Source: Chloroflexota bacterium (GTDB taxonomy: Bacteria > Chloroflexota > Dehalococcoidia > Lucifugimonadales > Australimonadaceae). From it: a stretch of 59,091 nt of DNA. The DNA lies in assembly GCA_028874795.1 (NCBI GenBank), contig JAPPHT010000022.1:1-59091 (forward strand), written 5' to 3'. The notes beneath the pieces are model-generated. The model was not told the origin of the DNA and searched no databases. It saw nothing but the letters and a program-made list of their open reading frames with translations. The translations under genes were made by a program, and so were the position numbers. Of this stretch, positions 1-59,091 are shown one piece after another (within the stretch, counting starts at the first letter, position 1; every line of letters begins with the position of its first letter).

Positions 1-259
1 CGCCGTCGGCCTCCTCGCCGCTGCTGAGGCGGCGGACGGTCTCGACGTACTCCTCCGTGTGGAATGCCGTCAGCTCGTCGAGCGTCGCGGGGCGCGGCGG
101 CACGAGCAAAGCGTGCTCGTCCTCGAACGCCCCGTAGGCGCGCAGCAGGGCGTAGGTGTGGCGCAGGCGCACGGGGCGCATCGGGTGTCCCTCGCGCAGC
201 ACATGGCCGGAGAGCACATCGTCATAGACGTAGGCTGCCTTACCGGTGGGGGTCGTCAT
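1..259 (-). CDS. AcuC-like histone deacetylase family protein, N-terminal part
   Basis: Reading leftwards from an ATG at 257-259, the frame stays open to the window edge and gives 86 residues. They begin MTTPTGKAAYVYDDVLSGHV, followed by LREGHPMRPVRLRHTYALL and, near the cut, a DELTAFHTEEYVETV segment. This is the typical N-terminus of the AcuC/class I deacetylase-like family, Zn-dependent amidohydrolases that remove acyl groups from lysines or act on acetylpolyamine-type substrates. The catalytic His-His and Asp/His metal ligands lie beyond the window and cannot be checked. The gene faces away from the rest of the window, and nothing upstream links it to the hydantoinase operon. Confidence 0.8.
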   Translation of the reverse strand, partial: MTTPTGKAAYVYDDVLSGHVLREGHPMRPVRLRHTYALLRAYGAFEDEHALLVPPRPATLDELTAFHTEEYVETVRRLSSGEEADG

Positions 260-740
260 GGCGCGCAGTCTATCAGCGGGACAGGCATCGCTCACCCCCG
301 CCGCGCTCTAGCTGTAGTTCCCAGACGGCACCACACGGGCAGGTTGTGCGCTACGAGCATCCCCGTCCCAGCGCCTTGGTTCACTTGGACACCTAGAGCA
401 TCGGTCGCTTCCCACTCGGTGGAGCCGAGGCCTCGCCAGACCAACGCGGCACGAGCTCCCCGCCGGAGCCCAGGAGCGGAACGCTTCAGCGGTTGGCAGA
501 TGGGTCGATATGCCGGGGCGCGTGCTTCATGTGATTGTTGACGCACCCACTGCCCATGTCGTGAGGGAACTGGCGACGGATCTTCGCTTCGCGCAATGCG
601 GAACCGTCGAAGTGCTCCCATTGGTGGACTCGGGGACATTCCGGCAGCGACTCGAGTGTTTGGCGATGGCTGACCGTCACCATTCGAGCCAGTGAGAGCC
701 GCGGCACGGGAACAAACCGAGTCCTCCCTCGGCAACTCAA
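260..740. other. Intergenic region with no recognisable gene
   Basis: These 481 bases hold only short open frames on both strands, with no family resemblance, no good ribosome binding site and no consistent codon use. I see no tRNA-like cloverleaf and no strong hairpin. The stretch may contain degraded coding sequence. Confidence 0.5.
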
Positions 741-1298
741 CTACAAGAAAGTAATGGTGTCGAGCGTCGAATACTCGACCGGCGTTACTGACGTTGCTGG
801 CAAAGCATGCAGCTGGTGTAAGGCGTACTCTTGTTCGTATTGCGAGCCTGCACGGACACCGTCAATGGGAATAACTACCCTGTATTTGTGGACGCGGACT
901 GCCGTGGTGGTGGTGTACATCACGGCGATGTTGGTGGCAGCTCCTACGATGACGAGGCTCCTCGCACCGATCGCTTCGAGAGCATCGCGAAGGTCTGAAC
1001 CGAAGAATTTGTCGAAAGAGTTGGGGTAGACGATCGTCTCCGATTCGCGGCGGTTCAGCCCCTCGGCTATCTCGCCCAAGGCTGTCCCCTTGTCTCGGAA
1101 TGAGGCGGTGTAGAAGATCGACACGTCTGAGGCGCGAGCCTTGTCGAGGAACCGACCCACAGGAGCGATTAGTTCAGCGCAAGGCATCTCAGGGTCATCG
1201 CATCGAGTCGTGAGGTCGAGCACCGACACGGCAGTAGTCCTGCTATCCAAAGTCACTGGAGTGGGCTCCGGAATCGCAGGGCCTCCGGGCTTCATCAT
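741..1298 (-). CDS. Isochorismatase-fold protein lacking catalytic Cys and Lys
   Basis: 185 residues with the cysteine-hydrolase (isochorismatase) fold. The core strand TTAVSVLDLT carries the conserved Asp (D28). FDKFFGSDL and SLVIVGAATNIAVMYT match the positions that in active members contain the catalytic Lys and Cys. Here the Lys position is Pro (about residue 92) and the Cys position is Ala125. Loss of both argues against ordinary cysteine-hydrolase chemistry. Family members with similar substitutions (GTAANGAVLYT-type) are known to me, so this may be a conserved non-canonical subgroup and not a decayed gene. The start at 1298 follows the stop of the upstream zinc-motif gene by 1 base and has a GAAG-type binding site. 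It is the last gene of the hyuA-hyuB operon. Confidence 0.8.
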   Translation of the reverse strand: MMKPGGPAIPEPTPVTLDSRTTAVSVLDLTTRCDDPEMPCAELIAPVGRFLDKARASDVSIFYTASFRDKGTALGEIAEGLNRRESETIVYPNSFDKFFGSDLRDALEAIGARSLVIVGAATNIAVMYTTTTAVRVHKYRVVIPIDGVRAGSQYEQEYALHQLHALPATSVTPVEYSTLDTITFL

Positions 1299-1299
1299 C

Positions 1300-1551
1300 T
1301 CACTTCTTCCCGGCAACCACTGTGGTCTCAAGAAGCGTTCCACACGATGGGCACGACAGCTGCAGATACCAGTATGGTCCCACGAGGTCGCTGACCACTG
1401 GCTCGCTCCTGGGCGCCAGCCTCCGAGCGTGGGCACCTTTCTTCCAGTCTTCTGATGAAGGACTCAGGACGCGCTCGCATCTCCGGCATCGGTACCACGA
1501 CCCCTCAGCGTCGGTGTGGATTTCAACGTTCTCATTTACCTGTCGATTCAT
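1300..1551 (-). CDS. Small Cys-pair protein resembling acetone carboxylase gamma
   Basis: 83 residues with two CxxC pairs, C22/C25 (YRCRRCERVLS) and C67/C70 (LSCPSCGTLLE), which would form a zinc ribbon or rubredoxin-like knuckle. Small proteins with this layout are the gamma subunits of acetone/acetophenone carboxylase-type enzymes, whose large subunits are HyuA and HyuB homologues, as found directly upstream. The gene overlaps the end of hyuB by 20 bases and has a GAAAGGGG binding site, so the two are probably translationally coupled. It is about half the length of classical acetone carboxylase gamma, so the assignment rests on the Cys pairs and the neighbourhood. A structural role in a HyuA/HyuB complex is an inference. 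Confidence 0.65.
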   Translation of the reverse strand: MNRQVNENVEIHTDAEGSWYRCRRCERVLSPSSEDWKKGAHARRLAPRSEPVVSDLVGPYWYLQLSCPSCGTLLETTVVAGKK

Positions 1552-3388
1552 GCGCCCCTTTCAACCGCTCAGCCTTCATCTTTCCGCGGAGTTTGGCTGT
1601 GGCGTTCTGGTTCACTGATTCCAACGAGTCGTCGATAACGACCCCGTACATATCCTTAGCAGACTCGGTCGAGACAATCTCGCACTGAACATCATTGAAC
1701 ACCTTTTCTGGGTCCCGTTCCAGAGGGTCTCCATAACCGCCTCCACTGGCCAAGCGATAAAACAAGACATCACCGTCATTAATCTCGAAGTCGCAGTAGG
1801 GCAAGAGGCGTTTTGGCCCCGCCAGCTCGCTCATCTCTTGGGGATATTTGCCTTCCGCCATCTGCCCTTTCAGATTGGTCCCTTCCGCCAGCACCAGGAG
1901 GCTCCTCAATCCAGGGTATCCCCCGGCGGACCCACGGCCGACGTTGCCGAAACCGTCAACGCCGTAGGCCACAGCTCGAACCTTCCCTTCGGGCGAGTCG
2001 TGGCTGGTCAAGGCCAGTTCAGCGCCCGCGCCCCCTCGGTACTTGCCAGGGCCGCCGCCGTCTTTCAGGTGTCGGCGGTACAGGAACAGGAGCGGGAAGT
2101 TGCGCTCGGCCCACTCCACGTTGGGAACACTCATGAAACCGCCACCTCCGCTGTCGTTCCCGTCCCTGGTGGCTCGCGCACCGTCACCACTGACGGCCCC
2201 TTGCGCCAGGCCAGACACGAAGGCAACCCCACGTTGGTTCGTGCCCGCGGTACGAACCAACCGGGAGCCTGAGTTGAGTCCCATGACCTCCGAGCGCCAC
2301 TTATCGACTCCCGCGAGCATCTCGAGCATTGCGGACCGAGCCACGTACTTTGCCGCGGCTCCGCCAGACGTGGTGTTCAGGGAAACCGGGGCGGGGTATT
2401 CCACGTGTACAACCGAACCCGGCTCAGCGATAACCTCGATGGGCAGGAAGAGCCCGTGGTTCTTGGGCAGGTCATATGCCATGGTGGCAATCACCGCGTC
2501 ATAGCAGGAGCCGAACGTTGCATGGTACGGCAGGTTAATCCCCGTTCTCGCCTGCTTATCGCTGCCGGTGTAGTCAAAGATCAGCGTGTCCCCTCGCTTA
2601 CGGAGGGTCATAATGAACCTGGAGGCGGAGTCGGGACCCGTCGTAATGGAAGTCTCGGCGTTCCACTCGCCATCGGGAATCTCCGAGATTCTGCGGCGCA
2701 GTACCTGTTCAGAGTGACGAATCATCTCCTGGGACACAGCGTCGATGAGTTCCCATCCATACTGGGCGACCATCTCCTGCATGCGTTGCTTAGCCACATT
2801 GTTGCCGGCCAGCTCGGACTTGAGGTCTAGCCCCACCATCATCGGCTGTCGAGTCATACCAATAATCATCTCGAAGAGGTCCTGGCGGAACGTGCCTCCG
2901 TCGACAAGCTTGACACCCGGGATGCGCACCCCCTCTTGGCAGATCTCCGTTGCATTGGGTGAGTTTCCCCCTGGAGACATGGCGCCTATGTCCATGACGT
3001 GCACGAAAGATGCGCTCCAGCTAATCAGCTGACCTTCGTAGTGGTGCGGGGTAACCATGTACAGATCCGATTGGTGGATCGCTGAGATGTAGGGATCGTT
3101 GAGCAGAAAGACATCGCCTGGGTTGACACCCTCTCTATCCTCAAATCGTTCGAGGATGCGCTTGACGGTGAATCCGCCACATGCAACGTGCCAAGGCATG
3201 GATTCACCCGTCGCGAGAATGTCTCCGTTGGGCCGGTAGAGCGACGCCATGTAATCGTGCTGCTGGGTCGTGTTGACCGTCCCACCAACACGCTCAAGCG
3301 TCGTGCCCATCTCTTTGGCAATCTGATGGAGCCGATGGGAAAGAATCTCGAACGTCACCGGGTCTACTGCGTGCGTTGTAGAGTTCAT
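1532..3388 (-). CDS. Hydantoinase B / oxoprolinase-type subunit (HyuB family)
   Basis: 618 residues. The N-terminus has VDPVTFEILSHRLHQIAKEMG, followed by LERVGGTVNTTQQHDYMASL, GDVFLLNDPYISAIHQSDLY and, later, TTSGGAAAKYVARS. The Gly-rich C-terminal section includes GGGPGKYRGGAGAELAL and RLASGGGYGDPLERD. These are hallmarks of the HyuB/N-methylhydantoinase B family, which works with HyuA in ATP-dependent opening of cyclic imides or, in carboxylase relatives, in substrate carboxylation. The start at 3388 was chosen because it follows GAGGC and matches the family N-terminus; a longer frame to 3481 would run into hyuA. It lies 52 bases after hyuA. The substrate cannot be told from sequence. Confidence 0.93.
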   Translation of the reverse strand: MNSTTHAVDPVTFEILSHRLHQIAKEMGTTLERVGGTVNTTQQHDYMASLYRPNGDILATGESMPWHVACGGFTVKRILERFEDREGVNPGDVFLLNDPYISAIHQSDLYMVTPHHYEGQLISWSASFVHVMDIGAMSPGGNSPNATEICQEGVRIPGVKLVDGGTFRQDLFEMIIGMTRQPMMVGLDLKSELAGNNVAKQRMQEMVAQYGWELIDAVSQEMIRHSEQVLRRRISEIPDGEWNAETSITTGPDSASRFIMTLRKRGDTLIFDYTGSDKQARTGINLPYHATFGSCYDAVIATMAYDLPKNHGLFLPIEVIAEPGSVVHVEYPAPVSLNTTSGGAAAKYVARSAMLEMLAGVDKWRSEVMGLNSGSRLVRTAGTNQRGVAFVSGLAQGAVSGDGARATRDGNDSGGGGFMSVPNVEWAERNFPLLFLYRRHLKDGGGPGKYRGGAGAELALTSHDSPEGKVRAVAYGVDGFGNVGRGSAGGYPGLRSLLVLAEGTNLKGQMAEGKYPQEMSELAGPKRLLPYCDFEINDGDVLFYRLASGGGYGDPLERDPEKVFNDVQCEIVSTESAKDMYGVVIDDSLESVNQNATAKLRGKMKAERLKGAHESTGK

Positions 3389-3440
3389 CACGCCTCTTTC
3401 TTGATCGGTCGCTCCATGACTAACCCGCCGACCTTGCGGA

Positions 3441-5549
3441 TTATCCTCCGATGAATAGTCGAATGTTGCGAAGCTCGTCAACCGTTGCGCGGTCTCCGGG
3501 ATTCACGACGATGGTGGTCACGGGGCTCTCAATCACCGCAGGGCCATGGACTTCAGCGTCCGGCGCTATCAGATCGAAATCGTATATCGCGGTCTCCACG
3601 AAGCCATTGGACGCCTCGAAATAAACGTCGCGTTTCGCCTTAACGGCGCTCCCTTCATTGCCCGCACTTGTTGTCACCCGTCTGATAATCGGGTCTGGCA
3701 GATTCCCCACCGCTATGACTCGGAAGTTGACTATCTCCCTGCCTGCTTCACGGTAGGCTGAACCTTTACCGTAGGACTGCTCGTACGCCTCATCGAAGTC
3801 CTTGTACAACTGGTCGAGGTCTGCGTCCGTCAATTCCTCGGTACCCGGTGCGAATGACGTGTTCAACTCGTGAACCTGGTATCGGTAGCGCATGTCCAGA
3901 CTGCGGACGATCTGCACCTGGTCTGTTTCAAAGCCGGCTCCATGCAGGTCTCTATTGGCCCGCTCAATAAGGTCAGCGAAGTTGTGATTAACGCGTTGAG
4001 TGTCCGCAGGCACCACCAGGTTGTCTGAGGTCCCATACTCGTATACGACGTCCGAGGCGATGAGACCGGTCGCGCCATGGACCGACCCTGTTGGCGGACA
4101 AACAACCTGGTGTACCCCCAACTCAGCGGCGTAACGACCGGCATGTACCGCTGCAGCGCCTCCGTAGGCGAACAAAGTGAAGATTCGCGGATCGTACCCC
4201 CGTTCCACAGTGGCCTTGCGAATCAAGTCTGTCATGTGGGAGTTGGCGATGCGGTAGATGCCGCTAGCGGCCTCCAACAGGCTCATACCCAGGGGATCAG
4301 CGATCTTCTCCTGGATGGCCTTGGCGGCGGCCTCCTTGTCCAGATGCATTCGGCCACCCAGGAAATAGTCAGGGTTCAAGTACCCCAGCACGCAGTCGGC
4401 GTCCGACACCGTCGGCTCTTCACCGCCAACTCCGTAGCAGACGGGCCCGGGAACAGCGCCCGCACCCTGCGGCCCCACCTTAAGCAAATTACTGTCGGGG
4501 TCGATCCAGGCGATGCTGCCCCCGCCTGCTCCAATGGACTCAACCCAGATCTTGGGTGTGAGAAGCTGGTAACGCATGAACACAGGCGCATAGTCGCGCT
4601 CCAAGGCGCCATTGCGGATGACGCTGACCTTGAAGGTGGTACCGCCCATATCAGTGGCAAGGATGTTCTCCTCGCCAATGAGCTTGCCGACGAATTGGGT
4701 GCCCACCACTCCCGACGCCGGCCCCGATTCGATGGTGGACACGGCGCTCTTACACGTAGCGTCGATGCCGAGAACTCCACCGTACGCTTGCATGATCAGG
4801 GGCTCGCTGGAGAGCTCCTTCTCACGTAAGGCATCCCTGAGAGCCTGAAGGTATGCGGATATCTTGGGCCCGACATAGGCGTTCAGTATCGTAGTGATGC
4901 CCCGTTCGTACTCGCCCACGAACGGAGTCAACTCGCTTGAGCGCGTGACGAAGATGTCGGGGTAGGATTCACGTATCAGTGCTTCAACCGCCTCCTCATG
5001 CTCACTGTTGGCTATCGACCAGAGAAGGGAGATCGCGATGGACTCGACGCCGGAGCCAGCAAGACCAGCCACCACGCGGCGGGTCTCCTCAATGTCCAAG
5101 GGCACCAGGACCGCACCCTTGTAGTCGACTCGTTCGGTCAGCTCCTTTATGAGTTGCCGAGGAACCAGTGGGTCAGGCTTCCTCAACATTGCCTCGTGAA
5201 ATCCCTCGTACTCGGTAAGACCGATGGTGGTGGTGCCTCGGGTCATGAGCACCGCGTCAGCGAAGCCCTTTGTGGTCACGAGCGCGGTCTTCGCGCCTTC
5301 CTGGACGATGAGCGTGTTTTCGCCAACTGTGCATGCATGGAAGAAGATCCGCGTGGCACGCAGTAGTTCCTGAACGCTACCCAGGCCGACGTGGCGGGCA
5401 GCGTCACTCACCGCATCAATGACTCCGCGAGAGAAATCAGGGGGGGTCGACGGCGCTTTGCCGAGGCTGATGTTGCCGTCGGTGTCTACCGCGACACAGT
5501 CCGTGAAAGTACCACCAATGTCCACCCCGATGTTATAGCTCGCGCTCAC
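3441..5549 (-). CDS. Hydantoinase A / oxoprolinase-type ATPase subunit (HyuA family)
   Basis: About 702 residues of the HyuA family, the ATP-binding partner of HyuB. The N-terminal phosphate-binding motif NIGVDIGGTFTDCVAVD is intact. Central landmarks are SGPASGVVGTQ, LATDMGGTTFKVSVI and GAGGGSIAWID, and LFAYGGAAAVHAGRYA lies towards the end of the ATPase core. The length matches typical HyuA or acetone carboxylase beta. Both candidate starts are GTG: 5549, preceded by GGAGGC at good spacing, and 5564, five codons earlier. I prefer 5549. The gene heads the operon hyuA-hyuB-small zinc protein-isochorismatase-like. The block uses fewer G/C-ending codons by eye than genes further right, which may reflect transfer. 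Confidence 0.93.
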   Translation of the reverse strand: MSASYNIGVDIGGTFTDCVAVDTDGNISLGKAPSTPPDFSRGVIDAVSDAARHVGLGSVQELLRATRIFFHACTVGENTLIVQEGAKTALVTTKGFADAVLMTRGTTTIGLTEYEGFHEAMLRKPDPLVPRQLIKELTERVDYKGAVLVPLDIEETRRVVAGLAGSGVESIAISLLWSIANSEHEEAVEALIRESYPDIFVTRSSELTPFVGEYERGITTILNAYVGPKISAYLQALRDALREKELSSEPLIMQAYGGVLGIDATCKSAVSTIESGPASGVVGTQFVGKLIGEENILATDMGGTTFKVSVIRNGALERDYAPVFMRYQLLTPKIWVESIGAGGGSIAWIDPDSNLLKVGPQGAGAVPGPVCYGVGGEEPTVSDADCVLGYLNPDYFLGGRMHLDKEAAAKAIQEKIADPLGMSLLEAASGIYRIANSHMTDLIRKATVERGYDPRIFTLFAYGGAAAVHAGRYAAELGVHQVVCPPTGSVHGATGLIASDVVYEYGTSDNLVVPADTQRVNHNFADLIERANRDLHGAGFETDQVQIVRSLDMRYRYQVHELNTSFAPGTEELTDADLDQLYKDFDEAYEQSYGKGSAYREAGREIVNFRVIAVGNLPDPIIRRVTTSAGNEGSAVKAKRDVYFEASNGFVETAIYDFDLIAPDAEVHGPAVIESPVTTIVVNPGDRATVDELRNIRLFIGG

Positions 5550-5843
5550 ACATGCCTCCGACACTCCAACAGGGTTGTGTCCCTCAGGATGCTGTCGTAA
5601 GGGAAATCAAGTCCGCCTGCCAAGTCGTCGGCAACTGAGTCAGAAAGAGCCGAGGCCCCCGGTGAAAAGTCAGAAGCTAGCACGCTCTCACGGACATTGT
5701 CAACGAATGTGCACGTAACGTGGAAGACTCGTTGGAGTTGCGCCCCGAAATACACGTGTTTGAAGAGCCGATCTATGTGGTGAGCGAACGCTGGGCAACA
5801 CAGGGTCGGTGGGAGCACAGGCTCGGCCCTTTATTCTTGAATG

Positions 5844-6110
5844 GGAGTCAGGCCATGCGACTGCGGCCAGGTTGTCAAGGACGACCACGGTGAAGCCGCC
5901 AACCAACGCTGTGGCTATCAGCGACCCGATCCGCCGCGCCTTCTCCCGCATCATGACTAGCGGGACGACCAAGGCGAAGACCATAGAGCCGTACCGAAGA
6001 CCGGCGATCATTGACACGAGCATGAACAGGCTAAACAGCCCCGCCAGTAAAGCGCCAGCCCGCCCGGCACCTTCCGCCCCTATGCTCCGCATACCGATGT
6101 CCATGATTTC
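5844..6110 (-). pseudogene. Possible remnant of a TctB-like small membrane protein
   Basis: Between hyuA and the cupin gene (5565-6361) there is no convincing intact gene. A minus-strand frame contains about 90 residues with two hydrophobic segments (GALLAGLFSLFMLVSMIAG and RIGSLIATALVGGFTVVV) separated by a basic loop (MMREKARR) and ending AAVAWPDS. This resembles the C-terminal half of TctB, the small membrane subunit of tripartite tricarboxylate transporters. The flanking residues in the frame are Pro/Arg-rich and unlike protein, no TctA or TctC is present, and TctB proteins are longer. I read it as a fragment, at low confidence. Confidence 0.35.
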
Positions 6111-6361
6111 CACCCGCCCTGACCCCAGGCGTGCCGGCCTACTCGGAGCGACCTCCAGAGCGAGGCGCGAGCGGCTGAGCACCGGTGGCGTGGGCAGTCC
6201 GTAGGATTCGAGCATGAACAGGGCGGGGGGGGGCTGGGAAGAGCGACACATGCTATGCTCGTCCTCGCTGCCAAGGTCCCTCACCTCTCGGGCCGTTCGG
6301 GGCGATCGCGGCGGCACGGGACCCGGCATCGTTCTCTGATGGGTGCGCCAGGAGGAAGGGC

Positions 6362-7483
6362 ATGGTCACTGAGAAGCGCGAGTTGCAGCAACACACACCA
6401 TTCGAGCGGTGGGTCGCCTCGGAAGGGCTCAAGGTCATCCAGCAGCAGATCATCCCCGATATCCGCGTGGTCGACCTGGAGCCCTGGGAGCGGACCGGCT
6501 GCGACGCCGCCTTGCTCGACCTAGCCCCGTACCCGATCCAGGAGGGAGACATCCTGACGAACGCTGGAACGTCGCGCTACCTGGTCGACATCCCGCCGGG
6601 GGGCACCTTCAAGGCGGAGCGTCACATGTACGAGGAGATGTTCTTCGTCGTGTCGGGGCGGGGCGCCGCGACCGTCTGGTACCCCGGCAGCCCACAGCAG
6701 ACCTTCGAGTGGCAGGAGGGAAGCGTCTTCTCCATCCCGCTGAACACGTGGCACGAGCTGTACAACGGCAGCGGGGACACTCCCGCCAGGCTCTATGCAG
6801 CCTTCAACGCCCCGACCGTCTTCAACCTCTTCAACAGCGAGCGGTTCATCTTCAACTGCGACGCGACATTCCCCGAGCGGTTCGATCCGTACGACGAGAC
6901 CTACTTCAGCGGCAAGTCCGAGAAGATCAGGGAGCGCCTCGTCAGGACGAACTTCGTCTCCAACGTTCGCAACATGTCCCTGGACCGCATGCAGTACCGC
7001 GGTCCCGGCACGAACATGCACGCGCTCATGGCCGACGGCCACTTCGTCTGTCACCTCTCCGAGTTCCCGGCCCTCACCTACAAGAAGGCCCACACCGCCA
7101 CCAACAACCGCACCAGGGCCGGCCTCAACTCGGAGGTCGCATACCTCTTCCTGAGCGGCGAAGGGTTCGATCTGCAGTGGCCCCCCGGGGTCGACCCGGC
7201 GCCCGGCGTACCCTTCGAACGGATCGACTACCACGAGTGGTCGCTGCTGACGCCGGGCAACGGCTACCACCAGCACTTCAACACCTCCCAGGAGCCGATC
7301 CGCTACGTGGTGCTGCGCCGCGGCAACCCGGAACTGGTTGGCGGAGGAGGACGCGACACCAACCCGCAGATCGAGTTCGCGGACGAGGACCCGGCGGTCT
7401 GGGAGGCATTCGAAGCCGAACTCCGCAGGAAGGGCTACGACTCCTCGGACATGGACGCGTACCGCAGCAACGAACCGGAGTAG
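6362..7483 (+). CDS. Bicupin protein, possible cupin dioxygenase, copy 1
   Basis: 373 residues with two cupin domains. The first (about residues 75-150) has the ERHMYEEMFFVVSGRG motif with His/Glu ligands, then SIPLNTWHELYN with the second-motif His. The second (about 235-330) has SEVAYLFLSGEGFDLQW, then GNGYHQHFNTS. Cupins of this size bind Fe(II) or Mn(II) and include gentisate-type ring-cleavage dioxygenases, but no gentisate-dioxygenase signature is clear. It is paralogous to the cupin at 8784-9950 (shared WHxLxNG, LFNNADFIFNCD-type and YHxHFNT-like motifs). The ATG follows AGGAGG. It converges on a Rieske gene, with a weak CCCCT/AGGGG hairpin in the 28-base gap. Confidence 0.8.
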   Translation: MVTEKRELQQHTPFERWVASEGLKVIQQQIIPDIRVVDLEPWERTGCDAALLDLAPYPIQEGDILTNAGTSRYLVDIPPGGTFKAERHMYEEMFFVVSGRGAATVWYPGSPQQTFEWQEGSVFSIPLNTWHELYNGSGDTPARLYAAFNAPTVFNLFNSERFIFNCDATFPERFDPYDETYFSGKSEKIRERLVRTNFVSNVRNMSLDRMQYRGPGTNMHALMADGHFVCHLSEFPALTYKKAHTATNNRTRAGLNSEVAYLFLSGEGFDLQWPPGVDPAPGVPFERIDYHEWSLLTPGNGYHQHFNTSQEPIRYVVLRRGNPELVGGGGRDTNPQIEFADEDPAVWEAFEAELRRKGYDSSDMDAYRSNEPE

Positions 7484-7511
7484 CCCCTGGAGAGGGGTCC
7501 GCGGCCTCGGC

Positions 7512-8708
7512 CTAGTACTGCCGTCCAAGCATCATCGTCTCCGGCAACAGCATGCCGGAAGCGCCGGCGGGCAGGGCCCAGTCTTTCAGGGGCTGGCCTT
7601 CCGCGAGCGCTCTCATCTCCCGATTGAAGATCTTCCTGATGAGGATGTTCTGCGCGTCGACGCGTCCCAGGTGTTCCATCTCCCGCGGCGCAACGCGCCC
7701 CTGGCCAACGATGGTCACGTAGTCCTCGATGCGGAAGGTCTGGTAGATCGACAACGACCTGTCCATCTCCTCGAGCGTTGTCCTGCCCGCCAGGATCTCC
7801 TCCGCCATCTCCTCCAGAGGCGCGAACCCCATGTCCAGCTCCACCTGCCGGCGCTTGCGGTACGCATCGGCGTCATCCCCGGTGGCATACACGAAGTCCA
7901 CTGTGTAACACACCATGCGCTCGTCGTTCACCGGCAGGTAGTAGAGCAGCCGGTCCTGCCTGATGATGCGGTCGTCGCCGGGGATGCCGAGCAATCGTTG
8001 CGCGGGGTGGTCGCTGCAGATCATCGTGCAGATGGGCCAGATCTTCTGGTTGTAGAAGCGTCCACGGTCCACGCCCACGCGCACGCCGTAGTCGGTCTCC
8101 TCGGCCGTGATGGCGCCGATGGCCCGCGGCGTGCCGCCGGCCCGCAGCGTCGACTCGCGGTGGGTGTAGGGCGGGTGCGCAGGGTCATTGTCCATCCGGC
8201 TGAAGTAGTTGCACGGCCAGTCCTCCGGGAGACCGGGGCTGACCACGCCGTCGGAGGCATCGAAGTCCGGGAAGCGGGGCAGCGGCGGGGGGTCGCCTTC
8301 GCCCAGGTAGGCGAAGACGAGTCCGAGGTAGTCCTCCACCGGATAGCTGCGGACCTTCACCTTGGCAGCGAACGAGTCCGACTCGCCCGGTTGCTCGACG
8401 CACTGGCCGGAAGAGTCGTACTTCCAACCATGGTAGCGGCACCTGATGGAGTCGCCCTCCACCCAGCCGGTCGACAGCTGGGTCCCGCGGTGGGCGCACC
8501 GGAAGGCGACCAGGTGCGGGTCACCCTCTTCGCCCCGGTAGAGGGTGAACTGCTCGCTCATCACCTCGATGGGCACGGCGCGGCCGGGCGCCACGTCCTG
8601 CGAGCGGTACACCGGCTGCCAGAAGGTCCGCAGATACCTTCCGCACAACGTGTCCGGCCCCGTGTGGACGTAGTCCGTGGTCTCAGTCGAGGCGGGAGTT
8701 GTGGTCAT
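7512..8708 (-). CDS. Rieske non-heme iron oxygenase, phthalate-dioxygenase-like type
   Basis: 398 residues. The Rieske [2Fe-2S] motif is C71-x-H73 (RCAHRGTQL) and C90-x2-H93 (IRCRYHGWKY). The mononuclear iron site follows the D-x2-H-x4-H pattern as D175, H178 and H183 (NDPAHPPYTH), with the bridging Asp present. The layout is that of single-component-type oxygenases of the phthalate dioxygenase/vanillate demethylase group, which need a separate reductase and hydroxylate or O-demethylate aromatic substrates. The start at 8708 follows AGGAG; an upstream in-frame ATG at 8753 adds residues without a good binding site. It has a close paralogue at 11156-12358. The substrate is not predictable. Confidence 0.92.
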   Translation of the reverse strand: MTTTPASTETTDYVHTGPDTLCGRYLRTFWQPVYRSQDVAPGRAVPIEVMSEQFTLYRGEEGDPHLVAFRCAHRGTQLSTGWVEGDSIRCRYHGWKYDSSGQCVEQPGESDSFAAKVKVRSYPVEDYLGLVFAYLGEGDPPPLPRFPDFDASDGVVSPGLPEDWPCNYFSRMDNDPAHPPYTHRESTLRAGGTPRAIGAITAEETDYGVRVGVDRGRFYNQKIWPICTMICSDHPAQRLLGIPGDDRIIRQDRLLYYLPVNDERMVCYTVDFVYATGDDADAYRKRRQVELDMGFAPLEEMAEEILAGRTTLEEMDRSLSIYQTFRIEDYVTIVGQGRVAPREMEHLGRVDAQNILIRKIFNREMRALAEGQPLKDWALPAGASGMLLPETMMLGRQY

Positions 8709-8783
8709 CGTCGTAGCTCCTCTTGCGGCAAGCGCGCGTGCCCGCTCCGCCAACCGGCGGGCGAGCGGATACCTTGCTCCCCG

Positions 8784-9950
8784 CTAGATCCTGGTGAGCA
8801 GCGGATCGGTCCGGTATTCGACAGGCGGCATGGCAGGCTCCACGCCCTCGGCCCGGCACCGCATCTCCCACTGCCGCCGGATCTCCGGGTCTTCGTCCTC
8901 GTAGTCGATGAGCTGGCCTCCCTCACGGAGGCTCGTCATCACGCCGGACCTTCCTTCCTCCTGGCGCGCCTCGCTCACGGAACTGAAGGAGAGCGGGTCC
9001 CCGTGGATCGCCCAGTGGCGGGCCGGCACTCTGCCGGTGCTCATGTGCTGATGGAACCAGGCATCGGGCGGGGCATAGATGCTCCTGGGCCCCCAGTCCA
9101 CCATGACCACCTCGTCCTGATAGCCGTCCTGGAACGGGTGGATCCCCAGCTCCTTGGGCCACAGCACAACGAACCCCTTGCCGCTGAGGCCGACGATGAT
9201 GGCTCCGGGACCGTGATAGTGGGCCTTGTGATAGCGGCCGACGGGCCAGCCCGAGATGTGACCGTGCGGGAAGCCGTAGCCCATGCTGAAGGACGTCAGA
9301 TCGCCGCCGGCAACTTTCATCTCCATGGGGTCGATGGCTGCGCTGGACACGTCCGGAATGAAGTTGGTGAACCAGGTGACCGACTGGTTGCGGCTCCCGG
9401 GAGTCCGCGTCTCCGAGGCGTTGAAGTAATCGCTTTCTCCGCCGTAGCGCTCCAGGAACCTGTAGTCGCAGTTGAAGATGAAGTCGGCGTTGTTGAACAG
9501 CTTGAACAGCCTTGGCGCGCGCGTGAACGCAAGGATCAGGACGGGCTCCTGGGCGCCGTTGACCAGGCGGTGCCATACGTTGACGGGAATGGGGAAGATC
9601 GAACCCGGGCCCCACTCGAAGATGCTCCTCGGTCCACCCTCCTGCCAGATCTCGGTCAGCCCCCGGCCCTCCATCACGTAGATCACTTCGTCGTAGAGGT
9701 GCTTCTCGGGGTTGAGCGCACCGGCGCCCGGTATCTCGACGAGGTAGCAGCCACGATCGGCCTGGCGTATACCGTTGAGTTGGACGAAGGTGCCTTTACC
9801 GCCCATCCGGGGCCATGGCTCCCGGGGCAGCTCCGCCACATCGGCGACGGCAGCCTTCGCCGAATGCACGGGAATGCCCTCGGACTCCATCCAGCTGTCG
9901 TAGGCAACCCTGATCTTGTCGGATTCTGTGGGAGGCCGTTCGGTGGTCAT
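8784..9950 (-). CDS. Bicupin protein, possible cupin dioxygenase, copy 2
   Basis: 388 residues with two cupin domains. The first shows NPEKHLYDEVIYVMEGRG and FPIPVNVWHRLVNG, with His/Glu metal ligands. The second has YHKAHYHGPGAIIVGLSGKG and later PPDAWFHQHMSTGR. It is a clear paralogue of the cupin at 6362-7483, with shared LFKLFNNADFIFNCD and WHxLxNG elements, but has its own C-terminal extension. ATG 9950 follows GGAGGAG directly; the frame extends further upstream without support. It lies 75 bases upstream of the Rieske gene on the same strand, so the two may be co-transcribed and act on linked intermediates. Confidence 0.8.
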   Translation of the reverse strand: MTTERPPTESDKIRVAYDSWMESEGIPVHSAKAAVADVAELPREPWPRMGGKGTFVQLNGIRQADRGCYLVEIPGAGALNPEKHLYDEVIYVMEGRGLTEIWQEGGPRSIFEWGPGSIFPIPVNVWHRLVNGAQEPVLILAFTRAPRLFKLFNNADFIFNCDYRFLERYGGESDYFNASETRTPGSRNQSVTWFTNFIPDVSSAAIDPMEMKVAGGDLTSFSMGYGFPHGHISGWPVGRYHKAHYHGPGAIIVGLSGKGFVVLWPKELGIHPFQDGYQDEVVMVDWGPRSIYAPPDAWFHQHMSTGRVPARHWAIHGDPLSFSSVSEARQEEGRSGVMTSLREGGQLIDYEDEDPEIRRQWEMRCRAEGVEPAMPPVEYRTDPLLTRI

Positions 9951-10105
9951 GATCTCCTCCTGCCTGTTCGCATCCCTGGCAACGCGCACAGCAGTCCTTC
10001 GTTGTGCGGCGCCACGTGCGCCGAAAGTATCACCAGCCGGGGCCAGCGTCAACGTGAACCCGCCGGGAATGGCGGCAACGCGACGAAATACGTGCAGGGC
10101 GGTCC

Positions 10106-10954
10106 CTAGGGGTCCGCTTCGCCACCTGGCAAAGGCGGGAAGAGCTGCTGCAACAACGCTGTAGCCGGCATGCCGACGCCCAGCTCCCGCGCAAGCTCGA
10201 TCGCCGGGGTCAGCGTCAGCAGCATGCCCGCGAACTGCTGCCGCGACATGCCTCCTCCGTCTCCGGCGCCGTCCGTGAGGCGAAAGCGCTCCGCCCAGTT
10301 CTCCGTTGCACTGCTGGAAGCGTCGGTAACCCGAAGCACTTCCTGGACCTGTCGCAGGTCCAGACCGGACGCTTCAGCCAACTCCAGACCCTCCCTGGCC
10401 GCAAGGATGTGCAGGCATGCGATCGTCTGGTGGACCGCCTTCATCACCGAGCCCTTCCCGAGCCCGCCCAGGTGATAGACCTCGGACCCTGAAGTGGCGA
10501 ACAGCGGGCGGCACCGCTCGAGAAGAGCTTCATCACCACCCACCATGTAGCAGAGCGTGGCTGCCTCCGCCCCCCGTTGCCCTCCGCTGATGGGGGCATC
10601 GATGACCTCGACCCCTCTCTCCTTCGCAACCTCCGCCATCTGCAGCACAGTCTTGGGTTGCACCGTCGTATGGACCGCGATGACGCTGCCCGGCCGGGCA
10701 GCCTGCAGGACCCCGTCCGGGCCCGTGATGACCTCAACGACCGCCTCATCACCCTTGACCACGACACCGGTGACGTCGGCCACGGCCGCGACGGCCTTAG
10801 GGCTTCCCGCGGCCGTGGCCCCGAGCGCCGAAAGCTCGTCCACCGGCTCTGAACGCAGGTCGAAGACGACGGTCTCGTAGCCGCCTCGGAGTGCGTTCCT
10901 CGCCATGGGCTTCCCCATCCTTCCCAGTCCGACGAACCCGGCGATCGTTGCCAT
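10106..10954 (-). CDS. NAD-dependent beta-hydroxyacid dehydrogenase (3-hydroxyisobutyrate dehydrogenase family)
   Basis: 282 residues. The N-terminal Rossmann motif is ATIAGFVGLGRMGKPMARN, with D33 after the second strand (VVFDLRSEP) suggesting NAD. The family signature DAPISGGQRGAE lies near residue 120 and the catalytic Lys motif GKGSVMKAVHQ near residue 170. The family oxidises 3-hydroxyisobutyrate, 2-(hydroxymethyl)glutarate, tartronate semialdehyde and related acids. Start 10954 is the only Met that places the Rossmann strand at the N-terminus; a much longer upstream frame is unsupported. It diverges from the Rieske gene at 11156 and could oxidise a ring-cleavage product, but that is inference from context. 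Confidence 0.85.
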   Translation of the reverse strand: MATIAGFVGLGRMGKPMARNALRGGYETVVFDLRSEPVDELSALGATAAGSPKAVAAVADVTGVVVKGDEAVVEVITGPDGVLQAARPGSVIAVHTTVQPKTVLQMAEVAKERGVEVIDAPISGGQRGAEAATLCYMVGGDEALLERCRPLFATSGSEVYHLGGLGKGSVMKAVHQTIACLHILAAREGLELAEASGLDLRQVQEVLRVTDASSSATENWAERFRLTDGAGDGGGMSRQQFAGMLLTLTPAIELARELGVGMPATALLQQLFPPLPGGEADP

Positions 10955-11155
10955 CCCGGCACCCCCGATCTGGCGTCGAGCAGACTGACCCAGCCGCTCG
11001 CCGTTCGTTCCCGCCATCGCGGCCAGTGTCGCCGGGCGCCGAGGCTCCCGCAAGCCCTTGCGGTCGTTCGCGTCATCGACCGTGGAAGGCTCAGGTACTA
11101 TCATGGCCCAGGCGACGACAGGCGTAGGCGACCCATGGCAGTGGAGGTGGCGACC

Positions 11156-12358
11156 ATGACCACTGAGTTGGACTACACGGACTACGTCCACACCGGCCCG
11201 GACACATTGGCAGGAAGATACCTCCGGCGGTTCTGGCTTCCCGTCTATCGCTCCCAGGACGTCCTGCCGGGGCGCGCGGTCCCCATCGAGATCCTGAACG
11301 AGAAGCTCACGCTGTACCGCGGAGAGGACGGCGAGCCCCACCTGGTGGCGTGGCGGTGCGCTCACCGGGGCACACAACTATCGACCGGATGGGTCGAAGG
11401 CGACGCCATCCGCTGCCGCTATCACGGCTGGAAGTACGGCCCGTCCGGACAGTGCATCGAGCAGCCGGGCGAGTCGGACTCCTTCGCCGCCAAGGTGAGC
11501 ATCGAGAGCTACCCGGTGTGCGACTACATCGGTCTGGTCTATGCGTATCTGGGTGAGGGCGAGCCCCCCGAGTTCCCGCGGATGCCCGCTTTCGAGGGCG
11601 AGCAAGGGGTTCTCAGTGTCGGCCTCCCCGAGATATGGCCCTGCAACTACTACAACCGGATGGATAACGATCCGGCCCACCCGCCGTTCACGCACCGGGT
11701 GTCGACGCTGCGGGCCGGCGGAACGCCCAGGCCGGTGAAGATCCTTGCCGCCGAAGAGACGGACTACGGGTTCCGCGTGGCCGTCGACCGGGGGCGCTAC
11801 TACAACCACCGGTTCTGGCCGGTGATCCTGTATCACCGGAATGAGGGACCGAGGGGCGGGGAACAGCCGAAAGGGAAGAACACGGCCGGACCGGGATACG
11901 ACGGCACCGCAAGGCGGGACCGCAACCTCTACTACATGCCGGTCAACGACGAGAAGATGGTCTGCTTCACGGTTGACTTCGTGCACGTGACGGGGGAGGC
12001 AGCGGAGCGGTACAAGGAGCGCCGGCAGGAGGAGCTCGCGCAGGGGTTCGAGCACCTGGAGGAGATGGCGGAGGAGATCCTGGCGGGCAGGATGACGATA
12101 GAGGACATGCCCACCTCCCTGACGACCTACCAGACGTTCCGGATCGAGGACTACGTGACGATCGTCGGCCAAGGACGCATCGCGGACCGCAACGCCGAGC
12201 ACCTGGGGCGGATCGATAAGCAGAACATCCTCAGCCGGCAGATATGGGTGCGCGAACTGAAGGCGCTCGCGGAGGGCAGGCCGCTGAAGGAGTGGCAGAT
12301 CCCGTGGGATGCATCGGAGATGATGGTCCCGGAATCGGTCATGATCGGTACCGATTAG
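11156..12358 (+). CDS. Rieske non-heme iron oxygenase, paralogue of 7512-8708
   Basis: 400 residues. Rieske ligands are C68, H70, C87 and H90 (RCAHRGTQL and IRCRYHGWKY). The iron motif NDPAHPPFTH gives D172, H175 and H180. It aligns almost end to end with the protein at 7512-8708, including the shared YVHTGPDTL start and FRIEDYVTIVGQGR near the C-terminus, but carries an insertion (NEGPRGGEQPKGKNTAG) near residue 235 that could reshape the substrate pocket. ATG 11156 sits seven bases after GGAGGT; an in-frame ATG at 11135 has no such site. It converges on the helicase gene. Confidence 0.92.
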   Translation: MTTELDYTDYVHTGPDTLAGRYLRRFWLPVYRSQDVLPGRAVPIEILNEKLTLYRGEDGEPHLVAWRCAHRGTQLSTGWVEGDAIRCRYHGWKYGPSGQCIEQPGESDSFAAKVSIESYPVCDYIGLVYAYLGEGEPPEFPRMPAFEGEQGVLSVGLPEIWPCNYYNRMDNDPAHPPFTHRVSTLRAGGTPRPVKILAAEETDYGFRVAVDRGRYYNHRFWPVILYHRNEGPRGGEQPKGKNTAGPGYDGTARRDRNLYYMPVNDEKMVCFTVDFVHVTGEAAERYKERRQEELAQGFEHLEEMAEEILAGRMTIEDMPTSLTTYQTFRIEDYVTIVGQGRIADRNAEHLGRIDKQNILSRQIWVRELKALAEGRPLKEWQIPWDASEMMVPESVMIGTD

Positions 12359-12397
12359 AGGGACGGCGCGAGCCAGCTTTCACGCTGGACGAGTCCT

Positions 12398-14689
12398 CTA
12401 CCCTCCCCTCCCCAGCAGCCCACGCAACAGGTGCGCCGCGACTTCCTTGTCCAGAGGGTAGTTGTTGTTCCCGCACTTGGGCGACTGGATGCACGACGGG
12501 CAGCCGTCCGCGCACGAACATTCGGCGACCGCGCCCAGCGTCGCGTCGAGGAGCTCCTCGATCACTGCATAGGCATGCTCCGCGATACCTACCCCGCCGG
12601 GGTGGCCGTCGTAGATGAACACCTGCGGCTCGCCGGTATCCGGGTGCAGGTCCGTCGACACACCGCCGATGTCGTTCCGGTCGCAGAGCGCGAACAGCGG
12701 CAGCACGCCGATGGCGGCATGCTCCACAGCGTGCAGGCCGCCGAGCAGGTCGGCGCGCTCCTTACGGGCGCGGTCGTACACCTCCGGCGGCAGGTCGAAC
12801 CAGACGGCGGCGGTGGAGAAGACGCGCGCGGGCAGCTGCAGCGCCGTCTCGCTCAGGCCGTCGCCGCGCCGGGCCGAGCCGTCGTAGAGCGGGCGCTTGC
12901 GGTAGCCGATCACGTGCCGCGAGACCTCCACGTCGCCGAAGCAGACCGTCGCGCCGTTCAGCGTCTTCGTCGCGCGCGTCTCCGCGATGCGGATGTCGGT
13001 CAGCTCGTGCACGTCGGTGTAGTACGCGGGGTCGCTGCGCGAGAGCCAGGCGACGTGCGCGTCGAGGTCGAGGTCCTCGACGACGTACGACTCGCCGAGG
13101 TGGAGGTAGACCGCGCCGGGGTGCAACTGGCTGAACGCCGAGTACTCATCGACGTGCTCCATGACGCGACCCGACCGCGTTTCGACGACCGCGTAGTCCA
13201 CGTGCGACGCGGAGCGTATGTTGACCTCGCCCGCAGGGTAGTCGACCCACGGTGCGATGAACCAGCGCCCGTTGCGCTCCTGCAGCGCTCCATCGTCGGC
13301 GAGCGCGGCCACCTGCGGCTCGAAGCCGTCGCCGAACAGTCCACCCTCGTCCGGCGCCAGCGGCATCTCGTAGGCCGCCGCCTTCAGGTGAGGGCCGAGC
13401 ACGTAAGGGTTGTCCGGCCGAATGCGCGCGTGCTCGTGCGAGCGCCCGAAGACGAAGTCCGGGTGGCGCATCAGGTACTGGTCGAGGGGGTCGTCGCGCG
13501 CCACGAGGATGCTCAGCGCGCCCTCGTGCGTGCGTCCGCTGCGCCCCGCCTGCTGCCAGGTGCTGGCGACGCTGCCCGGGTAGCCGGTGAGAACGGTCGT
13601 GTCCAGCCCGCCGATGTCGATGCCGAGCTCCAGCGCGTTCGTCGCGACGACGCCGACCAGGTCGCCGTTCAGCATCCCCTGCTCGACCGCGCGCCGCTCC
13701 TCAGGCAGGTACGAGCCCCGGTACGGACGCACGCGCTCCGCGAGTTCGGCGTCGTTCAGGGCGAGGCGCCTGCGGACGTCGAGGCAGACCACCTCCGCCT
13801 GCCGCCGCGTGCGCACGAACACGAGCGTCCTTGCCTCCCGCTTCACCAGCATCTCCAGCAGCGCCGACGACATGCTGCCCGCCCGTATGCGTATCCCTTC
13901 CTGGTCTACCGGCGGGTTCCAGAAGACGAACTGCTTCGCGCCGTGGGGCGCGCCGTCCTCCTCGATCGCCTCCACGGGTTTGCCGGTGAGGCGCTCGGCG
14001 AGCTCCCCGGGGTTGGCGATGGTGGCCGAGCAAAGGATGAAGACAGGGTCGCTGCCGTAGTGCGCGCACAGTCTGCGCAGCCGACGCAGCACGTTGGCGA
14101 CGTGCGAGCCGAACACGCCCCGGTAGACGTGCATCTCGTCGATGACCACGTAGCGCAGGGACTGCCAGAGCCGCGCCCAGGTGCGATGGTGCGGCAGCAT
14201 GCCCACGTGCAGCATGTCCGGGTTCGTGAAGACGGCCTGTGCTGAACGGCGCACCGCGCCGCGCTCGCCGGTCGGCGTGTCGCCGTCGAAGATGGCGACG
14301 CGGTTGGCGAGCTTCGCCGGCAGAAGGCCGCGAAGGCCGCGCAACTGGTCCTGCGTGAGCGCCTTGGTGGGGAACAGGTAGAGCGCGCGGGCGGACGGGT
14401 CCGTCAGCATCGCCTGGGCGACCGGCACGTGATAGCAGAGACTCTTGCCGCTCGCCGTGGGCGTGGAAAGCGCCACGTCCCGCCCGCTCAGCGCGGCGTC
14501 GACGGCCCGTGCCTGGTGCGTGTAGAGCGGCAGCAGGCCGCGCGCTGCGAGCGCTTCTTCAAGGCGGGGGTCCAGCGTGTGATCGAGGTAGCCGTGCGCG
14601 GCCTCACGCTCAGCCATCTCCTCCACGTGTTCGATCTCGCCGGCGAGGCTGCCGGTGCGCAGGTGCTGGACGAACAGCTCAGCGTCCAT
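12398..14689 (-). CDS. MrfA/YprA-type DExH helicase with C-terminal Zn-binding domain
   Basis: 763 residues. Superfamily 2 helicase motifs are in order: YTHQARAV (Q/I region), Walker A TPTASGKS at 76-83, DEMH at 184-187, CSATIANP (motif III), NALELGIDIGG (motif V) and WQQAGRSGRT (motif VI). The C-terminus carries the DUF1998-type Cys cluster C-x-C-x3-C-x2-C-x5-C (ECSCADGCPSCIQSPKCGN). This arrangement matches Bacillus MrfA/YprA, a DNA-translocating helicase used in repair of mitomycin-type damage. ATG 14689 lies 3 bases after the stop of the DUF503 gene, which suggests co-transcription. Confidence 0.92.
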   Translation of the reverse strand: MDAELFVQHLRTGSLAGEIEHVEEMAEREAAHGYLDHTLDPRLEEALAARGLLPLYTHQARAVDAALSGRDVALSTPTASGKSLCYHVPVAQAMLTDPSARALYLFPTKALTQDQLRGLRGLLPAKLANRVAIFDGDTPTGERGAVRRSAQAVFTNPDMLHVGMLPHHRTWARLWQSLRYVVIDEMHVYRGVFGSHVANVLRRLRRLCAHYGSDPVFILCSATIANPGELAERLTGKPVEAIEEDGAPHGAKQFVFWNPPVDQEGIRIRAGSMSSALLEMLVKREARTLVFVRTRRQAEVVCLDVRRRLALNDAELAERVRPYRGSYLPEERRAVEQGMLNGDLVGVVATNALELGIDIGGLDTTVLTGYPGSVASTWQQAGRSGRTHEGALSILVARDDPLDQYLMRHPDFVFGRSHEHARIRPDNPYVLGPHLKAAAYEMPLAPDEGGLFGDGFEPQVAALADDGALQERNGRWFIAPWVDYPAGEVNIRSASHVDYAVVETRSGRVMEHVDEYSAFSQLHPGAVYLHLGESYVVEDLDLDAHVAWLSRSDPAYYTDVHELTDIRIAETRATKTLNGATVCFGDVEVSRHVIGYRKRPLYDGSARRGDGLSETALQLPARVFSTAAVWFDLPPEVYDRARKERADLLGGLHAVEHAAIGVLPLFALCDRNDIGGVSTDLHPDTGEPQVFIYDGHPGGVGIAEHAYAVIEELLDATLGAVAECSCADGCPSCIQSPKCGNNNYPLDKEVAAHLLRGLLGRGG

Positions 14690-14692
14690 GCG

Positions 14693-14995
14693 TCAGTCCT
14701 CGGCGGTGACGGCGCGTTCGACGTCGACGAGTTCGGCCTCGGAGCGGTGGTTGTCGGCGAAGGCGACGGCCTTGTCGAGCATCTCCTCGGCATGCGAGTA
14801 CGCGTTGCTGACGCAGGCGATGCCGATGACGAGCCGCTGGTGCTCGTCCATCGCGGCGACCTCCGCCGCGGCGAGGTTGTAGCGCTGCCGGAAGCGCTCG
14901 ATGAGCGAGCGTGAGACCTGTCGCTTGCCCTTGAGCGAGTCGTTGCCGTGCAACCGGAAGGTGAGGCGACAGGAGCCGATATACAAGGACCGCAC
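14693..14995 (-). CDS. DUF503 family protein (YlxP-like)
   Basis: 100 residues starting MRSLYIGSCRLTFRLHGNDS and then LKGKRQVSRSLIERFRQRYN. The DUF503/YlxP family is defined by the L-x(3,6)-LKxKRxxLxxLxxRxRxxFNxxxAE arrangement. Members usually sit in the nusA-infB-rbfA translation operon; here the gene instead precedes the helicase. The molecular role is not known to me. The upstream region holds a TATAGT sequence on the minus strand at 15019-15024, a plausible -10 element, but I found no matching -35. Confidence 0.88.
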   Translation of the reverse strand: MRSLYIGSCRLTFRLHGNDSLKGKRQVSRSLIERFRQRYNLAAAEVAAMDEHQRLVIGIACVSNAYSHAEEMLDKAVAFADNHRSEAELVDVERAVTAED

Positions 14996-15120
14996 CTCAC
15001 GGAAGGAGGATGTCCGCCACTATAGCACGCACCCTGGCGGGCGCCAGCGGCGGATGGCGCACGTGGCCCGGGAGTGGTCTGGTAGACTCTCCGCAACCGG
15101 ACCGCAGGGAGCGCGGGATC

Positions 15121-16143
15121 ATGGGAGTGCCTGCCTCACAAGCGTGGGCCGTCGCGTCCCACGTCATCAGGCAGCGGCTGGCGGGGCGCAGGCGTTACCC
15201 GCTGGTGCTTATGCTCGAGCCGCTGCTGCGGTGCAACCTCGCCTGTGCGGGGTGCGGGAAGATCCAGTACCCGCCCCACGTGCTCAAGCGAGCGCTCACT
15301 GTCGAGCAGTGCCTCGCGGCGGTTGAGGAGTGCGGCGCCCCCATCGTGAGCATCCCCGGCGGCGAGCCGCTGCTCTACCCGCACATCGGCGAGCTGGTGG
15401 AAGAGCTGACCCGCCGTGGCAAGTACGTCTACCTCTGCACCAACGCGCTGCTGCTCAGGGAGAAGCTGGAGGAGAACGTCTTCACTCCCTCGAAGTTCCT
15501 CAGCTTCAGCGTGCACATGGACGGCCTGCGCGAGGAGCACGACGCGTCCGTCTGCCGCGATGGCGTGTACGACATCGCCGTCGACGCGATCCGGGAAGCC
15601 GTCCGGCGCGGCTTCCGCATCACCACCAACACGACGCTGTTCAACACGTCCGAGCCGATGCGTGTCCGCGAATTCTTCGACGCGATGATGGACCTAGACG
15701 TCGAGGGCATGATGGTGTCGCCTGGGTACAGCTACGAGAAGGCGCCGGACCAGGACTCGTTCCTTGAGCGCGAGCGGACGCAGGCCCTCTTCTTGGAAGT
15801 GCTCGCCGGCCGGAAGAAGCGCTGGCGGTTCAACCAGTCGCCGCTCTTCCTCCAGTTCCTGATGGGCAAGCGCGATCTCGAGTGTACGCCGTGGGGCAAC
15901 CCGCTCTACACGATCTTCGGATGGCAGCGCCCCTGCTACCTGCTGCAGGACGGCTATGCCGCCACCTTCCGTGAGCTGATGGACGAAACGCCCTGGGAAG
16001 AGTACGGGAGGGAAAGCGGCAACCGGCACTGCCAGGACTGCATGGTGCACTCCGGCTATGAGCCTACCGCCGTCCACGCAACCTTCACCACATGGCGGGG
16101 GCTGCGCGACTCCGCCGTCGCCACGCTCTCCGGCAGGCTGTGA
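15121..16143 (+). CDS. hpnH: Adenosyl-hopene synthase, radical SAM protein HpnH
   Basis: 340 residues. The radical SAM cluster motif C38-x3-C42-x2-C45 lies in RCNLACAGCGK, preceded by PLVLMLEPLL as in HpnH. SIPGGEPLLYPHI is the GGE motif binding the SAM amino group, and FLSFSVHMDGLREEHD is the strongly conserved HpnH segment. C-terminal Cys residues (NRHCQDCMVHSGYE) are also typical. HpnH joins a 5'-deoxyadenosyl radical to hopene, the first step to C35 hopanoids. The start at 15121 follows AGGGAG and matches usual family length; the upstream extension is not protein-like. First gene of a four-gene hopanoid operon. Confidence 0.95.
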   Translation: MGVPASQAWAVASHVIRQRLAGRRRYPLVLMLEPLLRCNLACAGCGKIQYPPHVLKRALTVEQCLAAVEECGAPIVSIPGGEPLLYPHIGELVEELTRRGKYVYLCTNALLLREKLEENVFTPSKFLSFSVHMDGLREEHDASVCRDGVYDIAVDAIREAVRRGFRITTNTTLFNTSEPMRVREFFDAMMDLDVEGMMVSPGYSYEKAPDQDSFLERERTQALFLEVLAGRKKRWRFNQSPLFLQFLMGKRDLECTPWGNPLYTIFGWQRPCYLLQDGYAATFRELMDETPWEEYGRESGNRHCQDCMVHSGYEPTAVHATFTTWRGLRDSAVATLSGRL

Positions 16144-16146
16144 GCC

Positions 16147-16491
16147 ATGAACGACCGCCGGACACCAGCCGCCGCTCAGGAGGCCGGCGCTAACAGCGTG
16201 GCCGGGCTCGTCGAACGCGCATTCCACTATCGCGGAGACGTTACCGTCCACACCGATGACGGTCGGTCGGTGACGGGCTATCTCTTCAACCGGGACGCCC
16301 GCGCGGGTGAACCGTTCGCCCAACTGTTCGAGACGGCGACCGGGCGCGAGGTATCGCTCCCCTATCACCGCATCGCCGAGGTACTCTTCACCGGGCGCGA
16401 TGCTGCTGCGGCAGCGGACCGGCGCTTCGAGGCCCTGCAGGACCGGCGGGAAGGGCAGGCCCGTATGGGAGCGGAACGCGATGGGGACTGA
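16147..16491 (+). CDS. Conserved-looking small protein of unknown function in the hopanoid operon
   Basis: 114 residues, not assigned to a known family. The middle part (about residues 20-80) alternates polar and hydrophobic residues as in a small beta-barrel: FHYRGDVTVHTDDGRSVTGY, LFNRDARAGEPFAQLFE, then REVSLPYHRIAEVLFTGRDA. The C-terminus is charged and probably helical. There is no signal peptide, transmembrane segment or Cys. It starts 3 bases after hpnH stops and overlaps hpnG by 11 bases, so tight translational coupling is visible. An Sm-like fold and a role in hopanoid maturation or its regulation are both guesses. Confidence 0.75.
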   Translation: MNDRRTPAAAQEAGANSVAGLVERAFHYRGDVTVHTDDGRSVTGYLFNRDARAGEPFAQLFETATGREVSLPYHRIAEVLFTGRDAAAAADRRFEALQDRREGQARMGAERDGD

Positions 16492-17179
16492 GACCGCAAC
16501 TGCCCCGTTCCTGACCATTGCCCCCACCCAGCGAGAGCTGGGTGGACTCGGCTACGGCAATGCGCGCACCCGTACGAGCATCGTCGGTATCGGACGCGTA
16601 GCAGGGGAGCAGGTCGCAGCGCTGCTCGACGCCGCGCCGTGCCGGCTGCTCGTTTCTCTGGGATATGCAGGTGCACTCGAGTCCCACCTGCATCCCGGCG
16701 ACCTCGTCGTGGCGAACGCCTACCTCCACGGGGCGAGCGCACCGGTCCCTGGCGCTCTGCACACGACCCGCGCAGCGATGCTGCTGCGGCAGGCCGGCAT
16801 CTCCGCCCTCGAAGGACCGGTGCTGACCGTGGACGAACCGCTCCTTTCGCCCCGGGCCAAGCGCAGGGCGTTCTACGGCAGCGGCGCGCTGGTCGTCGAC
16901 ATGGAAGGACGCTGGATCGCGGAAGAGGCAACATCGAGAGGCGTCCCGCTCATCGGTATCCGCGCAGTGCTGGACGAGGCCCACTATCCGCTGCCTTCCT
17001 TCATCGCAACCATCGTCGCGGACGAAGGCCGGCAGGAGTGGGCGCACGCACTCCGGGCGATGTCGCACCCTTCAGCGGTCAGAAGCTTCCTTCCGCTGGC
17101 GTTGAAATCGCGTGGAGCGTCGCGCGCCTTGCAGACGGCCGTGCAAAGCATCCTTCCTGAGCTAGCTCGTCAGCTCTGA
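16481..17179 (+). CDS. hpnG: Hopanoid-associated nucleoside phosphorylase-fold enzyme, HpnG-like
   Basis: 232 residues of the nucleoside phosphorylase/MTA-SAH nucleosidase superfamily. LLVSLGYAGALESHLHPGDL corresponds to the glycine-rich substrate loop and SGALVVDMEGRWIAEEA carries the VDMExxxxA ribose-binding motif. Between hpnH and shc it is best read as HpnG, which removes adenine from adenosylhopane to give ribosylhopane. ATG 16481 follows GGAGCGG and overlaps the previous gene; the longer upstream frame is only a shadow. Sequence identity to characterised HpnG looks modest, so the subfamily call leans on context. Confidence 0.85.
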   Translation: MGTETATAPFLTIAPTQRELGGLGYGNARTRTSIVGIGRVAGEQVAALLDAAPCRLLVSLGYAGALESHLHPGDLVVANAYLHGASAPVPGALHTTRAAMLLRQAGISALEGPVLTVDEPLLSPRAKRRAFYGSGALVVDMEGRWIAEEATSRGVPLIGIRAVLDEAHYPLPSFIATIVADEGRQEWAHALRAMSHPSAVRSFLPLALKSRGASRALQTAVQSILPELARQL

Positions 17180-17187
17180 GCCGGCCG

Positions 17188-19185
17188 ATGGCGAATCTGG
17201 TCGAACAGGGCATGAAGAGCCGCCTCCGCGAGGCGTTGGAGCGGACGCAAGAGTACTTCTTCCGCACCCAGCACGAGGACGGCTACTGGTGGGGGGAGTT
17301 GGAGTCCAACCCCACCATGGAGGCGGAGTACATCATGCTCACGCACTTCATGGGGTCGGACGAAGGCGGCCGCATCCCCCGGGTTGCGGAAGACATCAGG
17401 CGCAGACAGTCCCCGGACGGCTCGTGGCGCATGTACTACGGAGCGCCGGGAGACCTGAGCACGTCCATCGAGTGCTACTTCGCGCTCAAGCTCGCCGGCG
17501 ACCCGGCGGACGCTCCCCACATGGTCCGGGCGCGCGCCTTCATCCTGGCTCAGGGCGGCGTGCCCAGGGCCCGGGTGTTCACCAAGATATGGCTCGCCCT
17601 CTTCGGCCAGTGGGACTGGAAGGGAACGCCGGCGATGCCCCCGGACATGATGCTGCTGCCGAAGTGGGCGCCCTTCAACATCTACCGGTTCGCGAGCTGG
17701 GCGCGCGCGACCATCGTACCGATGACCATCATCCTCACGCTTCACCCCACGCGGCCGCCGCGCGAGAGCGCGTGGGTCATGGAGCTCTACCCGGAGGGGC
17801 CCACCACCTACACACTCTCGCGCTGGAGGGCGAAGCCCTTCTCCCTCAGGGGAGGGTTCCTTGTGCTGGACAAAGCGATACGCGTCTACCGCAATCTGCC
17901 CTTCATCCCCGGACGGGAGCGCGCGCTCAGGGCCGCCGTCGACTGGATCGTCAGCCACCAGGAAGCCGACGGCTCGTGGGGAGGCATCCAGCCGCCGTGG
18001 GTCTACTCGCTCATCGCGCTGAGCGCCCTCGGTTACCGTCTGGACCACCCGGTGATCGCGAAGGGACTGGAGGGCTTCAGGCAGCACTGGAGCCTTCCCT
18101 CGGAAGACGGGCAGGCGCTCAGGGTCCAGGCGTGTCTCTCACCCGTGTGGGATACGTGCCTTGCGATGCGAGGACTCTTCGACTCCGGCGTGCCGCCCGA
18201 CCATCCAGGCATCCAGCGCGCCGCAGCGTGGCTCATCGGCGAGGAGATACGCACCAGGGGTGACTGGGCCGTCTACCGGCCCCACCTAGAACCCAGTGGC
18301 TGGGCGTTCGAGTTCGACAATGTCCACTATCCCGACATCGACGACTCCGCCATCATCGTGACGGACCTCGCGCTCGCGCGGATGAGCGATGATGCCGGAG
18401 AGCACGCCCGGAAGGCGTCCGTCGACCGCGCAGTCGCCTGGCTGACCGGTATGCAGTCATCCAGCGGGGGCTGGGCCGCCTTCGACTGGAACAACGAGTC
18501 ACGTGAGCTGGCGAACATCCCGTTCGCCGACTTCGGAGAACTGCTGGACCCGCCCAGCGTGGACGTGACAGCGCACATGCTGGAGATGTACGGGATGCTG
18601 GGGTACGGGACAGACCACCCGCCCGTCCGCCGGGGGCTCGCCTACGTGTGGGACCAACAGGAGCACGACGGTGCGTGGTTCGGACGATGGGGCGTGAACT
18701 ACGTCTACGGCACGGGCGCGGTGTTGCCTGCTCTGCGGGCGCTGGGGGTGGACATGACGCAGCCTCGCGTACGCCGCGCGGTGGAATGGCTCCTCGCGCA
18801 CCAGAACCCTGACGGAGGATGGGGCGAGACCTGCGTGAGCTATCCCGATCCCACGATGCGAGGGCAGGGCGAGAGTACGCCCTCGCAAACGTCGTGGGCG
18901 CTCGTTGCGCTCATCGCGGCGGGCGAGGCGCGCCACGACTCCGCTCAACGAGGCGTCGAGTTCCTCCTCCGGAATCAGCAGGACGACGGGACGTGGGACG
19001 AGCCGCAGTTCACGGGGTGCGGTTTCCCCGGCTACGGCCCCGGCGACCAACCCGGGAAATACGAGCCGCTCGAAGACCCGAACTCGCAGGGGCCCGAACT
19101 GAGTGCGGCCTTCATGATCAACTACCATCTCTACCGCAACTACTTCCCGCTATGGGCGCTCGGACGGTACGCGCGGACGTTGTAG
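17188..19185 (+). CDS. shc: Squalene-hopene cyclase
   Basis: 665 residues, the usual size for the family. The catalytic DxDD motif is D383-I-D385-D386 in VHYPDIDDSAII, where the central Asp protonates squalene. QW repeats recur throughout (QSPDGSW near 75, EADGSWGG near 260, SSGGWAAFDW near 430, NPDGGWGE near 530, QDDGTWDEPQF near 605). GTGAVLPALRALG is also family-typical. The enzyme is a monotopic membrane protein making hopene/hopanol. It lies 8 bases after hpnG; no strong binding site precedes ATG 17188. No squalene synthase gene lies in the window. Confidence 0.95.
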   Translation: MANLVEQGMKSRLREALERTQEYFFRTQHEDGYWWGELESNPTMEAEYIMLTHFMGSDEGGRIPRVAEDIRRRQSPDGSWRMYYGAPGDLSTSIECYFALKLAGDPADAPHMVRARAFILAQGGVPRARVFTKIWLALFGQWDWKGTPAMPPDMMLLPKWAPFNIYRFASWARATIVPMTIILTLHPTRPPRESAWVMELYPEGPTTYTLSRWRAKPFSLRGGFLVLDKAIRVYRNLPFIPGRERALRAAVDWIVSHQEADGSWGGIQPPWVYSLIALSALGYRLDHPVIAKGLEGFRQHWSLPSEDGQALRVQACLSPVWDTCLAMRGLFDSGVPPDHPGIQRAAAWLIGEEIRTRGDWAVYRPHLEPSGWAFEFDNVHYPDIDDSAIIVTDLALARMSDDAGEHARKASVDRAVAWLTGMQSSSGGWAAFDWNNESRELANIPFADFGELLDPPSVDVTAHMLEMYGMLGYGTDHPPVRRGLAYVWDQQEHDGAWFGRWGVNYVYGTGAVLPALRALGVDMTQPRVRRAVEWLLAHQNPDGGWGETCVSYPDPTMRGQGESTPSQTSWALVALIAAGEARHDSAQRGVEFLLRNQQDDGTWDEPQFTGCGFPGYGPGDQPGKYEPLEDPNSQGPELSAAFMINYHLYRNYFPLWALGRYARTL

Positions 19186-19306
19186 CGCTCGCCTCCTTCC
19201 GGACCGGCCACCGCGGGTGGCGCTCCCATCCGGTGGTGGCGGGCCGTCCCGTTTGCTGTTAGTTTCACCCGCAGACGGGGGAGATGCCGGCCCTGAAGGA
19301 GGCGCC

Positions 19307-20521
19307 ATGGCGACGCAGACCCAGGAGATCCGCAACATGCGGCTCATCTCCCACAACGACCTCAACGGCTTCGGCAACATCGGCGAAGGGGTGCACCTCC
19401 ACGTCGATAGTGATGGCCGCCGCATCCTCTACCTCGCCCACGAGAGTGCGCCCAAGGACATCACCAGCGTCGACGTCACGGATACAGCGAACCCCCGTGT
19501 GATAAGCCAGACCGAGTTGCCCTACGCTCACCTGCGCTCGAACTCGCTGGCCATCGTGGACGACGTGATGCTGGTGGCTTACCAGTCCGTGCGGCCGGGG
19601 CAGCCGGGAACGGGGATGGGTGTCTACGACATCAGCAATGCGGAGGAGCCCCGCCGCATCGGCTTCATGGACCTGGGAGGCCCGTACTCGCGTGGCTGCC
19701 ACTGCCTCTGGTGGGTGGACGGCGAGTACGCCCATCTCTCCACCGGCGCCGCCGACTTCCAGCCCCGCAACCAGTCGGACGATCAGTTCTACATGATCGT
19801 GGACGTACGGGACCCGGAGCATCCGGTGGAGGCCGGACGCTGGTGGGTGCCCGGCACTCGCGAGGGAGACGAAGCCCCGCCGATGTGGCGGCACCCCCTG
19901 ATCGACTCCGGCCACCGGCTGCACAACGCCAATGTCTATCCCCAGCGCCCCGACCGGGCCTACTGCTGCTACCTGGACTCCGGCGTGTTCATCCTGGACA
20001 TCTCCGACAAGGCGAGCCCCTCCGTCGTCGGCAGCATCAACGTCGCGCCGCCCTTCCCCGGCTTCTGCCACACGGCCCTGCCCCTGTTCAGCCGCGATCT
20101 GATGGTCGTGACCCACGAGGCGGTGCGGAACAACGGCGAGGACCATCCCAAGCTGATCTGGATGATGGACATCCGTGAGGAGACCAACCCGGTCATCATC
20201 AGCACCTTCCCCATGCCGGACACCAACGACTTCTTCAACCGCGGAGGCCGGTTCGGTGCGCACAACGTCTACGAGAACCAGCCCGGCCCGACCTGCTTCC
20301 ACTCCGAGACGCTGATCTACGGCACATTCTTCAACGCTGGCGTGCGGGTGTTCGACACGAGCGACCCGTTCCGTCCCGAGGAGGTGGCCTACTTCGTGCC
20401 GCCCGTGCCGGAGGGCGCGCCGTCCAACGGCATCAACGACGTCTACGTGGACGAGAACGGCACCATGTACGTGGTGGACCGGCTCAAAGGCGGGCTCTAC
20501 ATACTGGAACTGACGCTCTAG
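19307..20521 (+). CDS. LVIVD-repeat beta-propeller-like protein
   Basis: 404 residues built from repeated units of the type DVTDTANPRVISQTELPY, DISNAEEPRRIGFMDLGG, DVRDPEHPVEAGRWW, DISDKASPSVVGSINV, DIREETNPVIISTFPM and DTSDPFRPEEVAYFVPP. These are LVIVD-type repeats, which predict a seven-bladed propeller. No signal peptide, lipobox or membrane segment is visible. Catalytic activity cannot be assigned, although propellers of this class occur near aromatic catabolic genes. Possible metal-binding His pairs (SRGCHCLWW, GHRLHNANVY, GFCHTALP, PTCFHSETL) are spaced along the protein, reminiscent of a metal centre on the propeller axis. Start 19307 follows GAAGGAGG. It converges on a LigB-type dioxygenase gene. 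Confidence 0.8.
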   Translation: MATQTQEIRNMRLISHNDLNGFGNIGEGVHLHVDSDGRRILYLAHESAPKDITSVDVTDTANPRVISQTELPYAHLRSNSLAIVDDVMLVAYQSVRPGQPGTGMGVYDISNAEEPRRIGFMDLGGPYSRGCHCLWWVDGEYAHLSTGAADFQPRNQSDDQFYMIVDVRDPEHPVEAGRWWVPGTREGDEAPPMWRHPLIDSGHRLHNANVYPQRPDRAYCCYLDSGVFILDISDKASPSVVGSINVAPPFPGFCHTALPLFSRDLMVVTHEAVRNNGEDHPKLIWMMDIREETNPVIISTFPMPDTNDFFNRGGRFGAHNVYENQPGPTCFHSETLIYGTFFNAGVRVFDTSDPFRPEEVAYFVPPVPEGAPSNGINDVYVDENGTMYVVDRLKGGLYILELTL

Positions 20522-20543
20522 GAGCGGAGGAGCGGGAAAAGGA

Positions 20544-20576
20544 AAGGGACCGGAGGTCTGCGCCCTCCGGCCCCTT
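20544..20576. terminator. Hairpin terminator between convergent genes
   Basis: A 13-bp stem (AAGGGACCGGAGG with CCTCCGGCCCCTT, one A-C mismatch) and a 7-base loop, followed by a short T/C run. It lies between the stops of the LVIVD gene and the LigB-type gene and could serve both strands. Confidence 0.75.
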
Positions 20577-20599
20577 CGTCCTTCGTAGTCTGTCGGGCC

Positions 20600-21562
20600 T
20601 CAGCTGCCGACCGCCGCCGAAGCTGGCACGGGAGGCCAGTATGCCCAGCCAAGCCCGGTCACCGCGTGGTTGGCAGGGATGTAGTCCACCACGGTTGCGC
20701 TGCTGCCCACCCGTTCCATGGCGCCCGCCACCGTGATCCAGGCCCGGATCTCGCCGGTCCCGCCTCGCATCGTCATCGAATCGAACCGGTAGAGGGCCGT
20801 CGTGTCTTCTCCGCGCCCGGCCTCGATCTGGCCGAGGAACCAGCGGTCCAGCGGGGCGTCCACCCAGCCCGAGCGCGGGCCGCCGGGGTCATGGGAGAGG
20901 CCTCCGGAGCCGTAGATCGCTATCTTCCGTGGGTCGCGCTCGAATATGCGGGCGAGCGCGCGGCCCAACTCGTAGCAGCGGGAGGCCGAGAGTGACGGCG
21001 GGTTGTAGGTGTTCTCATAGAAGATGACGACGGGGATGTCGAACTTCGGGTTCAGGAGCGGCATGGGGCGGGCGAATGCGTGGGGCAGTCCCCGCTCCGG
21101 GCGGCCCAGAGCATCCTGCTCGCCGCTGATGGCGATGTCGAACCCCTCATCGCGGACGAGACGGTCGAGGAGCCATTCGGAGGTCTCGACGTCGACCTTC
21201 AACCGGACGATATCGGCCTCGGAGGGTTGCTCGCCCATGATCCCGTTGTTGTTGTGTCCCCAGGCGACCTCACCGGTGTAGACCATGAGGTTCGGAACGT
21301 TGCTGCGGTCGAACATCTCCGACTGGTCGCCGCCGATGATGATGAGCAACTCGGTCCCGTACGCCTCGATCTCCCGCTTCAGCGTATCGAACGAGTGGTT
21401 GATCCGCTCCACGTAGTCGGTGATGACTTCGGGCGTCTCATCGGAAGCCTCCGGAGGCTGCGGAACGGTGCGCGTCAGTCGCTGATAGATCGACGGCCAC
21501 GATTCCACGGGCGCAACCAGAGAAGGCGCGTGTGACGATGCAAGACCCAGTCCGATAGGCAT
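20600..21562 (-). CDS. LigB-superfamily class III extradiol dioxygenase-like protein
   Basis: 320 residues. The N-terminus MPIGLGLASSHAPS supplies the first metal-ligand His (H11), ELLIIIGGDQSEMF follows, and GSGGLSHDPGGPRSGWVD contains the conserved SHD/G motif of the catalytic subunit of protocatechuate 4,5-dioxygenase-type enzymes (LigB, PcmA). These are Fe(II) enzymes that open catecholic rings next to the hydroxyls. The start at 21562 is preceded by an excellent GGAAGGAGG; the frame continues 65 codons upstream without support. It diverges from the Rieske gene at 21801. One of three LigB-like genes in the window. Confidence 0.88.
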   Translation of the reverse strand: MPIGLGLASSHAPSLVAPVESWPSIYQRLTRTVPQPPEASDETPEVITDYVERINHSFDTLKREIEAYGTELLIIIGGDQSEMFDRSNVPNLMVYTGEVAWGHNNNGIMGEQPSEADIVRLKVDVETSEWLLDRLVRDEGFDIAISGEQDALGRPERGLPHAFARPMPLLNPKFDIPVVIFYENTYNPPSLSASRCYELGRALARIFERDPRKIAIYGSGGLSHDPGGPRSGWVDAPLDRWFLGQIEAGRGEDTTALYRFDSMTMRGGTGEIRAWITVAGAMERVGSSATVVDYIPANHAVTGLGWAYWPPVPASAAVGS

Positions 21563-21800
21563 TCCGGACCTCCTTCCTGTCGAACGAAACCTCCGCATCT
21601 GCCAACCAACGATATACGTCGCAGAGTATAGCACCGGTGCGCAACGGCGCACAGGACACCACCGCGGGTTCTCAGCGAACAGCCAGCCATGATTGACTGT
21701 TTCCGGCGCTGATGCTACCGTTCCACTACGAGAAACATACGGCAGGACGAGCGGCAAGCGTCAGCGCTTGGACCATCGGAAAAGGAGCGGAGGTGGTTCG

Positions 21801-23192
21801 ATGGCAACCCTGGTGCGGAACGGCGCGGCAAGGCGAAACGGTAGCGAAGGATCGCGGCCCCGGTACGATTCCAGGGTCTATGACGAAGCCGTCCTGGGAT
21901 TCAAGAACTACTGGTACCCGGTCTTCTCCTCCAAGTCCGTCGGCAGGAAGCCCGTCGGCGCCACGATCATGGGCGAGGGGATCGTCTTCATGCGGACTCC
22001 CAAGGGTGTCGCAAGGGCGCTATCCAACGAGTGTGCACACAGGGGCACCCTCCTGTCGATCGGGGAGGGATGCCTGATCAAGGGTTCGGACACCATCACG
22101 TGCCCGTACCACGGCTGGACGTACGACCTGCACAGCGGTGTATGCGTCGCGGTGCTCCCCGAGGGCCCGAAGAGCGAAGTGCCGGGCAAGATCAGGATCC
22201 GTTCCTACCCCGTGGAGGAGCGCAAGGGCATCGTCTGGATCTGGATGGGCAAGGGTGACCCCGCTCCCATCGAGGAAGACATCCCTAACCTGATGCAGCG
22301 GGACGACGCCATCGTCAAGTTCCGGCCGAGAGTGCAGTACGGCAACTGGCGGTGGCACAGTGAGAACACTGCCGGCGGCCACGCGCAGATGATCCACAAG
22401 AGTTCGTTCCGCGTCTGGTTCACGAGGCCCCGGCCCATGAATCTCCCATCCCAGCCCCACGTCACCCACGACGTGGACGGCGTCGGAGTCGACAACGGTT
22501 TCATCCCCCGGGGGCAGGCGCTGCCGGGCGAGCCGAAACCCCCGACACCGTCCATGTACACGGAGTATCCGGGCCTGGGAACGTGGAGCCCCCAGCCGAA
22601 GTGGCGGCAGATACTGCTGTGGCCGTGGCTGCGCCGGTTCCGAAAGAGTCTCGGCTCCGAGGTCCACGGGGTCAGCAAGATGATGATGATGCTCCCGGGC
22701 GTGTTCAGGGTCCCGAACTTCCCGAGCGCCAGCAACATCTACTACGAGTGGTATGTGCCGGTCGACGAAGACCACTACCTCTACGCACAGGTCGCCTGCC
22801 TGTGGGGCTCCAATCCGATCCAGAGGCTGTGGAAGAACGTCTGGTACTACGCCTGGGGCAAGCCGACGGGACTGATCCAGTTCAACAACCAGGACCTCAC
22901 GTTCACCCGCCAGACGACCAACTACACGAAGCGGCATGGCATCACGTCGTACCCGCACACCAAGCTCAGCCGCAATGACGACTTCCACCGGACGTGGCGC
23001 CAGTTCGCATCTGAGTTCGCACGCGGCGAGGGTTACGCCTACGAGGACGGTTACAGAGCGGAAGACTCACCGCTCGTGGGCATGGTGCCGAACATCCCGT
23101 GGCTGGAGGATGCCCCGGCTGAGACCGAGGACAAGAAGGAGCCGACAGAGCAAAAACAGCCCGAGCCTGTCCCCGCAGGTGGGTCTGAGTAA
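21801..23192 (+). CDS. Rieske oxygenase-like protein lacking the bridging Asp, copy 1
   Basis: 463 residues. Rieske ligands are C78, H80, C101 and H104 (NECAHRGTL and ITCPYHGWTY). The iron site reads WHSENTAGGHAQMIHKS: His194 and His199 keep the H-x4-H spacing, but the position that should be the Asp linking the Rieske centre of one subunit to the iron of the next is Ala191. C-terminal residues 435-463 are acidic and Lys/Gln-rich, probably disordered. ATG 21801 follows GGAGGTGG. It forms a tandem pair with the related gene at 23358, which shares the defect. Likely an aromatic or cyclic-substrate oxygenase with altered electron-transfer wiring. Confidence 0.88.
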   Translation: MATLVRNGAARRNGSEGSRPRYDSRVYDEAVLGFKNYWYPVFSSKSVGRKPVGATIMGEGIVFMRTPKGVARALSNECAHRGTLLSIGEGCLIKGSDTITCPYHGWTYDLHSGVCVAVLPEGPKSEVPGKIRIRSYPVEERKGIVWIWMGKGDPAPIEEDIPNLMQRDDAIVKFRPRVQYGNWRWHSENTAGGHAQMIHKSSFRVWFTRPRPMNLPSQPHVTHDVDGVGVDNGFIPRGQALPGEPKPPTPSMYTEYPGLGTWSPQPKWRQILLWPWLRRFRKSLGSEVHGVSKMMMMLPGVFRVPNFPSASNIYYEWYVPVDEDHYLYAQVACLWGSNPIQRLWKNVWYYAWGKPTGLIQFNNQDLTFTRQTTNYTKRHGITSYPHTKLSRNDDFHRTWRQFASEFARGEGYAYEDGYRAEDSPLVGMVPNIPWLEDAPAETEDKKEPTEQKQPEPVPAGGSE

Positions 23193-23357
23193 GCATCGGC
23201 GAGACGCTGCACATCCACGGCAACGAAGCGGGTGGCACGGATTTCGTTGATTCCCGTGTCACCTTCCTCCATAATCCGGGATGTCCGCTGTATGCAGGAG
23301 GGTGTTCAGTAGCTGTCCCTGTTATGGGCGGCGGCGAGTCGCAAGGAGAGGGTTGTC

Positions 23358-24569
23358 ATGGCGACGAGTACACGTTCGAACGGTGTGGAGCACGCGAAGA
23401 CGCAGTCTCCGTATGAGGCGGCCGTCCTCGGCTTCCGGAATTACTGGTACCCCGTGTGTACCTCGAATGAGGTCGGCACGAAGCCGAAGGCGATCAAGTT
23501 CCTCGGCGACCCCGTCGCGCTGCTCCGGAGGAACGGGAAGGCCTATGCGGTCGCGGACCAGTGCGCACACCGTGGAACACAGCTCTCCCTGGGCAAGTAC
23601 GAGTTCCCCGGATCGAACACCCTCACGTGCCGCTACCACGGATGGACCTTTGACGTCACCAACGGCGTGTGCGTCGCCAACCTGACCGAAGGGCCGAACA
23701 GCGCGGTGGTCGGCAAGGTCAGAGTGCGCACGTATCCCGTGGAGGAACGCAAGGGCATCGTGTGGGTCTGGGCAGGAAGGGGCGCTCCGGCCCCGCTCGA
23801 AGAGGACGTCCCCAGGCTGATGCTGCAGGATGACGCGGTCGTCAAGGTCCGCGCGGGCATCAAGTACGGCAACTGGCGGTGGCACGCCGAGAACGTTGGC
23901 GGCGGGCACGCGTCGATGCTGCACCGCGACACGGTGGGCCTGTTCTTCAACCAGATGCCAGCCCACCCCATCGAGCCGTTCGCCTATAACGGCAAGCCCG
24001 AAGACGACGACGGCAAGTGGATCTTCCAGGGTTCGAAAGGGTCGTCGTCATACGACGAGTACCCTGGCCTTGGACGATGGCCGAAGCCGCGCCTGTGGCG
24101 TCGTTTGGGACGGCGGCCGCGACCCATGTTCGGACTCAACTACTTCGGCGCGGCCATCCGGCTGCCCGGGATCACGCGCGTCATGCACTTTCCGACTGTC
24201 GGCTGGTTCTACTACGAGTGGTATACGCCCGTGGACGAAGACCATTACGTCTACTTCCAGGTCTCCACGTTCCACACCACGAACCCCCTGCGAAAGCTCT
24301 GGGAGGGGTTCAAGTACCTGGTCTACGGGAAGCCGTTCAAGGTGACGCTGTTCAACAACCAGGACGTGCGGATGGTGCGGCAGACCACGAACTTCGTGAA
24401 GCGGCAGGGTATGAACTTCCTCACACCCCTGTCGATGCAGGACTCGTTCCACTTCGAGTGGCGCCGACAGGCCAATGAGCTTGCCCGCGGCGAGGGAAGG
24501 CCGGAGGAGCCGGCGGCGCCGGAGAGCGAACCCGAAGCGGAACCGGTCGCTGCGGGCACGTCTGCCTGA
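23358..24569 (+). CDS. Rieske oxygenase-like protein lacking the bridging Asp, copy 2
   Basis: 403 residues. Rieske ligands are C69, H71, C91 and H94 (DQCAHRGTQ and LTCRYHGWTF). The iron-site segment WHAENVGGGHASMLHRD gives His184 and His189, with Gly181 where the bridging Asp is expected. It resembles the preceding gene over most of its length (shared GFRNYWYPV, FYYEWYTPVDEDHY and RQTTNF motifs) but lacks that protein's insert around residues 220-260. ATG 23358 follows AAGGAG. The C-terminus is Glu/Pro/Ala-rich. A 9-bp hairpin follows the stop. Confidence 0.88.
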   Translation: MATSTRSNGVEHAKTQSPYEAAVLGFRNYWYPVCTSNEVGTKPKAIKFLGDPVALLRRNGKAYAVADQCAHRGTQLSLGKYEFPGSNTLTCRYHGWTFDVTNGVCVANLTEGPNSAVVGKVRVRTYPVEERKGIVWVWAGRGAPAPLEEDVPRLMLQDDAVVKVRAGIKYGNWRWHAENVGGGHASMLHRDTVGLFFNQMPAHPIEPFAYNGKPEDDDGKWIFQGSKGSSSYDEYPGLGRWPKPRLWRRLGRRPRPMFGLNYFGAAIRLPGITRVMHFPTVGWFYYEWYTPVDEDHYVYFQVSTFHTTNPLRKLWEGFKYLVYGKPFKVTLFNNQDVRMVRQTTNFVKRQGMNFLTPLSMQDSFHFEWRRQANELARGEGRPEEPAAPESEPEAEPVAAGTSA

Positions 24570-24590
24570 GCCTGCTCGCCTCGAGCAGGC
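24570..24590. terminator. Compact hairpin between convergent genes
   Basis: A perfect 9-bp stem, GCCTGCTCG / CGAGCAGGC, with a 3-base loop directly after the TGA of the Rieske gene and 9 bases before the SDR stop. No T-run follows on either strand, so termination is plausible but not certain. Confidence 0.5.
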
Positions 24591-24599
24591 CACCGGGGC

Positions 24600-25478
24600 C
24601 TACTGCTCCAGCTCGTCGATGGGGACCCCGTACTTGGTCTGCGTGGCGTTCTCGTAGTACTCCTGCGCGTCGATGCCCGTGAACTGGCCGGGCACCCATG
24701 CCCAGTACTTGGACCGCGCGCCGCCGTCCAGCGGTATGTCGCAACCCGTCATGAACGTCGACTCCTCGGAACCGAGGAAGATCGCGGCGTACGCCACGTC
24801 GCTTGCGCGGCAGAACCGCCCAAGGGGGATGCCCTTGAGGAAGTCGTCCGCAGTCACACGATGCCTCGTACGCAGCGACGCAACGCCTCCGAACCGCCAC
24901 ATGTTGTGCTCAACGTAGGTTGGGCTGATCGTGTTCACGCGGATGCCCAGGTGCGCAAGGTCCATAGCCGCAGCCCTGCAGAAGTTGAGCAGTCCGCCCT
25001 TTGCCGCGGAGTAGCCGGAGTTGCCGGCCTCTCCCTGGTGTCCGGCGTCAGACACGATATGGATGATCGAGCCGCGGATCCCCTTCTCCATCATGACGCG
25101 GGAGACGTACTTGGTCGTCAGCATGCCCCCGGTGAGGTAGCCCTTGAGCTGGCGTTCCCAGTCGTAGATGTTGACGTCCCAGACAGCCCACCGGTACTGG
25201 CGTCCGGCCATGTTGACCAGGATGTCGATCTTCCCGAAGTGTTCGACCGTCTGGTTCACGACCGCCTGCACCTGCTCGGCGTCGGACGCGTCGCCCGGGA
25301 GGGCGATAGCGTCGTAGCCGCGTGACCGGATGAACTCAGCCGTCTCCTCTCCTGATTCGGGCACCAGGTCGTTGGCGACGATCTTCGCTCCTTCACGCGC
25401 CATGAAGTGAGCGGTCGTGCCCCCGTTGTTCGGACTTGCCCCGACGATCAGCGCAACTTTCCCATCGAGTCGCCCCAT
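24600..25478 (-). CDS. Short-chain dehydrogenase/reductase
   Basis: 292 residues, classical SDR. The cofactor loop is ALIVGASPNNGGTTAHF (residues 9-25), a variant of TGxxxGxG. VNMAG replaces NNAG and the catalytic Tyr-Lys is in GYSAAKGG, followed by IRVNTISPTYVEHN. An extended C-terminus (KYWAWVPGQFTGIDAQ) goes beyond the usual 250 residues. Start 25478 follows GGAGGAG. Last gene of a minus-strand operon hydrolase-LigB-like-SDR, so it may dehydrogenate a diol or ring-cleavage intermediate; the substrate is unknown. Confidence 0.9.
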   Translation of the reverse strand: MGRLDGKVALIVGASPNNGGTTAHFMAREGAKIVANDLVPESGEETAEFIRSRGYDAIALPGDASDAEQVQAVVNQTVEHFGKIDILVNMAGRQYRWAVWDVNIYDWERQLKGYLTGGMLTTKYVSRVMMEKGIRGSIIHIVSDAGHQGEAGNSGYSAAKGGLLNFCRAAAMDLAHLGIRVNTISPTYVEHNMWRFGGVASLRTRHRVTADDFLKGIPLGRFCRASDVAYAAIFLGSEESTFMTGCDIPLDGGARSKYWAWVPGQFTGIDAQEYYENATQTKYGVPIDELEQ

Positions 25479-25519
25479 ACGTGTGATCTCCTCCGCTGTT
25501 CTTCAGCGCGCCCGGACCG

Positions 25520-26569
25520 CTACTTGACCTCGAAGATGGTGGTGACGAAGTCGTCGTTGAAGAGCCAGCCGGCCTGGAAGTCCGTGTGCACGATCTTCGC
25601 GCCAACCTCGGTCATGGCCCCCGCAAGGATGATGGTGACGAGCAGCTCCCACTGAGCGTGCTCCTCCATCTCCTCGAACGTCCAGTTGTCGCCCCACTCC
25701 GTGAACTTGTTCTCTTTCCACTCTGCGAACCGCGCTTCGTCCGCGGCCACGTCCGGGTGCAGCCGCTCGAACTCCAGTCCTGAGTCGTTGGCGTGCGACC
25801 AGTCGACCCCGGCGACGAGCGCCACGCGCCACGGGCTCGCCTTGTAGATCCTCGCGATGGCGGCGCCTAGATCGAACGCCTCGCGGGGAGTCAGCGGCCT
25901 GGGCAGGTTCTTGTCCCACGCGGTCAGGCCTTCGTTGTTCCGCACCCGGGTGAACCCGAACGGGTCCACGGGGATGGGAACGATAGGCGTCTTGAACTCG
26001 CGCTTGTCCCAGTCCATGTGGACCGTGGTCGCAAGGGCGTTGTGTCCCAGCCCGTTCGCGTGCATGGACTCCAGGGAGTACATGGGGTTGAAGCCCGCGT
26101 CCTGCAACCCGCGTATGAGGTGCATCGCCCCTTCGCGGTGACCCTGGAGTATGTCCTCCCTGTCCGGGTCTTCCTCGAAGTAGTTCTCCCTGTTGCCGAA
26201 CACCTGGAAGAGCTTGGCCGTGACCTGCTCATGGGCCTCGATCCAGTACGTTGGCCGCGCGAACGTGCGGAACGTCTCGCCGAGCTCCCTGAAGAAGACC
26301 ACGATGAAATCGGGCTGGAAGTCGTCGAGCGCGGCCCGTACCTTGCGGAACTGCTCGATCTGCAACTCCTGGGCAGCCTTCCCGGCTGCCGCGCCCTGAT
26401 CGTTGGCCCAGAGCGTCCGCATCTCCTCCGGCCAGTTATTCGGGTCCTTGAGATGAGGCTTGTCGACCCACCCCCGACCGATGTTGCCCGCCACGACGCC
26501 GGGCATGTGGTGCGGCTTCATCCGCAGGAACGGAAAGTCCGCGATGGTTATACCAAGGATCTCTGCCAT
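25520..26569 (-). CDS. LigB-superfamily extradiol dioxygenase-like protein, divergent form
   Basis: 349 residues. LQIEQFRKVRAALDDFQPDF and FIVVFFRELGETFR match the central strand region of LigB-type catalytic subunits. LVAGVDWSHANDSG carries the conserved late His motif, and PHHMPG (H20, H21) probably supplies N-terminal ligands in place of the usual SSHxP. The C-terminal part (EHAQWELLVTIILAGAMTE) also fits. It lies between a meta-cleavage hydrolase and an SDR with gaps of 10 and 41 bases, which supports ring cleavage. Start 26569 follows GAGGAG. It is the most diverged of the three LigB-like proteins here. Confidence 0.75.
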   Translation of the reverse strand: MAEILGITIADFPFLRMKPHHMPGVVAGNIGRGWVDKPHLKDPNNWPEEMRTLWANDQGAAAGKAAQELQIEQFRKVRAALDDFQPDFIVVFFRELGETFRTFARPTYWIEAHEQVTAKLFQVFGNRENYFEEDPDREDILQGHREGAMHLIRGLQDAGFNPMYSLESMHANGLGHNALATTVHMDWDKREFKTPIVPIPVDPFGFTRVRNNEGLTAWDKNLPRPLTPREAFDLGAAIARIYKASPWRVALVAGVDWSHANDSGLEFERLHPDVAADEARFAEWKENKFTEWGDNWTFEEMEEHAQWELLVTIILAGAMTEVGAKIVHTDFQAGWLFNDDFVTTIFEVK

Positions 26570-26579
26570 GAGTTGCTCC

Positions 26580-27422
26580 TCAAGAGTTGGCCAGGAAGTC
26601 CATGACGAGCCGGTTGAACACGTCCGAGTGCTCATACTGGGCCCAGTGCCCGCACTGGTTGAGCACGACGAGGCGCGAGTTGGGGATGGAGGTAACCAGC
26701 CGCAGCCCGTTCTCCAACGGCACGACCCGGTCGTTCCGTCCGTGCAGCACCAGCGTCGGTACCTCTATCCCGGGGAGTTGTCCCGAGAGGTCGCGCACTG
26801 CCGTCACCGAGTTCCGGCGCGCGGCGAGATGGTCCGGGTTGTCCATGATCGTCTTGTAGCGCTGCTCGAGGACCTCGTCGGGCACCATGGACCCGTCGAA
26901 CAGCATCACGTTGATGAGACGCCTCAGGCCTTCAACCGAAGGGCTCTCGAACACCTCGTTCAGGATCTTGATCCCCTCGGTCGGCGATGGGGCGAAGAGC
27001 GGCGGAGCCGCAGCGCCGCCGGAGCCCATGACGATCAGCTTGTCGATGCGGTCCGGGTAGTCGATGGCAAACGTGATGGCAGTCGCCCCACCCATGGAGT
27101 TGCCGATCAGGCTGGCCTTCTCGATACCCAGCGCATCTATAAGGTCCTTCACGGCTCGAGCATTGACGGTGTTCCGGGGCTCCGTCATCGTGACGGAGTC
27201 GCTCTTGCCGAAACCCGGCTGGTCCACCAGGAGACAGCGGTACTGTTCGGACACCACCCCTACGTTCTTGAAGAAGTTGCTCCACGACGTAGCGCCGGGC
27301 CCACCGCCATGGAGGAAGATGACAGCGTCGCCTTCCCCAACTTCGTTGTAGTGGATCCGGATGTCTCCTGCCTGGACGTACTTGCTGGTAGCTTCTTCTG
27401 AGAACCGAACAGCCGTTGTCAT
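26580..27422 (-). CDS. Alpha/beta hydrolase, meta-cleavage-product hydrolase type
   Basis: 280 residues. The oxyanion motif HGGGPGATSWSNF (38-50) is the signature of carbon-carbon hydrolases such as BphD, XylF and HsaD. The nucleophile elbow is GNSMGG with S109, and the acid and base residues lie in HGRNDRVVP and QCGHWAQYE. These enzymes split the vinylogous diketone formed by extradiol ring cleavage. The start at 27422 follows AAAGGAGGAGG. First gene of the operon hydrolase-LigB-like-SDR. Together they suggest meta-cleavage of a catecholic substrate whose identity cannot be read here. Confidence 0.9.
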   Translation of the reverse strand: MTTAVRFSEEATSKYVQAGDIRIHYNEVGEGDAVIFLHGGGPGATSWSNFFKNVGVVSEQYRCLLVDQPGFGKSDSVTMTEPRNTVNARAVKDLIDALGIEKASLIGNSMGGATAITFAIDYPDRIDKLIVMGSGGAAAPPLFAPSPTEGIKILNEVFESPSVEGLRRLINVMLFDGSMVPDEVLEQRYKTIMDNPDHLAARRNSVTAVRDLSGQLPGIEVPTLVLHGRNDRVVPLENGLRLVTSIPNSRLVVLNQCGHWAQYEHSDVFNRLVMDFLANS

Positions 27423-27518
27423 AGCCCTCCTCCTTTACGAGAACCAGATGCGAGACGCGCCGGGAGCACAGACTGTTTCACTCGAGCGGTCCACGCCCGA
27501 ACTCCCCTTGATGGCCAT

Positions 27519-27546
27519 ACGGTAGCATCGCCCCGCAGGTTGTCAA
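27519..27546 (-). promoter_or_regulatory. Candidate promoter for the hydrolase operon
   Basis: On the minus strand TTGACA (27546-27541) is followed after 16 bases by TACCGT (27524-27519). The -35 is perfect and the -10 weak. It lies about 100 bases upstream of the hydrolase start, in the 367-base divergent region 27423-27789. Confidence 0.4.
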
Positions 27547-27633
27547 GTGCGGGAGAACACTTCCGGCTTCATTCGGGTTTTCGCTGCATCCTTTTGTACG
27601 GCATCCGATTCCGAACATACGAATTCCGGCTAC

Positions 27634-27661
27634 TTGACGCGAAAACCTCACTGTGTAAGAT
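27634..27661 (+). promoter_or_regulatory. Candidate promoter for the TRAP transporter operon
   Basis: TTGACG at 27634-27639 and TAAGAT at 27656-27661 with a 16-base spacer would give a leader of about 120 bases before the solute-binding protein gene. The surrounding DNA is more AT-rich than its flanks. An imperfect GCTCG/CGAGC pairing lies in the leader. Confidence 0.45.
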
Positions 27662-27789
27662 ACGCGTGCTTAAGGCTCGGAATACCACCCTGCATATGCG
27701 GAACGAGCAAGGGTGACAACGCGCAGATATAGCGGGGCCAGTCCCCATCAGATGGAAGAAGGGAACGTCATTCCCAAGGAGGCCTGACC

Positions 27790-29031
27790 ATGGCACGTCT
27801 GAGATGGCTTTTCGGTTTGGCACTGTTGGCAACCACCTCGGTGCTTGTCTCTTGTGGAGCTGATCCAACTCCAACCCCTCCCCCGCCTCCCACGGCGACG
27901 CCGACTCCGGTGCCGGCTGAGGCGCCCACTGCGGCGCCAGCTGACGCGATGGAGGAGCCGACTCCAACGGCCATGATGATGGAGGAGCACGACCCCGTGA
28001 CCGTCAACCTCCTTGCGACGCTCAACTTCATGGCTGAGATCGTCGAGCCCATGCGGAGGATCCTCGAAGAGCAGGAGTCCTTCGTGAGCATGACGGTCGA
28101 GGACACGACCGGAGGCCCTTCAGCCGGATGGGTGATCTTCAACCAGATTGAGGAAGACCAGCGGAAGCTGATGATTCCCTGGACGCTGGAGAACGACCAT
28201 CACCTCGCCGAGTCCGGGCTGAGCCCGCGCTTCCCCGAAGGCGTGCAGGGGCCACCCATGGTGCTGATGAAGGTCGGGCCGCTCGGTTGCTCAGGCGTGG
28301 GAACGCTCGACCCCGACATCGTCACCTTTGCCGACTTGGACGGGAAGACGCTGCAGGGAGGTACCCGCCCATCCTTGCGGCACATCGACGCGGCCATAGC
28401 GTTGGGCATCGAAGTCAACCACGTCGAACACGGCACCAGCGACGTGACCGTTCGCGAGCTTAAGAACGGCCAGATCGACGCGAGCTACTACCACATGACC
28501 GGTCACACCCGGCCCACGCCGCTGTTGCTGCAGCTGCTCCAGGAGCAGGACGGCGGGTTCTACTTCGTGGACGTGAAGCCGGCCATCGAGGCGATCCAGG
28601 AGCAGTTCCCCGGGAAGTGGCCGTACATGTTCCCGGTGCCCCTGTTCGCGGGCGAACTGAAGGAGACCTGGAACCTTGGCACGGACCCGATCCGCGGTGA
28701 CGTGAGCCACTGCTTCGGCGGCCAGAACCCCTACTTCGCAGTCAGCGCCGAGATGGACGAGGAGGTTGCCTACGAGATCGTCTACCAGACGGTGAAGAAC
28801 CGCGAGGACTTCCGCCGCTTCCTGACCGGCGACATTGACGCCATCGTCGACACGCTCGGCATGACCTACCGGCCCCAGCGGGACTACCACCCCGGCGCCC
28901 GAAGGGCGTTCGAGGACCTCGGTTACCCGTATGGCCTCGAGGCGACCATCGAATACCAGAAGCAGCGTGCTGCGGAACATGGTCAGTCGTTCGAACCGCC
29001 GCAGTTCTTCCTGGACCTGATCAACCAGTAA
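27790..29031 (+). CDS. TRAP transporter solute-binding lipoprotein, TAXI type
   Basis: 413 residues. The lipoprotein signal is MARLRWLFGLALLATTSVLV followed by S-C22, giving lipidation at Cys22. A Pro/Thr/Ala-rich tether (about 25-60, with repeated TPTP) leads to a periplasmic-type binding domain. ADLDGKTLQGGTRPSL and ELKNGQIDASYYHMTGHTRP correspond to TAXI-family ligand-contact regions, and RDYHPGARRAFEDLGY is the typical C-terminal HPGA motif. The gene immediately upstream of a fused TRAP permease supports the call. The ligand is probably a carboxylate, not identifiable here. ATG follows AAGGAGG. Confidence 0.85.
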   Translation: MARLRWLFGLALLATTSVLVSCGADPTPTPPPPPTATPTPVPAEAPTAAPADAMEEPTPTAMMMEEHDPVTVNLLATLNFMAEIVEPMRRILEEQESFVSMTVEDTTGGPSAGWVIFNQIEEDQRKLMIPWTLENDHHLAESGLSPRFPEGVQGPPMVLMKVGPLGCSGVGTLDPDIVTFADLDGKTLQGGTRPSLRHIDAAIALGIEVNHVEHGTSDVTVRELKNGQIDASYYHMTGHTRPTPLLLQLLQEQDGGFYFVDVKPAIEAIQEQFPGKWPYMFPVPLFAGELKETWNLGTDPIRGDVSHCFGGQNPYFAVSAEMDEEVAYEIVYQTVKNREDFRRFLTGDIDAIVDTLGMTYRPQRDYHPGARRAFEDLGYPYGLEATIEYQKQRAAEHGQSFEPPQFFLDLINQ

Positions 29032-29046
29032 GACGGTATTGCGAGT

Positions 29047-29088
29047 CCGGCATCGCGCTCCTCCCGTATTGAGGGAGCGCGATGCCGG
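29047..29088 (+). terminator. Strong intercistronic hairpin between TRAP genes
   Basis: A perfect 15-bp GC-rich stem (CCGGCATCGCGCTCC with GGAGCGCGATGCCGG) and a 12-base loop begins 15 bases after the binding-protein stop and ends 34 bases before the permease start. No T-run follows, so it looks more like a 3'-stabilising or attenuating element than a full terminator. Confidence 0.7.
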
Positions 29089-29122
29089 TGGATCCTTCGG
29101 GCGGATAGCGGAGTTCCGTACC

Positions 29123-31150
29123 ATGGCCATCAGAACGCGTTTCGCAGCGGTAACGCAGACCTCCTGGCGAGAGTTGTATGCGCGCGTCGGTGCCGCAAAC
29201 ATCCTGCTCGCGCTCTCTATCGCAGTCATGGTGGGATTGCAGATAGGTCAGCGGTGGTGGCTTCCCAACGGGTATCGCTTCGGCGTCCTGCACATCGCCT
29301 TCGCCGTGCTCATCGTCGCGCTCCATCTGTTGACCACGACGCGCTCCTCGAAGAGATCGGCCAAGCTTCTACCGTGGCTGTCCATCGTCATCGTCGTCAT
29401 CTGGTTTGCGTACTTCTACCCTCTGGCCGATTTCGAAGTAGCGGATCGTTTCGGCTATGCGACGCGCCCGGATATGGTCATCGGCGGACTGCTCGCCATC
29501 CCGGTTTTCTACCTCGCGTGGAGGTCCTTCGGCCCGCTCTTTCCGGCTATCGGGTTGGTCGCCATACTCTACGGCTTCTTCGCCGCCGACGTGCCCGGGC
29601 ACTTCAAGGGACCGCCGATACCGGCCGAGCGGGTTATGTCCCGGTACGTCCTGGACGCAAGCTGGTCCGGCCTGGTCAGGCTCTTCGCGAACTTCGTCTG
29701 GCTGATCATGTTCTGGGGGATGCTCCTGGAGGTGGCTGGCGCCCGGAAGCTCGTAACCCGCCTCGCCCAGCGGCTGGCGGCCCGGTTCACGTCCGGCCCG
29801 GGACTGGTGACGGTGGGGACGAGCGGCGTGGTGGGCTCGTTCACGGGAGGAGGCGCCTCGGACGTCGCCATCACCGGCCCGATCACGATCCCCATGATGC
29901 GGAGGGCCGGATTCAGGGGCGCGGAGGCCGCCGCCCTCGAAGCCGCGGCGTCGTCTGCGGCAGCCGTGACGCCCCCCATCCTCGGGGCCGTGGCGTTCAT
30001 CATGGCGGACCGCCTCGGCGTGGCCTACAAGGACATCCTGGCGATGACCATCGTGCCGGCCATACTCTGGTACGTGGCGCTCATCTCCTACGTCGTCTCG
30101 TCGAGCAAACTCCGCGCGATACGCCTGGCGAAGCAGGGCGGGCTGCCCAGCGTGGAATCGCCCGACACCGCTGCGAGCGGTCCCGGTCTCCTGACGTCCA
30201 CGGCCTTACCCTCGACTCCGGCCCAACCGGACAGTATGCGGACGCTCATCTTCGCGGCGATCACCGTGATCGTCCCGCTCGGAGTGCTCCTCGTCCAGGT
30301 ACTGAGGGATACGGAGCTCTATACGGCGGTCTTCCAGGCGTTCCTCACGTTGGTCGCGGTCTCCTTGATCTTCAGGGCCGAAAAGAGCCTGGAGACGTGG
30401 TGGCGGGGCATCGTTCGCGCGGCCACGTTTGCAAGCTCGGTCAGTGTCACGATAGTCATCGTGAACATCATCTCGGACACTATCTTCTTCACGGGGCTTG
30501 GGAGCCGGATGGGGGACATCGTCTACGACCTGAGCGGCGGGCACCTGCTCGTGGCGTCGCTCCTGATGCTGGTGTTCGGCATCTTCCTGAGCGCCGGCAT
30601 GCCCACACTCGTCATCTACTTCATCATGGTGTTCACGTTCCAGCCCGTACTTATCGAGTTCGCCGTGCCCGTAGAAGCGACCCATTTCGTGGCCTTCTAC
30701 ATGGGCGCGCTGAACCAGTTGATCATGCCGGTGGCGGCCTCGGTACTGGTCGCTGCAGGCATAGCGGGCGTCCGTTACTGGGACGCGGGAATGGAGGCGG
30801 CGAAACTCATCCTTCCGCTTGTCTTGCTCCCATTCCTGTTCGTGTTCGCTCCGCAGCTCCTGCTGGGCGTTGGCGAGGATACGGTCGGGCACATGGTACT
30901 GCTCGTTGGATCTGTCGTGGTGTCGTTCACCGTCATCAACGTCGCCATGGGAGGCTGGCTCGGCAGGCCGCTCGTTCCGGCTGCCCGCGGCGTGCTGCTG
31001 TTGATCGGTATCCTGTCGTTCATAGGCGTTTACCGCTCCGAGGACGTGTTCCTCTGGGCGGGCCTGATAGCTGGGCTGATGGCTTTGCTCTCGGGAGCCG
31101 GCCTCTCATACGCTAACGCCCGAAGGGCCCCTGTGCCTGAGCAGGCCTAG
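29123..31150 (+). CDS. TRAP transporter fused permease (DctQM type)
   Basis: 675 residues and many transmembrane segments. An N-terminal four-helix DctQ-like part (about 20-130) runs into a DctM-like part. Landmarks are GLVTVGTSGVVGSFTGGGAS and DVAITGPITIPMMRRAGF, then EAAASSAAAVTPPILGAVAF, the highly conserved DctM substrate and Na+ region. GIFLSAGMPTLVIYFI corresponds to the second inverted-repeat motif. Fused permeases of this kind pair with TAXI binding proteins and use a sodium or proton gradient. ATG 29123 was chosen as the first Met with GGAG upstream; the frame opens earlier inside the hairpin. Followed by a LigB-type gene on the same strand. Confidence 0.93.
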   Translation: MAIRTRFAAVTQTSWRELYARVGAANILLALSIAVMVGLQIGQRWWLPNGYRFGVLHIAFAVLIVALHLLTTTRSSKRSAKLLPWLSIVIVVIWFAYFYPLADFEVADRFGYATRPDMVIGGLLAIPVFYLAWRSFGPLFPAIGLVAILYGFFAADVPGHFKGPPIPAERVMSRYVLDASWSGLVRLFANFVWLIMFWGMLLEVAGARKLVTRLAQRLAARFTSGPGLVTVGTSGVVGSFTGGGASDVAITGPITIPMMRRAGFRGAEAAALEAAASSAAAVTPPILGAVAFIMADRLGVAYKDILAMTIVPAILWYVALISYVVSSSKLRAIRLAKQGGLPSVESPDTAASGPGLLTSTALPSTPAQPDSMRTLIFAAITVIVPLGVLLVQVLRDTELYTAVFQAFLTLVAVSLIFRAEKSLETWWRGIVRAATFASSVSVTIVIVNIISDTIFFTGLGSRMGDIVYDLSGGHLLVASLLMLVFGIFLSAGMPTLVIYFIMVFTFQPVLIEFAVPVEATHFVAFYMGALNQLIMPVAASVLVAAGIAGVRYWDAGMEAAKLILPLVLLPFLFVFAPQLLLGVGEDTVGHMVLLVGSVVVSFTVINVAMGGWLGRPLVPAARGVLLLIGILSFIGVYRSEDVFLWAGLIAGLMALLSGAGLSYANARRAPVPEQA

Positions 31151-31195
31151 CCCGGGTCGCGTGCTCAGGGTACAGCCCCCACAGCCCTTCCAGCC

Positions 31196-31201
31196 TATAA
31201 T
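31196..31201 (+). promoter_or_regulatory. Candidate -10 element upstream of a LigB-type gene
   Basis: An exact TATAAT lies 24 bases before the ATG at 31226, between the TRAP permease stop and the dioxygenase start. No good -35 is visible at 16-18 bases upstream. Confidence 0.35.
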
Positions 31202-31225
31202 CCATTCCCTGGAGGTGCACCGACG

Positions 31226-32161
31226 ATGCTGGGACTAGGCCTTGCAGCCCCTTACGCTCACGCCATGTACCGCGACTCAGGCGAGTGGAAGACCATCCAC
31301 GATTGGTTGGCCGGAGACGCCCCTCAGCCGCTGGAGCTCGCTGACGAGACCGATGCCGTTGTCCGGGAGCACGCAGCACGCGTCAAGGAGAACCTCGACA
31401 GGCTCCGCTCCGAACTGGAAGCGTACAACCCTTCCGCCCTCGTCGTGCTGGTGACCGATTCAGGCCGGATGTTCAGCCGCGTACAGGTGCCCCAGTTCTG
31501 CACGTTCCTTGGAGCCGGCGCCTGGGGCAGCACCCGGCTGGAGGGGCTCGGAGAAGCGGCAACCGACGACATGGTGGAGTTCTCGTGCGATACCGAGCTG
31601 GCCGCCTTCGTGCAGGAGGAACTGGTGGCCCATGGGTTCGACATGAGCTACAGCAAGGAGATGAACCCGCAGGGCCAGCCGGAATTCGGTATGCCCGTAT
31701 CGCTCGTGACGCTGGTACGGGCGCTGAACCCCGGCCTCGACCTCCCGATCGTCCCGGTCCTGGTGAACTGCCATGTCGCGCCCTCGCCTTCCGGCTGGCG
31801 CTGCCGCGAGTTCGGGCGGGCGCTCGGGACGATCCTCGACGAGCCTGACCAGCGCATCGCACTGGCGGTCTCCGGTGGGCTGTCGCACGACCACCACGGC
31901 CCGCGAGCAGGCTGGATCGACTATCCCTTCGATCAATGGATGTTAAAGCAGGTATCGCGCGGGCGGGGCGCGAACCTGGACCCCATCTGGAACCTGGAGT
32001 CAGACAGCGTACACGGGGGCACCGCCGAGGTCCGTCTCTGGGCGGCCCTGGCAGGCGCCTGCGAAAGCCTGGGCGGCAAGGCTGTGGTGGACGACTACTT
32101 CCCGGCCTACACGGCAGCGACCGGCCTGGGTTTCGCGCACTACTCGCTCAACCGTGGATGA
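31226..32161 (+). CDS. LigB-superfamily class III extradiol dioxygenase-like protein
   Basis: 311 residues. The N-terminus MLGLGLAAPYAHAM puts a His at residue 12, ALVVLVTDSGRMF matches the strand after the first helix pair, and LAVSGGLSHDHHGPRAGWID contains the conserved SHD motif. NLESDSVHGGTAEVRLWAAL resembles the C-terminal GGTGExR region of the copy at 20600-21562. Similarity between these two is stronger than to the copy at 25520. ATG 31226 follows CTGGAGG. Its place 75 bases after the TRAP permease suggests the imported compound could be its substrate or be converted to it. Confidence 0.85.
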   Translation: MLGLGLAAPYAHAMYRDSGEWKTIHDWLAGDAPQPLELADETDAVVREHAARVKENLDRLRSELEAYNPSALVVLVTDSGRMFSRVQVPQFCTFLGAGAWGSTRLEGLGEAATDDMVEFSCDTELAAFVQEELVAHGFDMSYSKEMNPQGQPEFGMPVSLVTLVRALNPGLDLPIVPVLVNCHVAPSPSGWRCREFGRALGTILDEPDQRIALAVSGGLSHDHHGPRAGWIDYPFDQWMLKQVSRGRGANLDPIWNLESDSVHGGTAEVRLWAALAGACESLGGKAVVDDYFPAYTAATGLGFAHYSLNRG

Positions 32162-32263
32162 GGTCGGCCCGCTCACCTCTCGGCACACCGGCGTCCCCAC
32201 TCTCAAGACAGGTCTCGTGGCGGCAGCATTGAGTTGACTTACTGAGGACGACACGTCTCGAAG

Positions 32264-33547
32264 ATGAACGCTAATCCATCGCTCTCCAGCCGCATCGGCC
32301 GATTGCTTGATGTGTTCAGCACACTCAGGTACAGGAACATGCGGCTGTTCTGGTCCGGCCTCCTTGCGCAGGTCGCGGGACAGCAGATGATGACGGTCAC
32401 CATAGGGTGGCTCGCATTCGAGTTGACCGAATCGCCGCTTGCGCTGGGCATCATCAACCTCCTGCTCGCTGCCCCGCGCATCGTCCTCAACCTCGTGGGC
32501 GGAGCGCTCGCCGACCGGTGGGACCAGCGTACGCTCATCGTCATCGGCCAGTCCCTTGCAATGGTCGTGCTGTTGGCACTCGCTACCCTGACCCTGACCG
32601 GGAATGTCGAGGTCTGGCATCTTGGCGCCGGAGCGCTGCTGATCGGCTTCTTCCACGCCCTGGAGGAGCCCAGCCGGGCGTCTCTGTTCCCCCACCTGTT
32701 GCCACGACGGGACCTGCTGCCGACGGCGGTGCCGTTGATCAGCATGGCCTGGCAGCTGAGCCGGCTCACTGCCCCTGCCATAGCGGGCTTCGTGATCCAC
32801 GCCGCCGGGGCCGGCACCTCGTTCTTCATCTCCGCAGCCGGCGGAGCCCTCATGATCACGATGATCCGCCTGCTCCAGGTTGGCCGGATACCGCGCGACC
32901 AACGTGGAAGCATCCTGCAGAGCATCTCTGAGGGCATGAAGTACGCCTGGGGTTACGACGTATTCCGCATCGTCATCGGCATGGCCTTCTTCAACAGCCT
33001 GCTGGCGATGGGCTACATCCTCATGCTGCCCGTCTTCGCGGCCGACGTCTTCCAGGTGGACTCGCGAGGGCTCGGCCTTCTCTACTCCTTCGGTGGCGTC
33101 GGCGGCATCGTCGCTCTGCTCACCGTCTCGAAGATGGTCAGGAGGCTCGGGCCGGGCAAGGTCATCCTGGGGGGGATCATCGTACTGAATTCGGCTCTTA
33201 TAGCGTTCGCCCTCAGCCCTTCATTCGAGTTGGCCCTGGCCTTCATGACACTCGTCGGTTTCGCCGGGCACGTCTACCTCACTGGGGGTGAGGTGCTGCT
33301 CCAGATGCTCGTTCCGGACGAACTACGCGGCCGCGTGATGGGCCTCTACCAGTCGCTCTGGAGCATCATGCCTCTGGGCGCGGCGCTCCTGAACTCCATC
33401 GCCGAGTTTGCCGGCGCTCCCCTCGCACTGGCGGGCGGGTCCGCGACGGTCCTCCTGTTCGCTCTGGTAATCGGGCTTCCCAACAAGGCCCTTCGCTCTT
33501 CCAGCGTCGAGACCCCAGCCGAGCCTGAGCGAGCCGGCCAGGCATAG
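32264..33547 (+). CDS. MFS transporter, EntS/MFS_3-like
   Basis: 427 residues with about twelve hydrophobic segments. FRNMRLFWSG-type start (YRNMRLFWSGLLAQVAGQQM), the loop 2-3 motif GGALADRWDQR and the mid-protein HALEEPSRASLFPHLLPRRD followed by LLPTAVPL are characteristic of the MFS_3/EntS-type exporter group. LQMLVPDELRGRVMGLYQS is the equivalent motif in the second half. Likely role is export of a small molecule or metabolite. ATG 32264 has only a weak binding site. A GC-rich hairpin follows the stop. Confidence 0.88.
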   Translation: MNANPSLSSRIGRLLDVFSTLRYRNMRLFWSGLLAQVAGQQMMTVTIGWLAFELTESPLALGIINLLLAAPRIVLNLVGGALADRWDQRTLIVIGQSLAMVVLLALATLTLTGNVEVWHLGAGALLIGFFHALEEPSRASLFPHLLPRRDLLPTAVPLISMAWQLSRLTAPAIAGFVIHAAGAGTSFFISAAGGALMITMIRLLQVGRIPRDQRGSILQSISEGMKYAWGYDVFRIVIGMAFFNSLLAMGYILMLPVFAADVFQVDSRGLGLLYSFGGVGGIVALLTVSKMVRRLGPGKVILGGIIVLNSALIAFALSPSFELALAFMTLVGFAGHVYLTGGEVLLQMLVPDELRGRVMGLYQSLWSIMPLGAALLNSIAEFAGAPLALAGGSATVLLFALVIGLPNKALRSSSVETPAEPERAGQA

Positions 33548-33563
33548 CCGGACGACACCACCT

Positions 33564-33626
33564 GATACCCATCCCGGTATCGGGGAGCGAACATGGAAAG
33601 GGGGGCCTTCGGCAGGCCCCCCTCTT
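33564..33626. terminator. Two hairpins between the convergent MFS and SDR genes
   Basis: GATACC/GGTATC around a 6-base loop at 33564-33581, then a 9-bp stem AGGGGGGCC/GGCCCCCCT with loop TTCGGCA at 33599-33623, followed by CTT. The second looks like an intrinsic terminator for the MFS gene. Confidence 0.65.
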
Positions 33627-33674
33627 GACTCCGTCAGCGCGTCGCTTCTGTGGCAGAAGGCAACCGGACCTCCG

Positions 33675-34667
33675 TCAGCGCCGCATGGCCGGGGTCTGCA
33701 GCCCCATGGCAGGCCGCCCGGCCGGCATCGCCTCTTCCGCCTTGGCGTACATCGCCTCGAGGTTCTCGGGAAAGGAGTGGTCGGTCCAGTCCAGGTACTT
33801 CCCATAGCCGTGGTCGTGGTTCCAGTCCGGCACCGAGTACAGCATGCCGGTCACCCCGCTCCCGTCCTGTCCGGCAAGGAACAGCGTGATCGGCACGAGG
33901 TGTTCGGATACGACGGGACGGAAGCCGTAGACGACTCCCTTCTCCTGCCAAGCGTTCGCTGTCGCATCGAACCAGGATGCGCGGGTGTGGCCAGGCATGA
34001 TGGCGTTCACCGCCACACCCTGAGCACGGACCTCGTCCCCCAGGTAGAAGGTCATCGCCATGATGGCCGCCTTGGTCGACTGGTACGGCATCTCCAGCGT
34101 GAACGGGCGGAGGCCGAACCATCCACCCCCACCGGCCACCGGCAGGACTCCGCTGCTCACCACGTTGATGATGCTGCCGCTGCCCTTTTCGATCATCGGT
34201 CCGATGAAGTGGCGGATCGTCTTGACCACGCCGAAGACGTTCACCTCGAACATCGTCTTCCAGTCGGCGTCCGAGGTGTCGAGCATCCTGACCCGTCCCG
34301 TGGGGGCGAACAGCGTCTCCGAGACCAACGCCGCATTGTTCACGAGGACGTCTGCGGGGCCGAGCGCTTCCGTTATCCGGGCCTGGGCGGCGTCGATCTG
34401 CTCGTCGTCCGTTATGTCCATCTCCACCGCGGTCCCGCGCCCGGAGGACTCCAGTTGCTGTCGCAGCTCGTCGGCCCCCGCCAGCGTCTTGTCCACCACG
34501 GCTACCTTCGCGCCAGCACGCAGCAGTCCCTCGGCCATAGCCTTGCCGATGCCGCGGGCGCCGCCGGTGATCACCACTACTCGGTCCTCAACGTCACCTC
34601 TAGAACGCTCGATAGCGCGTTCCACCATCTCCGTCTGAAAGGCCTTCTTGTCAGCTGCTTCAACCAT
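33675..34667 (-). CDS. Short-chain dehydrogenase/reductase, possible dihydrodiol dehydrogenase
   Basis: 330 residues. The Rossmann motif is VVVITGGARGIGKAMAEG, VNNAALVS is the NNAG equivalent, and the active site is VVSSGVLP with YQSTK. An N-terminal extension of about 27 residues (AFQTEMVERAIERSRGDVED) and a C-terminal extension beyond residue 270 (DWNHDHGYGKYLDWTDH) are unusual for a classical SDR. As last gene after alpha-alpha-alpha-beta oxygenase subunits it could oxidise the cis-dihydrodiol to a catechol, as BenD- and NahB-type enzymes do; this is inferred from position. ATG 34667 follows GGAGAGG. Confidence 0.88.
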   Translation of the reverse strand: MVEAADKKAFQTEMVERAIERSRGDVEDRVVVITGGARGIGKAMAEGLLRAGAKVAVVDKTLAGADELRQQLESSGRGTAVEMDITDDEQIDAAQARITEALGPADVLVNNAALVSETLFAPTGRVRMLDTSDADWKTMFEVNVFGVVKTIRHFIGPMIEKGSGSIINVVSSGVLPVAGGGGWFGLRPFTLEMPYQSTKAAIMAMTFYLGDEVRAQGVAVNAIMPGHTRASWFDATANAWQEKGVVYGFRPVVSEHLVPITLFLAGQDGSGVTGMLYSVPDWNHDHGYGKYLDWTDHSFPENLEAMYAKAEEAMPAGRPAMGLQTPAMRR

Positions 34668-34712
34668 CTGTTGTCCTCTCCGCTTTCCGCCTCCGATCGA
34701 TTGCCGGGAGGC

Positions 34713-35201
34713 CTAGAAGAATATCGTGATGCCCCGGGGTAGAACGATAGAGTCCAGCAGCACCTCGCGCCGCGCGATCTTCCACCCGCCGTCCTCGCGC
34801 CTGAGCACGTCCTTCCTCCGACCGGCCCACCAGGCCTCGTCGCGCAGCTTCCTGGCCTGGCGGACCAGGAAGTTGCTGTACACCCGTAGTTCCGTTGGGT
34901 TGTCCCCGTCCTCGATCAGGATGTTCGTGACGATGTGCTCCGTCAGCGACCGGGGGATTTCGACGTGCGACAGCCCCGTCTCGTGCTTCTTGGCGCGCAT
35001 CGTCAGCATCAGCTTGTCGTCTTTAATGATGGGATGTCCGGCCGGTTCGACATCCCCCTGTAGGTGCTCGCGCAGCGGCATGGTGTACTCGATGTCTTCA
35101 GACAGCATGTCCAGCCACTCGTCGAAGCGCATCTCGTCCAGCAGGAATGCCTCTCGATAGAGGAACTCCTCCACTTCTCGCTTCTGTTCCAACGTCAGCA
35201 T
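34713..35201 (-). CDS. Aromatic-ring-hydroxylating dioxygenase beta subunit
   Basis: 162 residues of the ring-hydroxylating beta-subunit (SnoaL-like cone) family. LYREAFLLDEMRFDEWLDML and SEDIEYTMPLRE form the typical N-terminal helix and first strand, followed by HIVTNILIEDGDNPTELRVY, SNFLVRQARK and WWAGRRKDVLRR. It starts 5 bases after the nearest alpha gene stops, with the binding site GGAGGCG inside the alpha stop region. It is the only beta gene in the window and probably partners with one or all three alpha subunits. The role is structural in an alpha3beta3 hexamer. Confidence 0.93.
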   Translation of the reverse strand: MLTLEQKREVEEFLYREAFLLDEMRFDEWLDMLSEDIEYTMPLREHLQGDVEPAGHPIIKDDKLMLTMRAKKHETGLSHVEIPRSLTEHIVTNILIEDGDNPTELRVYSNFLVRQARKLRDEAWWAGRRKDVLRREDGGWKIARREVLLDSIVLPRGITIFF

Positions 35202-35206
35202 GATTT

Positions 35207-36544
35207 CTACGCCTCCATGAGCTCCAGCCAGAACCGGTAGAAGTTCCGCTGGTTGATCTCGCTCGGGTTCGGGCCAACCTGTCCGGGGATTCCCTGCGGC
35301 GCCTCTTCCTCGTGGCCCAGTTGCAGCCTGTAGTTGTGCGGCTTGCGCCAGTTCCGTGGGGCCCGCATCGCTTCCACTATCCTTTCCTGGTTCTCCACGT
35401 CGTCCGGTGCGATCGTCCCGGCCATGTGCTGGCCGCGGTAGGCGTACTCGGCCGCTACCTCCTTGACGATCGCGGGCGCCTCCTTCTCAACCATCGTCCA
35501 CTGCCACTGCTCCATCTCCGCAGTCCCACGGGGATGGAACAGCAGGAACTGCCGGCCTGCCAGCGGCGAGAGGAAACCCATAAGCCCCAGGTTCGGAAAG
35601 ATGGCGCCGTTCTGGAAGCTGTACGGGGCTATCTCGTACTCCTTCATCACCTCCTGGAACCGGCTGTTTCGGTAGCGCACCCACTCCACGGCGTCGTGAC
35701 CGATCTTCTCGGCAAGCGCCAGGTCCTGTTCGTATGCCTGCTGACCCAGCACCATGTTCCCGAAGCCCATGGGGCAGCCCTTCAGGTAACCCGTCGTTAC
35801 CTCGTACCGCTTCGCTGCTATCGACGCGGCCGCCCTCCGTATCGGGTACCCCTTCTGGGTGAACTCCTGCACGACCTTGAGCCACGATACGTGCGTCGCC
35901 GCAATCACGTGGTAGTCGTCTCCTATGAAGTTCTCCGCGAGGTGCTTCCAGTTCCCCGGTGTGCGGTACCGATGCCAGCCCGGAAGCGCCTCAAGACCCC
36001 CCAGGTGCTCCACCAGAACGTAGTTCCGCAACCACCAGCAACCGTCCTCACCCAACCACTCCTCCAACGACGGCGCCGACTGGTCGAACGTCGCGAAGAT
36101 CAGCCCCTTGTAGCTCGCTACCCGCACCTGCTCGAGACCCCAGCTGTCGTGGTCGATCTCGTCGCGGTACAACTCCTTCTCCATCGGCACACCGATCAGC
36201 TTCCCGCTGATCTCGTACGTCCATCCGTGATACGAGCACGTGAAAGCCCGCGCGTTCCCACGGTCGAAGAGACACACCTCGTTCCCCCGGTGGACGCACC
36301 GGTTCACGAGCACGTGCAACTCTCCCTCCATGTCACGGGAGACAACCACCGGGACCTCGCCCATGTAGTTGGTCACGTAGTCGCCGGGCTTGCGGAGCAT
36401 GTCTTCGTGCCCCACCACCATCCAGACCTTCTCGAAGACCTTCGTCTGCTCTTCGCGGTACAGCTCCTTGTCGAACAGAACGGAGGGCGAGATGAGCCCT
36501 TCCTGCCAGTTGACCACTTCGCGCAACTCACCAAGGCTGACCAT
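35207..36544 (-). CDS. Rieske dioxygenase alpha subunit, copy A (most diverged)
   Basis: 445 residues. Rieske ligands are C83, H85, C103 and H106 (NRCVHRGNE and FTCSYHGWTY). The iron site is NFIGDDYHVIAATH, giving bridging D209, H212 and H218 in the D-x2-H-x5-H spacing of biphenyl-dioxygenase-type enzymes. It is third in the operon and adjacent to beta. It differs from copies B and C mainly in residues 221-300 (FTQKGYPIRRAAAS, NMVLGQQAYEQDLALAEK), the catalytic-domain section likely to line the pocket. Start 36544 follows GGAAGGGAG; the upstream frame extension is a shadow of copy B's end. Confidence 0.93.
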   Translation of the reverse strand: MVSLGELREVVNWQEGLISPSVLFDKELYREEQTKVFEKVWMVVGHEDMLRKPGDYVTNYMGEVPVVVSRDMEGELHVLVNRCVHRGNEVCLFDRGNARAFTCSYHGWTYEISGKLIGVPMEKELYRDEIDHDSWGLEQVRVASYKGLIFATFDQSAPSLEEWLGEDGCWWLRNYVLVEHLGGLEALPGWHRYRTPGNWKHLAENFIGDDYHVIAATHVSWLKVVQEFTQKGYPIRRAAASIAAKRYEVTTGYLKGCPMGFGNMVLGQQAYEQDLALAEKIGHDAVEWVRYRNSRFQEVMKEYEIAPYSFQNGAIFPNLGLMGFLSPLAGRQFLLFHPRGTAEMEQWQWTMVEKEAPAIVKEVAAEYAYRGQHMAGTIAPDDVENQERIVEAMRAPRNWRKPHNYRLQLGHEEEAPQGIPGQVGPNPSEINQRNFYRFWLELMEA

Positions 36545-36581
36545 GGCTGCCTGCTCCCTTCCGGTACGTAGGGTCCTTACT

Positions 36582-37922
36582 CTAGGCTTCCATGAGCTCG
36601 AGCCAGAACCGGTAGAAGTTCCGCTGGTTGATCTCGCTCGGGTTCGGACCGACCTGTCCCGGGATGCCTTGCGGCGCCTCTTCCTCGTGGCCCAGTTGCA
36701 GCCTGTAGTTGTGCGGCTTGCGCCAGTTCCGCGGCGCGCGCATCGCCTCAACTATCCGCTCCTGGTTCTCCACGTCGTCCGGTGCAATCGTTCCGGCCAT
36801 ATGCTGGCCCCGGTAAACGTACTCGGCCGCCACCTCTTTGACGATCGGCGGCGCCTCCTTCTCAACCATCGTCCACTGCCATTGCTCCATCTCCTTGACG
36901 CCGCGGGGGTGGAACAACAGGAAATGGCGGCCTGCCATCGGCGAGAAGAAGCCCATGAGTCCAAGGTTCGGGAAGATGGCGCCGTTCATGAAGCTGTACG
37001 GGGCCAATTCGTACTCCTTCATAACCTCTTCGTACTGCCGGCGGCGGTACTGCACCCACTCCACGACGTCAGGGCCCAGCTTCTGGGCCATCGCAAGGTC
37101 GTGCTCATGAGCGGCCGGGTCCATGGTGACGTTCCCGAAGCCTATCGGGCACCCCTTCAGGTAACCCGTCGTTACCTCGTACCTGCGCGTCCGGGCGACC
37201 GACGAGTCGATCCGCCGCATCTCGTAGCCCTTCTCCATGAACTCCTGCATCACCTTGAACCACGACACGTGCGTCGCGGCGAACACGTGGTAGTCGTCTC
37301 CTATGAAGTTCTCCGCAAGGTGCTTCCAGTTCCCCGGCGTGCTGTAGCGATGCATGCCCGGAAGCGCCTCGAGGCCCCCCAGGTGCTCCACGAGAACGTA
37401 GTTCCGCAGCCACCAGCACCCGTCCTCTCCCAACCACTCCTCCAACCCCGGCGCCGACTGGTCGAACGTCGCGAAGATCAGCCCCTTGTAGCTCGCTACT
37501 CGCGCCTGCTCCAACCCCCAGCTGTCGTGGTCGATCTCGTCACGGTACAGTTCCTTCTCCATCGGCACACCGATCAGCTTCCCGCTGATCTCGTACGTCC
37601 ACCCGTGGTACGAGCACGTGAACGCCCGTGCGTTCCCCCGGTCGAACAGGCATACCTCGTTCCCGCGGTGGACGCACCGGTTCACCAGGACGTGGAGTTC
37701 CCCTTCCATGTCGCGGGAAACGACGACCGGGACCTCGCCCATGTAGTTCGTCACGTAGTCGCCCGGTTTGCGGAGCATGTCCTCGTGGCCCACAACCAGC
37801 CAGGCCTTCTCAAAGACCTTCATCTGCTCTTCGCGATACAACTCCTCGTCGAACAGCACGGAGGGGGAGATGAGCCCCTCTCTCCAGTTCACCACTTCGC
37901 GCAACTCGCTCACGCTGACCAT
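36582..37922 (-). CDS. Rieske dioxygenase alpha subunit, copy B
   Basis: 446 residues, with the same Rieske (C83, H85, C103, H106) and iron-site (D209, H212, H218) residues as copy A. Residues 43-139 are identical in all three copies, and the last 70 residues (ending RNFYRFWLELMEA) match copy A exactly or nearly so. The variable stretch reads FMEKGYEMRRIDSS and GNVTMDPAAHEHDLAMAQK, close to copy C. The ATG follows GGGAGG. Only 37 bases separate it from copy A and 38 from copy C, so a single transcript is likely. Confidence 0.93.
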   Translation of the reverse strand: MVSVSELREVVNWREGLISPSVLFDEELYREEQMKVFEKAWLVVGHEDMLRKPGDYVTNYMGEVPVVVSRDMEGELHVLVNRCVHRGNEVCLFDRGNARAFTCSYHGWTYEISGKLIGVPMEKELYRDEIDHDSWGLEQARVASYKGLIFATFDQSAPGLEEWLGEDGCWWLRNYVLVEHLGGLEALPGMHRYSTPGNWKHLAENFIGDDYHVFAATHVSWFKVMQEFMEKGYEMRRIDSSVARTRRYEVTTGYLKGCPIGFGNVTMDPAAHEHDLAMAQKLGPDVVEWVQYRRRQYEEVMKEYELAPYSFMNGAIFPNLGLMGFFSPMAGRHFLLFHPRGVKEMEQWQWTMVEKEAPPIVKEVAAEYVYRGQHMAGTIAPDDVENQERIVEAMRAPRNWRKPHNYRLQLGHEEEAPQGIPGQVGPNPSEINQRNFYRFWLELMEA

Positions 37923-37960
37923 GGCGCTTGCCTCCCTTCGCTGTGCTCAGACTCCTCGCT

Positions 37961-39301
37961 CTACGCCTCCATGAGTTCGAGCCAGAACCGGTAGAAGTTC
38001 CGCTGGTTGACCTCGCTCGGGTTCGGGCCCATGTGTCCGGGTATCCCCTGGGGCGCCTCTTCCTCGTGGCCAACCTGCAGCCTGTAGTTGTGCGGCTTGC
38101 GCCAGTTCCGTGGGGCCCGCATCGCTTCCACTATCCGCTCCATGTTCTCCACGTCGTCCGGAGCGATGATCCCCGCCATGTGCTGGCCGCGGTAAACGTA
38201 CTCGGCCGCCACCTCTTTGACGATCGCGGGCGCTTCCTTCTCAACCATCGTCCATTGCCACTGCTCCATCTCCCCGACCCCGCGGGGGTGGAACAACAGG
38301 AAATGACGGCCCGACATCGGTGAGAAGTAGCCCATGAGTCCAAGGTTGGGGAAGATCCCGCCGTTCATGAAGCAGTACGGGGCCAATTCGTACTCTTTCT
38401 TCACCTCTTCGTATTGCCGGCGGCGGTACTGCACCCACTCCACGACGTCAGGGCCCAGCTTCTCGGCCTCCGCCAGGTCGTGCTCATAGACGACCGGGTC
38501 CATGGTGACATGCCCGAAGCCCATCGGGCAGCCCTTCAGGTAGCCGGTCGTGGCCTCGTACCTGCGCGACCGGGAAAGCGACCCGTCGACCGACCGCACC
38601 TGATGGCCCTTCTCTGCGAACTCCTGCAGCACCTTGAACCACGACACGTGTGTCGCGGCGAACACGTGGTAGTCGTCTCCTATGAAGTTCTCCGCAAGGT
38701 GCTTCCAGTTCCCCGGTGTGCTGTAGCGATGCATGCCGGGAAGCACCTCCAGGCCCCCCAGGTTCTCCACCAGAACGTAGTTCCGCAACCACCAGCAACC
38801 GTCCTCGCCCAACCACTCCTCCAACGACGGCGCCGACTGGTCGAAAGTCGCGAAGATCAGCCCCTTGTAGCTGGCAACCCGCACCTGTTCCAGTCCCCAA
38901 CTGTCGTGGTCGATCTCGTCCCGGTACAGCTCCTTCTCCATCGGAACGCCGATCAGCTTCCCGCTGATCTCGTACGTCCATCCGTGGTACGAGCACGTGA
39001 ACGCCCGCGCATTCCCTCGGTCGAACAGGCATACCTCGTTCCCCCGGTGCACACACCGGTTCACCAGCACGTGCAGTTCTCCCTCCATGTCACGGGAGAC
39101 AACCACCGGGACCTCGCCCATGTAGTTCGTCACGTAGTCGCCCGGCTTGCGGAGCATGTCCTCGTGCCCTACCACCAGCCACGCCTTCTCGAATACCTTC
39201 GACTGCTCTTCGCGGTACAACTCCTCATCGAAGAGGACGGTGGGCGCGATGAGCCCCTCTTTCCAGTTCACCACTTCGCGCAATTCACTGACGCTGACCA
39301 T
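37961..39301 (-). CDS. Rieske dioxygenase alpha subunit, copy C (operon-proximal)
   Basis: 446 residues, first gene of the operon. All Rieske and iron ligands are conserved in the same positions as copies A and B. It is closest to B, with differences in residues 236-300 (FAEKGHQVRSVDGS, GHVTMDPVVYEHDLAEAEK) and small ones elsewhere (VENLGGLEVLPGM, HMAGIIAPDDVENME). Start 39301 follows GGGAGC and aligns with the MVSVSELREVVNW start of B. A longer frame to 39343 lacks homology with the other copies. Confidence 0.93.
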   Translation of the reverse strand: MVSVSELREVVNWKEGLIAPTVLFDEELYREEQSKVFEKAWLVVGHEDMLRKPGDYVTNYMGEVPVVVSRDMEGELHVLVNRCVHRGNEVCLFDRGNARAFTCSYHGWTYEISGKLIGVPMEKELYRDEIDHDSWGLEQVRVASYKGLIFATFDQSAPSLEEWLGEDGCWWLRNYVLVENLGGLEVLPGMHRYSTPGNWKHLAENFIGDDYHVFAATHVSWFKVLQEFAEKGHQVRSVDGSLSRSRRYEATTGYLKGCPMGFGHVTMDPVVYEHDLAEAEKLGPDVVEWVQYRRRQYEEVKKEYELAPYCFMNGGIFPNLGLMGYFSPMSGRHFLLFHPRGVGEMEQWQWTMVEKEAPAIVKEVAAEYVYRGQHMAGIIAPDDVENMERIVEAMRAPRNWRKPHNYRLQVGHEEEAPQGIPGHMGPNPSEVNQRNFYRFWLELMEA

Positions 39302-39404
39302 GGCTGCTAGCTCCCTTCTCCCGACGCCTGAATTCCTGGGCATCCGCCCTGTCCGATGGCTCCATCAACGAGCCTGCCTACTATAGACATAATCCGACGC
39401 GCGT

Positions 39405-39432
39405 ACCTTACTGCACTCTCAGTCGATGTCAA
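39405..39432 (-). promoter_or_regulatory. Candidate promoter for the dioxygenase operon
   Basis: Minus-strand TTGACA (39432-39427), 16-base spacer, TAAGGT (39410-39405), about 100 bases upstream of copy C. It diverges from the rex promoter, and the two -35 elements are about 35 bases apart, so a shared regulator is possible. Confidence 0.4.
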
Positions 39433-39466
39433 GTTTAGGCGGTTCAGGCAACGATTAACGCACGCC

Positions 39467-39496
39467 TTGACGCTCATTTGTGAACCTCGTTACTAT
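39467..39496 (+). promoter_or_regulatory. Candidate rex promoter
   Basis: TTGACG at 39467-39472 and TACTAT at 39491-39496 with an 18-base spacer, in an AT-richer stretch upstream of rex. The start point would fall near 39503, inside the Rex half-site cluster. Confidence 0.6.
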
Positions 39497-39517
39497 CGTT
39501 TCACAAACGTTTCACAA
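39478..39517 (+). promoter_or_regulatory. rex: Cluster of three Rex-type half-sites at the rex promoter
   Basis: TTGTGAA at 39478-39484 lies between -35 and -10, and TTTCACAA occurs at 39499-39506 and again at 39510-39517. These match the two halves of the Rex consensus TTGTGAA-n4-TTCACAA, but the spacing is wider than the usual 18-bp palindrome. Autoregulation is likely. Confidence 0.65.
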
Positions 39518-39537
39518 TCCGAGGAGGACGGAGCCAC

Positions 39538-40197
39538 ATGACCACTGAGCCCCAGGTCCCCGGAGTGGTCGTCGAACGCCTTCCCCAGTACCTCCGGGCG
39601 CTGACGCACCTGCAGGAGATCGGGTTGGAGGTCATCAGTTCCCAGCAGTTGGGCGAGTTCCTGCAGGCCACGCCCGCCCAGATACGCAAGGACCTCAGCT
39701 ACTTCGGACGCTTCGGGAAACAGGGCCGCGGCTACAGCATCCCCAACCTGCTGCTGCAGCTCAGGCGCATCCTCGGCCTCGATCAGACATGGAATGTCGC
39801 CGTCGTGGGGGTCGGGAGGCTTGGCAGGTCCATCATCAGCTATCCCGGCTTCGAGCCCGAGGGCTTCCGTATCGTCTGCGCATTCGACTCCAACTCGCAG
39901 GTCATCGGGCAGATGGCGGGAGGCCTGCTCGTGAACGACTTCGGCAACTTCCGCGAGGTTGCCGACGCCGAGGGTGTGAAGATCGCCATCGTCGCCGTGC
40001 CCGCTGGGGTGGCGCAGGACGTCATAGACCAGCTCGTGGCGGCAGACGTGAAGGCCATCCTCAACTACGCGCCGAAGTCCGCCATCGTCCCGAACGGCGT
40101 GCGGATACAGAACGTGGATCCCGTCGTCTCGCTGCAATCGATGACGTACTACCTGAACCCGCACACAGACGACGAGATGGGGGACGACGAGGAGTAG
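39538..40197 (+). CDS. rex: Redox-sensing transcriptional repressor Rex
   Basis: 219 residues. The N-terminal winged helix (about 10-80) contains RLPQYLRALTHLQE and ISSQQLGEFLQATPAQIRKD, followed by LSYFGRFGKQGRGY, the Rex recognition-helix signature. The NAD(H)-binding Rossmann domain starts NVAVVGVGRLGRSI (GxGxxG at 91-96), and IAIVAVPAGVAQDVIDQLV and ILNYAPKSA follow. Rex binds operators when NADH is low relative to NAD+ and releases them when NADH rises. ATG 39538 follows GAGGAGG. The gene converges on atpC with an 8-base gap. Half-sites in its own promoter and before the ATP synthase operon suggest the local targets. Confidence 0.96.
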   Translation: MTTEPQVPGVVVERLPQYLRALTHLQEIGLEVISSQQLGEFLQATPAQIRKDLSYFGRFGKQGRGYSIPNLLLQLRRILGLDQTWNVAVVGVGRLGRSIISYPGFEPEGFRIVCAFDSNSQVIGQMAGGLLVNDFGNFREVADAEGVKIAIVAVPAGVAQDVIDQLVAADVKAILNYAPKSAIVPNGVRIQNVDPVVSLQSMTYYLNPHTDDEMGDDEE

Positions 40198-40205
40198 GAG
40201 CCGCC

Positions 40206-40646
40206 TCAGGCCTGGGAGCCACGCTCCCGTTGCGGCACGCCCGCGCCCCGGCGGCGGCGTGTCACATTGAGCCGTACCTGCGCCCTGCGCAGCGAGTGTA
40301 GCGCTCGTTCGAGGTCGAAGTCCTCCTGGCGCTCTGCGATGCGCTGACGGGCGCGAGCGACGGCTTCCTCGGCCCTTGCGAGGTCGATCTCATCCACCCG
40401 TTCCGCGGCGTCCGCGAGAACGGACACCTTGTCGGCGTGCACGTCGATGAAGCCGCCGGTCACGGTGAAGTGCTCCTCTGCGTCGCCGGTGCGGTAGCGG
40501 AGCTCGCCGGGCTGGAGCACCGTCATCAGAGCGGCGTGCTTCGGCAGGATGCCGATCTCGCCGTCGATGCCGGGCGCAACGACGGCGTCCACGTCGCCCT
40601 GGAAGAGCACGCGCTCCGCAGTTACGATCTCAAGCTGCATGGGCAT
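40206..40646 (-). CDS. atpC: ATP synthase epsilon subunit
   Basis: 146 residues. The N-terminal beta-sandwich MPMQLEIVTAERVLFQGDVD, then VVAPGIDGEIGILPKHAALM and the conserved GGFIDVHADKVSVLADAAE, is followed by a two-helix C-terminus. An Arg-rich tail (RRRRGAGVPQRERGS) extends the usual end. It is the central-stalk inhibitor/coupling subunit of F1. Last gene of the atp operon, 6 bases after atpD. Confidence 0.96.
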   Translation of the reverse strand: MPMQLEIVTAERVLFQGDVDAVVAPGIDGEIGILPKHAALMTVLQPGELRYRTGDAEEHFTVTGGFIDVHADKVSVLADAAERVDEIDLARAEEAVARARQRIAERQEDFDLERALHSLRRAQVRLNVTRRRRGAGVPQRERGSQA

Positions 40647-40652
40647 GGCGCC

Positions 40653-42957
<2,305 letters not shown>

Positions 42958-42966
42958 TCCGGTCTC

Positions 42967-44472
42967 CTAGAACGTGGCCTTGAAGGAGGCTATCGCCTCC
43001 TTCAGCGACTCTTCGATCGCCTCGTCTATGTCCTTCTTCTCCTGGATCGCGCTCATCAGCTCAGGCTTGGAGGTCTCCAGGTAGCCGACGAAGCGCTCCT
43101 CGAACTCCCGCACGCGCTCCACCGGAACGTCGTCCATGTGGCCGTTCACCGCAGCGTACATGGAGCAGACCTGCTGAGGGAGGCCCTGGGGGCGGTATTG
43201 CGGCTGCTTCAGCAACTCGGTGAGCCGCTGACCGCGCTCCAGCTGCGCCCGCGTCGCCGCGTCGAGGTCGGACGCCCCGAACTGCGCGAAGCTTGCGAGC
43301 GCGCGGTACTGCGCGAGCTCCAGCCGCATGCGCCCGGCCACGCGCCGCATAGCGCGCGTCTGCGCCGAGCTTCCCACCCGGCTCACGGAGAGGCCTGCAT
43401 TCACCGCCGGGCGGATGCCGCTGTTGAACAGGTCCGCCTCCAGGTAGATCTGGCCGTCCGTGATGGAGATGACGTTGGTGGGGATATAGGCAGACACGTC
43501 GCCTGCCTGCGTCTCGATGATGGGCAGCGCGGTCAGCGAGCCGCCGCCGTGGGCGTCGTCGAGGCGCGCCGCGCGCTCCAGCAGCCGGCTGTGCAGGTAG
43601 AACACGTCGCCCGGGTACGCCTCGCGGCCCGGAGGGCGGCGGAGCAGCAGCGACATCTGGCGGTACGCCCAGGCGTGCTTCGTGAGGTCGTCGTAGATGA
43701 TGAGCGCCTCGCGGCCGCTCGCCATGAACTCCTCGCCGATGGCGCAGCCCGCGTACGGCGCGAGGTACTGCAGCGGCGCCGGATCGGAAGCGTTCGCCGC
43801 CACGATGACGGTGTGCTCCATCGCGCCGTACTCCTCCAGCGTCGCCTGGATCGAGGCGACCTTGCTCTGCTTCTGGCCTACGGCCACGTAGATGCAGATG
43901 AGGTCCTCGCCCTTCTGGTTGATGATGGTGTCGATGGCGATGGCGGTCTTGCCCGTGAAGCGGTCGCCGATGATCAGCTCGCGCTGGCCCCGGCCTATCG
44001 GGATCATGCCGTCGATCGACTTGATGCCCGTCTGCACCGGCCTGTTGACCGACTGCCGCACCACCACGTTCGGCGCGACGATCTCGATGGGGCGGATGCC
44101 GTCCGTCTGCACGACGCCCTTGCCGTCCAGCGGCTCGCCCAGCGGGTTCACCACCCGGCCCAGGAGCGCGTCGCCAACCGGCACGCGGGCGATCTCACCG
44201 GTCGCCTTGACCAGGTCGCCTTCCTTCACTCCGGTGTCCGGGCCCATGACCGCGGCGCCGACGAGGTCTTCCTCCAGGTTCAGCGCCAGTCCGGCCAGGC
44301 CGCTCGGGAACTCCAGTAGCTCGCCGAAGCCCACCTTGCTCAGGCCGTGGATGGTGGCGATGCCGTCCCCAACCTCTACGACGGTCCCCACTTCCGTGAG
44401 GGTGGTCTCGCCGCCGAACTCCTCGATCTGCCGCTTGAGAACGGCAGCGATGTCCTGTCCGCGAGTCGTCAT
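42967..44472 (-). CDS. atpA: ATP synthase alpha subunit, with unusual P-loop residue
   Basis: 501 residues. The nucleotide-binding loop reads GDRFTGKT (about 170-177) where GDRQTGKT is usual, so Phe replaces Gln. [13 protein letters not shown] precedes it, and [20 protein letters not shown] is the conserved DELSEED-side region before the C-terminal helices. Alpha subunits bind regulatory nucleotide at non-catalytic sites. ATG 44472 overlaps the atpH stop (ATGA). Confidence 0.97.
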
Positions 44473-45041
44473 GCCCGCTCCTCCGTTTCACGCGCCGTCC
44501 GGGGGAGGCCCTGCCTTTCCAGGCTCTGCCGCAGATCGCTCAGCCGGGAGCGAACGCTCCCGTCGATGATCTGGTCTCCCACCCGCACGACGATTCCGCC
44601 GATGATGTCCTGATCCTCCTGGACGTCGAGGACGACCTCTTTGTCCAGCATGGCCCCGAGCGAAGCCGTCAGCCCGCTCCGCTGCTCCGCGGAGATGGGC
44701 ACCGCGCTCGTCACCGAGGCCTGCACCCGTCCGAGGCTCTCGTTCAGCAATCGTCCGTACTCACTCACGACCGCACCGAACGAGCCCACCGCCTGCCGCT
44801 GCACGAGCAGTCCCACGAAGTTGCGTACCAGTGGGTCTGCACCCTCTGCGAGCCGCGCCGCGGCGTCCGCCTTGCGCGCCGCCGGTATGCGCGGCTCGTT
44901 GAAGAACAGCGCGGCCGAAGGGTCGGCCAACCCCCCCGCGATGCCGGAGAGGCTGTCCAGCCAGGCCTCCTGCTTCCCTTCGGCCTCCGCCAGGGAGAAG
45001 AGTGCCTGCGCATAGCGCTTCGCTATGGGCGCTTTCGCCAT
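44469..45041 (-). CDS. atpH: ATP synthase delta subunit
   Basis: 190 residues. [20 protein letters not shown] and [20 protein letters not shown] are the N-terminal and C-terminal signatures of the delta/OSCP family, which joins the peripheral stalk to F1. [15 protein letters not shown] lies at the domain junction. It overlaps atpA by 4 bases and follows atpF by 9 bases. Confidence 0.95.
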
Positions 45042-45050
45042 CCCGCGCTC

Positions 45051-45593
45051 CTAGTTCCGCCCTGCACGGGCGTCCCCCTCCGCGAGCACCTCATCGATCA
45101 GATCGCGGTGCGCGTCGGGGTCCAGCGAACGGTGGATGATGCGCTCGGCGGCCGTCACCGCGAGCGATGCGAACTCGGAACGCACCTGCTCGAGGGCAGC
45201 ATCGCGCTCCTGCCGTATCTCCTCGCGGGCCCGCTCGATGAGCTGCGTCGCCTCGGCTCGGGCCTGCGTCGCCTGCTGTTCGCGATAGCGTTCCGCAGCC
45301 TCACGGGCCTCGGCGAGTACGCGCTGGCCCTCCTCGCGGCCCTCCAGCAGCGTGCGTTGCATCGCCTCCTGCTGTTCCTGGGCCTCGCGACGCACGCGGT
45401 CAGCCTCTTCCAGGCTGTCCCGGATCCTGCCGGACCGGGCGTCGAGCACTCCCAGGATGCGCTTGTACGCGAGGGTGTAGAGGAGCGCCACCAGCAGGCC
45501 GAACGTGACCAGGTAGGCCAGCAGGCTCCACGGGTCTATGCCCAGCGCTCCTATGCCGGTTGCTTCTTCGGCTAGTCTTGGTGCTGCCAGCAC
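45051..45593 (-). CDS. atpF: ATP synthase b subunit
   Basis: 180 residues. One N-terminal membrane helix (LLAYLVTFGLLVALLYTLAY) is followed by LDARSGRIRDSLEEADRVRR and a long Arg/Glu/Gln-rich coiled coil, the peripheral stalk. Start codon is GTG at 45593. The C-terminus AAERIIHRSLDPDAHRDLID is family-typical. Preceded by atpE. Confidence 0.95.
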   Translation of the reverse strand: MLAAPRLAEEATGIGALGIDPWSLLAYLVTFGLLVALLYTLAYKRILGVLDARSGRIRDSLEEADRVRREAQEQQEAMQRTLLEGREEGQRVLAEAREAAERYREQQATQARAEATQLIERAREEIRQERDAALEQVRSEFASLAVTAAERIIHRSLDPDAHRDLIDEVLAEGDARAGRN

Positions 45594-45638
45594 GTCGCCC
45601 GCCTCCTCATGTGCGTTACGTTGCTCACGCCGCGCCGC

Positions 45639-45872
45639 TTACGCAACGAAGATGAGCAGGATGGCCACCACGAGGCCGTAGATGCCGATGGCCTCCGTGA
45701 ACGCCAGCGCCAGGATCATGTTCGGCGCGATAGCGTCGCGGGCTTCCGGGTTCCTACCGAGGGCGTTCATCGCGCCGTTGCCCAGGATACCCAGGCCGAT
45801 GCCCGCGCCGGCCATGCCAAGCCCGGCCAGGCCCACGGCAAGGAACTTGCCCATCTCTCCGTAATCGTTCAT
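45639..45872 (-). CDS. atpE: ATP synthase c subunit
   Basis: 77 residues forming a helical hairpin. The first helix runs LAVGLAGLGMAGAGIGLGIL and the loop is GRNPEARD (the RNP motif). The second helix, NMILALAFTEAIGIYGLVVA, carries Glu60 as proton/ion-binding residue. The helix motif AGAGIGLGILG fits a proton ring; the Na+-binding Gln/Ser set is not obvious. The frame is open well upstream, but MNDYGEMGK is the natural start. Confidence 0.95.
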   Translation of the reverse strand: MNDYGEMGKFLAVGLAGLGMAGAGIGLGILGNGAMNALGRNPEARDAIAPNMILALAFTEAIGIYGLVVAILLIFVA

Positions 45873-45943
45873 TCCCCAAACCTCCTTGGTCTGTTCAGGC
45901 GGCGCTTCCCGCGTCCGCCTCGTCTGCCCGCGCGGTGGCGGGT

Positions 45944-46819
45944 CTAGTGCTGCTGTCCGGCCTCTGCGTGCCCTTCCTGGTGACCCTCGTGCGGGGCCAC
46001 CGCAAGCACCGTGAACACGAGCGTCAGGCCCATGAACACCAGCGCCTGCACGCCCCCGACCAGTATCTCCAGCCCGTAGAAGATGATGGGCGTCACGAAG
46101 AAGGTCAGGAACGTCATCATGAACAGGACGATCTCCCCGGCCAGCATGTTGCCGAAGAGACGGAACGTGAAGCTGATGATGCGGATGAAGTGGCTGATGA
46201 GCTCCAGAAGCCCGATGAACGTCTGCACCGGGTTCCCGAACCGGAAGAACTCCCGCAGGTACCCGAACCGGTGCACGCGGAACCCCCACACCTCGATGAA
46301 CACGAATGCGATCAGCGCGAGGGCCAGCGGCATGTTGATGTCCGTGCCCGCGCTGCGCAGCAGGTGCGTCGTCACGTGGTCCGCGCCCTCGGCCTTGAAT
46401 CCCACAGTGGGGTAGATGGGCAGCAGCGCCATCCAGGCGTTGAACGCGACGAACACGAAGATGGTCGCGAGGAGTGGGAAGAAGCGCCGGGCATAGCGTT
46501 CTCCCGCCATGCCCCTGATGAAGCCGTACAAAGCCTCCACCAGCACCTCCAGGAAGCCTTGCAGGCGTCCCGGTACCATGGCCATCCGGCGCGAGCCAAG
46601 TCCGAACAGGAGCAGGATGACGATGCAGGTGAGCCAGGCGGAGAGGAGTGTGTTTGTTACCGTGAAGCCGCCGATGGTGAAGATCTTCTGCGGGGCCAGG
46701 TGCACCGCCGGAGCGTCGATCAGGCGCTCGAAGCCCAGAAGCTTGGCGCCTATCGGCCCAAGCGCCAGGCCAAGCACGGCCAGCCCCAGGACCGGTAACA
46801 GGATCAAACGACTCTTCAC
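45944..46819 (-). CDS. atpB: ATP synthase a subunit
   Basis: 291 residues, polytopic membrane protein. SHFIRIISFTFRLFGNMLAG contains the essential Arg (in FRLFGNMLAGE) that works against the c-ring carboxylate. GLEILVGGVQALVFMGLTLV is the last helix. The C-terminus is His-rich (PHEGHQEGHAEAGQQH), an unusual tail. It starts with GTG at 46819, overlapping the atpZ/I stop by 1 base. Confidence 0.95.
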   Translation of the reverse strand: MKSRLILLPVLGLAVLGLALGPIGAKLLGFERLIDAPAVHLAPQKIFTIGGFTVTNTLLSAWLTCIVILLLFGLGSRRMAMVPGRLQGFLEVLVEALYGFIRGMAGERYARRFFPLLATIFVFVAFNAWMALLPIYPTVGFKAEGADHVTTHLLRSAGTDINMPLALALIAFVFIEVWGFRVHRFGYLREFFRFGNPVQTFIGLLELISHFIRIISFTFRLFGNMLAGEIVLFMMTFLTFFVTPIIFYGLEILVGGVQALVFMGLTLVFTVLAVAPHEGHQEGHAEAGQQH

Positions 46820-47067
46820 TATCCGTCAGCCTCTTCGTCCCGGCTGCTGTCCTTGCTGCCGGTGAGGTAACCGGAAGCCATCCGGTAGACCCCGTAGAAG
46901 GCGAGAACGACCCCGAAGAGGAGGCCTCCCAGGAGAAAGAGAGGCGAGGTTCCCGCTCTGCCGTCGAGCCATACTCCCGCCAGTGTCGGCAGAACGATCG
47001 CTGTGGCGATGTACCAGCCGAGGCCGGTGAACTGCGCCGCTGAAACCCACCATGAACGGCGTTTCAT
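46819..47067 (-). CDS. AtpZ/AtpI-like F1Fo ATPase accessory membrane protein
   Basis: 82 residues, two predicted membrane helices (YIATAIVLPTLAGVWLDGRA and FLLGGLLFGVVLAFYGVYRM) with a charged C-terminus. First gene of the atp operon, where AtpI or AtpZ normally sits; these help c-ring assembly or Mg2+ supply. The GxxxD-type loop (AGVWLDGRAGTSP) is typical of AtpZ-like proteins. I cannot separate AtpI from AtpZ by eye. Confidence 0.85.
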   Translation of the reverse strand: MKRRSWWVSAAQFTGLGWYIATAIVLPTLAGVWLDGRAGTSPLFLLGGLLFGVVLAFYGVYRMASGYLTGSKDSSRDEEADG

Positions 47068-47083
47068 ACCCTGATCAGGAGCT

Positions 47084-47101
47084 GCGTGAATCCTATCACA
47101 A
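47084..47101 (-). promoter_or_regulatory. Rex-like operator upstream of the ATP synthase operon
   Basis: The minus strand reads TTGTGATAGGATTCACGC, matching TTGTGA-n6-TCACAA in all but the last two positions. It lies 17 bases before the first atp start codon, overlapping TAGGAT, a possible -10. A repressor there would block transcription. Confidence 0.5.
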
Positions 47102-47294
47102 TATCCCGCGCAAGCAAAGCGGAACCTTCATAACGCCGTCCTTCCCGCGAAGGCTGGGACCCGGGAGCGGCGCCGCACCCCTTGTATCGTCATTCCCGCG
47201 CAGGGCCGCGCTTCAGCGCGCAACCTCGCAGCCCTTACGTGGGGTGCCTTGCTCCCATCTCCTCCTGGGAGAGGGGCTGGGGGCGAGGATGGCC
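47102..47294. repeat. Intergenic region with dispersed palindromic repeat fragments
   Basis: It contains TTCCCGCGAAGGCTGGGACC at 47143 and a CGTCATTCCCGCGCAGG segment at about 47189, a repeat type widespread in bacteria. A CTCCTGGGAGAGGGGCTGGG-like segment near 47267 resembles the palindromic repeats at the right end of the window. Confidence 0.5.
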
Positions 47295-47969
47295 CTACTG
47301 CTGCTCCCCCGGCTTCCCCAGGTCCTCCAGCCCTGGCAGGTCCTCCAGGAACTCCGAGAACGCGGAGAGCTTCTCCATCTCCTCCTGGGTAACGCCCTGC
47401 CGCTCCGGGCGCGGCCTCCGCCGCGGCTGCGACCCTTCGCTGCTCTCCTCAACACTCCCGTCCACCACCACGCCCGCGCGCTCCAGCACGCGCTCCTCCA
47501 CGAAGATCGGCACTCTGGCACGCACGTTCGCGGCGTCGCCGCCTCCCTCCCGCGCAAAGTCCTCCGCCTCCTGGAGCGACGAGAACCAGTGCTCCTCGCC
47601 GTCCTTCCCGCGCACCAGCTGTCCGCCGCGCACCGCAACCGCTATCGCATCGCTCGGCCGGCAGTCGATCTCCGTCTCCGTGCCGTCCGCCAGGGTCACG
47701 ACGAGCTTGGCGAAGAACGTGTCGTTCTCCAGGTCGCAGACCACGACGTGTTTGATGGCCGCTCCCAGCGTCGTGATGACAGAGCCCAGCAGGTCGTGCG
47801 TAAGCGGTCGCGCCGCCGTCACGTCCTGTAGCTTCAGCGCGATCGCGTCCGCCTCCGGCGACCCGATGCGGATCGGCAGGTAGCGGTCGCTCTCCCGCTC
47901 CTTCAGGATGACCACACGCTGGTAGTTCATCAGGCTGACGCGGATACTGTCGATGAGCATCTCTTGCAT
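47295..47969 (-). CDS. DUF151 / bifunctional nuclease family protein
   Basis: 224 residues. The N-terminal 120 residues show the DUF151 core: DSIRVSLMNYQRVVILKERE, RYLPIRIGSPEADAIALKLQ, ARPLTHDLLGSVITTLGA and CRPSDAIAVAVRGG. The C-terminal half has a UvrC-like UVR-type segment replaced by an acidic, Arg/Pro-rich tail (SSEGSQPRRRPRPERQG) ending in a Leu-rich stretch. Family members have been described with RNase/DNase activity. Start 47969 follows GGAAGG. It lies alone downstream of the atp promoter region. Confidence 0.85.
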   Translation of the reverse strand: MQEMLIDSIRVSLMNYQRVVILKERESDRYLPIRIGSPEADAIALKLQDVTAARPLTHDLLGSVITTLGAAIKHVVVCDLENDTFFAKLVVTLADGTETEIDCRPSDAIAVAVRGGQLVRGKDGEEHWFSSLQEAEDFAREGGGDAANVRARVPIFVEERVLERAGVVVDGSVEESSEGSQPRRRPRPERQGVTQEEMEKLSAFSEFLEDLPGLEDLGKPGEQQ

Positions 47970-48034
47970 GGCACACCTTCCGGCGGTCATTCTAGGAACA
48001 CGACGCGCCAATGGTCAACGCAACCCCCCGAGAC

Positions 48035-48250
48035 TGTCACTCCGAGCGGAGCGCACGGGAGTCGAGGAATCTCTCACGTGGCCTGATCCCTTCCCCTTGA
48101 TAGGGGAAGGCGAGACTGCCTCACACTTGATGCGGGGTTGGGGGTGAACCGGAAGGGCAAGGGGTAGGTGTCCACGGGGAGTGCAGAGGCATTACCCCTC
48201 TGCCGGGGCGTGGGGGTGTCCCCCACAGGGTACCGGGCGGGTGGGTGGCA
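48035..48250. repeat. Intergenic repeat fragments and CTTCCCC hairpin
   Basis: The 310-base gap 47970-48279 holds no gene. TGTCACTCCGAGCGGAGCGC at 48035 with GAGTCGAGGAATCT after it is a common interspersed motif. CCTTCCCC/GGGGAAGG forms a stem at 48089-48110, like those at 50550 and 50659. CACCCCCACG/CGTGGGGGTG-type palindromic text lies near 48210. Confidence 0.5.
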
Positions 48251-48279
48251 AGAACCTACGTCGCGTCTCGGGCGCTCCC

Positions 48280-48933
48280 CTATAGCATCGCTCCGGTGGG
48301 CTGCAGCACCACAACCTGCGTCTCGTCCGGAAGGTTCGCCCGTGTCACCGTCAAGCGCGGCTGCCCCTCCGGCTCCCGGACGCCCAGCTCGCGCAGGAAC
48401 GGGCCCAACTCCCGCAGCGGATGCTTGTTCCCGCTGTGCGCGTACAGCATCGGGATGATGATGCGCGGCTCCACATTTCGAACGATCTCCACCACATCCG
48501 CTGCAGACAGCCCCGTGTCGCTCCCCACCGGCGCCATCAGCACGTGCGGCGACCCCAGCGCGTCGACCTCCCGGTTCGTCAGCAGCCGGTCCGGATTGCC
48601 CAGGTGACAGAACGCGATCCCCTCCGCCTGCGCCGAGAACACCGTGTTCCACTGCTGCGGCTCGCCCTCGTTCGTGCGGCGTGTCGTGCGGAGCCCGCGC
48701 AGGTGCATCCCTGCCGCTTCGTACTCGCCTGGGCCGTCGAGCGCGATCGGCTCACCCGAGAGCGCGTCGAGCGCTGAGTGGAGCGGGTCGCTACTGCTCT
48801 GCGTGACCAGGTCGGCCTGCGCCTGCTGCGGCGGAATGCGCAGCCCCAGCTCCGACGGGTACGGGTCCATGACGAGCGTCTTGTTTCCGGATCGCACGCG
48901 GAACGCCGCGTGCCCCAACCAGGTGATCTCCAC
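48280..48933 (-). CDS. Metallo-beta-lactamase-fold protein without metal-binding motif
   Basis: 217 residues. MEITWLGHAAFRVRSGNKTL and VMDPYP match the start of the UlaG/UPF0173-type MBL fold. The metal-binding HxHxDH motif should follow DLVT, but reads QSSSDP (residues 45-50), with only Asp49 kept. Later positions also deviate: HLGN (Asp to Asn) at 110-113 and PMLY for the PMHY motif near 161. DGPGEYEAAGM is conserved. It is probably an inactive or repurposed relative. GTG 48933 follows GGAAGGAG and lies 1 base after the bioY stop, so the two are co-transcribed. Confidence 0.8.
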   Translation of the reverse strand: MEITWLGHAAFRVRSGNKTLVMDPYPSELGLRIPPQQAQADLVTQSSSDPLHSALDALSGEPIALDGPGEYEAAGMHLRGLRTTRRTNEGEPQQWNTVFSAQAEGIAFCHLGNPDRLLTNREVDALGSPHVLMAPVGSDTGLSAADVVEIVRNVEPRIIIPMLYAHSGNKHPLRELGPFLRELGVREPEGQPRLTVTRANLPDETQVVVLQPTGAML

Positions 48934-48934
48934 C

Positions 48935-49588
48935 CTAACGCTCCTTCCGTCCCACCAACGCCCACGCGCCCGGCAGCGCGACCGAGGCCACGTACAGCTT
49001 CGCAAGGTCGCCCGCAACGAACGGCCAGAGCCCCCACTGCAACGTGTCCGGAATGATGCTCGCGCCGGACGTCCACTCCTTGTCCACGGCCCAGTAGCCC
49101 AGCCAGAGCAGTCCCGGCACGTACAGCACCACGTTGCCCGCGAGTAGTGCCAGCAGCACCTGCCAGCTCCGGTCCCAGCCCCGCTCCGCCAGCCGCCCGA
49201 CGACCCACGCCGCGCCGACGAAGCCGACGATGTAGCCGCCGCTGGCGATCTCCCAGACGAGGTCGGCACTGCCTTCCCACGGGAGGATGAAGTGGAACAC
49301 CGTCCCCTCACCGAGCGATGGAGCGAAGACCGGCAGTCCAACCATGCCCATGAGCATGTAGAGCCCCAGGCTCGCGGCCCCGCGGTTCGCGCCAAGCGCG
49401 CCGCCTGTGAGCAGCACCGCGAGCGTCTGTCCGGTGATGGGGACGGGGGTGAACGGCAGCTTCACCGCGATCTGCGCGAACAGCGACACCAGCAGTGCGA
49501 AGCCCACCACGAGCGCCGCGTCACGCAGCAACCCCTTGCCGGGCAGTATCGAGTCGATGAGGGGGAGACGTGCCTCTGTCGTTTGCAT
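48935..49588 (-). CDS. bioY: Biotin transporter BioY (ECF S component)
   Basis: 217 residues, six hydrophobic segments. KLPFTPVPITGQTLAVLLTG and GALGANRGAASLGLYMLMGM with VGLPVFA match the BioY signature (VPIxxQxL, GxxxGxxYLxxGxxGLPVF). It binds biotin in the membrane; ecfA/T components are not in the window. ATG 49588 has no Shine-Dalgarno sequence, but TATACT lies 7-12 bases upstream, so the transcript could be leaderless. The frame opens earlier at 49639. Confidence 0.93.
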   Translation of the reverse strand: MQTTEARLPLIDSILPGKGLLRDAALVVGFALLVSLFAQIAVKLPFTPVPITGQTLAVLLTGGALGANRGAASLGLYMLMGMVGLPVFAPSLGEGTVFHFILPWEGSADLVWEIASGGYIVGFVGAAWVVGRLAERGWDRSWQVLLALLAGNVVLYVPGLLWLGYWAVDKEWTSGASIIPDTLQWGLWPFVAGDLAKLYVASVALPGAWALVGRKER

Positions 49589-49677
49589 GCGGGCAGTATA
49601 CAGGAAGCACCCTTGCGGCTGATGGAGAGGCCAACGCACCCGACACTCCCGCGCTTCAGCCGCGGTGAGGGTTGCCC

Positions 49678-50469
49678 CTACGAGCGCCGCCTACGCAGCG
49701 CGACGGCGCCCACGCCCAGGAGCGCCACGACGCCCACGAGCACGACCAGCACTACGATGAGCGTGTCGGAGCCGCCGGGACCGCCGTCCGACGTGGGCTC
49801 GACGGGTGTGGCGGTGGGCTCGGGGGGCGCAGGGGTTGGCGTCGCGGTTGGGGGCAGCGGCGTCGGCGTGGGGGTTGGGGTTGCCGTCGGGGCGGGGGTT
49901 GGGGTCGGGGTGGGGGTGGGCGGGACGGTGGGGAGGTCCTCGGGGGAGACCCGCACGACGCCGGGGCAGTGGTCCTCGGTGCGGGGTTCGAGGCCTTCGC
50001 CGAAGCGGAGCTCGACGCTGTCCACGAAGCAGGGGAAGCCCAGCAGCGGGAAGGGGTAGGTGAGGTCGGCCTGCTGGTCGCCGTTGAGGTGGAAGGTCAC
50101 CGGCTCATCGATGTAGTCGCTCGGCGGACCGACGAGCAAGCAGCCTTCGTCGTTGGCGCAGTCGAAGGCGCCGTCGACGACGGGGATGCGGGCGCGGCGC
50201 TCCCAGTCGCCGACGCGGACGACGATCTCGCCGCTGGCGACCGGTTCGCCGTCCAGGGTGACGGTGCCGCGCTCGTAGACGATGGGGAAGGCGGGGATGC
50301 CTTCGTTGCGTTGCTGGCCGTCGCCGTCGCCGTTGCCCTGGGCGGAGGCGACGAGGGGAACGAGGAGCGCGGAGGCGACGAGCGGGACGAGGAGCGCGGC
50401 GGCGAGCAGCGCGGTCAGCAGGGCGGCGAGGGGGAGCAGAGCGCGGGAGGGGTGTGCGAATCGGAGCAT
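49678..50469 (-). CDS. Secreted, membrane-anchored protein of unknown function with Pro-Thr stalk
   Basis: 263 residues. A signal peptide contains a direct repeat (LLVPLVASA twice), apparently a small in-frame duplication. An extracellular domain (about 50-165) has VTLDGEPVASGEIVVRVGDW and two Cys pairs (FDCANDEGC, FPCF...DHC), resembling a carboxypeptidase-regulatory or transthyretin-like beta sandwich. A stalk of TPTP and PTPAP repeats (185-225) leads to a C-terminal helix (DTLIVVLVVLVGVVALLGVG) and RRRRS tail. It is anchored at the outer face of the membrane. Function is not identified. Confidence 0.75.
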   Translation of the reverse strand: MLRFAHPSRALLPLAALLTALLAAALLVPLVASALLVPLVASAQGNGDGDGQQRNEGIPAFPIVYERGTVTLDGEPVASGEIVVRVGDWERRARIPVVDGAFDCANDEGCLLVGPPSDYIDEPVTFHLNGDQQADLTYPFPLLGFPCFVDSVELRFGEGLEPRTEDHCPGVVRVSPEDLPTVPPTPTPTPTPAPTATPTPTPTPLPPTATPTPAPPEPTATPVEPTSDGGPGGSDTLIVVLVVLVGVVALLGVGAVALRRRRS

Positions 50470-50549
50470 GGCCGCGATTCTATGGGAGCAGCCGCGCCCT
50501 TGTCATGGGGCTTCTCTCGCAGGCTATGCGCAGTTCACCCCCATCCTAA

Positions 50550-50678
50550 CCTTCCCCCGTCAAGGGGGAAGGGACCAGACGACCCCTGCAAGGAGGGGAA
50601 GAGCCCCCGCCGTGGTGGCGGGGGCTCTCATCGTACCCTGTGTCAGTCCCGTCCCGGGCTTCCCCGTCGAGGGGGAAG
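50550..50678. terminator. Three hairpins downstream of the large surface-protein gene
   Basis: CTTCCCCC/GGGGGAAG at 50551-50571 and CTTCCCC/GGGGAAG at 50659-50678 flank a perfect 11-bp stem GAGCCCCCGCC/GGCGGGGGCTC with loop GTGGT at 50601-50627. On the minus strand the central one is followed by TTCCCC. The central hairpin is the best terminator candidate for the gene ending at 50698; the outer two belong to a dispersed repeat family. Confidence 0.6.
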
Positions 50679-50697
50679 GGGCCAGGCGGGCGCCGGA

Positions 50698-53600
50698 TTA
50701 CGGGGCGAGCGTGCCCGGCGAGTTCGACCAGACCCAGTAGCCTGTGCCGTTCGTTATCTCACTGTCGTCGCCCACGTCCGGCACGGTCTTGACCCAGAGG
50801 CTGGCCGTCGTGTCGTAGGTGTACGCTACGCGCCACTGGATGCTCTTGAGGTAGTTGTCCGCCTCAGGGTCGCCGTCCTGCTCGTCATTGTGCAGGCCGG
50901 GCGCATCGCCGTCAGCGTTCTGGTAGACGTCCAGCACGCCGAGCAGGTTCCAGCCCTGCGTCACCGGGACGGTCGGCAGCGTGGACGCCGGGTCGGTCTC
51001 GGACAGCATCGTCTCGATGGTCTCGAAGGTCCGAGCGTGGACCCAGTAGCCGTAGCCGCCCTCGATCTCTTCCAGCCGTCCGCGCCACGTGCCGTCCTCT
51101 TCCTGGATCGCGGTGACCCAGTCGCCGTCCTGGTAGGCCAGCACCGGCGAGATGTACGGGTTGTTCCCGAGCACGTTTCCGATGGCCGGCTCCAGCGGGG
51201 TGGCCGGGAGCGATATCAGGTTCCAGCCCGGCGTTACTTCGATCTCGTACGGCTGGCGCGGCTTCACTTCGAACTTGAACAGGCCTTCGACCTCTTCGCC
51301 CTCGTTGCCCGCGTCGTCCGTCACGGCGTACCAGACCTCGTACTCGCCGACCTCGAGGTCGCGCAGCACGAGCGAGAACTCGTTGGAGTCGATGCGCGCC
51401 AGGCTCGCCAGCGCGTTCTCGCCGTTCACCGTGATCTCCGGGATGTCGACCCGCGAGTGCGAGTCCCTGTACTCCACCTTCACGCCCTCGCGGCATTCGT
51501 CATTCGCATCGAGCTCACAGACCTGGTACTCGCTGCCCTCGTTTGTGAAGTCGAGCTTCACGAACGGGTTGGCGCTCTCCGTCTCCTCGCCGTCAGCGTC
51601 GCTGCGCGGGGTCACGAAGATCTCACTCGCATCGAGGACGGACCTGTCGATCTCGACCAGCAGGCCGGCGCCGTCCATCTTCGCCAGGTTCAGCTTGTTG
51701 CCCGCGGTGGGCACCGGGGCCTCGCGGTGCATCGAGGGCGTCCAGCCCGCCGTCGCGCCGCTGTTGTCTTCGTCGTCCTCGGCTAGGACGATCACGCCCA
51801 CCAATTGGCCCTTGGCGTCGTCGAAGCCGCTCAGGTCAGCGGAGTTCACCTTGTACGCCCGGCTCCAGTGGTTCTCCGCCTCCTGGGCCGTGAGCGAGTT
51901 GGCCTCGTTCGTGCCGTCGGTCGCCGGGCCGATGGTGTAGTTGTAGGCGCCGGTGAGGCTGGAGGTGCCGTCTGAATTCATCGTTGTTGCCGCCGTGGCC
52001 TTGAGCGCCACGAAGAACACGCGCGGGCGCGTCACGTCCTCGTCGGCCGACACGTCGACGGTGAACGAGCCCTTGACGTTCGCCACCTGGCGGTCCGCCG
52101 CCGTGCCCGTAACCGTCACGGTCAGCTTCGGCGCGATCCAGTCCTGCACTTCGGCTGCGCCGAGCGTCCTCGCGTCGTTGGCGTTGCCCGCGAGGTCGCG
52201 CACGGCCCCGCCGACCACCTGCACCGTGGGCGTCTCGTCGGACGCCAGCTCATCGGCCAGCTCGATGTAGACGAGGGACCGCGGCTCTACGATGTCGTTC
52301 CCCTCAATGTCCGTGCCGGGCATCAGGGACTTGTCGAACGCCGCGTCGTCGGCCATGAACCTGGCGGTCGCGGCGACCCTGTCAGACTCGCCCGTGTTGA
52401 ACAGGGCCACCTCAGCCCTGTACTCGACCCACTCACCGCACGTTTCAAGGTCGGTGGAAGATACATCAGCGATAACGAGAGAGGTGCAGTCGTCCGGTTC
52501 TGTGGTAGTCGGCATCACGGGCGCTACCGCATCCTGCTCAGCGGTCAGGGCGTCAAGGATCACCTGGGTAGCGGTGTACCGCGTGAACCGCCCCTGGCTG
52601 ATCAGGATGTCGTTCTGCGCTTGCGTCCGCGAGGTGGGGGTGGGGGTTCCGCTAGGACTCCGTGCTTCCGCAAGGGCAGTCGCATCGGGCGCGGTCCGCT
52701 CCGCGGGCGAGTACCTGATCCGAACGGGGTCGTAGTCCGCCCGGTCCGGGGCGCCCTCGTTCCGGTTGATGGCGGGCGCCGTGCCCGGGTGGATGTAGCC
52801 GACGATGTTGTGGCCGACCACCGTGATGTTGTCCGTGTCGACATCGCCGATCGCGTCGCCGCCGAAGTCGAGCGCGATGTAGCTGCGGTCGGCCTCTTCC
52901 GCGTCGTCCTCGGAGTTCCAGGAGATGCCGGTGCGCGCCACGGCCAGATCGGGGTCCACGTTGTCCACGCGGAAGACGAACGGCTGGTTACCGGGGGCGT
53001 CCCGGTCGTCGTCGGCGTCGGTGACGCTCCAGTTGCCGGCGCGGTCGCGCGCCCGCAGCTGGTAGAGGTAGTGGTTGTCGGTCTTGTCCGCGCCGCTGGC
53101 GGTGAAGGAGTAGGCGACGCCCGCGCGGCTGCCCGCGATGCGCCATGTGCCGGACGCGCTGATGTCCTCGTAGGTAACGGCAGCCGGGTTCGGGTCCGTG
53201 CTCCTGGGGTTGACCACGACGTTGACGTCGATGTCGGCGGCGGGGCCGTTCGCCGAGACCGCCGCGTTGGGGTCCTCGGAGAGCGGCTCGGTCTCCAGAT
53301 GCTGGTCGCCGTCCGGGTTGACCTCCTCGTAGTCGTCGTCCTCGGTCAACCGGGCCTCGCCGTCGTGGCGCAGTCCGGAGTCGTCGTCCCGCACCTCGAA
53401 GGAGTAGGTGAGGCGGCTGGAGCGCGTGACGTCGTTGTCCTCAGGCGTGATGGCCGTGAAGTCCGGGCCGGCGCCATCGACCGTCAGCTCCACGCTGCCG
53501 GACTGGCCGGGGACCGTGATGGTCAGGCGGTCGCCGTGCCGCGCGAAGATCGTCGCGATCTCCTGCTGCTCAGGCGGAGCGACGCCCAACAGCGGTTCGC

Positions 53601-54471
53601 CCGCGACGCCCGGCAGGGGAATGGGTCCGTAGGCCGCGCTGGTAGCTGTCTCTTCGACCTCAATGCCCGTTACCTCGTCCCCGCTGCTCGGGTCGTCCGG
53701 GGTAGGGTCGTAGTCACGCGTTGCAGCGGTGTCGCACCAGGTCGGGCCGCCATGCTGCCTGAATTCAAGCTCACGCTCGTCGTTGTTTGTGGTGTCGCCA
53801 GGGGTCGGATCGTAGGTGCCCGTGGCGCCCTGCTCAACGACCTTGAAGAGCGCCTGGGCGTAGTCGCCTGCGTCTGCGTCAAGAGTCCCATCCGGGGCAA
53901 GGGAATTCGTAGAGTCTCCGTCACCAGCCCTGACGAGCTCCATCGTGATGGTGTCGCCGGAGCGGTTGTTCCGCACGACGGCCGTAACCACCGCATCGGG
54001 GCCGCTGGCGCCATCCACCTGCACACAGGTGTTGTCGTAGGCCGTCAGGCCGGAGGTGTTCACATTGACGACGACGGTGTTGTATGCGCTCCCGTCGTTG
54101 GAGACGTACAGGGTGTTCCGGAAGAACGTGTCCTGCGGGTCGACGCGGAGGTCCGCCAGATAGGCCCTGTCGGTACCAGTATGCACATCAGCGGCACCGC
54201 CGAGATTGGCGGGAGTCGCATCCGCCGCAATGGGGATGTACGGAAGCGGCACGGGAGCTCCAGGCGGGTCAGGCCAAGGAGAAAAGTTGCTCACCGTCAG
54301 CTTGGCCAACTGGGCGTCCTCGATATCGTCGAAGACGCCGACAGAGATGTTGCCGCTGCCTCCCCTGCCGTCGGTGATGTCGGATGTCTGCGCCAGTCCG
54401 GGCAGAACGATGAGCAGCGAGAGCGCCACTGCCATCAATGTCGCTATGAGCGGAATCTTCGTGAATCTCAC
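50698..54471 (-). CDS. Large secreted Ig-like-repeat protein, paralogue 1
   Basis: About 1257 residues from GTG 54471. A signal peptide (RFTKIPLIATLMAVALSLLI, cleaving after PGLAQ) is followed by several beta-rich Ig-like modules with acidic Asp-rich linkers (DDDYEEVNPDGDQH, RDRAGNWSVTDADDDRD, DEDVTRPRVFFV). The C-terminus carries a paired motif GWNLISLP ... GYGYWVHA and GWNLLGVL ... GTGYWVWS. No sortase motif, S-layer homology domain or membrane anchor is visible. Likely a cell-surface or matrix protein. It shares signal peptide, architecture and C-terminal domain with the gene at 54676. Asp clusters suggest Ca2+ binding. Confidence 0.8.
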   Translation of the reverse strand: MRFTKIPLIATLMAVALSLLIVLPGLAQTSDITDGRGGSGNISVGVFDDIEDAQLAKLTVSNFSPWPDPPGAPVPLPYIPIAADATPANLGGAADVHTGTDRAYLADLRVDPQDTFFRNTLYVSNDGSAYNTVVVNVNTSGLTAYDNTCVQVDGASGPDAVVTAVVRNNRSGDTITMELVRAGDGDSTNSLAPDGTLDADAGDYAQALFKVVEQGATGTYDPTPGDTTNNDERELEFRQHGGPTWCDTAATRDYDPTPDDPSSGDEVTGIEVEETATSAAYGPIPLPGVAGEPLLGVAPPEQQEIATIFARHGDRLTITVPGQSGSVELTVDGAGPDFTAITPEDNDVTRSSRLTYSFEVRDDDSGLRHDGEARLTEDDDYEEVNPDGDQHLETEPLSEDPNAAVSANGPAADIDVNVVVNPRSTDPNPAAVTYEDISASGTWRIAGSRAGVAYSFTASGADKTDNHYLYQLRARDRAGNWSVTDADDDRDAPGNQPFVFRVDNVDPDLAVARTGISWNSEDDAEEADRSYIALDFGGDAIGDVDTDNITVVGHNIVGYIHPGTAPAINRNEGAPDRADYDPVRIRYSPAERTAPDATALAEARSPSGTPTPTSRTQAQNDILISQGRFTRYTATQVILDALTAEQDAVAPVMPTTTEPDDCTSLVIADVSSTDLETCGEWVEYRAEVALFNTGESDRVAATARFMADDAAFDKSLMPGTDIEGNDIVEPRSLVYIELADELASDETPTVQVVGGAVRDLAGNANDARTLGAAEVQDWIAPKLTVTVTGTAADRQVANVKGSFTVDVSADEDVTRPRVFFVALKATAATTMNSDGTSSLTGAYNYTIGPATDGTNEANSLTAQEAENHWSRAYKVNSADLSGFDDAKGQLVGVIVLAEDDEDNSGATAGWTPSMHREAPVPTAGNKLNLAKMDGAGLLVEIDRSVLDASEIFVTPRSDADGEETESANPFVKLDFTNEGSEYQVCELDANDECREGVKVEYRDSHSRVDIPEITVNGENALASLARIDSNEFSLVLRDLEVGEYEVWYAVTDDAGNEGEEVEGLFKFEVKPRQPYEIEVTPGWNLISLPATPLEPAIGNVLGNNPYISPVLAYQDGDWVTAIQEEDGTWRGRLEEIEGGYGYWVHARTFETIETMLSETDPASTLPTVPVTQGWNLLGVLDVYQNADGDAPGLHNDEQDGDPEADNYLKSIQWRVAYTYDTTASLWVKTVPDVGDDSEITNGTGYWVWSNSPGTLAP

Positions 54472-54497
54472 TTCTACCCCCCTTATGGAGCTGTAGT
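54404..54497 (-). repeat. 94-bp segment identical to 57464-57557
   Basis: This covers the signal-peptide codons, start codon, binding site (AAGGGGGG) and first part of the leader of the 50698-54471 gene. It is repeated exactly 3060 bases to the right at the next gene. Beyond it a hairpin GCTCTC-TCC-GAGAGC and GGTGGTCCGTT are also shared with a small indel. Confidence 0.85.
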
Positions 54498-54561
54498 TTC
54501 GGTTTGGCGCTCTCTCCGAGAGCAGGGTGGTCCGTTCTTCCCTTTTGTCGTCCCTGCCTTC

Positions 54562-54619
54562 GCAGGAACCTCGCTTTCCTGTCGTTCCTGTGGGGACGCA
54601 GGAACCTCGCTTTTCCTGT
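54562..54619. repeat. Two direct repeats of about 21 bp
   Basis: GCAGGAACCTCGCTTTCCTG at 54562-54581 recurs with one extra T at 54598-54619. TCGTCCCTGCCTTCGCAGGA just before resembles a common bacterial interspersed palindrome. Confidence 0.6.
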
Positions 54620-54626
54620 TCCTGTC

Positions 54627-54660
54627 GCACCCCGCGGAGGCGGAAACCTCCGTGGGGTGC
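54627..54660. terminator. Hairpin downstream of the 54676 gene
   Basis: A 14-bp stem GCACCCCGCGGAGG/CCTCCGTGGGGTGC with one G-T pair and a 6-base loop, 15 bases after the stop on the minus strand. No T-run follows. Confidence 0.55.
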
Positions 54661-54675
54661 GCGTGTGGTCGCCGG

Positions 54676-57531
54676 TTACGGGACCAGCGTGCCTTCCTCC
54701 GTACTCCAGACCCAGTAGCCCTTGCCGTTGAGGATCTCGTCGTCCGCGTCGTCGTTGACGTCGGGGAGGGTCCTGGTCCACTGGTTCGTCTCGGTCTCGA
54801 AGGCGTAGGCGACGCGCCAGTCGAAGTTGTTGAAGTAGTCGTCGGCCTCACCGCCGCCGGACGGCGGGTCGCCGGCGTCCGCCTGGAGCACGTCCACGAC
54901 GCCGAGCAGGTTCCAGCCCTCGATGACGGTTGCGGTCGGGAGGACGGACGAGGTGTCCGCCTCCGGGATCAGCGTCGAGATGGTCTCGAAGGCGGTGGTC
55001 TGCACCCAGTAGCCGTAGCCGCCCACGATGTCCGTCAGCGTGCCACGCCAGGTGCCCTGGTCGTTGACCGCGGTCAGCCACTGGTCATCCTGGTAGGCAA
55101 GCACGATGCTCGCTTCCATGGTGTCGCCCATCACCGCGCCGACGCTGGGGTCGAGCGGTGTGCCGGGCACGGACACGAGGTTCCAGCCCGGTATGAGGTC
55201 GATCTCGTACGCGTCGCGCGGCACGACCTCGAACTCATAGGTGTCCGACACCTCGTTGCCGACGTCGTCCCTGCCGGTGACCTTGAGCTCGTACTCGCCG
55301 ACCTCCAGGTCGCGCAGGCCGACCGTGTACTCGTTGTTCTCCACCGCAGACACCCTGTCCGCGACGCTGGCGCCGTTCAGCGTGATGGACGCGATGGCCA
55401 CGGCGCTGTGGGAGTCGCCCTTGAAGGACTTGTCGTACTCGCCACTCTCATCGCTGAAGTCGATGGTGACGTACGGATTGCGGCTCTCGGTCTCGTCCGT
55501 GTCCACGCCCGCCTCGGGGCTGAGCTCGAAGCCCGGGTCGCCGACGTTCTCGTTCGTGTCGATCTCCACCAGCAGGTCGCCGGCGATGAGCGCCGAGAGG
55601 CTGGCCTTGTTTCCGTTGATGGGCTGCTTGTCGGTGCGCACATTGCCCCAGCCCGCGGTCGAGCCGACGTTGTCGTTGTCGTCCTCGCCGATGACGATGA
55701 CCGCGTAGGCGCCGTCAACGCTACCGACGTCGTTGGTGCGGTAGGTCTGCGTCCAGGAGTTGTCCTCGCTGCCCGCGACCACGCGGTCGCCGCGCTGGGA
55801 GCTGCCCAGCGGAGCGCGCTTCTTCTCCGCATCCGACGCACTCGCGTCGTCGAGCTCGGCGAACCAGACCTGCGGGGCGCGGCGGAGCTCCTCGTCGGAG
55901 GAGATGGCGACCGTGAACTCGCTGCCGTGGCGGAGCACCGGCCGGTCCATGACCGCGGTGGTCAGGGTGACGGTGATCGTGGGCGCGATGTAGTCCTCGG
56001 CCGTGACCTCGTCCTGGTTGCTGGGGTTGCCCGCGCGGTCGAGCGCCGCGCCGCCGAACATGGAGACGAGCGGGGTGGCGTCCGGGGCGAGGGGCTCGGC
56101 CAACTGGAGGTAGACGCGCGCCTGCGGGTGGCCGTCCATGCCGCAGTTCTCGTCGATGTCCAGCGGGTAGGGGTCGTCGCCTGTGCACTTGGAAGCAGCG
56201 CCGGGCTGGATCACGCCGGTAACCTCGGCGCCCTCGACGAGGAACTTGTCCGCGTCGATGTTCATGACCGAGTCAAGGGCTCCGTCGCCCTCCTCGAAGG
56301 TGACCGCGACGGAGGAGCGGTCCACGACCTCCTTCCGGTCGCCGGAGTCGTAGGAGATGCCGGTGCGGGCGTCGCGGAACTCGGGGTTGGAGACGTCCAC
56401 CCAGAGGCGGAAGTCCTCGCGGTCGTCGTCGTCGACGTCGGTGCGGGTGGTGTTGCCCGCGCGGTCGGTCGCCTCGAGGTACCAGTGGTGGAGACCTTCG
56501 TCCTGATTGCCGACGGTCATGTCCAGGAAGTAGGAGACGCCGGGCCTTGCGCCGCGCTGGCGCCAGCCGCGGGAGCCGAAGTGGCTCACTTCGCCTTCGG
56601 TGCCGAAGTTTACGTCGATGTCCGCGGCCGCGCCGGTGCCCGCCACGGAGCGGGGCTCGCCGTTGGTGAACTGGTCGTCGTCGTTGTTGAAGGCGCGGGC
56701 GTCCAGGTCGCCGCGCGTGTAGTCGAGCTCGCCGTCGTGGCGCAGACCGGAGTCCTCGTCGGCCACGACGAAGCGGAACTTGACGGAGGTGGAGCCGAGG
56801 TAGACGCCGTCCTCGGGGGAGATCTCGGAGAACTCGGGGCCCTCCGCGTCGACCTTGATGTCGACGCTGCCGGCGACGCCGGCGACCGTGATGCGCAGCG
56901 TGTCGCCGTGGCGAGCCGGCATCAGGCCCAGCGCCTCGTTCACGTCCTCCGTGGCGGTGTAGTCCACGCAGAGTCCGTCCTGCTGCTCGATACCCGCCGG
57001 GATGACGTTGAAGAGGCCCGCGAACGGCGCAACATCGTCGGTGTCGATATTGTTGTCGGTAGCGCCGCTGTCCGTGCTCCGCAGGCGGATCGTGATGTCC
57101 TTGCCGCTGCGGACGTTCTCGACGGTTGCGCTGACACAGTGGGCGTTGTCGTCGTCGAGCGTCGTCTCGTCGACATCCGGAGTGGCGTCGTCGTCCGTCT
57201 CGGCTCCGGGCTGACCGTCGGCCCCGTTGAAGACCTCGAGGTCGGGGGTGGCCGGCGATGCCGTGATGCGCACGGCGTTGTGCGCGTCGTCGTCGTTGGA
57301 GACGTAGAGGTCACCGTTGAAGTACGACTCGGCCACCCTCGATTCGTCGGTAGTCGTCGTAGTCGTGTCATCCAATACTGACAGCACGTCAACGGTGAGG
57401 GCGGCGCCGCTCTTGAGCGTGCCGCGAGGGTCGTCGAATCCCGAGGTCTGTGCGAGTCCCGGGAGAACGATGAGCAGCGAGAGCGCCACTGCCATCAATG
57501 TCGCTATGAGCGGAATCTTCGTGAATCTCAC
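54676..57531 (-). CDS. Large secreted Ig-like-repeat protein, paralogue 2
   Basis: 951 residues from GTG 57531. It has the same signal peptide as its neighbour, then Asp/Glu-rich beta modules (RVAESYFNGDLYVSNDDDAH, PARHGDTLRITVAGVAGSVD, DRAGNTTRTDVDDDDRE) and a C-terminal domain with PGWNLVSVPGTPLDP, GGYGYWVQT, EGWNLLGVVDVLQ and KGYWVWSTEEGTLVP. No C-terminal anchor is seen. About 300 residues shorter than the neighbour, mainly in the middle modules. The two genes lie in the same direction 204 bases apart and may form one transcription unit. Role: probably surface layer or adhesion. Confidence 0.8.
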   Translation of the reverse strand: MRFTKIPLIATLMAVALSLLIVLPGLAQTSGFDDPRGTLKSGAALTVDVLSVLDDTTTTTTDESRVAESYFNGDLYVSNDDDAHNAVRITASPATPDLEVFNGADGQPGAETDDDATPDVDETTLDDDNAHCVSATVENVRSGKDITIRLRSTDSGATDNNIDTDDVAPFAGLFNVIPAGIEQQDGLCVDYTATEDVNEALGLMPARHGDTLRITVAGVAGSVDIKVDAEGPEFSEISPEDGVYLGSTSVKFRFVVADEDSGLRHDGELDYTRGDLDARAFNNDDDQFTNGEPRSVAGTGAAADIDVNFGTEGEVSHFGSRGWRQRGARPGVSYFLDMTVGNQDEGLHHWYLEATDRAGNTTRTDVDDDDREDFRLWVDVSNPEFRDARTGISYDSGDRKEVVDRSSVAVTFEEGDGALDSVMNIDADKFLVEGAEVTGVIQPGAASKCTGDDPYPLDIDENCGMDGHPQARVYLQLAEPLAPDATPLVSMFGGAALDRAGNPSNQDEVTAEDYIAPTITVTLTTAVMDRPVLRHGSEFTVAISSDEELRRAPQVWFAELDDASASDAEKKRAPLGSSQRGDRVVAGSEDNSWTQTYRTNDVGSVDGAYAVIVIGEDDNDNVGSTAGWGNVRTDKQPINGNKASLSALIAGDLLVEIDTNENVGDPGFELSPEAGVDTDETESRNPYVTIDFSDESGEYDKSFKGDSHSAVAIASITLNGASVADRVSAVENNEYTVGLRDLEVGEYELKVTGRDDVGNEVSDTYEFEVVPRDAYEIDLIPGWNLVSVPGTPLDPSVGAVMGDTMEASIVLAYQDDQWLTAVNDQGTWRGTLTDIVGGYGYWVQTTAFETISTLIPEADTSSVLPTATVIEGWNLLGVVDVLQADAGDPPSGGGEADDYFNNFDWRVAYAFETETNQWTRTLPDVNDDADDEILNGKGYWVWSTEEGTLVP

Positions 57532-57557
57532 TTCTACCCCCCTTATGGAGCTGTAGT
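57464..57557 (-). repeat. 94-bp segment identical to 54404-54497
   Basis: Signal peptide codons, GTG start, AAGGGGGG binding site and proximal leader of the right-hand surface-protein gene, identical to the segment 3060 bases to the left. Confidence 0.85.
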
Positions 57558-57757
57558 CTTGGGCTTGGCGCTCTCTCCGAGAGCAGGGTGGTCCGTTATT
57601 CGTCTGTATCGCAGGCCATGCGCGCTACGTGTTCTATCTGCTGCGCGGCATGGCAGGGATGCTATTGTCCAACGACAGCCGCCGCCCTTGCAATAGGATG
57701 CAAAGGGCAGTTCTGGCCAAACCGCTCGATATGTCTCTGCGTCAACACGCAAGGTTC

Positions 57758-57786
57758 TTTCTACCAGCGCATGGCGCGTGTGTCAA
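57758..57786 (-). promoter_or_regulatory. Candidate promoter for the surface-protein genes
   Basis: Minus-strand TTGACA (57786-57781), 17-base spacer and TAGAAA (57763-57758) would give a leader of about 220 bases before GTG 57531. The flanking DNA is AT-richer than its surroundings. No equivalent is seen at the second gene. Confidence 0.5.
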
Positions 57787-57796
57787 TGCGGATAGG

Positions 57797-58310
57797 GGGC
57801 AACCCTCACCCCCGCGCTGACGCGCGTTCCCCTCTCCCAGAGGGCGAGGGGGAGAGCGGTGGGGCGGGTCTGGGTGTTCCCCCCCTCTCCTGGGGGAGAG
57901 AGTCCGCCCTGGGGCGGGGGGGTGAGGGCGGGCGCGGCAGCGCCGTGTGTGGGCGGGCGCGGTAGCGCCGTGTGTGGGCGGGCGCGGTAGCGCCACAGGT
58001 GAGGGGGAGCCGAGCGGACGCGGGGGACCCCCTCACCCCCAGCCCCTCTCCCAGAGGGCGAGGGGGGCTTGTCGTTGCACGTCGTGACGTGGGCGAGGGG
58101 GCTTGTGATTGCACGCCGTGGCGTGGGGCGAGGGGGGCTTGTGGTTGCACGTCGGGGCGTGGCAGGGAAGACGAACGCGTCGAGCGAGGGGGCCAGGCAG
58201 GGGCGGCAAGAGGGGGAGGGCAGGTACGGGAAGTGGGGCGGGGTGTTCCCCCCCTCGCCCCCTGGGGGAGAGAGTCCGCCCTGGGGCGGGGGGGTGAGGG
58301 TGTTCCCTTC
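57797..58310. repeat. Palindromic and tandem repeat region left of DUF559 gene
   Basis: It holds partial copies of the 87-bp unit (57797-57850 and about 58030-58175). A CCTGGGGGAGAGAGTCCGCC segment is present twice, near 57887 and 58259, and a 25-bp tandem repeat lies at 57936-58000. CCCTCTCCCAGAGGGCGAGG elements are imperfect palindromes. No gene is convincing; open frames are produced by repeats. Confidence 0.75.
57936..58000. repeat. 25-bp tandem repeat, two full copies and a part
   Basis: GG(C/T)AGCGCC occurs at 57936, 57961 and 57986, each within a CGGGCGCGG-AGCGCCGTGTGTG unit of exactly 25 bases. The third copy diverges after AGCGCC. Confidence 0.8.
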
Positions 58311-58311
58311 G

Positions 58312-58671
58312 CTAGCAGTCGCGGTCATTCGTCCGTTGCAGTTCGGCCATGATGGCTTCGAGGACTGTGTGCATGTTCTGGAAGATGTCGTTGTTCCAGA
58401 GTCGAAGTACTCGGTAGCCTGCGCTCTCGATCCATTGGGTGCGTTGCCGATCGTCGTCTGTTTGTTCATGGTGCTGGCTGCCGTCCAGTTCGATGACGAG
58501 TCCTTCCGAGATGCACACGAAGTCCGCGACGTAGGGTCCGATGGGGACCTGCCGGCGGAACTTGTATCCGCCAAGGGCGCGGTTGCGCACGTGCATCCAC
58601 AGTAGTCGCTCGGCCTCGGTGGAGGTGCGCCGAAGGCCACGGGCTCTTCGCGTGGGGTCCATGCGGTCCAT
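58312..58671 (-). CDS. DUF559 (VSR-like PD-(D/E)XK nuclease fold) protein
   Basis: 119 residues, a complete DUF559 protein. ARGLRRTSTEAERLLWMHVR, ALGGYKFRRQVPIGPYVADF and VCISEGLVIELDGSQH give the core; D (in VADFVC), E (IELDGSQHHE) and the Q/K set match the nuclease-like active site of the family related to very-short-patch-repair and restriction endonucleases. The C-terminus AGYRVLRLWNNDIFQNMHTV is typical. Real activity in DUF559 is not established to my knowledge. It is flanked on both sides by palindromic repeats. Confidence 0.9.
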   Translation of the reverse strand: MDRMDPTRRARGLRRTSTEAERLLWMHVRNRALGGYKFRRQVPIGPYVADFVCISEGLVIELDGSQHHEQTDDDRQRTQWIESAGYRVLRLWNNDIFQNMHTVLEAIMAELQRTNDRDC

Positions 58672-58689
58672 TGTAGGGGACAGGGGGCA

Positions 58690-59091
58690 CCCTCACGCAT
58701 GGGGGCACCCTCACCCCCAGCCCCTCTCCCAGGGGGCGAGGGGGGCTTGTGGTTGCACGTCGTGGCGTGGGCGAGGGGCAACCCTCACCCCCGCGCTGGC
58801 GCGCGTTCCCCTCTCCCAAGGGGCGAGGGGGGCTTGTGGTTGCACGTCGTGGCGTGGGCGAGGGGCAACCCTCACCCCCGCGCTGGCGCGCGTTCCCCTC
58901 TCCCAGGGGGCGAGGGGGGCTTGTCGTTGCACGTCGTGGCGTGGGCGAGGGGCAACCCTCACCCCCGCGCTGGCGCGCGTTCCCCTCTCCCAGGGGGCGA
59001 GGGGGGCTTGTCGTTGCACGTCGTGGCGTGGGCGAGGGGCAACCCTCACCCCCGCGCTGGCGCGCGTTCCCCTCTCCCAGGGGGCGAGGGG
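58690..59091. repeat. 87-bp tandem repeat continuing past the window edge
   Basis: GGGGGGCTTGT-GTTGCACGTCGTGGCGTGGGCGAGGGG-type units recur with the C of CTTGT at 58746, 58833, 58920 and 59007, exactly 87 bases apart. Copies differ at one or two places (TTGTGG/TTGTCG; CCCAAGG/CCCAGGG). The unit includes the CCCCTCTCCCAGGGGGCGAG palindrome and GCGCTGGCGCGCG. Because 87 is divisible by 3, an apparent protein of 29-residue repeats results on the minus strand, but I do not take it as real. Confidence 0.9.

Follow-up and report, generated by a model that had tools for sequence, protein, structure and literature searches.

The window, the whole 59,091-nucleotide stretch of a Chloroflexota contig that we analysed, carries on its minus strand (39301-33675) a run of three alpha-subunit genes of ring-hydroxylating dioxygenases, then one beta-subunit gene, then one SDR gene, as judged from open reading frames and Pfam matches. 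The first gene of this presumably co-transcribed operon, A1 (37961-39301, 446 aa), is followed by A2 (36582-37922, 446 aa) and A3 (35207-36544, 445 aa), and each of the three encodes Rieske (PF00355) and Ring_hydroxyl_A (PF00848) domains that score above cut-off. The operon's sole beta gene (34713-35201; 162 aa; PF00866, E 3.6e-33; HcaF-like subfamily, E 5e-42) starts 5 nt past A3, and the SDR gene (33675-34667; 330 aa; PF00106), probably encoding a cis-dihydrodiol dehydrogenase, comes last; the intergenic gaps, in the order A1-A2-A3-beta-SDR, are 38, 37, 5 and 45 nt. A sequence-only reading had described three tandem alphas served by one beta and one SDR, and the genes do lie where it placed them, all on one strand. 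Every alpha has a ribosome-binding site (AAGGGAG) 9 nt ahead of its ATG, and the leaders are alike (the A1 ATG is at 39301). A scan of the minus strand found no promoter-like sites, terminator-like sites on that strand were no more frequent than chance, and the operon contains no ferredoxin gene. Past the SDR gene, on the opposite strand, lie an MFS transporter gene (32264-33547, plus strand; PF05977/PF07690) and, beyond it, a gene for a LigB-type extradiol ring-cleavage dioxygenase (31226-32161, plus strand; PF02900, E 1.4e-19) that probably acts in a later step of the pathway. Elsewhere in the window (21693-24569, plus strand), two adjoining genes encode homotrimer-type Rieske oxygenases (PF11723), with a further SDR gene and a weak LigB-like gene close by.

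All residues expected to hold the cofactors are present in all three alphas. The Rieske ligands C83, H85, C103 and H106 (a CxH...CxxH motif) are invariant across A1, A2 and A3, as are, by alignment to RHA1 BphA1, the bridging aspartate D209 and the iron ligands H212, H218 and D383, so that every copy has a 2-His-1-carboxylate iron site with its bridging Asp. The earlier claim that C83, H85, C103, H106, D209, H212 and H218 are kept in every copy is thereby borne out, with one amendment to its list of iron-site residues: D209 is the bridging aspartate, and the third iron ligand, D383, had been omitted. A single-chain AlphaFold2 model of A2 (pLDDT 87.8, pTM 0.90) found biphenyl dioxygenase alpha subunits (2xr8/1uli) as its top Foldseek matches, and because the best PDB matches are biphenyl dioxygenases we assign the three proteins, by homology, to the BphA/HcaE type of alpha subunit. 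They do not pass as HcaE itself (3-phenylpropionate/cinnamate dioxygenase), with scores of 258-265 bits vs an NCBIfam equivalog cut-off of 830. The beta subunit, whose closest solved structures are 1uli_B and 8k0a_B, is predicted to be of the HcaF/BphA2 kind, and at the gene level a PF00866 beta next to the alphas is what the alpha3-beta3 (BphA/HcaE-like) type has. The gene count, three alphas and one beta, is not the 1:1 ratio of a one-alpha one-beta operon.

The copies are neither recent nor decaying. Their proteins are 88-91% identical (A1/A2 91%, A2/A3 88%), and their whole-gene divergence, about 0.43-0.55 per synonymous site, rules out an assembly-level or recent duplication. Whole-gene dN/dS among the copies is 0.11-0.17, which argues that all three alphas are maintained. 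Intact frames, retained ligands and this purifying selection also rule out a pseudogene among them, and the impression from the sequence that no copy looks inactive stands. Within the Rieske domain (residues 41-160) just 3 of 120 positions vary in the trio. Recent gene conversion as the source of this near-identity is not supported: synonymous divergence there is 0.44-0.54, so the protein identity reflects selection rather than recent copying (dN/dS in the domain is 0.01-0.04, and the longest identical nucleotide run in the comparison is 65 nt). A weak mosaic signal is present in residues 221-345, where synonymous sites differ more than elsewhere between A1 and A3 (p 0.0013) and less than elsewhere between A1 and A2 (p 0.027).

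The differences between the copies are concentrated near where substrate would enter. The trio varies at 75 positions, 51 of them within residues 219-345, which include the entrance and the distal pocket, and A3 is the copy that diverges most in the pocket region. Residues 221-345 carry 62-74% of the trio's differences vs 37-45% in pairs of single-copy relatives at similar synonymous divergence; the excess gives Fisher p values of 0.011-0.11 for A1/A2 and between 0.005 and 4e-5 for pairs that include A3, in tests whose pairs are not independent. When pocket positions were assigned by alignment to residues published for the RHA1 and B-356 enzymes (PMC3536784), the trio proved variable at positions 233-235 in the entrance and at 267 and 326 in the distal pocket, and the proximal subsite and iron ligands were invariant. 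Assignments of single positions within 221-300 are tentative, since this stretch aligns to distant structures with many gaps and is where the A2 model is least confident (block pLDDT 60-77). Since the divergence sits mainly at the substrate entrance, the operon probably makes three enzyme versions that would differ in substrate range. The same stretch, residues 221-300, is also fast in single-copy relatives (dN/dS 0.20-0.50). Positive selection (dN/dS > 1) in the pocket region was sought and is not supported, the highest value being 0.54. Adaptive divergence of the pocket region is suggested rather than proven, because dN/dS is below 1 everywhere, and the divergence of the copies could largely be relaxed constraint.

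Is the beta subunit shared? In the B-356 structure, beta touches the helix preceding the third iron ligand and, less so, the Rieske domain (PMC3536784). With beta contacts assigned by homology to the B-356 enzyme, the counterparts of both parts are near-invariant in the trio, the D383-bearing helix varying at 1 of 14 positions and the Rieske domain as little as described above. This pattern of change, with a near-frozen Rieske domain and beta-contact helix and a variable entrance and distal pocket, supports the arrangement that would be expected of interchangeable alphas on one beta, and a local beta common to the three alphas is the simplest reading and a likely one. "Single beta" holds for this operon and not for the genome, which has 12 betas. 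Separate beta genes elsewhere, which the sequence-only reading had named as evidence against sharing, do therefore exist in part: of the 11 outside this operon, eight lie near their own single alpha (one of these alphas, on contig C47, being a partial match), two are in a cluster on contig C10 and one is in a cluster on contig C81. Some of the alphas could be served by these other betas, which counts against sharing of the local one. A search of the open-access literature returned nothing relevant on shared-beta alpha arrays.

The closest relatives of the alphas, 56-62% identical, come from Actinomycetota (Pseudonocardia, Geodermatophilus, Modestobacter, Streptomyces) and the Novosphingobium plasmid pCAR3. 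Wherever enough contig was available, these relatives have one alpha and then one beta, with an SDR (58-64% identical to the one here) and/or LigB (33-38%) in the cluster; no beta was seen for L047, a relative at 52% that sits on a short MAG contig. In a phylogenetic tree the trio forms one clade (support 100/100) within or beside the group of single-alpha relatives. Given the 1:1 ratio in its nearest relatives, the arrangement is derived, and so the alpha was triplicated within an ordinary alpha-beta operon. A search of related genomes, as had been proposed, did not find the operon in 59 relatives or in even samples, which overlap, of 393 genomes of the class and 400 of the phylum. The genome belongs to Chloroflexota and probably to the Dehalococcoidia (SAR202-like): for its ATP synthase beta, identity is 78% with a Dehalococcoidia genome and 74% with an order-mate (G018), vs 58-63% with Actinomycetota and Proteobacteria. 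The simplest history would be that an alpha-beta-SDR-LigB cluster was acquired and its alpha was then triplicated in tandem.

An excess of alphas over betas is not confined to this operon. The C81 cluster of the same genome (C81:41101-52907; L039 5102-16908) has six alphas and one beta: four alphas lie on the plus strand, with a MetE-like gene ahead of the fourth, and two alphas, the beta and an ABM-domain gene lie on the minus strand. Its alphas form one clade separate from the trio in the tree; the two expansions are independent. Two inverted paralogues in this cluster (L039 8041-8403 and 15391-15029) are identical along a 363-nt tract in the Rieske domain, with flanks that differ at 0.60-0.73 of synonymous sites; the tract is probably the product of domain-limited gene conversion, and a repeat-related assembly error is possible. 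In the order-mate G018 we counted 34 such alphas against 8 betas, and in a partial genome (G429, that of L054) 30 alphas against a single beta fragment; many of these alphas have no beta nearby. The trio's own genome has about 80 Rieske-type matches in all, and a search of it for a ferredoxin reductase with Reductase_C (PF14759) found none. In published work on SAR202 Chloroflexota, alpha genes outnumber beta genes and most group VII alphas are proposed to work without beta (PMC6946804). The alpha excess is less unusual than the sequence-only reading implied, as it recurs in C81 (6:1), in G018 (34:8) and in SAR202.

We favour, at a probability of roughly 60%, a triplicated alpha that shares one beta and yields several oxygenases feeding common downstream enzymes. 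The starting point would be an alpha3-beta3 Rieske dioxygenase operon of the ordinary sort (alpha, beta and SDR, with LigB nearby), probably obtained by transfer, in which tandem triplication of the alpha gene left every copy with its own ribosome-binding site. Divergence of the copies was then greatest at the entrance for substrate and in the distal pocket. Two parts that have to fit common partners stayed near-frozen: the Rieske domain, which passes electrons to the adjacent alpha and is presumed to dock ferredoxin, and the helix whose homologous counterpart touches beta. One beta would serve three alphas, giving several oxygenases from a single operon, and the products of all versions would pass to the same dehydrogenase and ring-cleavage enzymes.

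The pocket differences could instead be near-neutral drift in a tolerant region, the copies serving mainly to boost the amount of alpha. Residues 221-300 are the fastest part in most single-copy comparisons too and dN never exceeds dS, as drift would predict, but a 3:1 alpha:beta gene dose would leave surplus alpha over a 3:3 complex and the pocket region takes a larger share of the changes than in single-copy relatives; we regard gene dosage as unlikely. It is quite unlikely that A3, which adjoins beta, alone forms an alpha-beta enzyme, with A1 and A2 working without beta, forming alpha homotrimers or being lost. Alphas without a nearby beta are indeed common in the related genomes G018 and G429, and the proposal for SAR202 group VII points the same way, but all three copies keep their frames, ligands and near-frozen beta-contact helix under purifying selection, and beta lies directly downstream in the nearest relatives (L047 aside).

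Two or three alpha types might also mix in one ring on the common beta, giving a combinatorial enzyme. In the B-356 structure electrons go from the Rieske cluster of one alpha to the adjacent alpha (PMC3536784), and with so few variable Rieske positions mixing would be tolerated; the data, however, need no mixing and are explained equally by homotrimers on a common beta, and we consider mixed hexamers possible but quite unlikely. A broader proposal, which we think unlikely, is a combinatorial oxygenase in which one beta and a near-invariant Rieske module would carry interchangeable pockets, mixed-alpha hexamers would form in vivo, and amplification of alpha alone, of which this genome has two independent cases, would be a repeated route to a wider substrate range in these Chloroflexota.

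Under the shared-beta reading, the operon suggests a way for Chloroflexota poor in betas to exploit big families of alphas on diverse aromatic matter: copying just the subunit that bears the pocket and leaving the other machinery as it is. The operon is also a compact natural test of beta sharing among alphas and of alpha mixing within one ring. It resembles BphA1A2 (RHA1), BphAE (LB400) and HcaEF in fold, in Rieske and iron-site residues and in beta family, with BphA leading the PDB matches in both sequence and structure searches, and HcaE/HcaF leading among NCBIfam models; unlike them, it has three alphas per beta, scores far under the HcaE cut-off and lacks a ferredoxin gene, in a genome with no Reductase_C match. 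The operons of Pseudonocardia, Geodermatophilus, Modestobacter, Streptomyces and pCAR3 are like it in their alphas, in their betas (58-67% identical) and in their SDR and/or LigB, but have one alpha each. The SAR202 Rieske families, in the relevant passages of two papers (PMC6946804, PMC6123686), share the large excess of alpha over beta, the link to aromatic catabolism and a Chloroflexota host; PMC6946804 counts genes genome-wide, the word "tandem" is absent from either main text, and those passages do not treat where copies differ. Because the SAR202 excess of alpha over beta is already in print in PMC6946804, the present one surprises less. Set beside these systems, the operon is a real, derived and well-maintained variant of a known enzyme kind, and not unique in kind.
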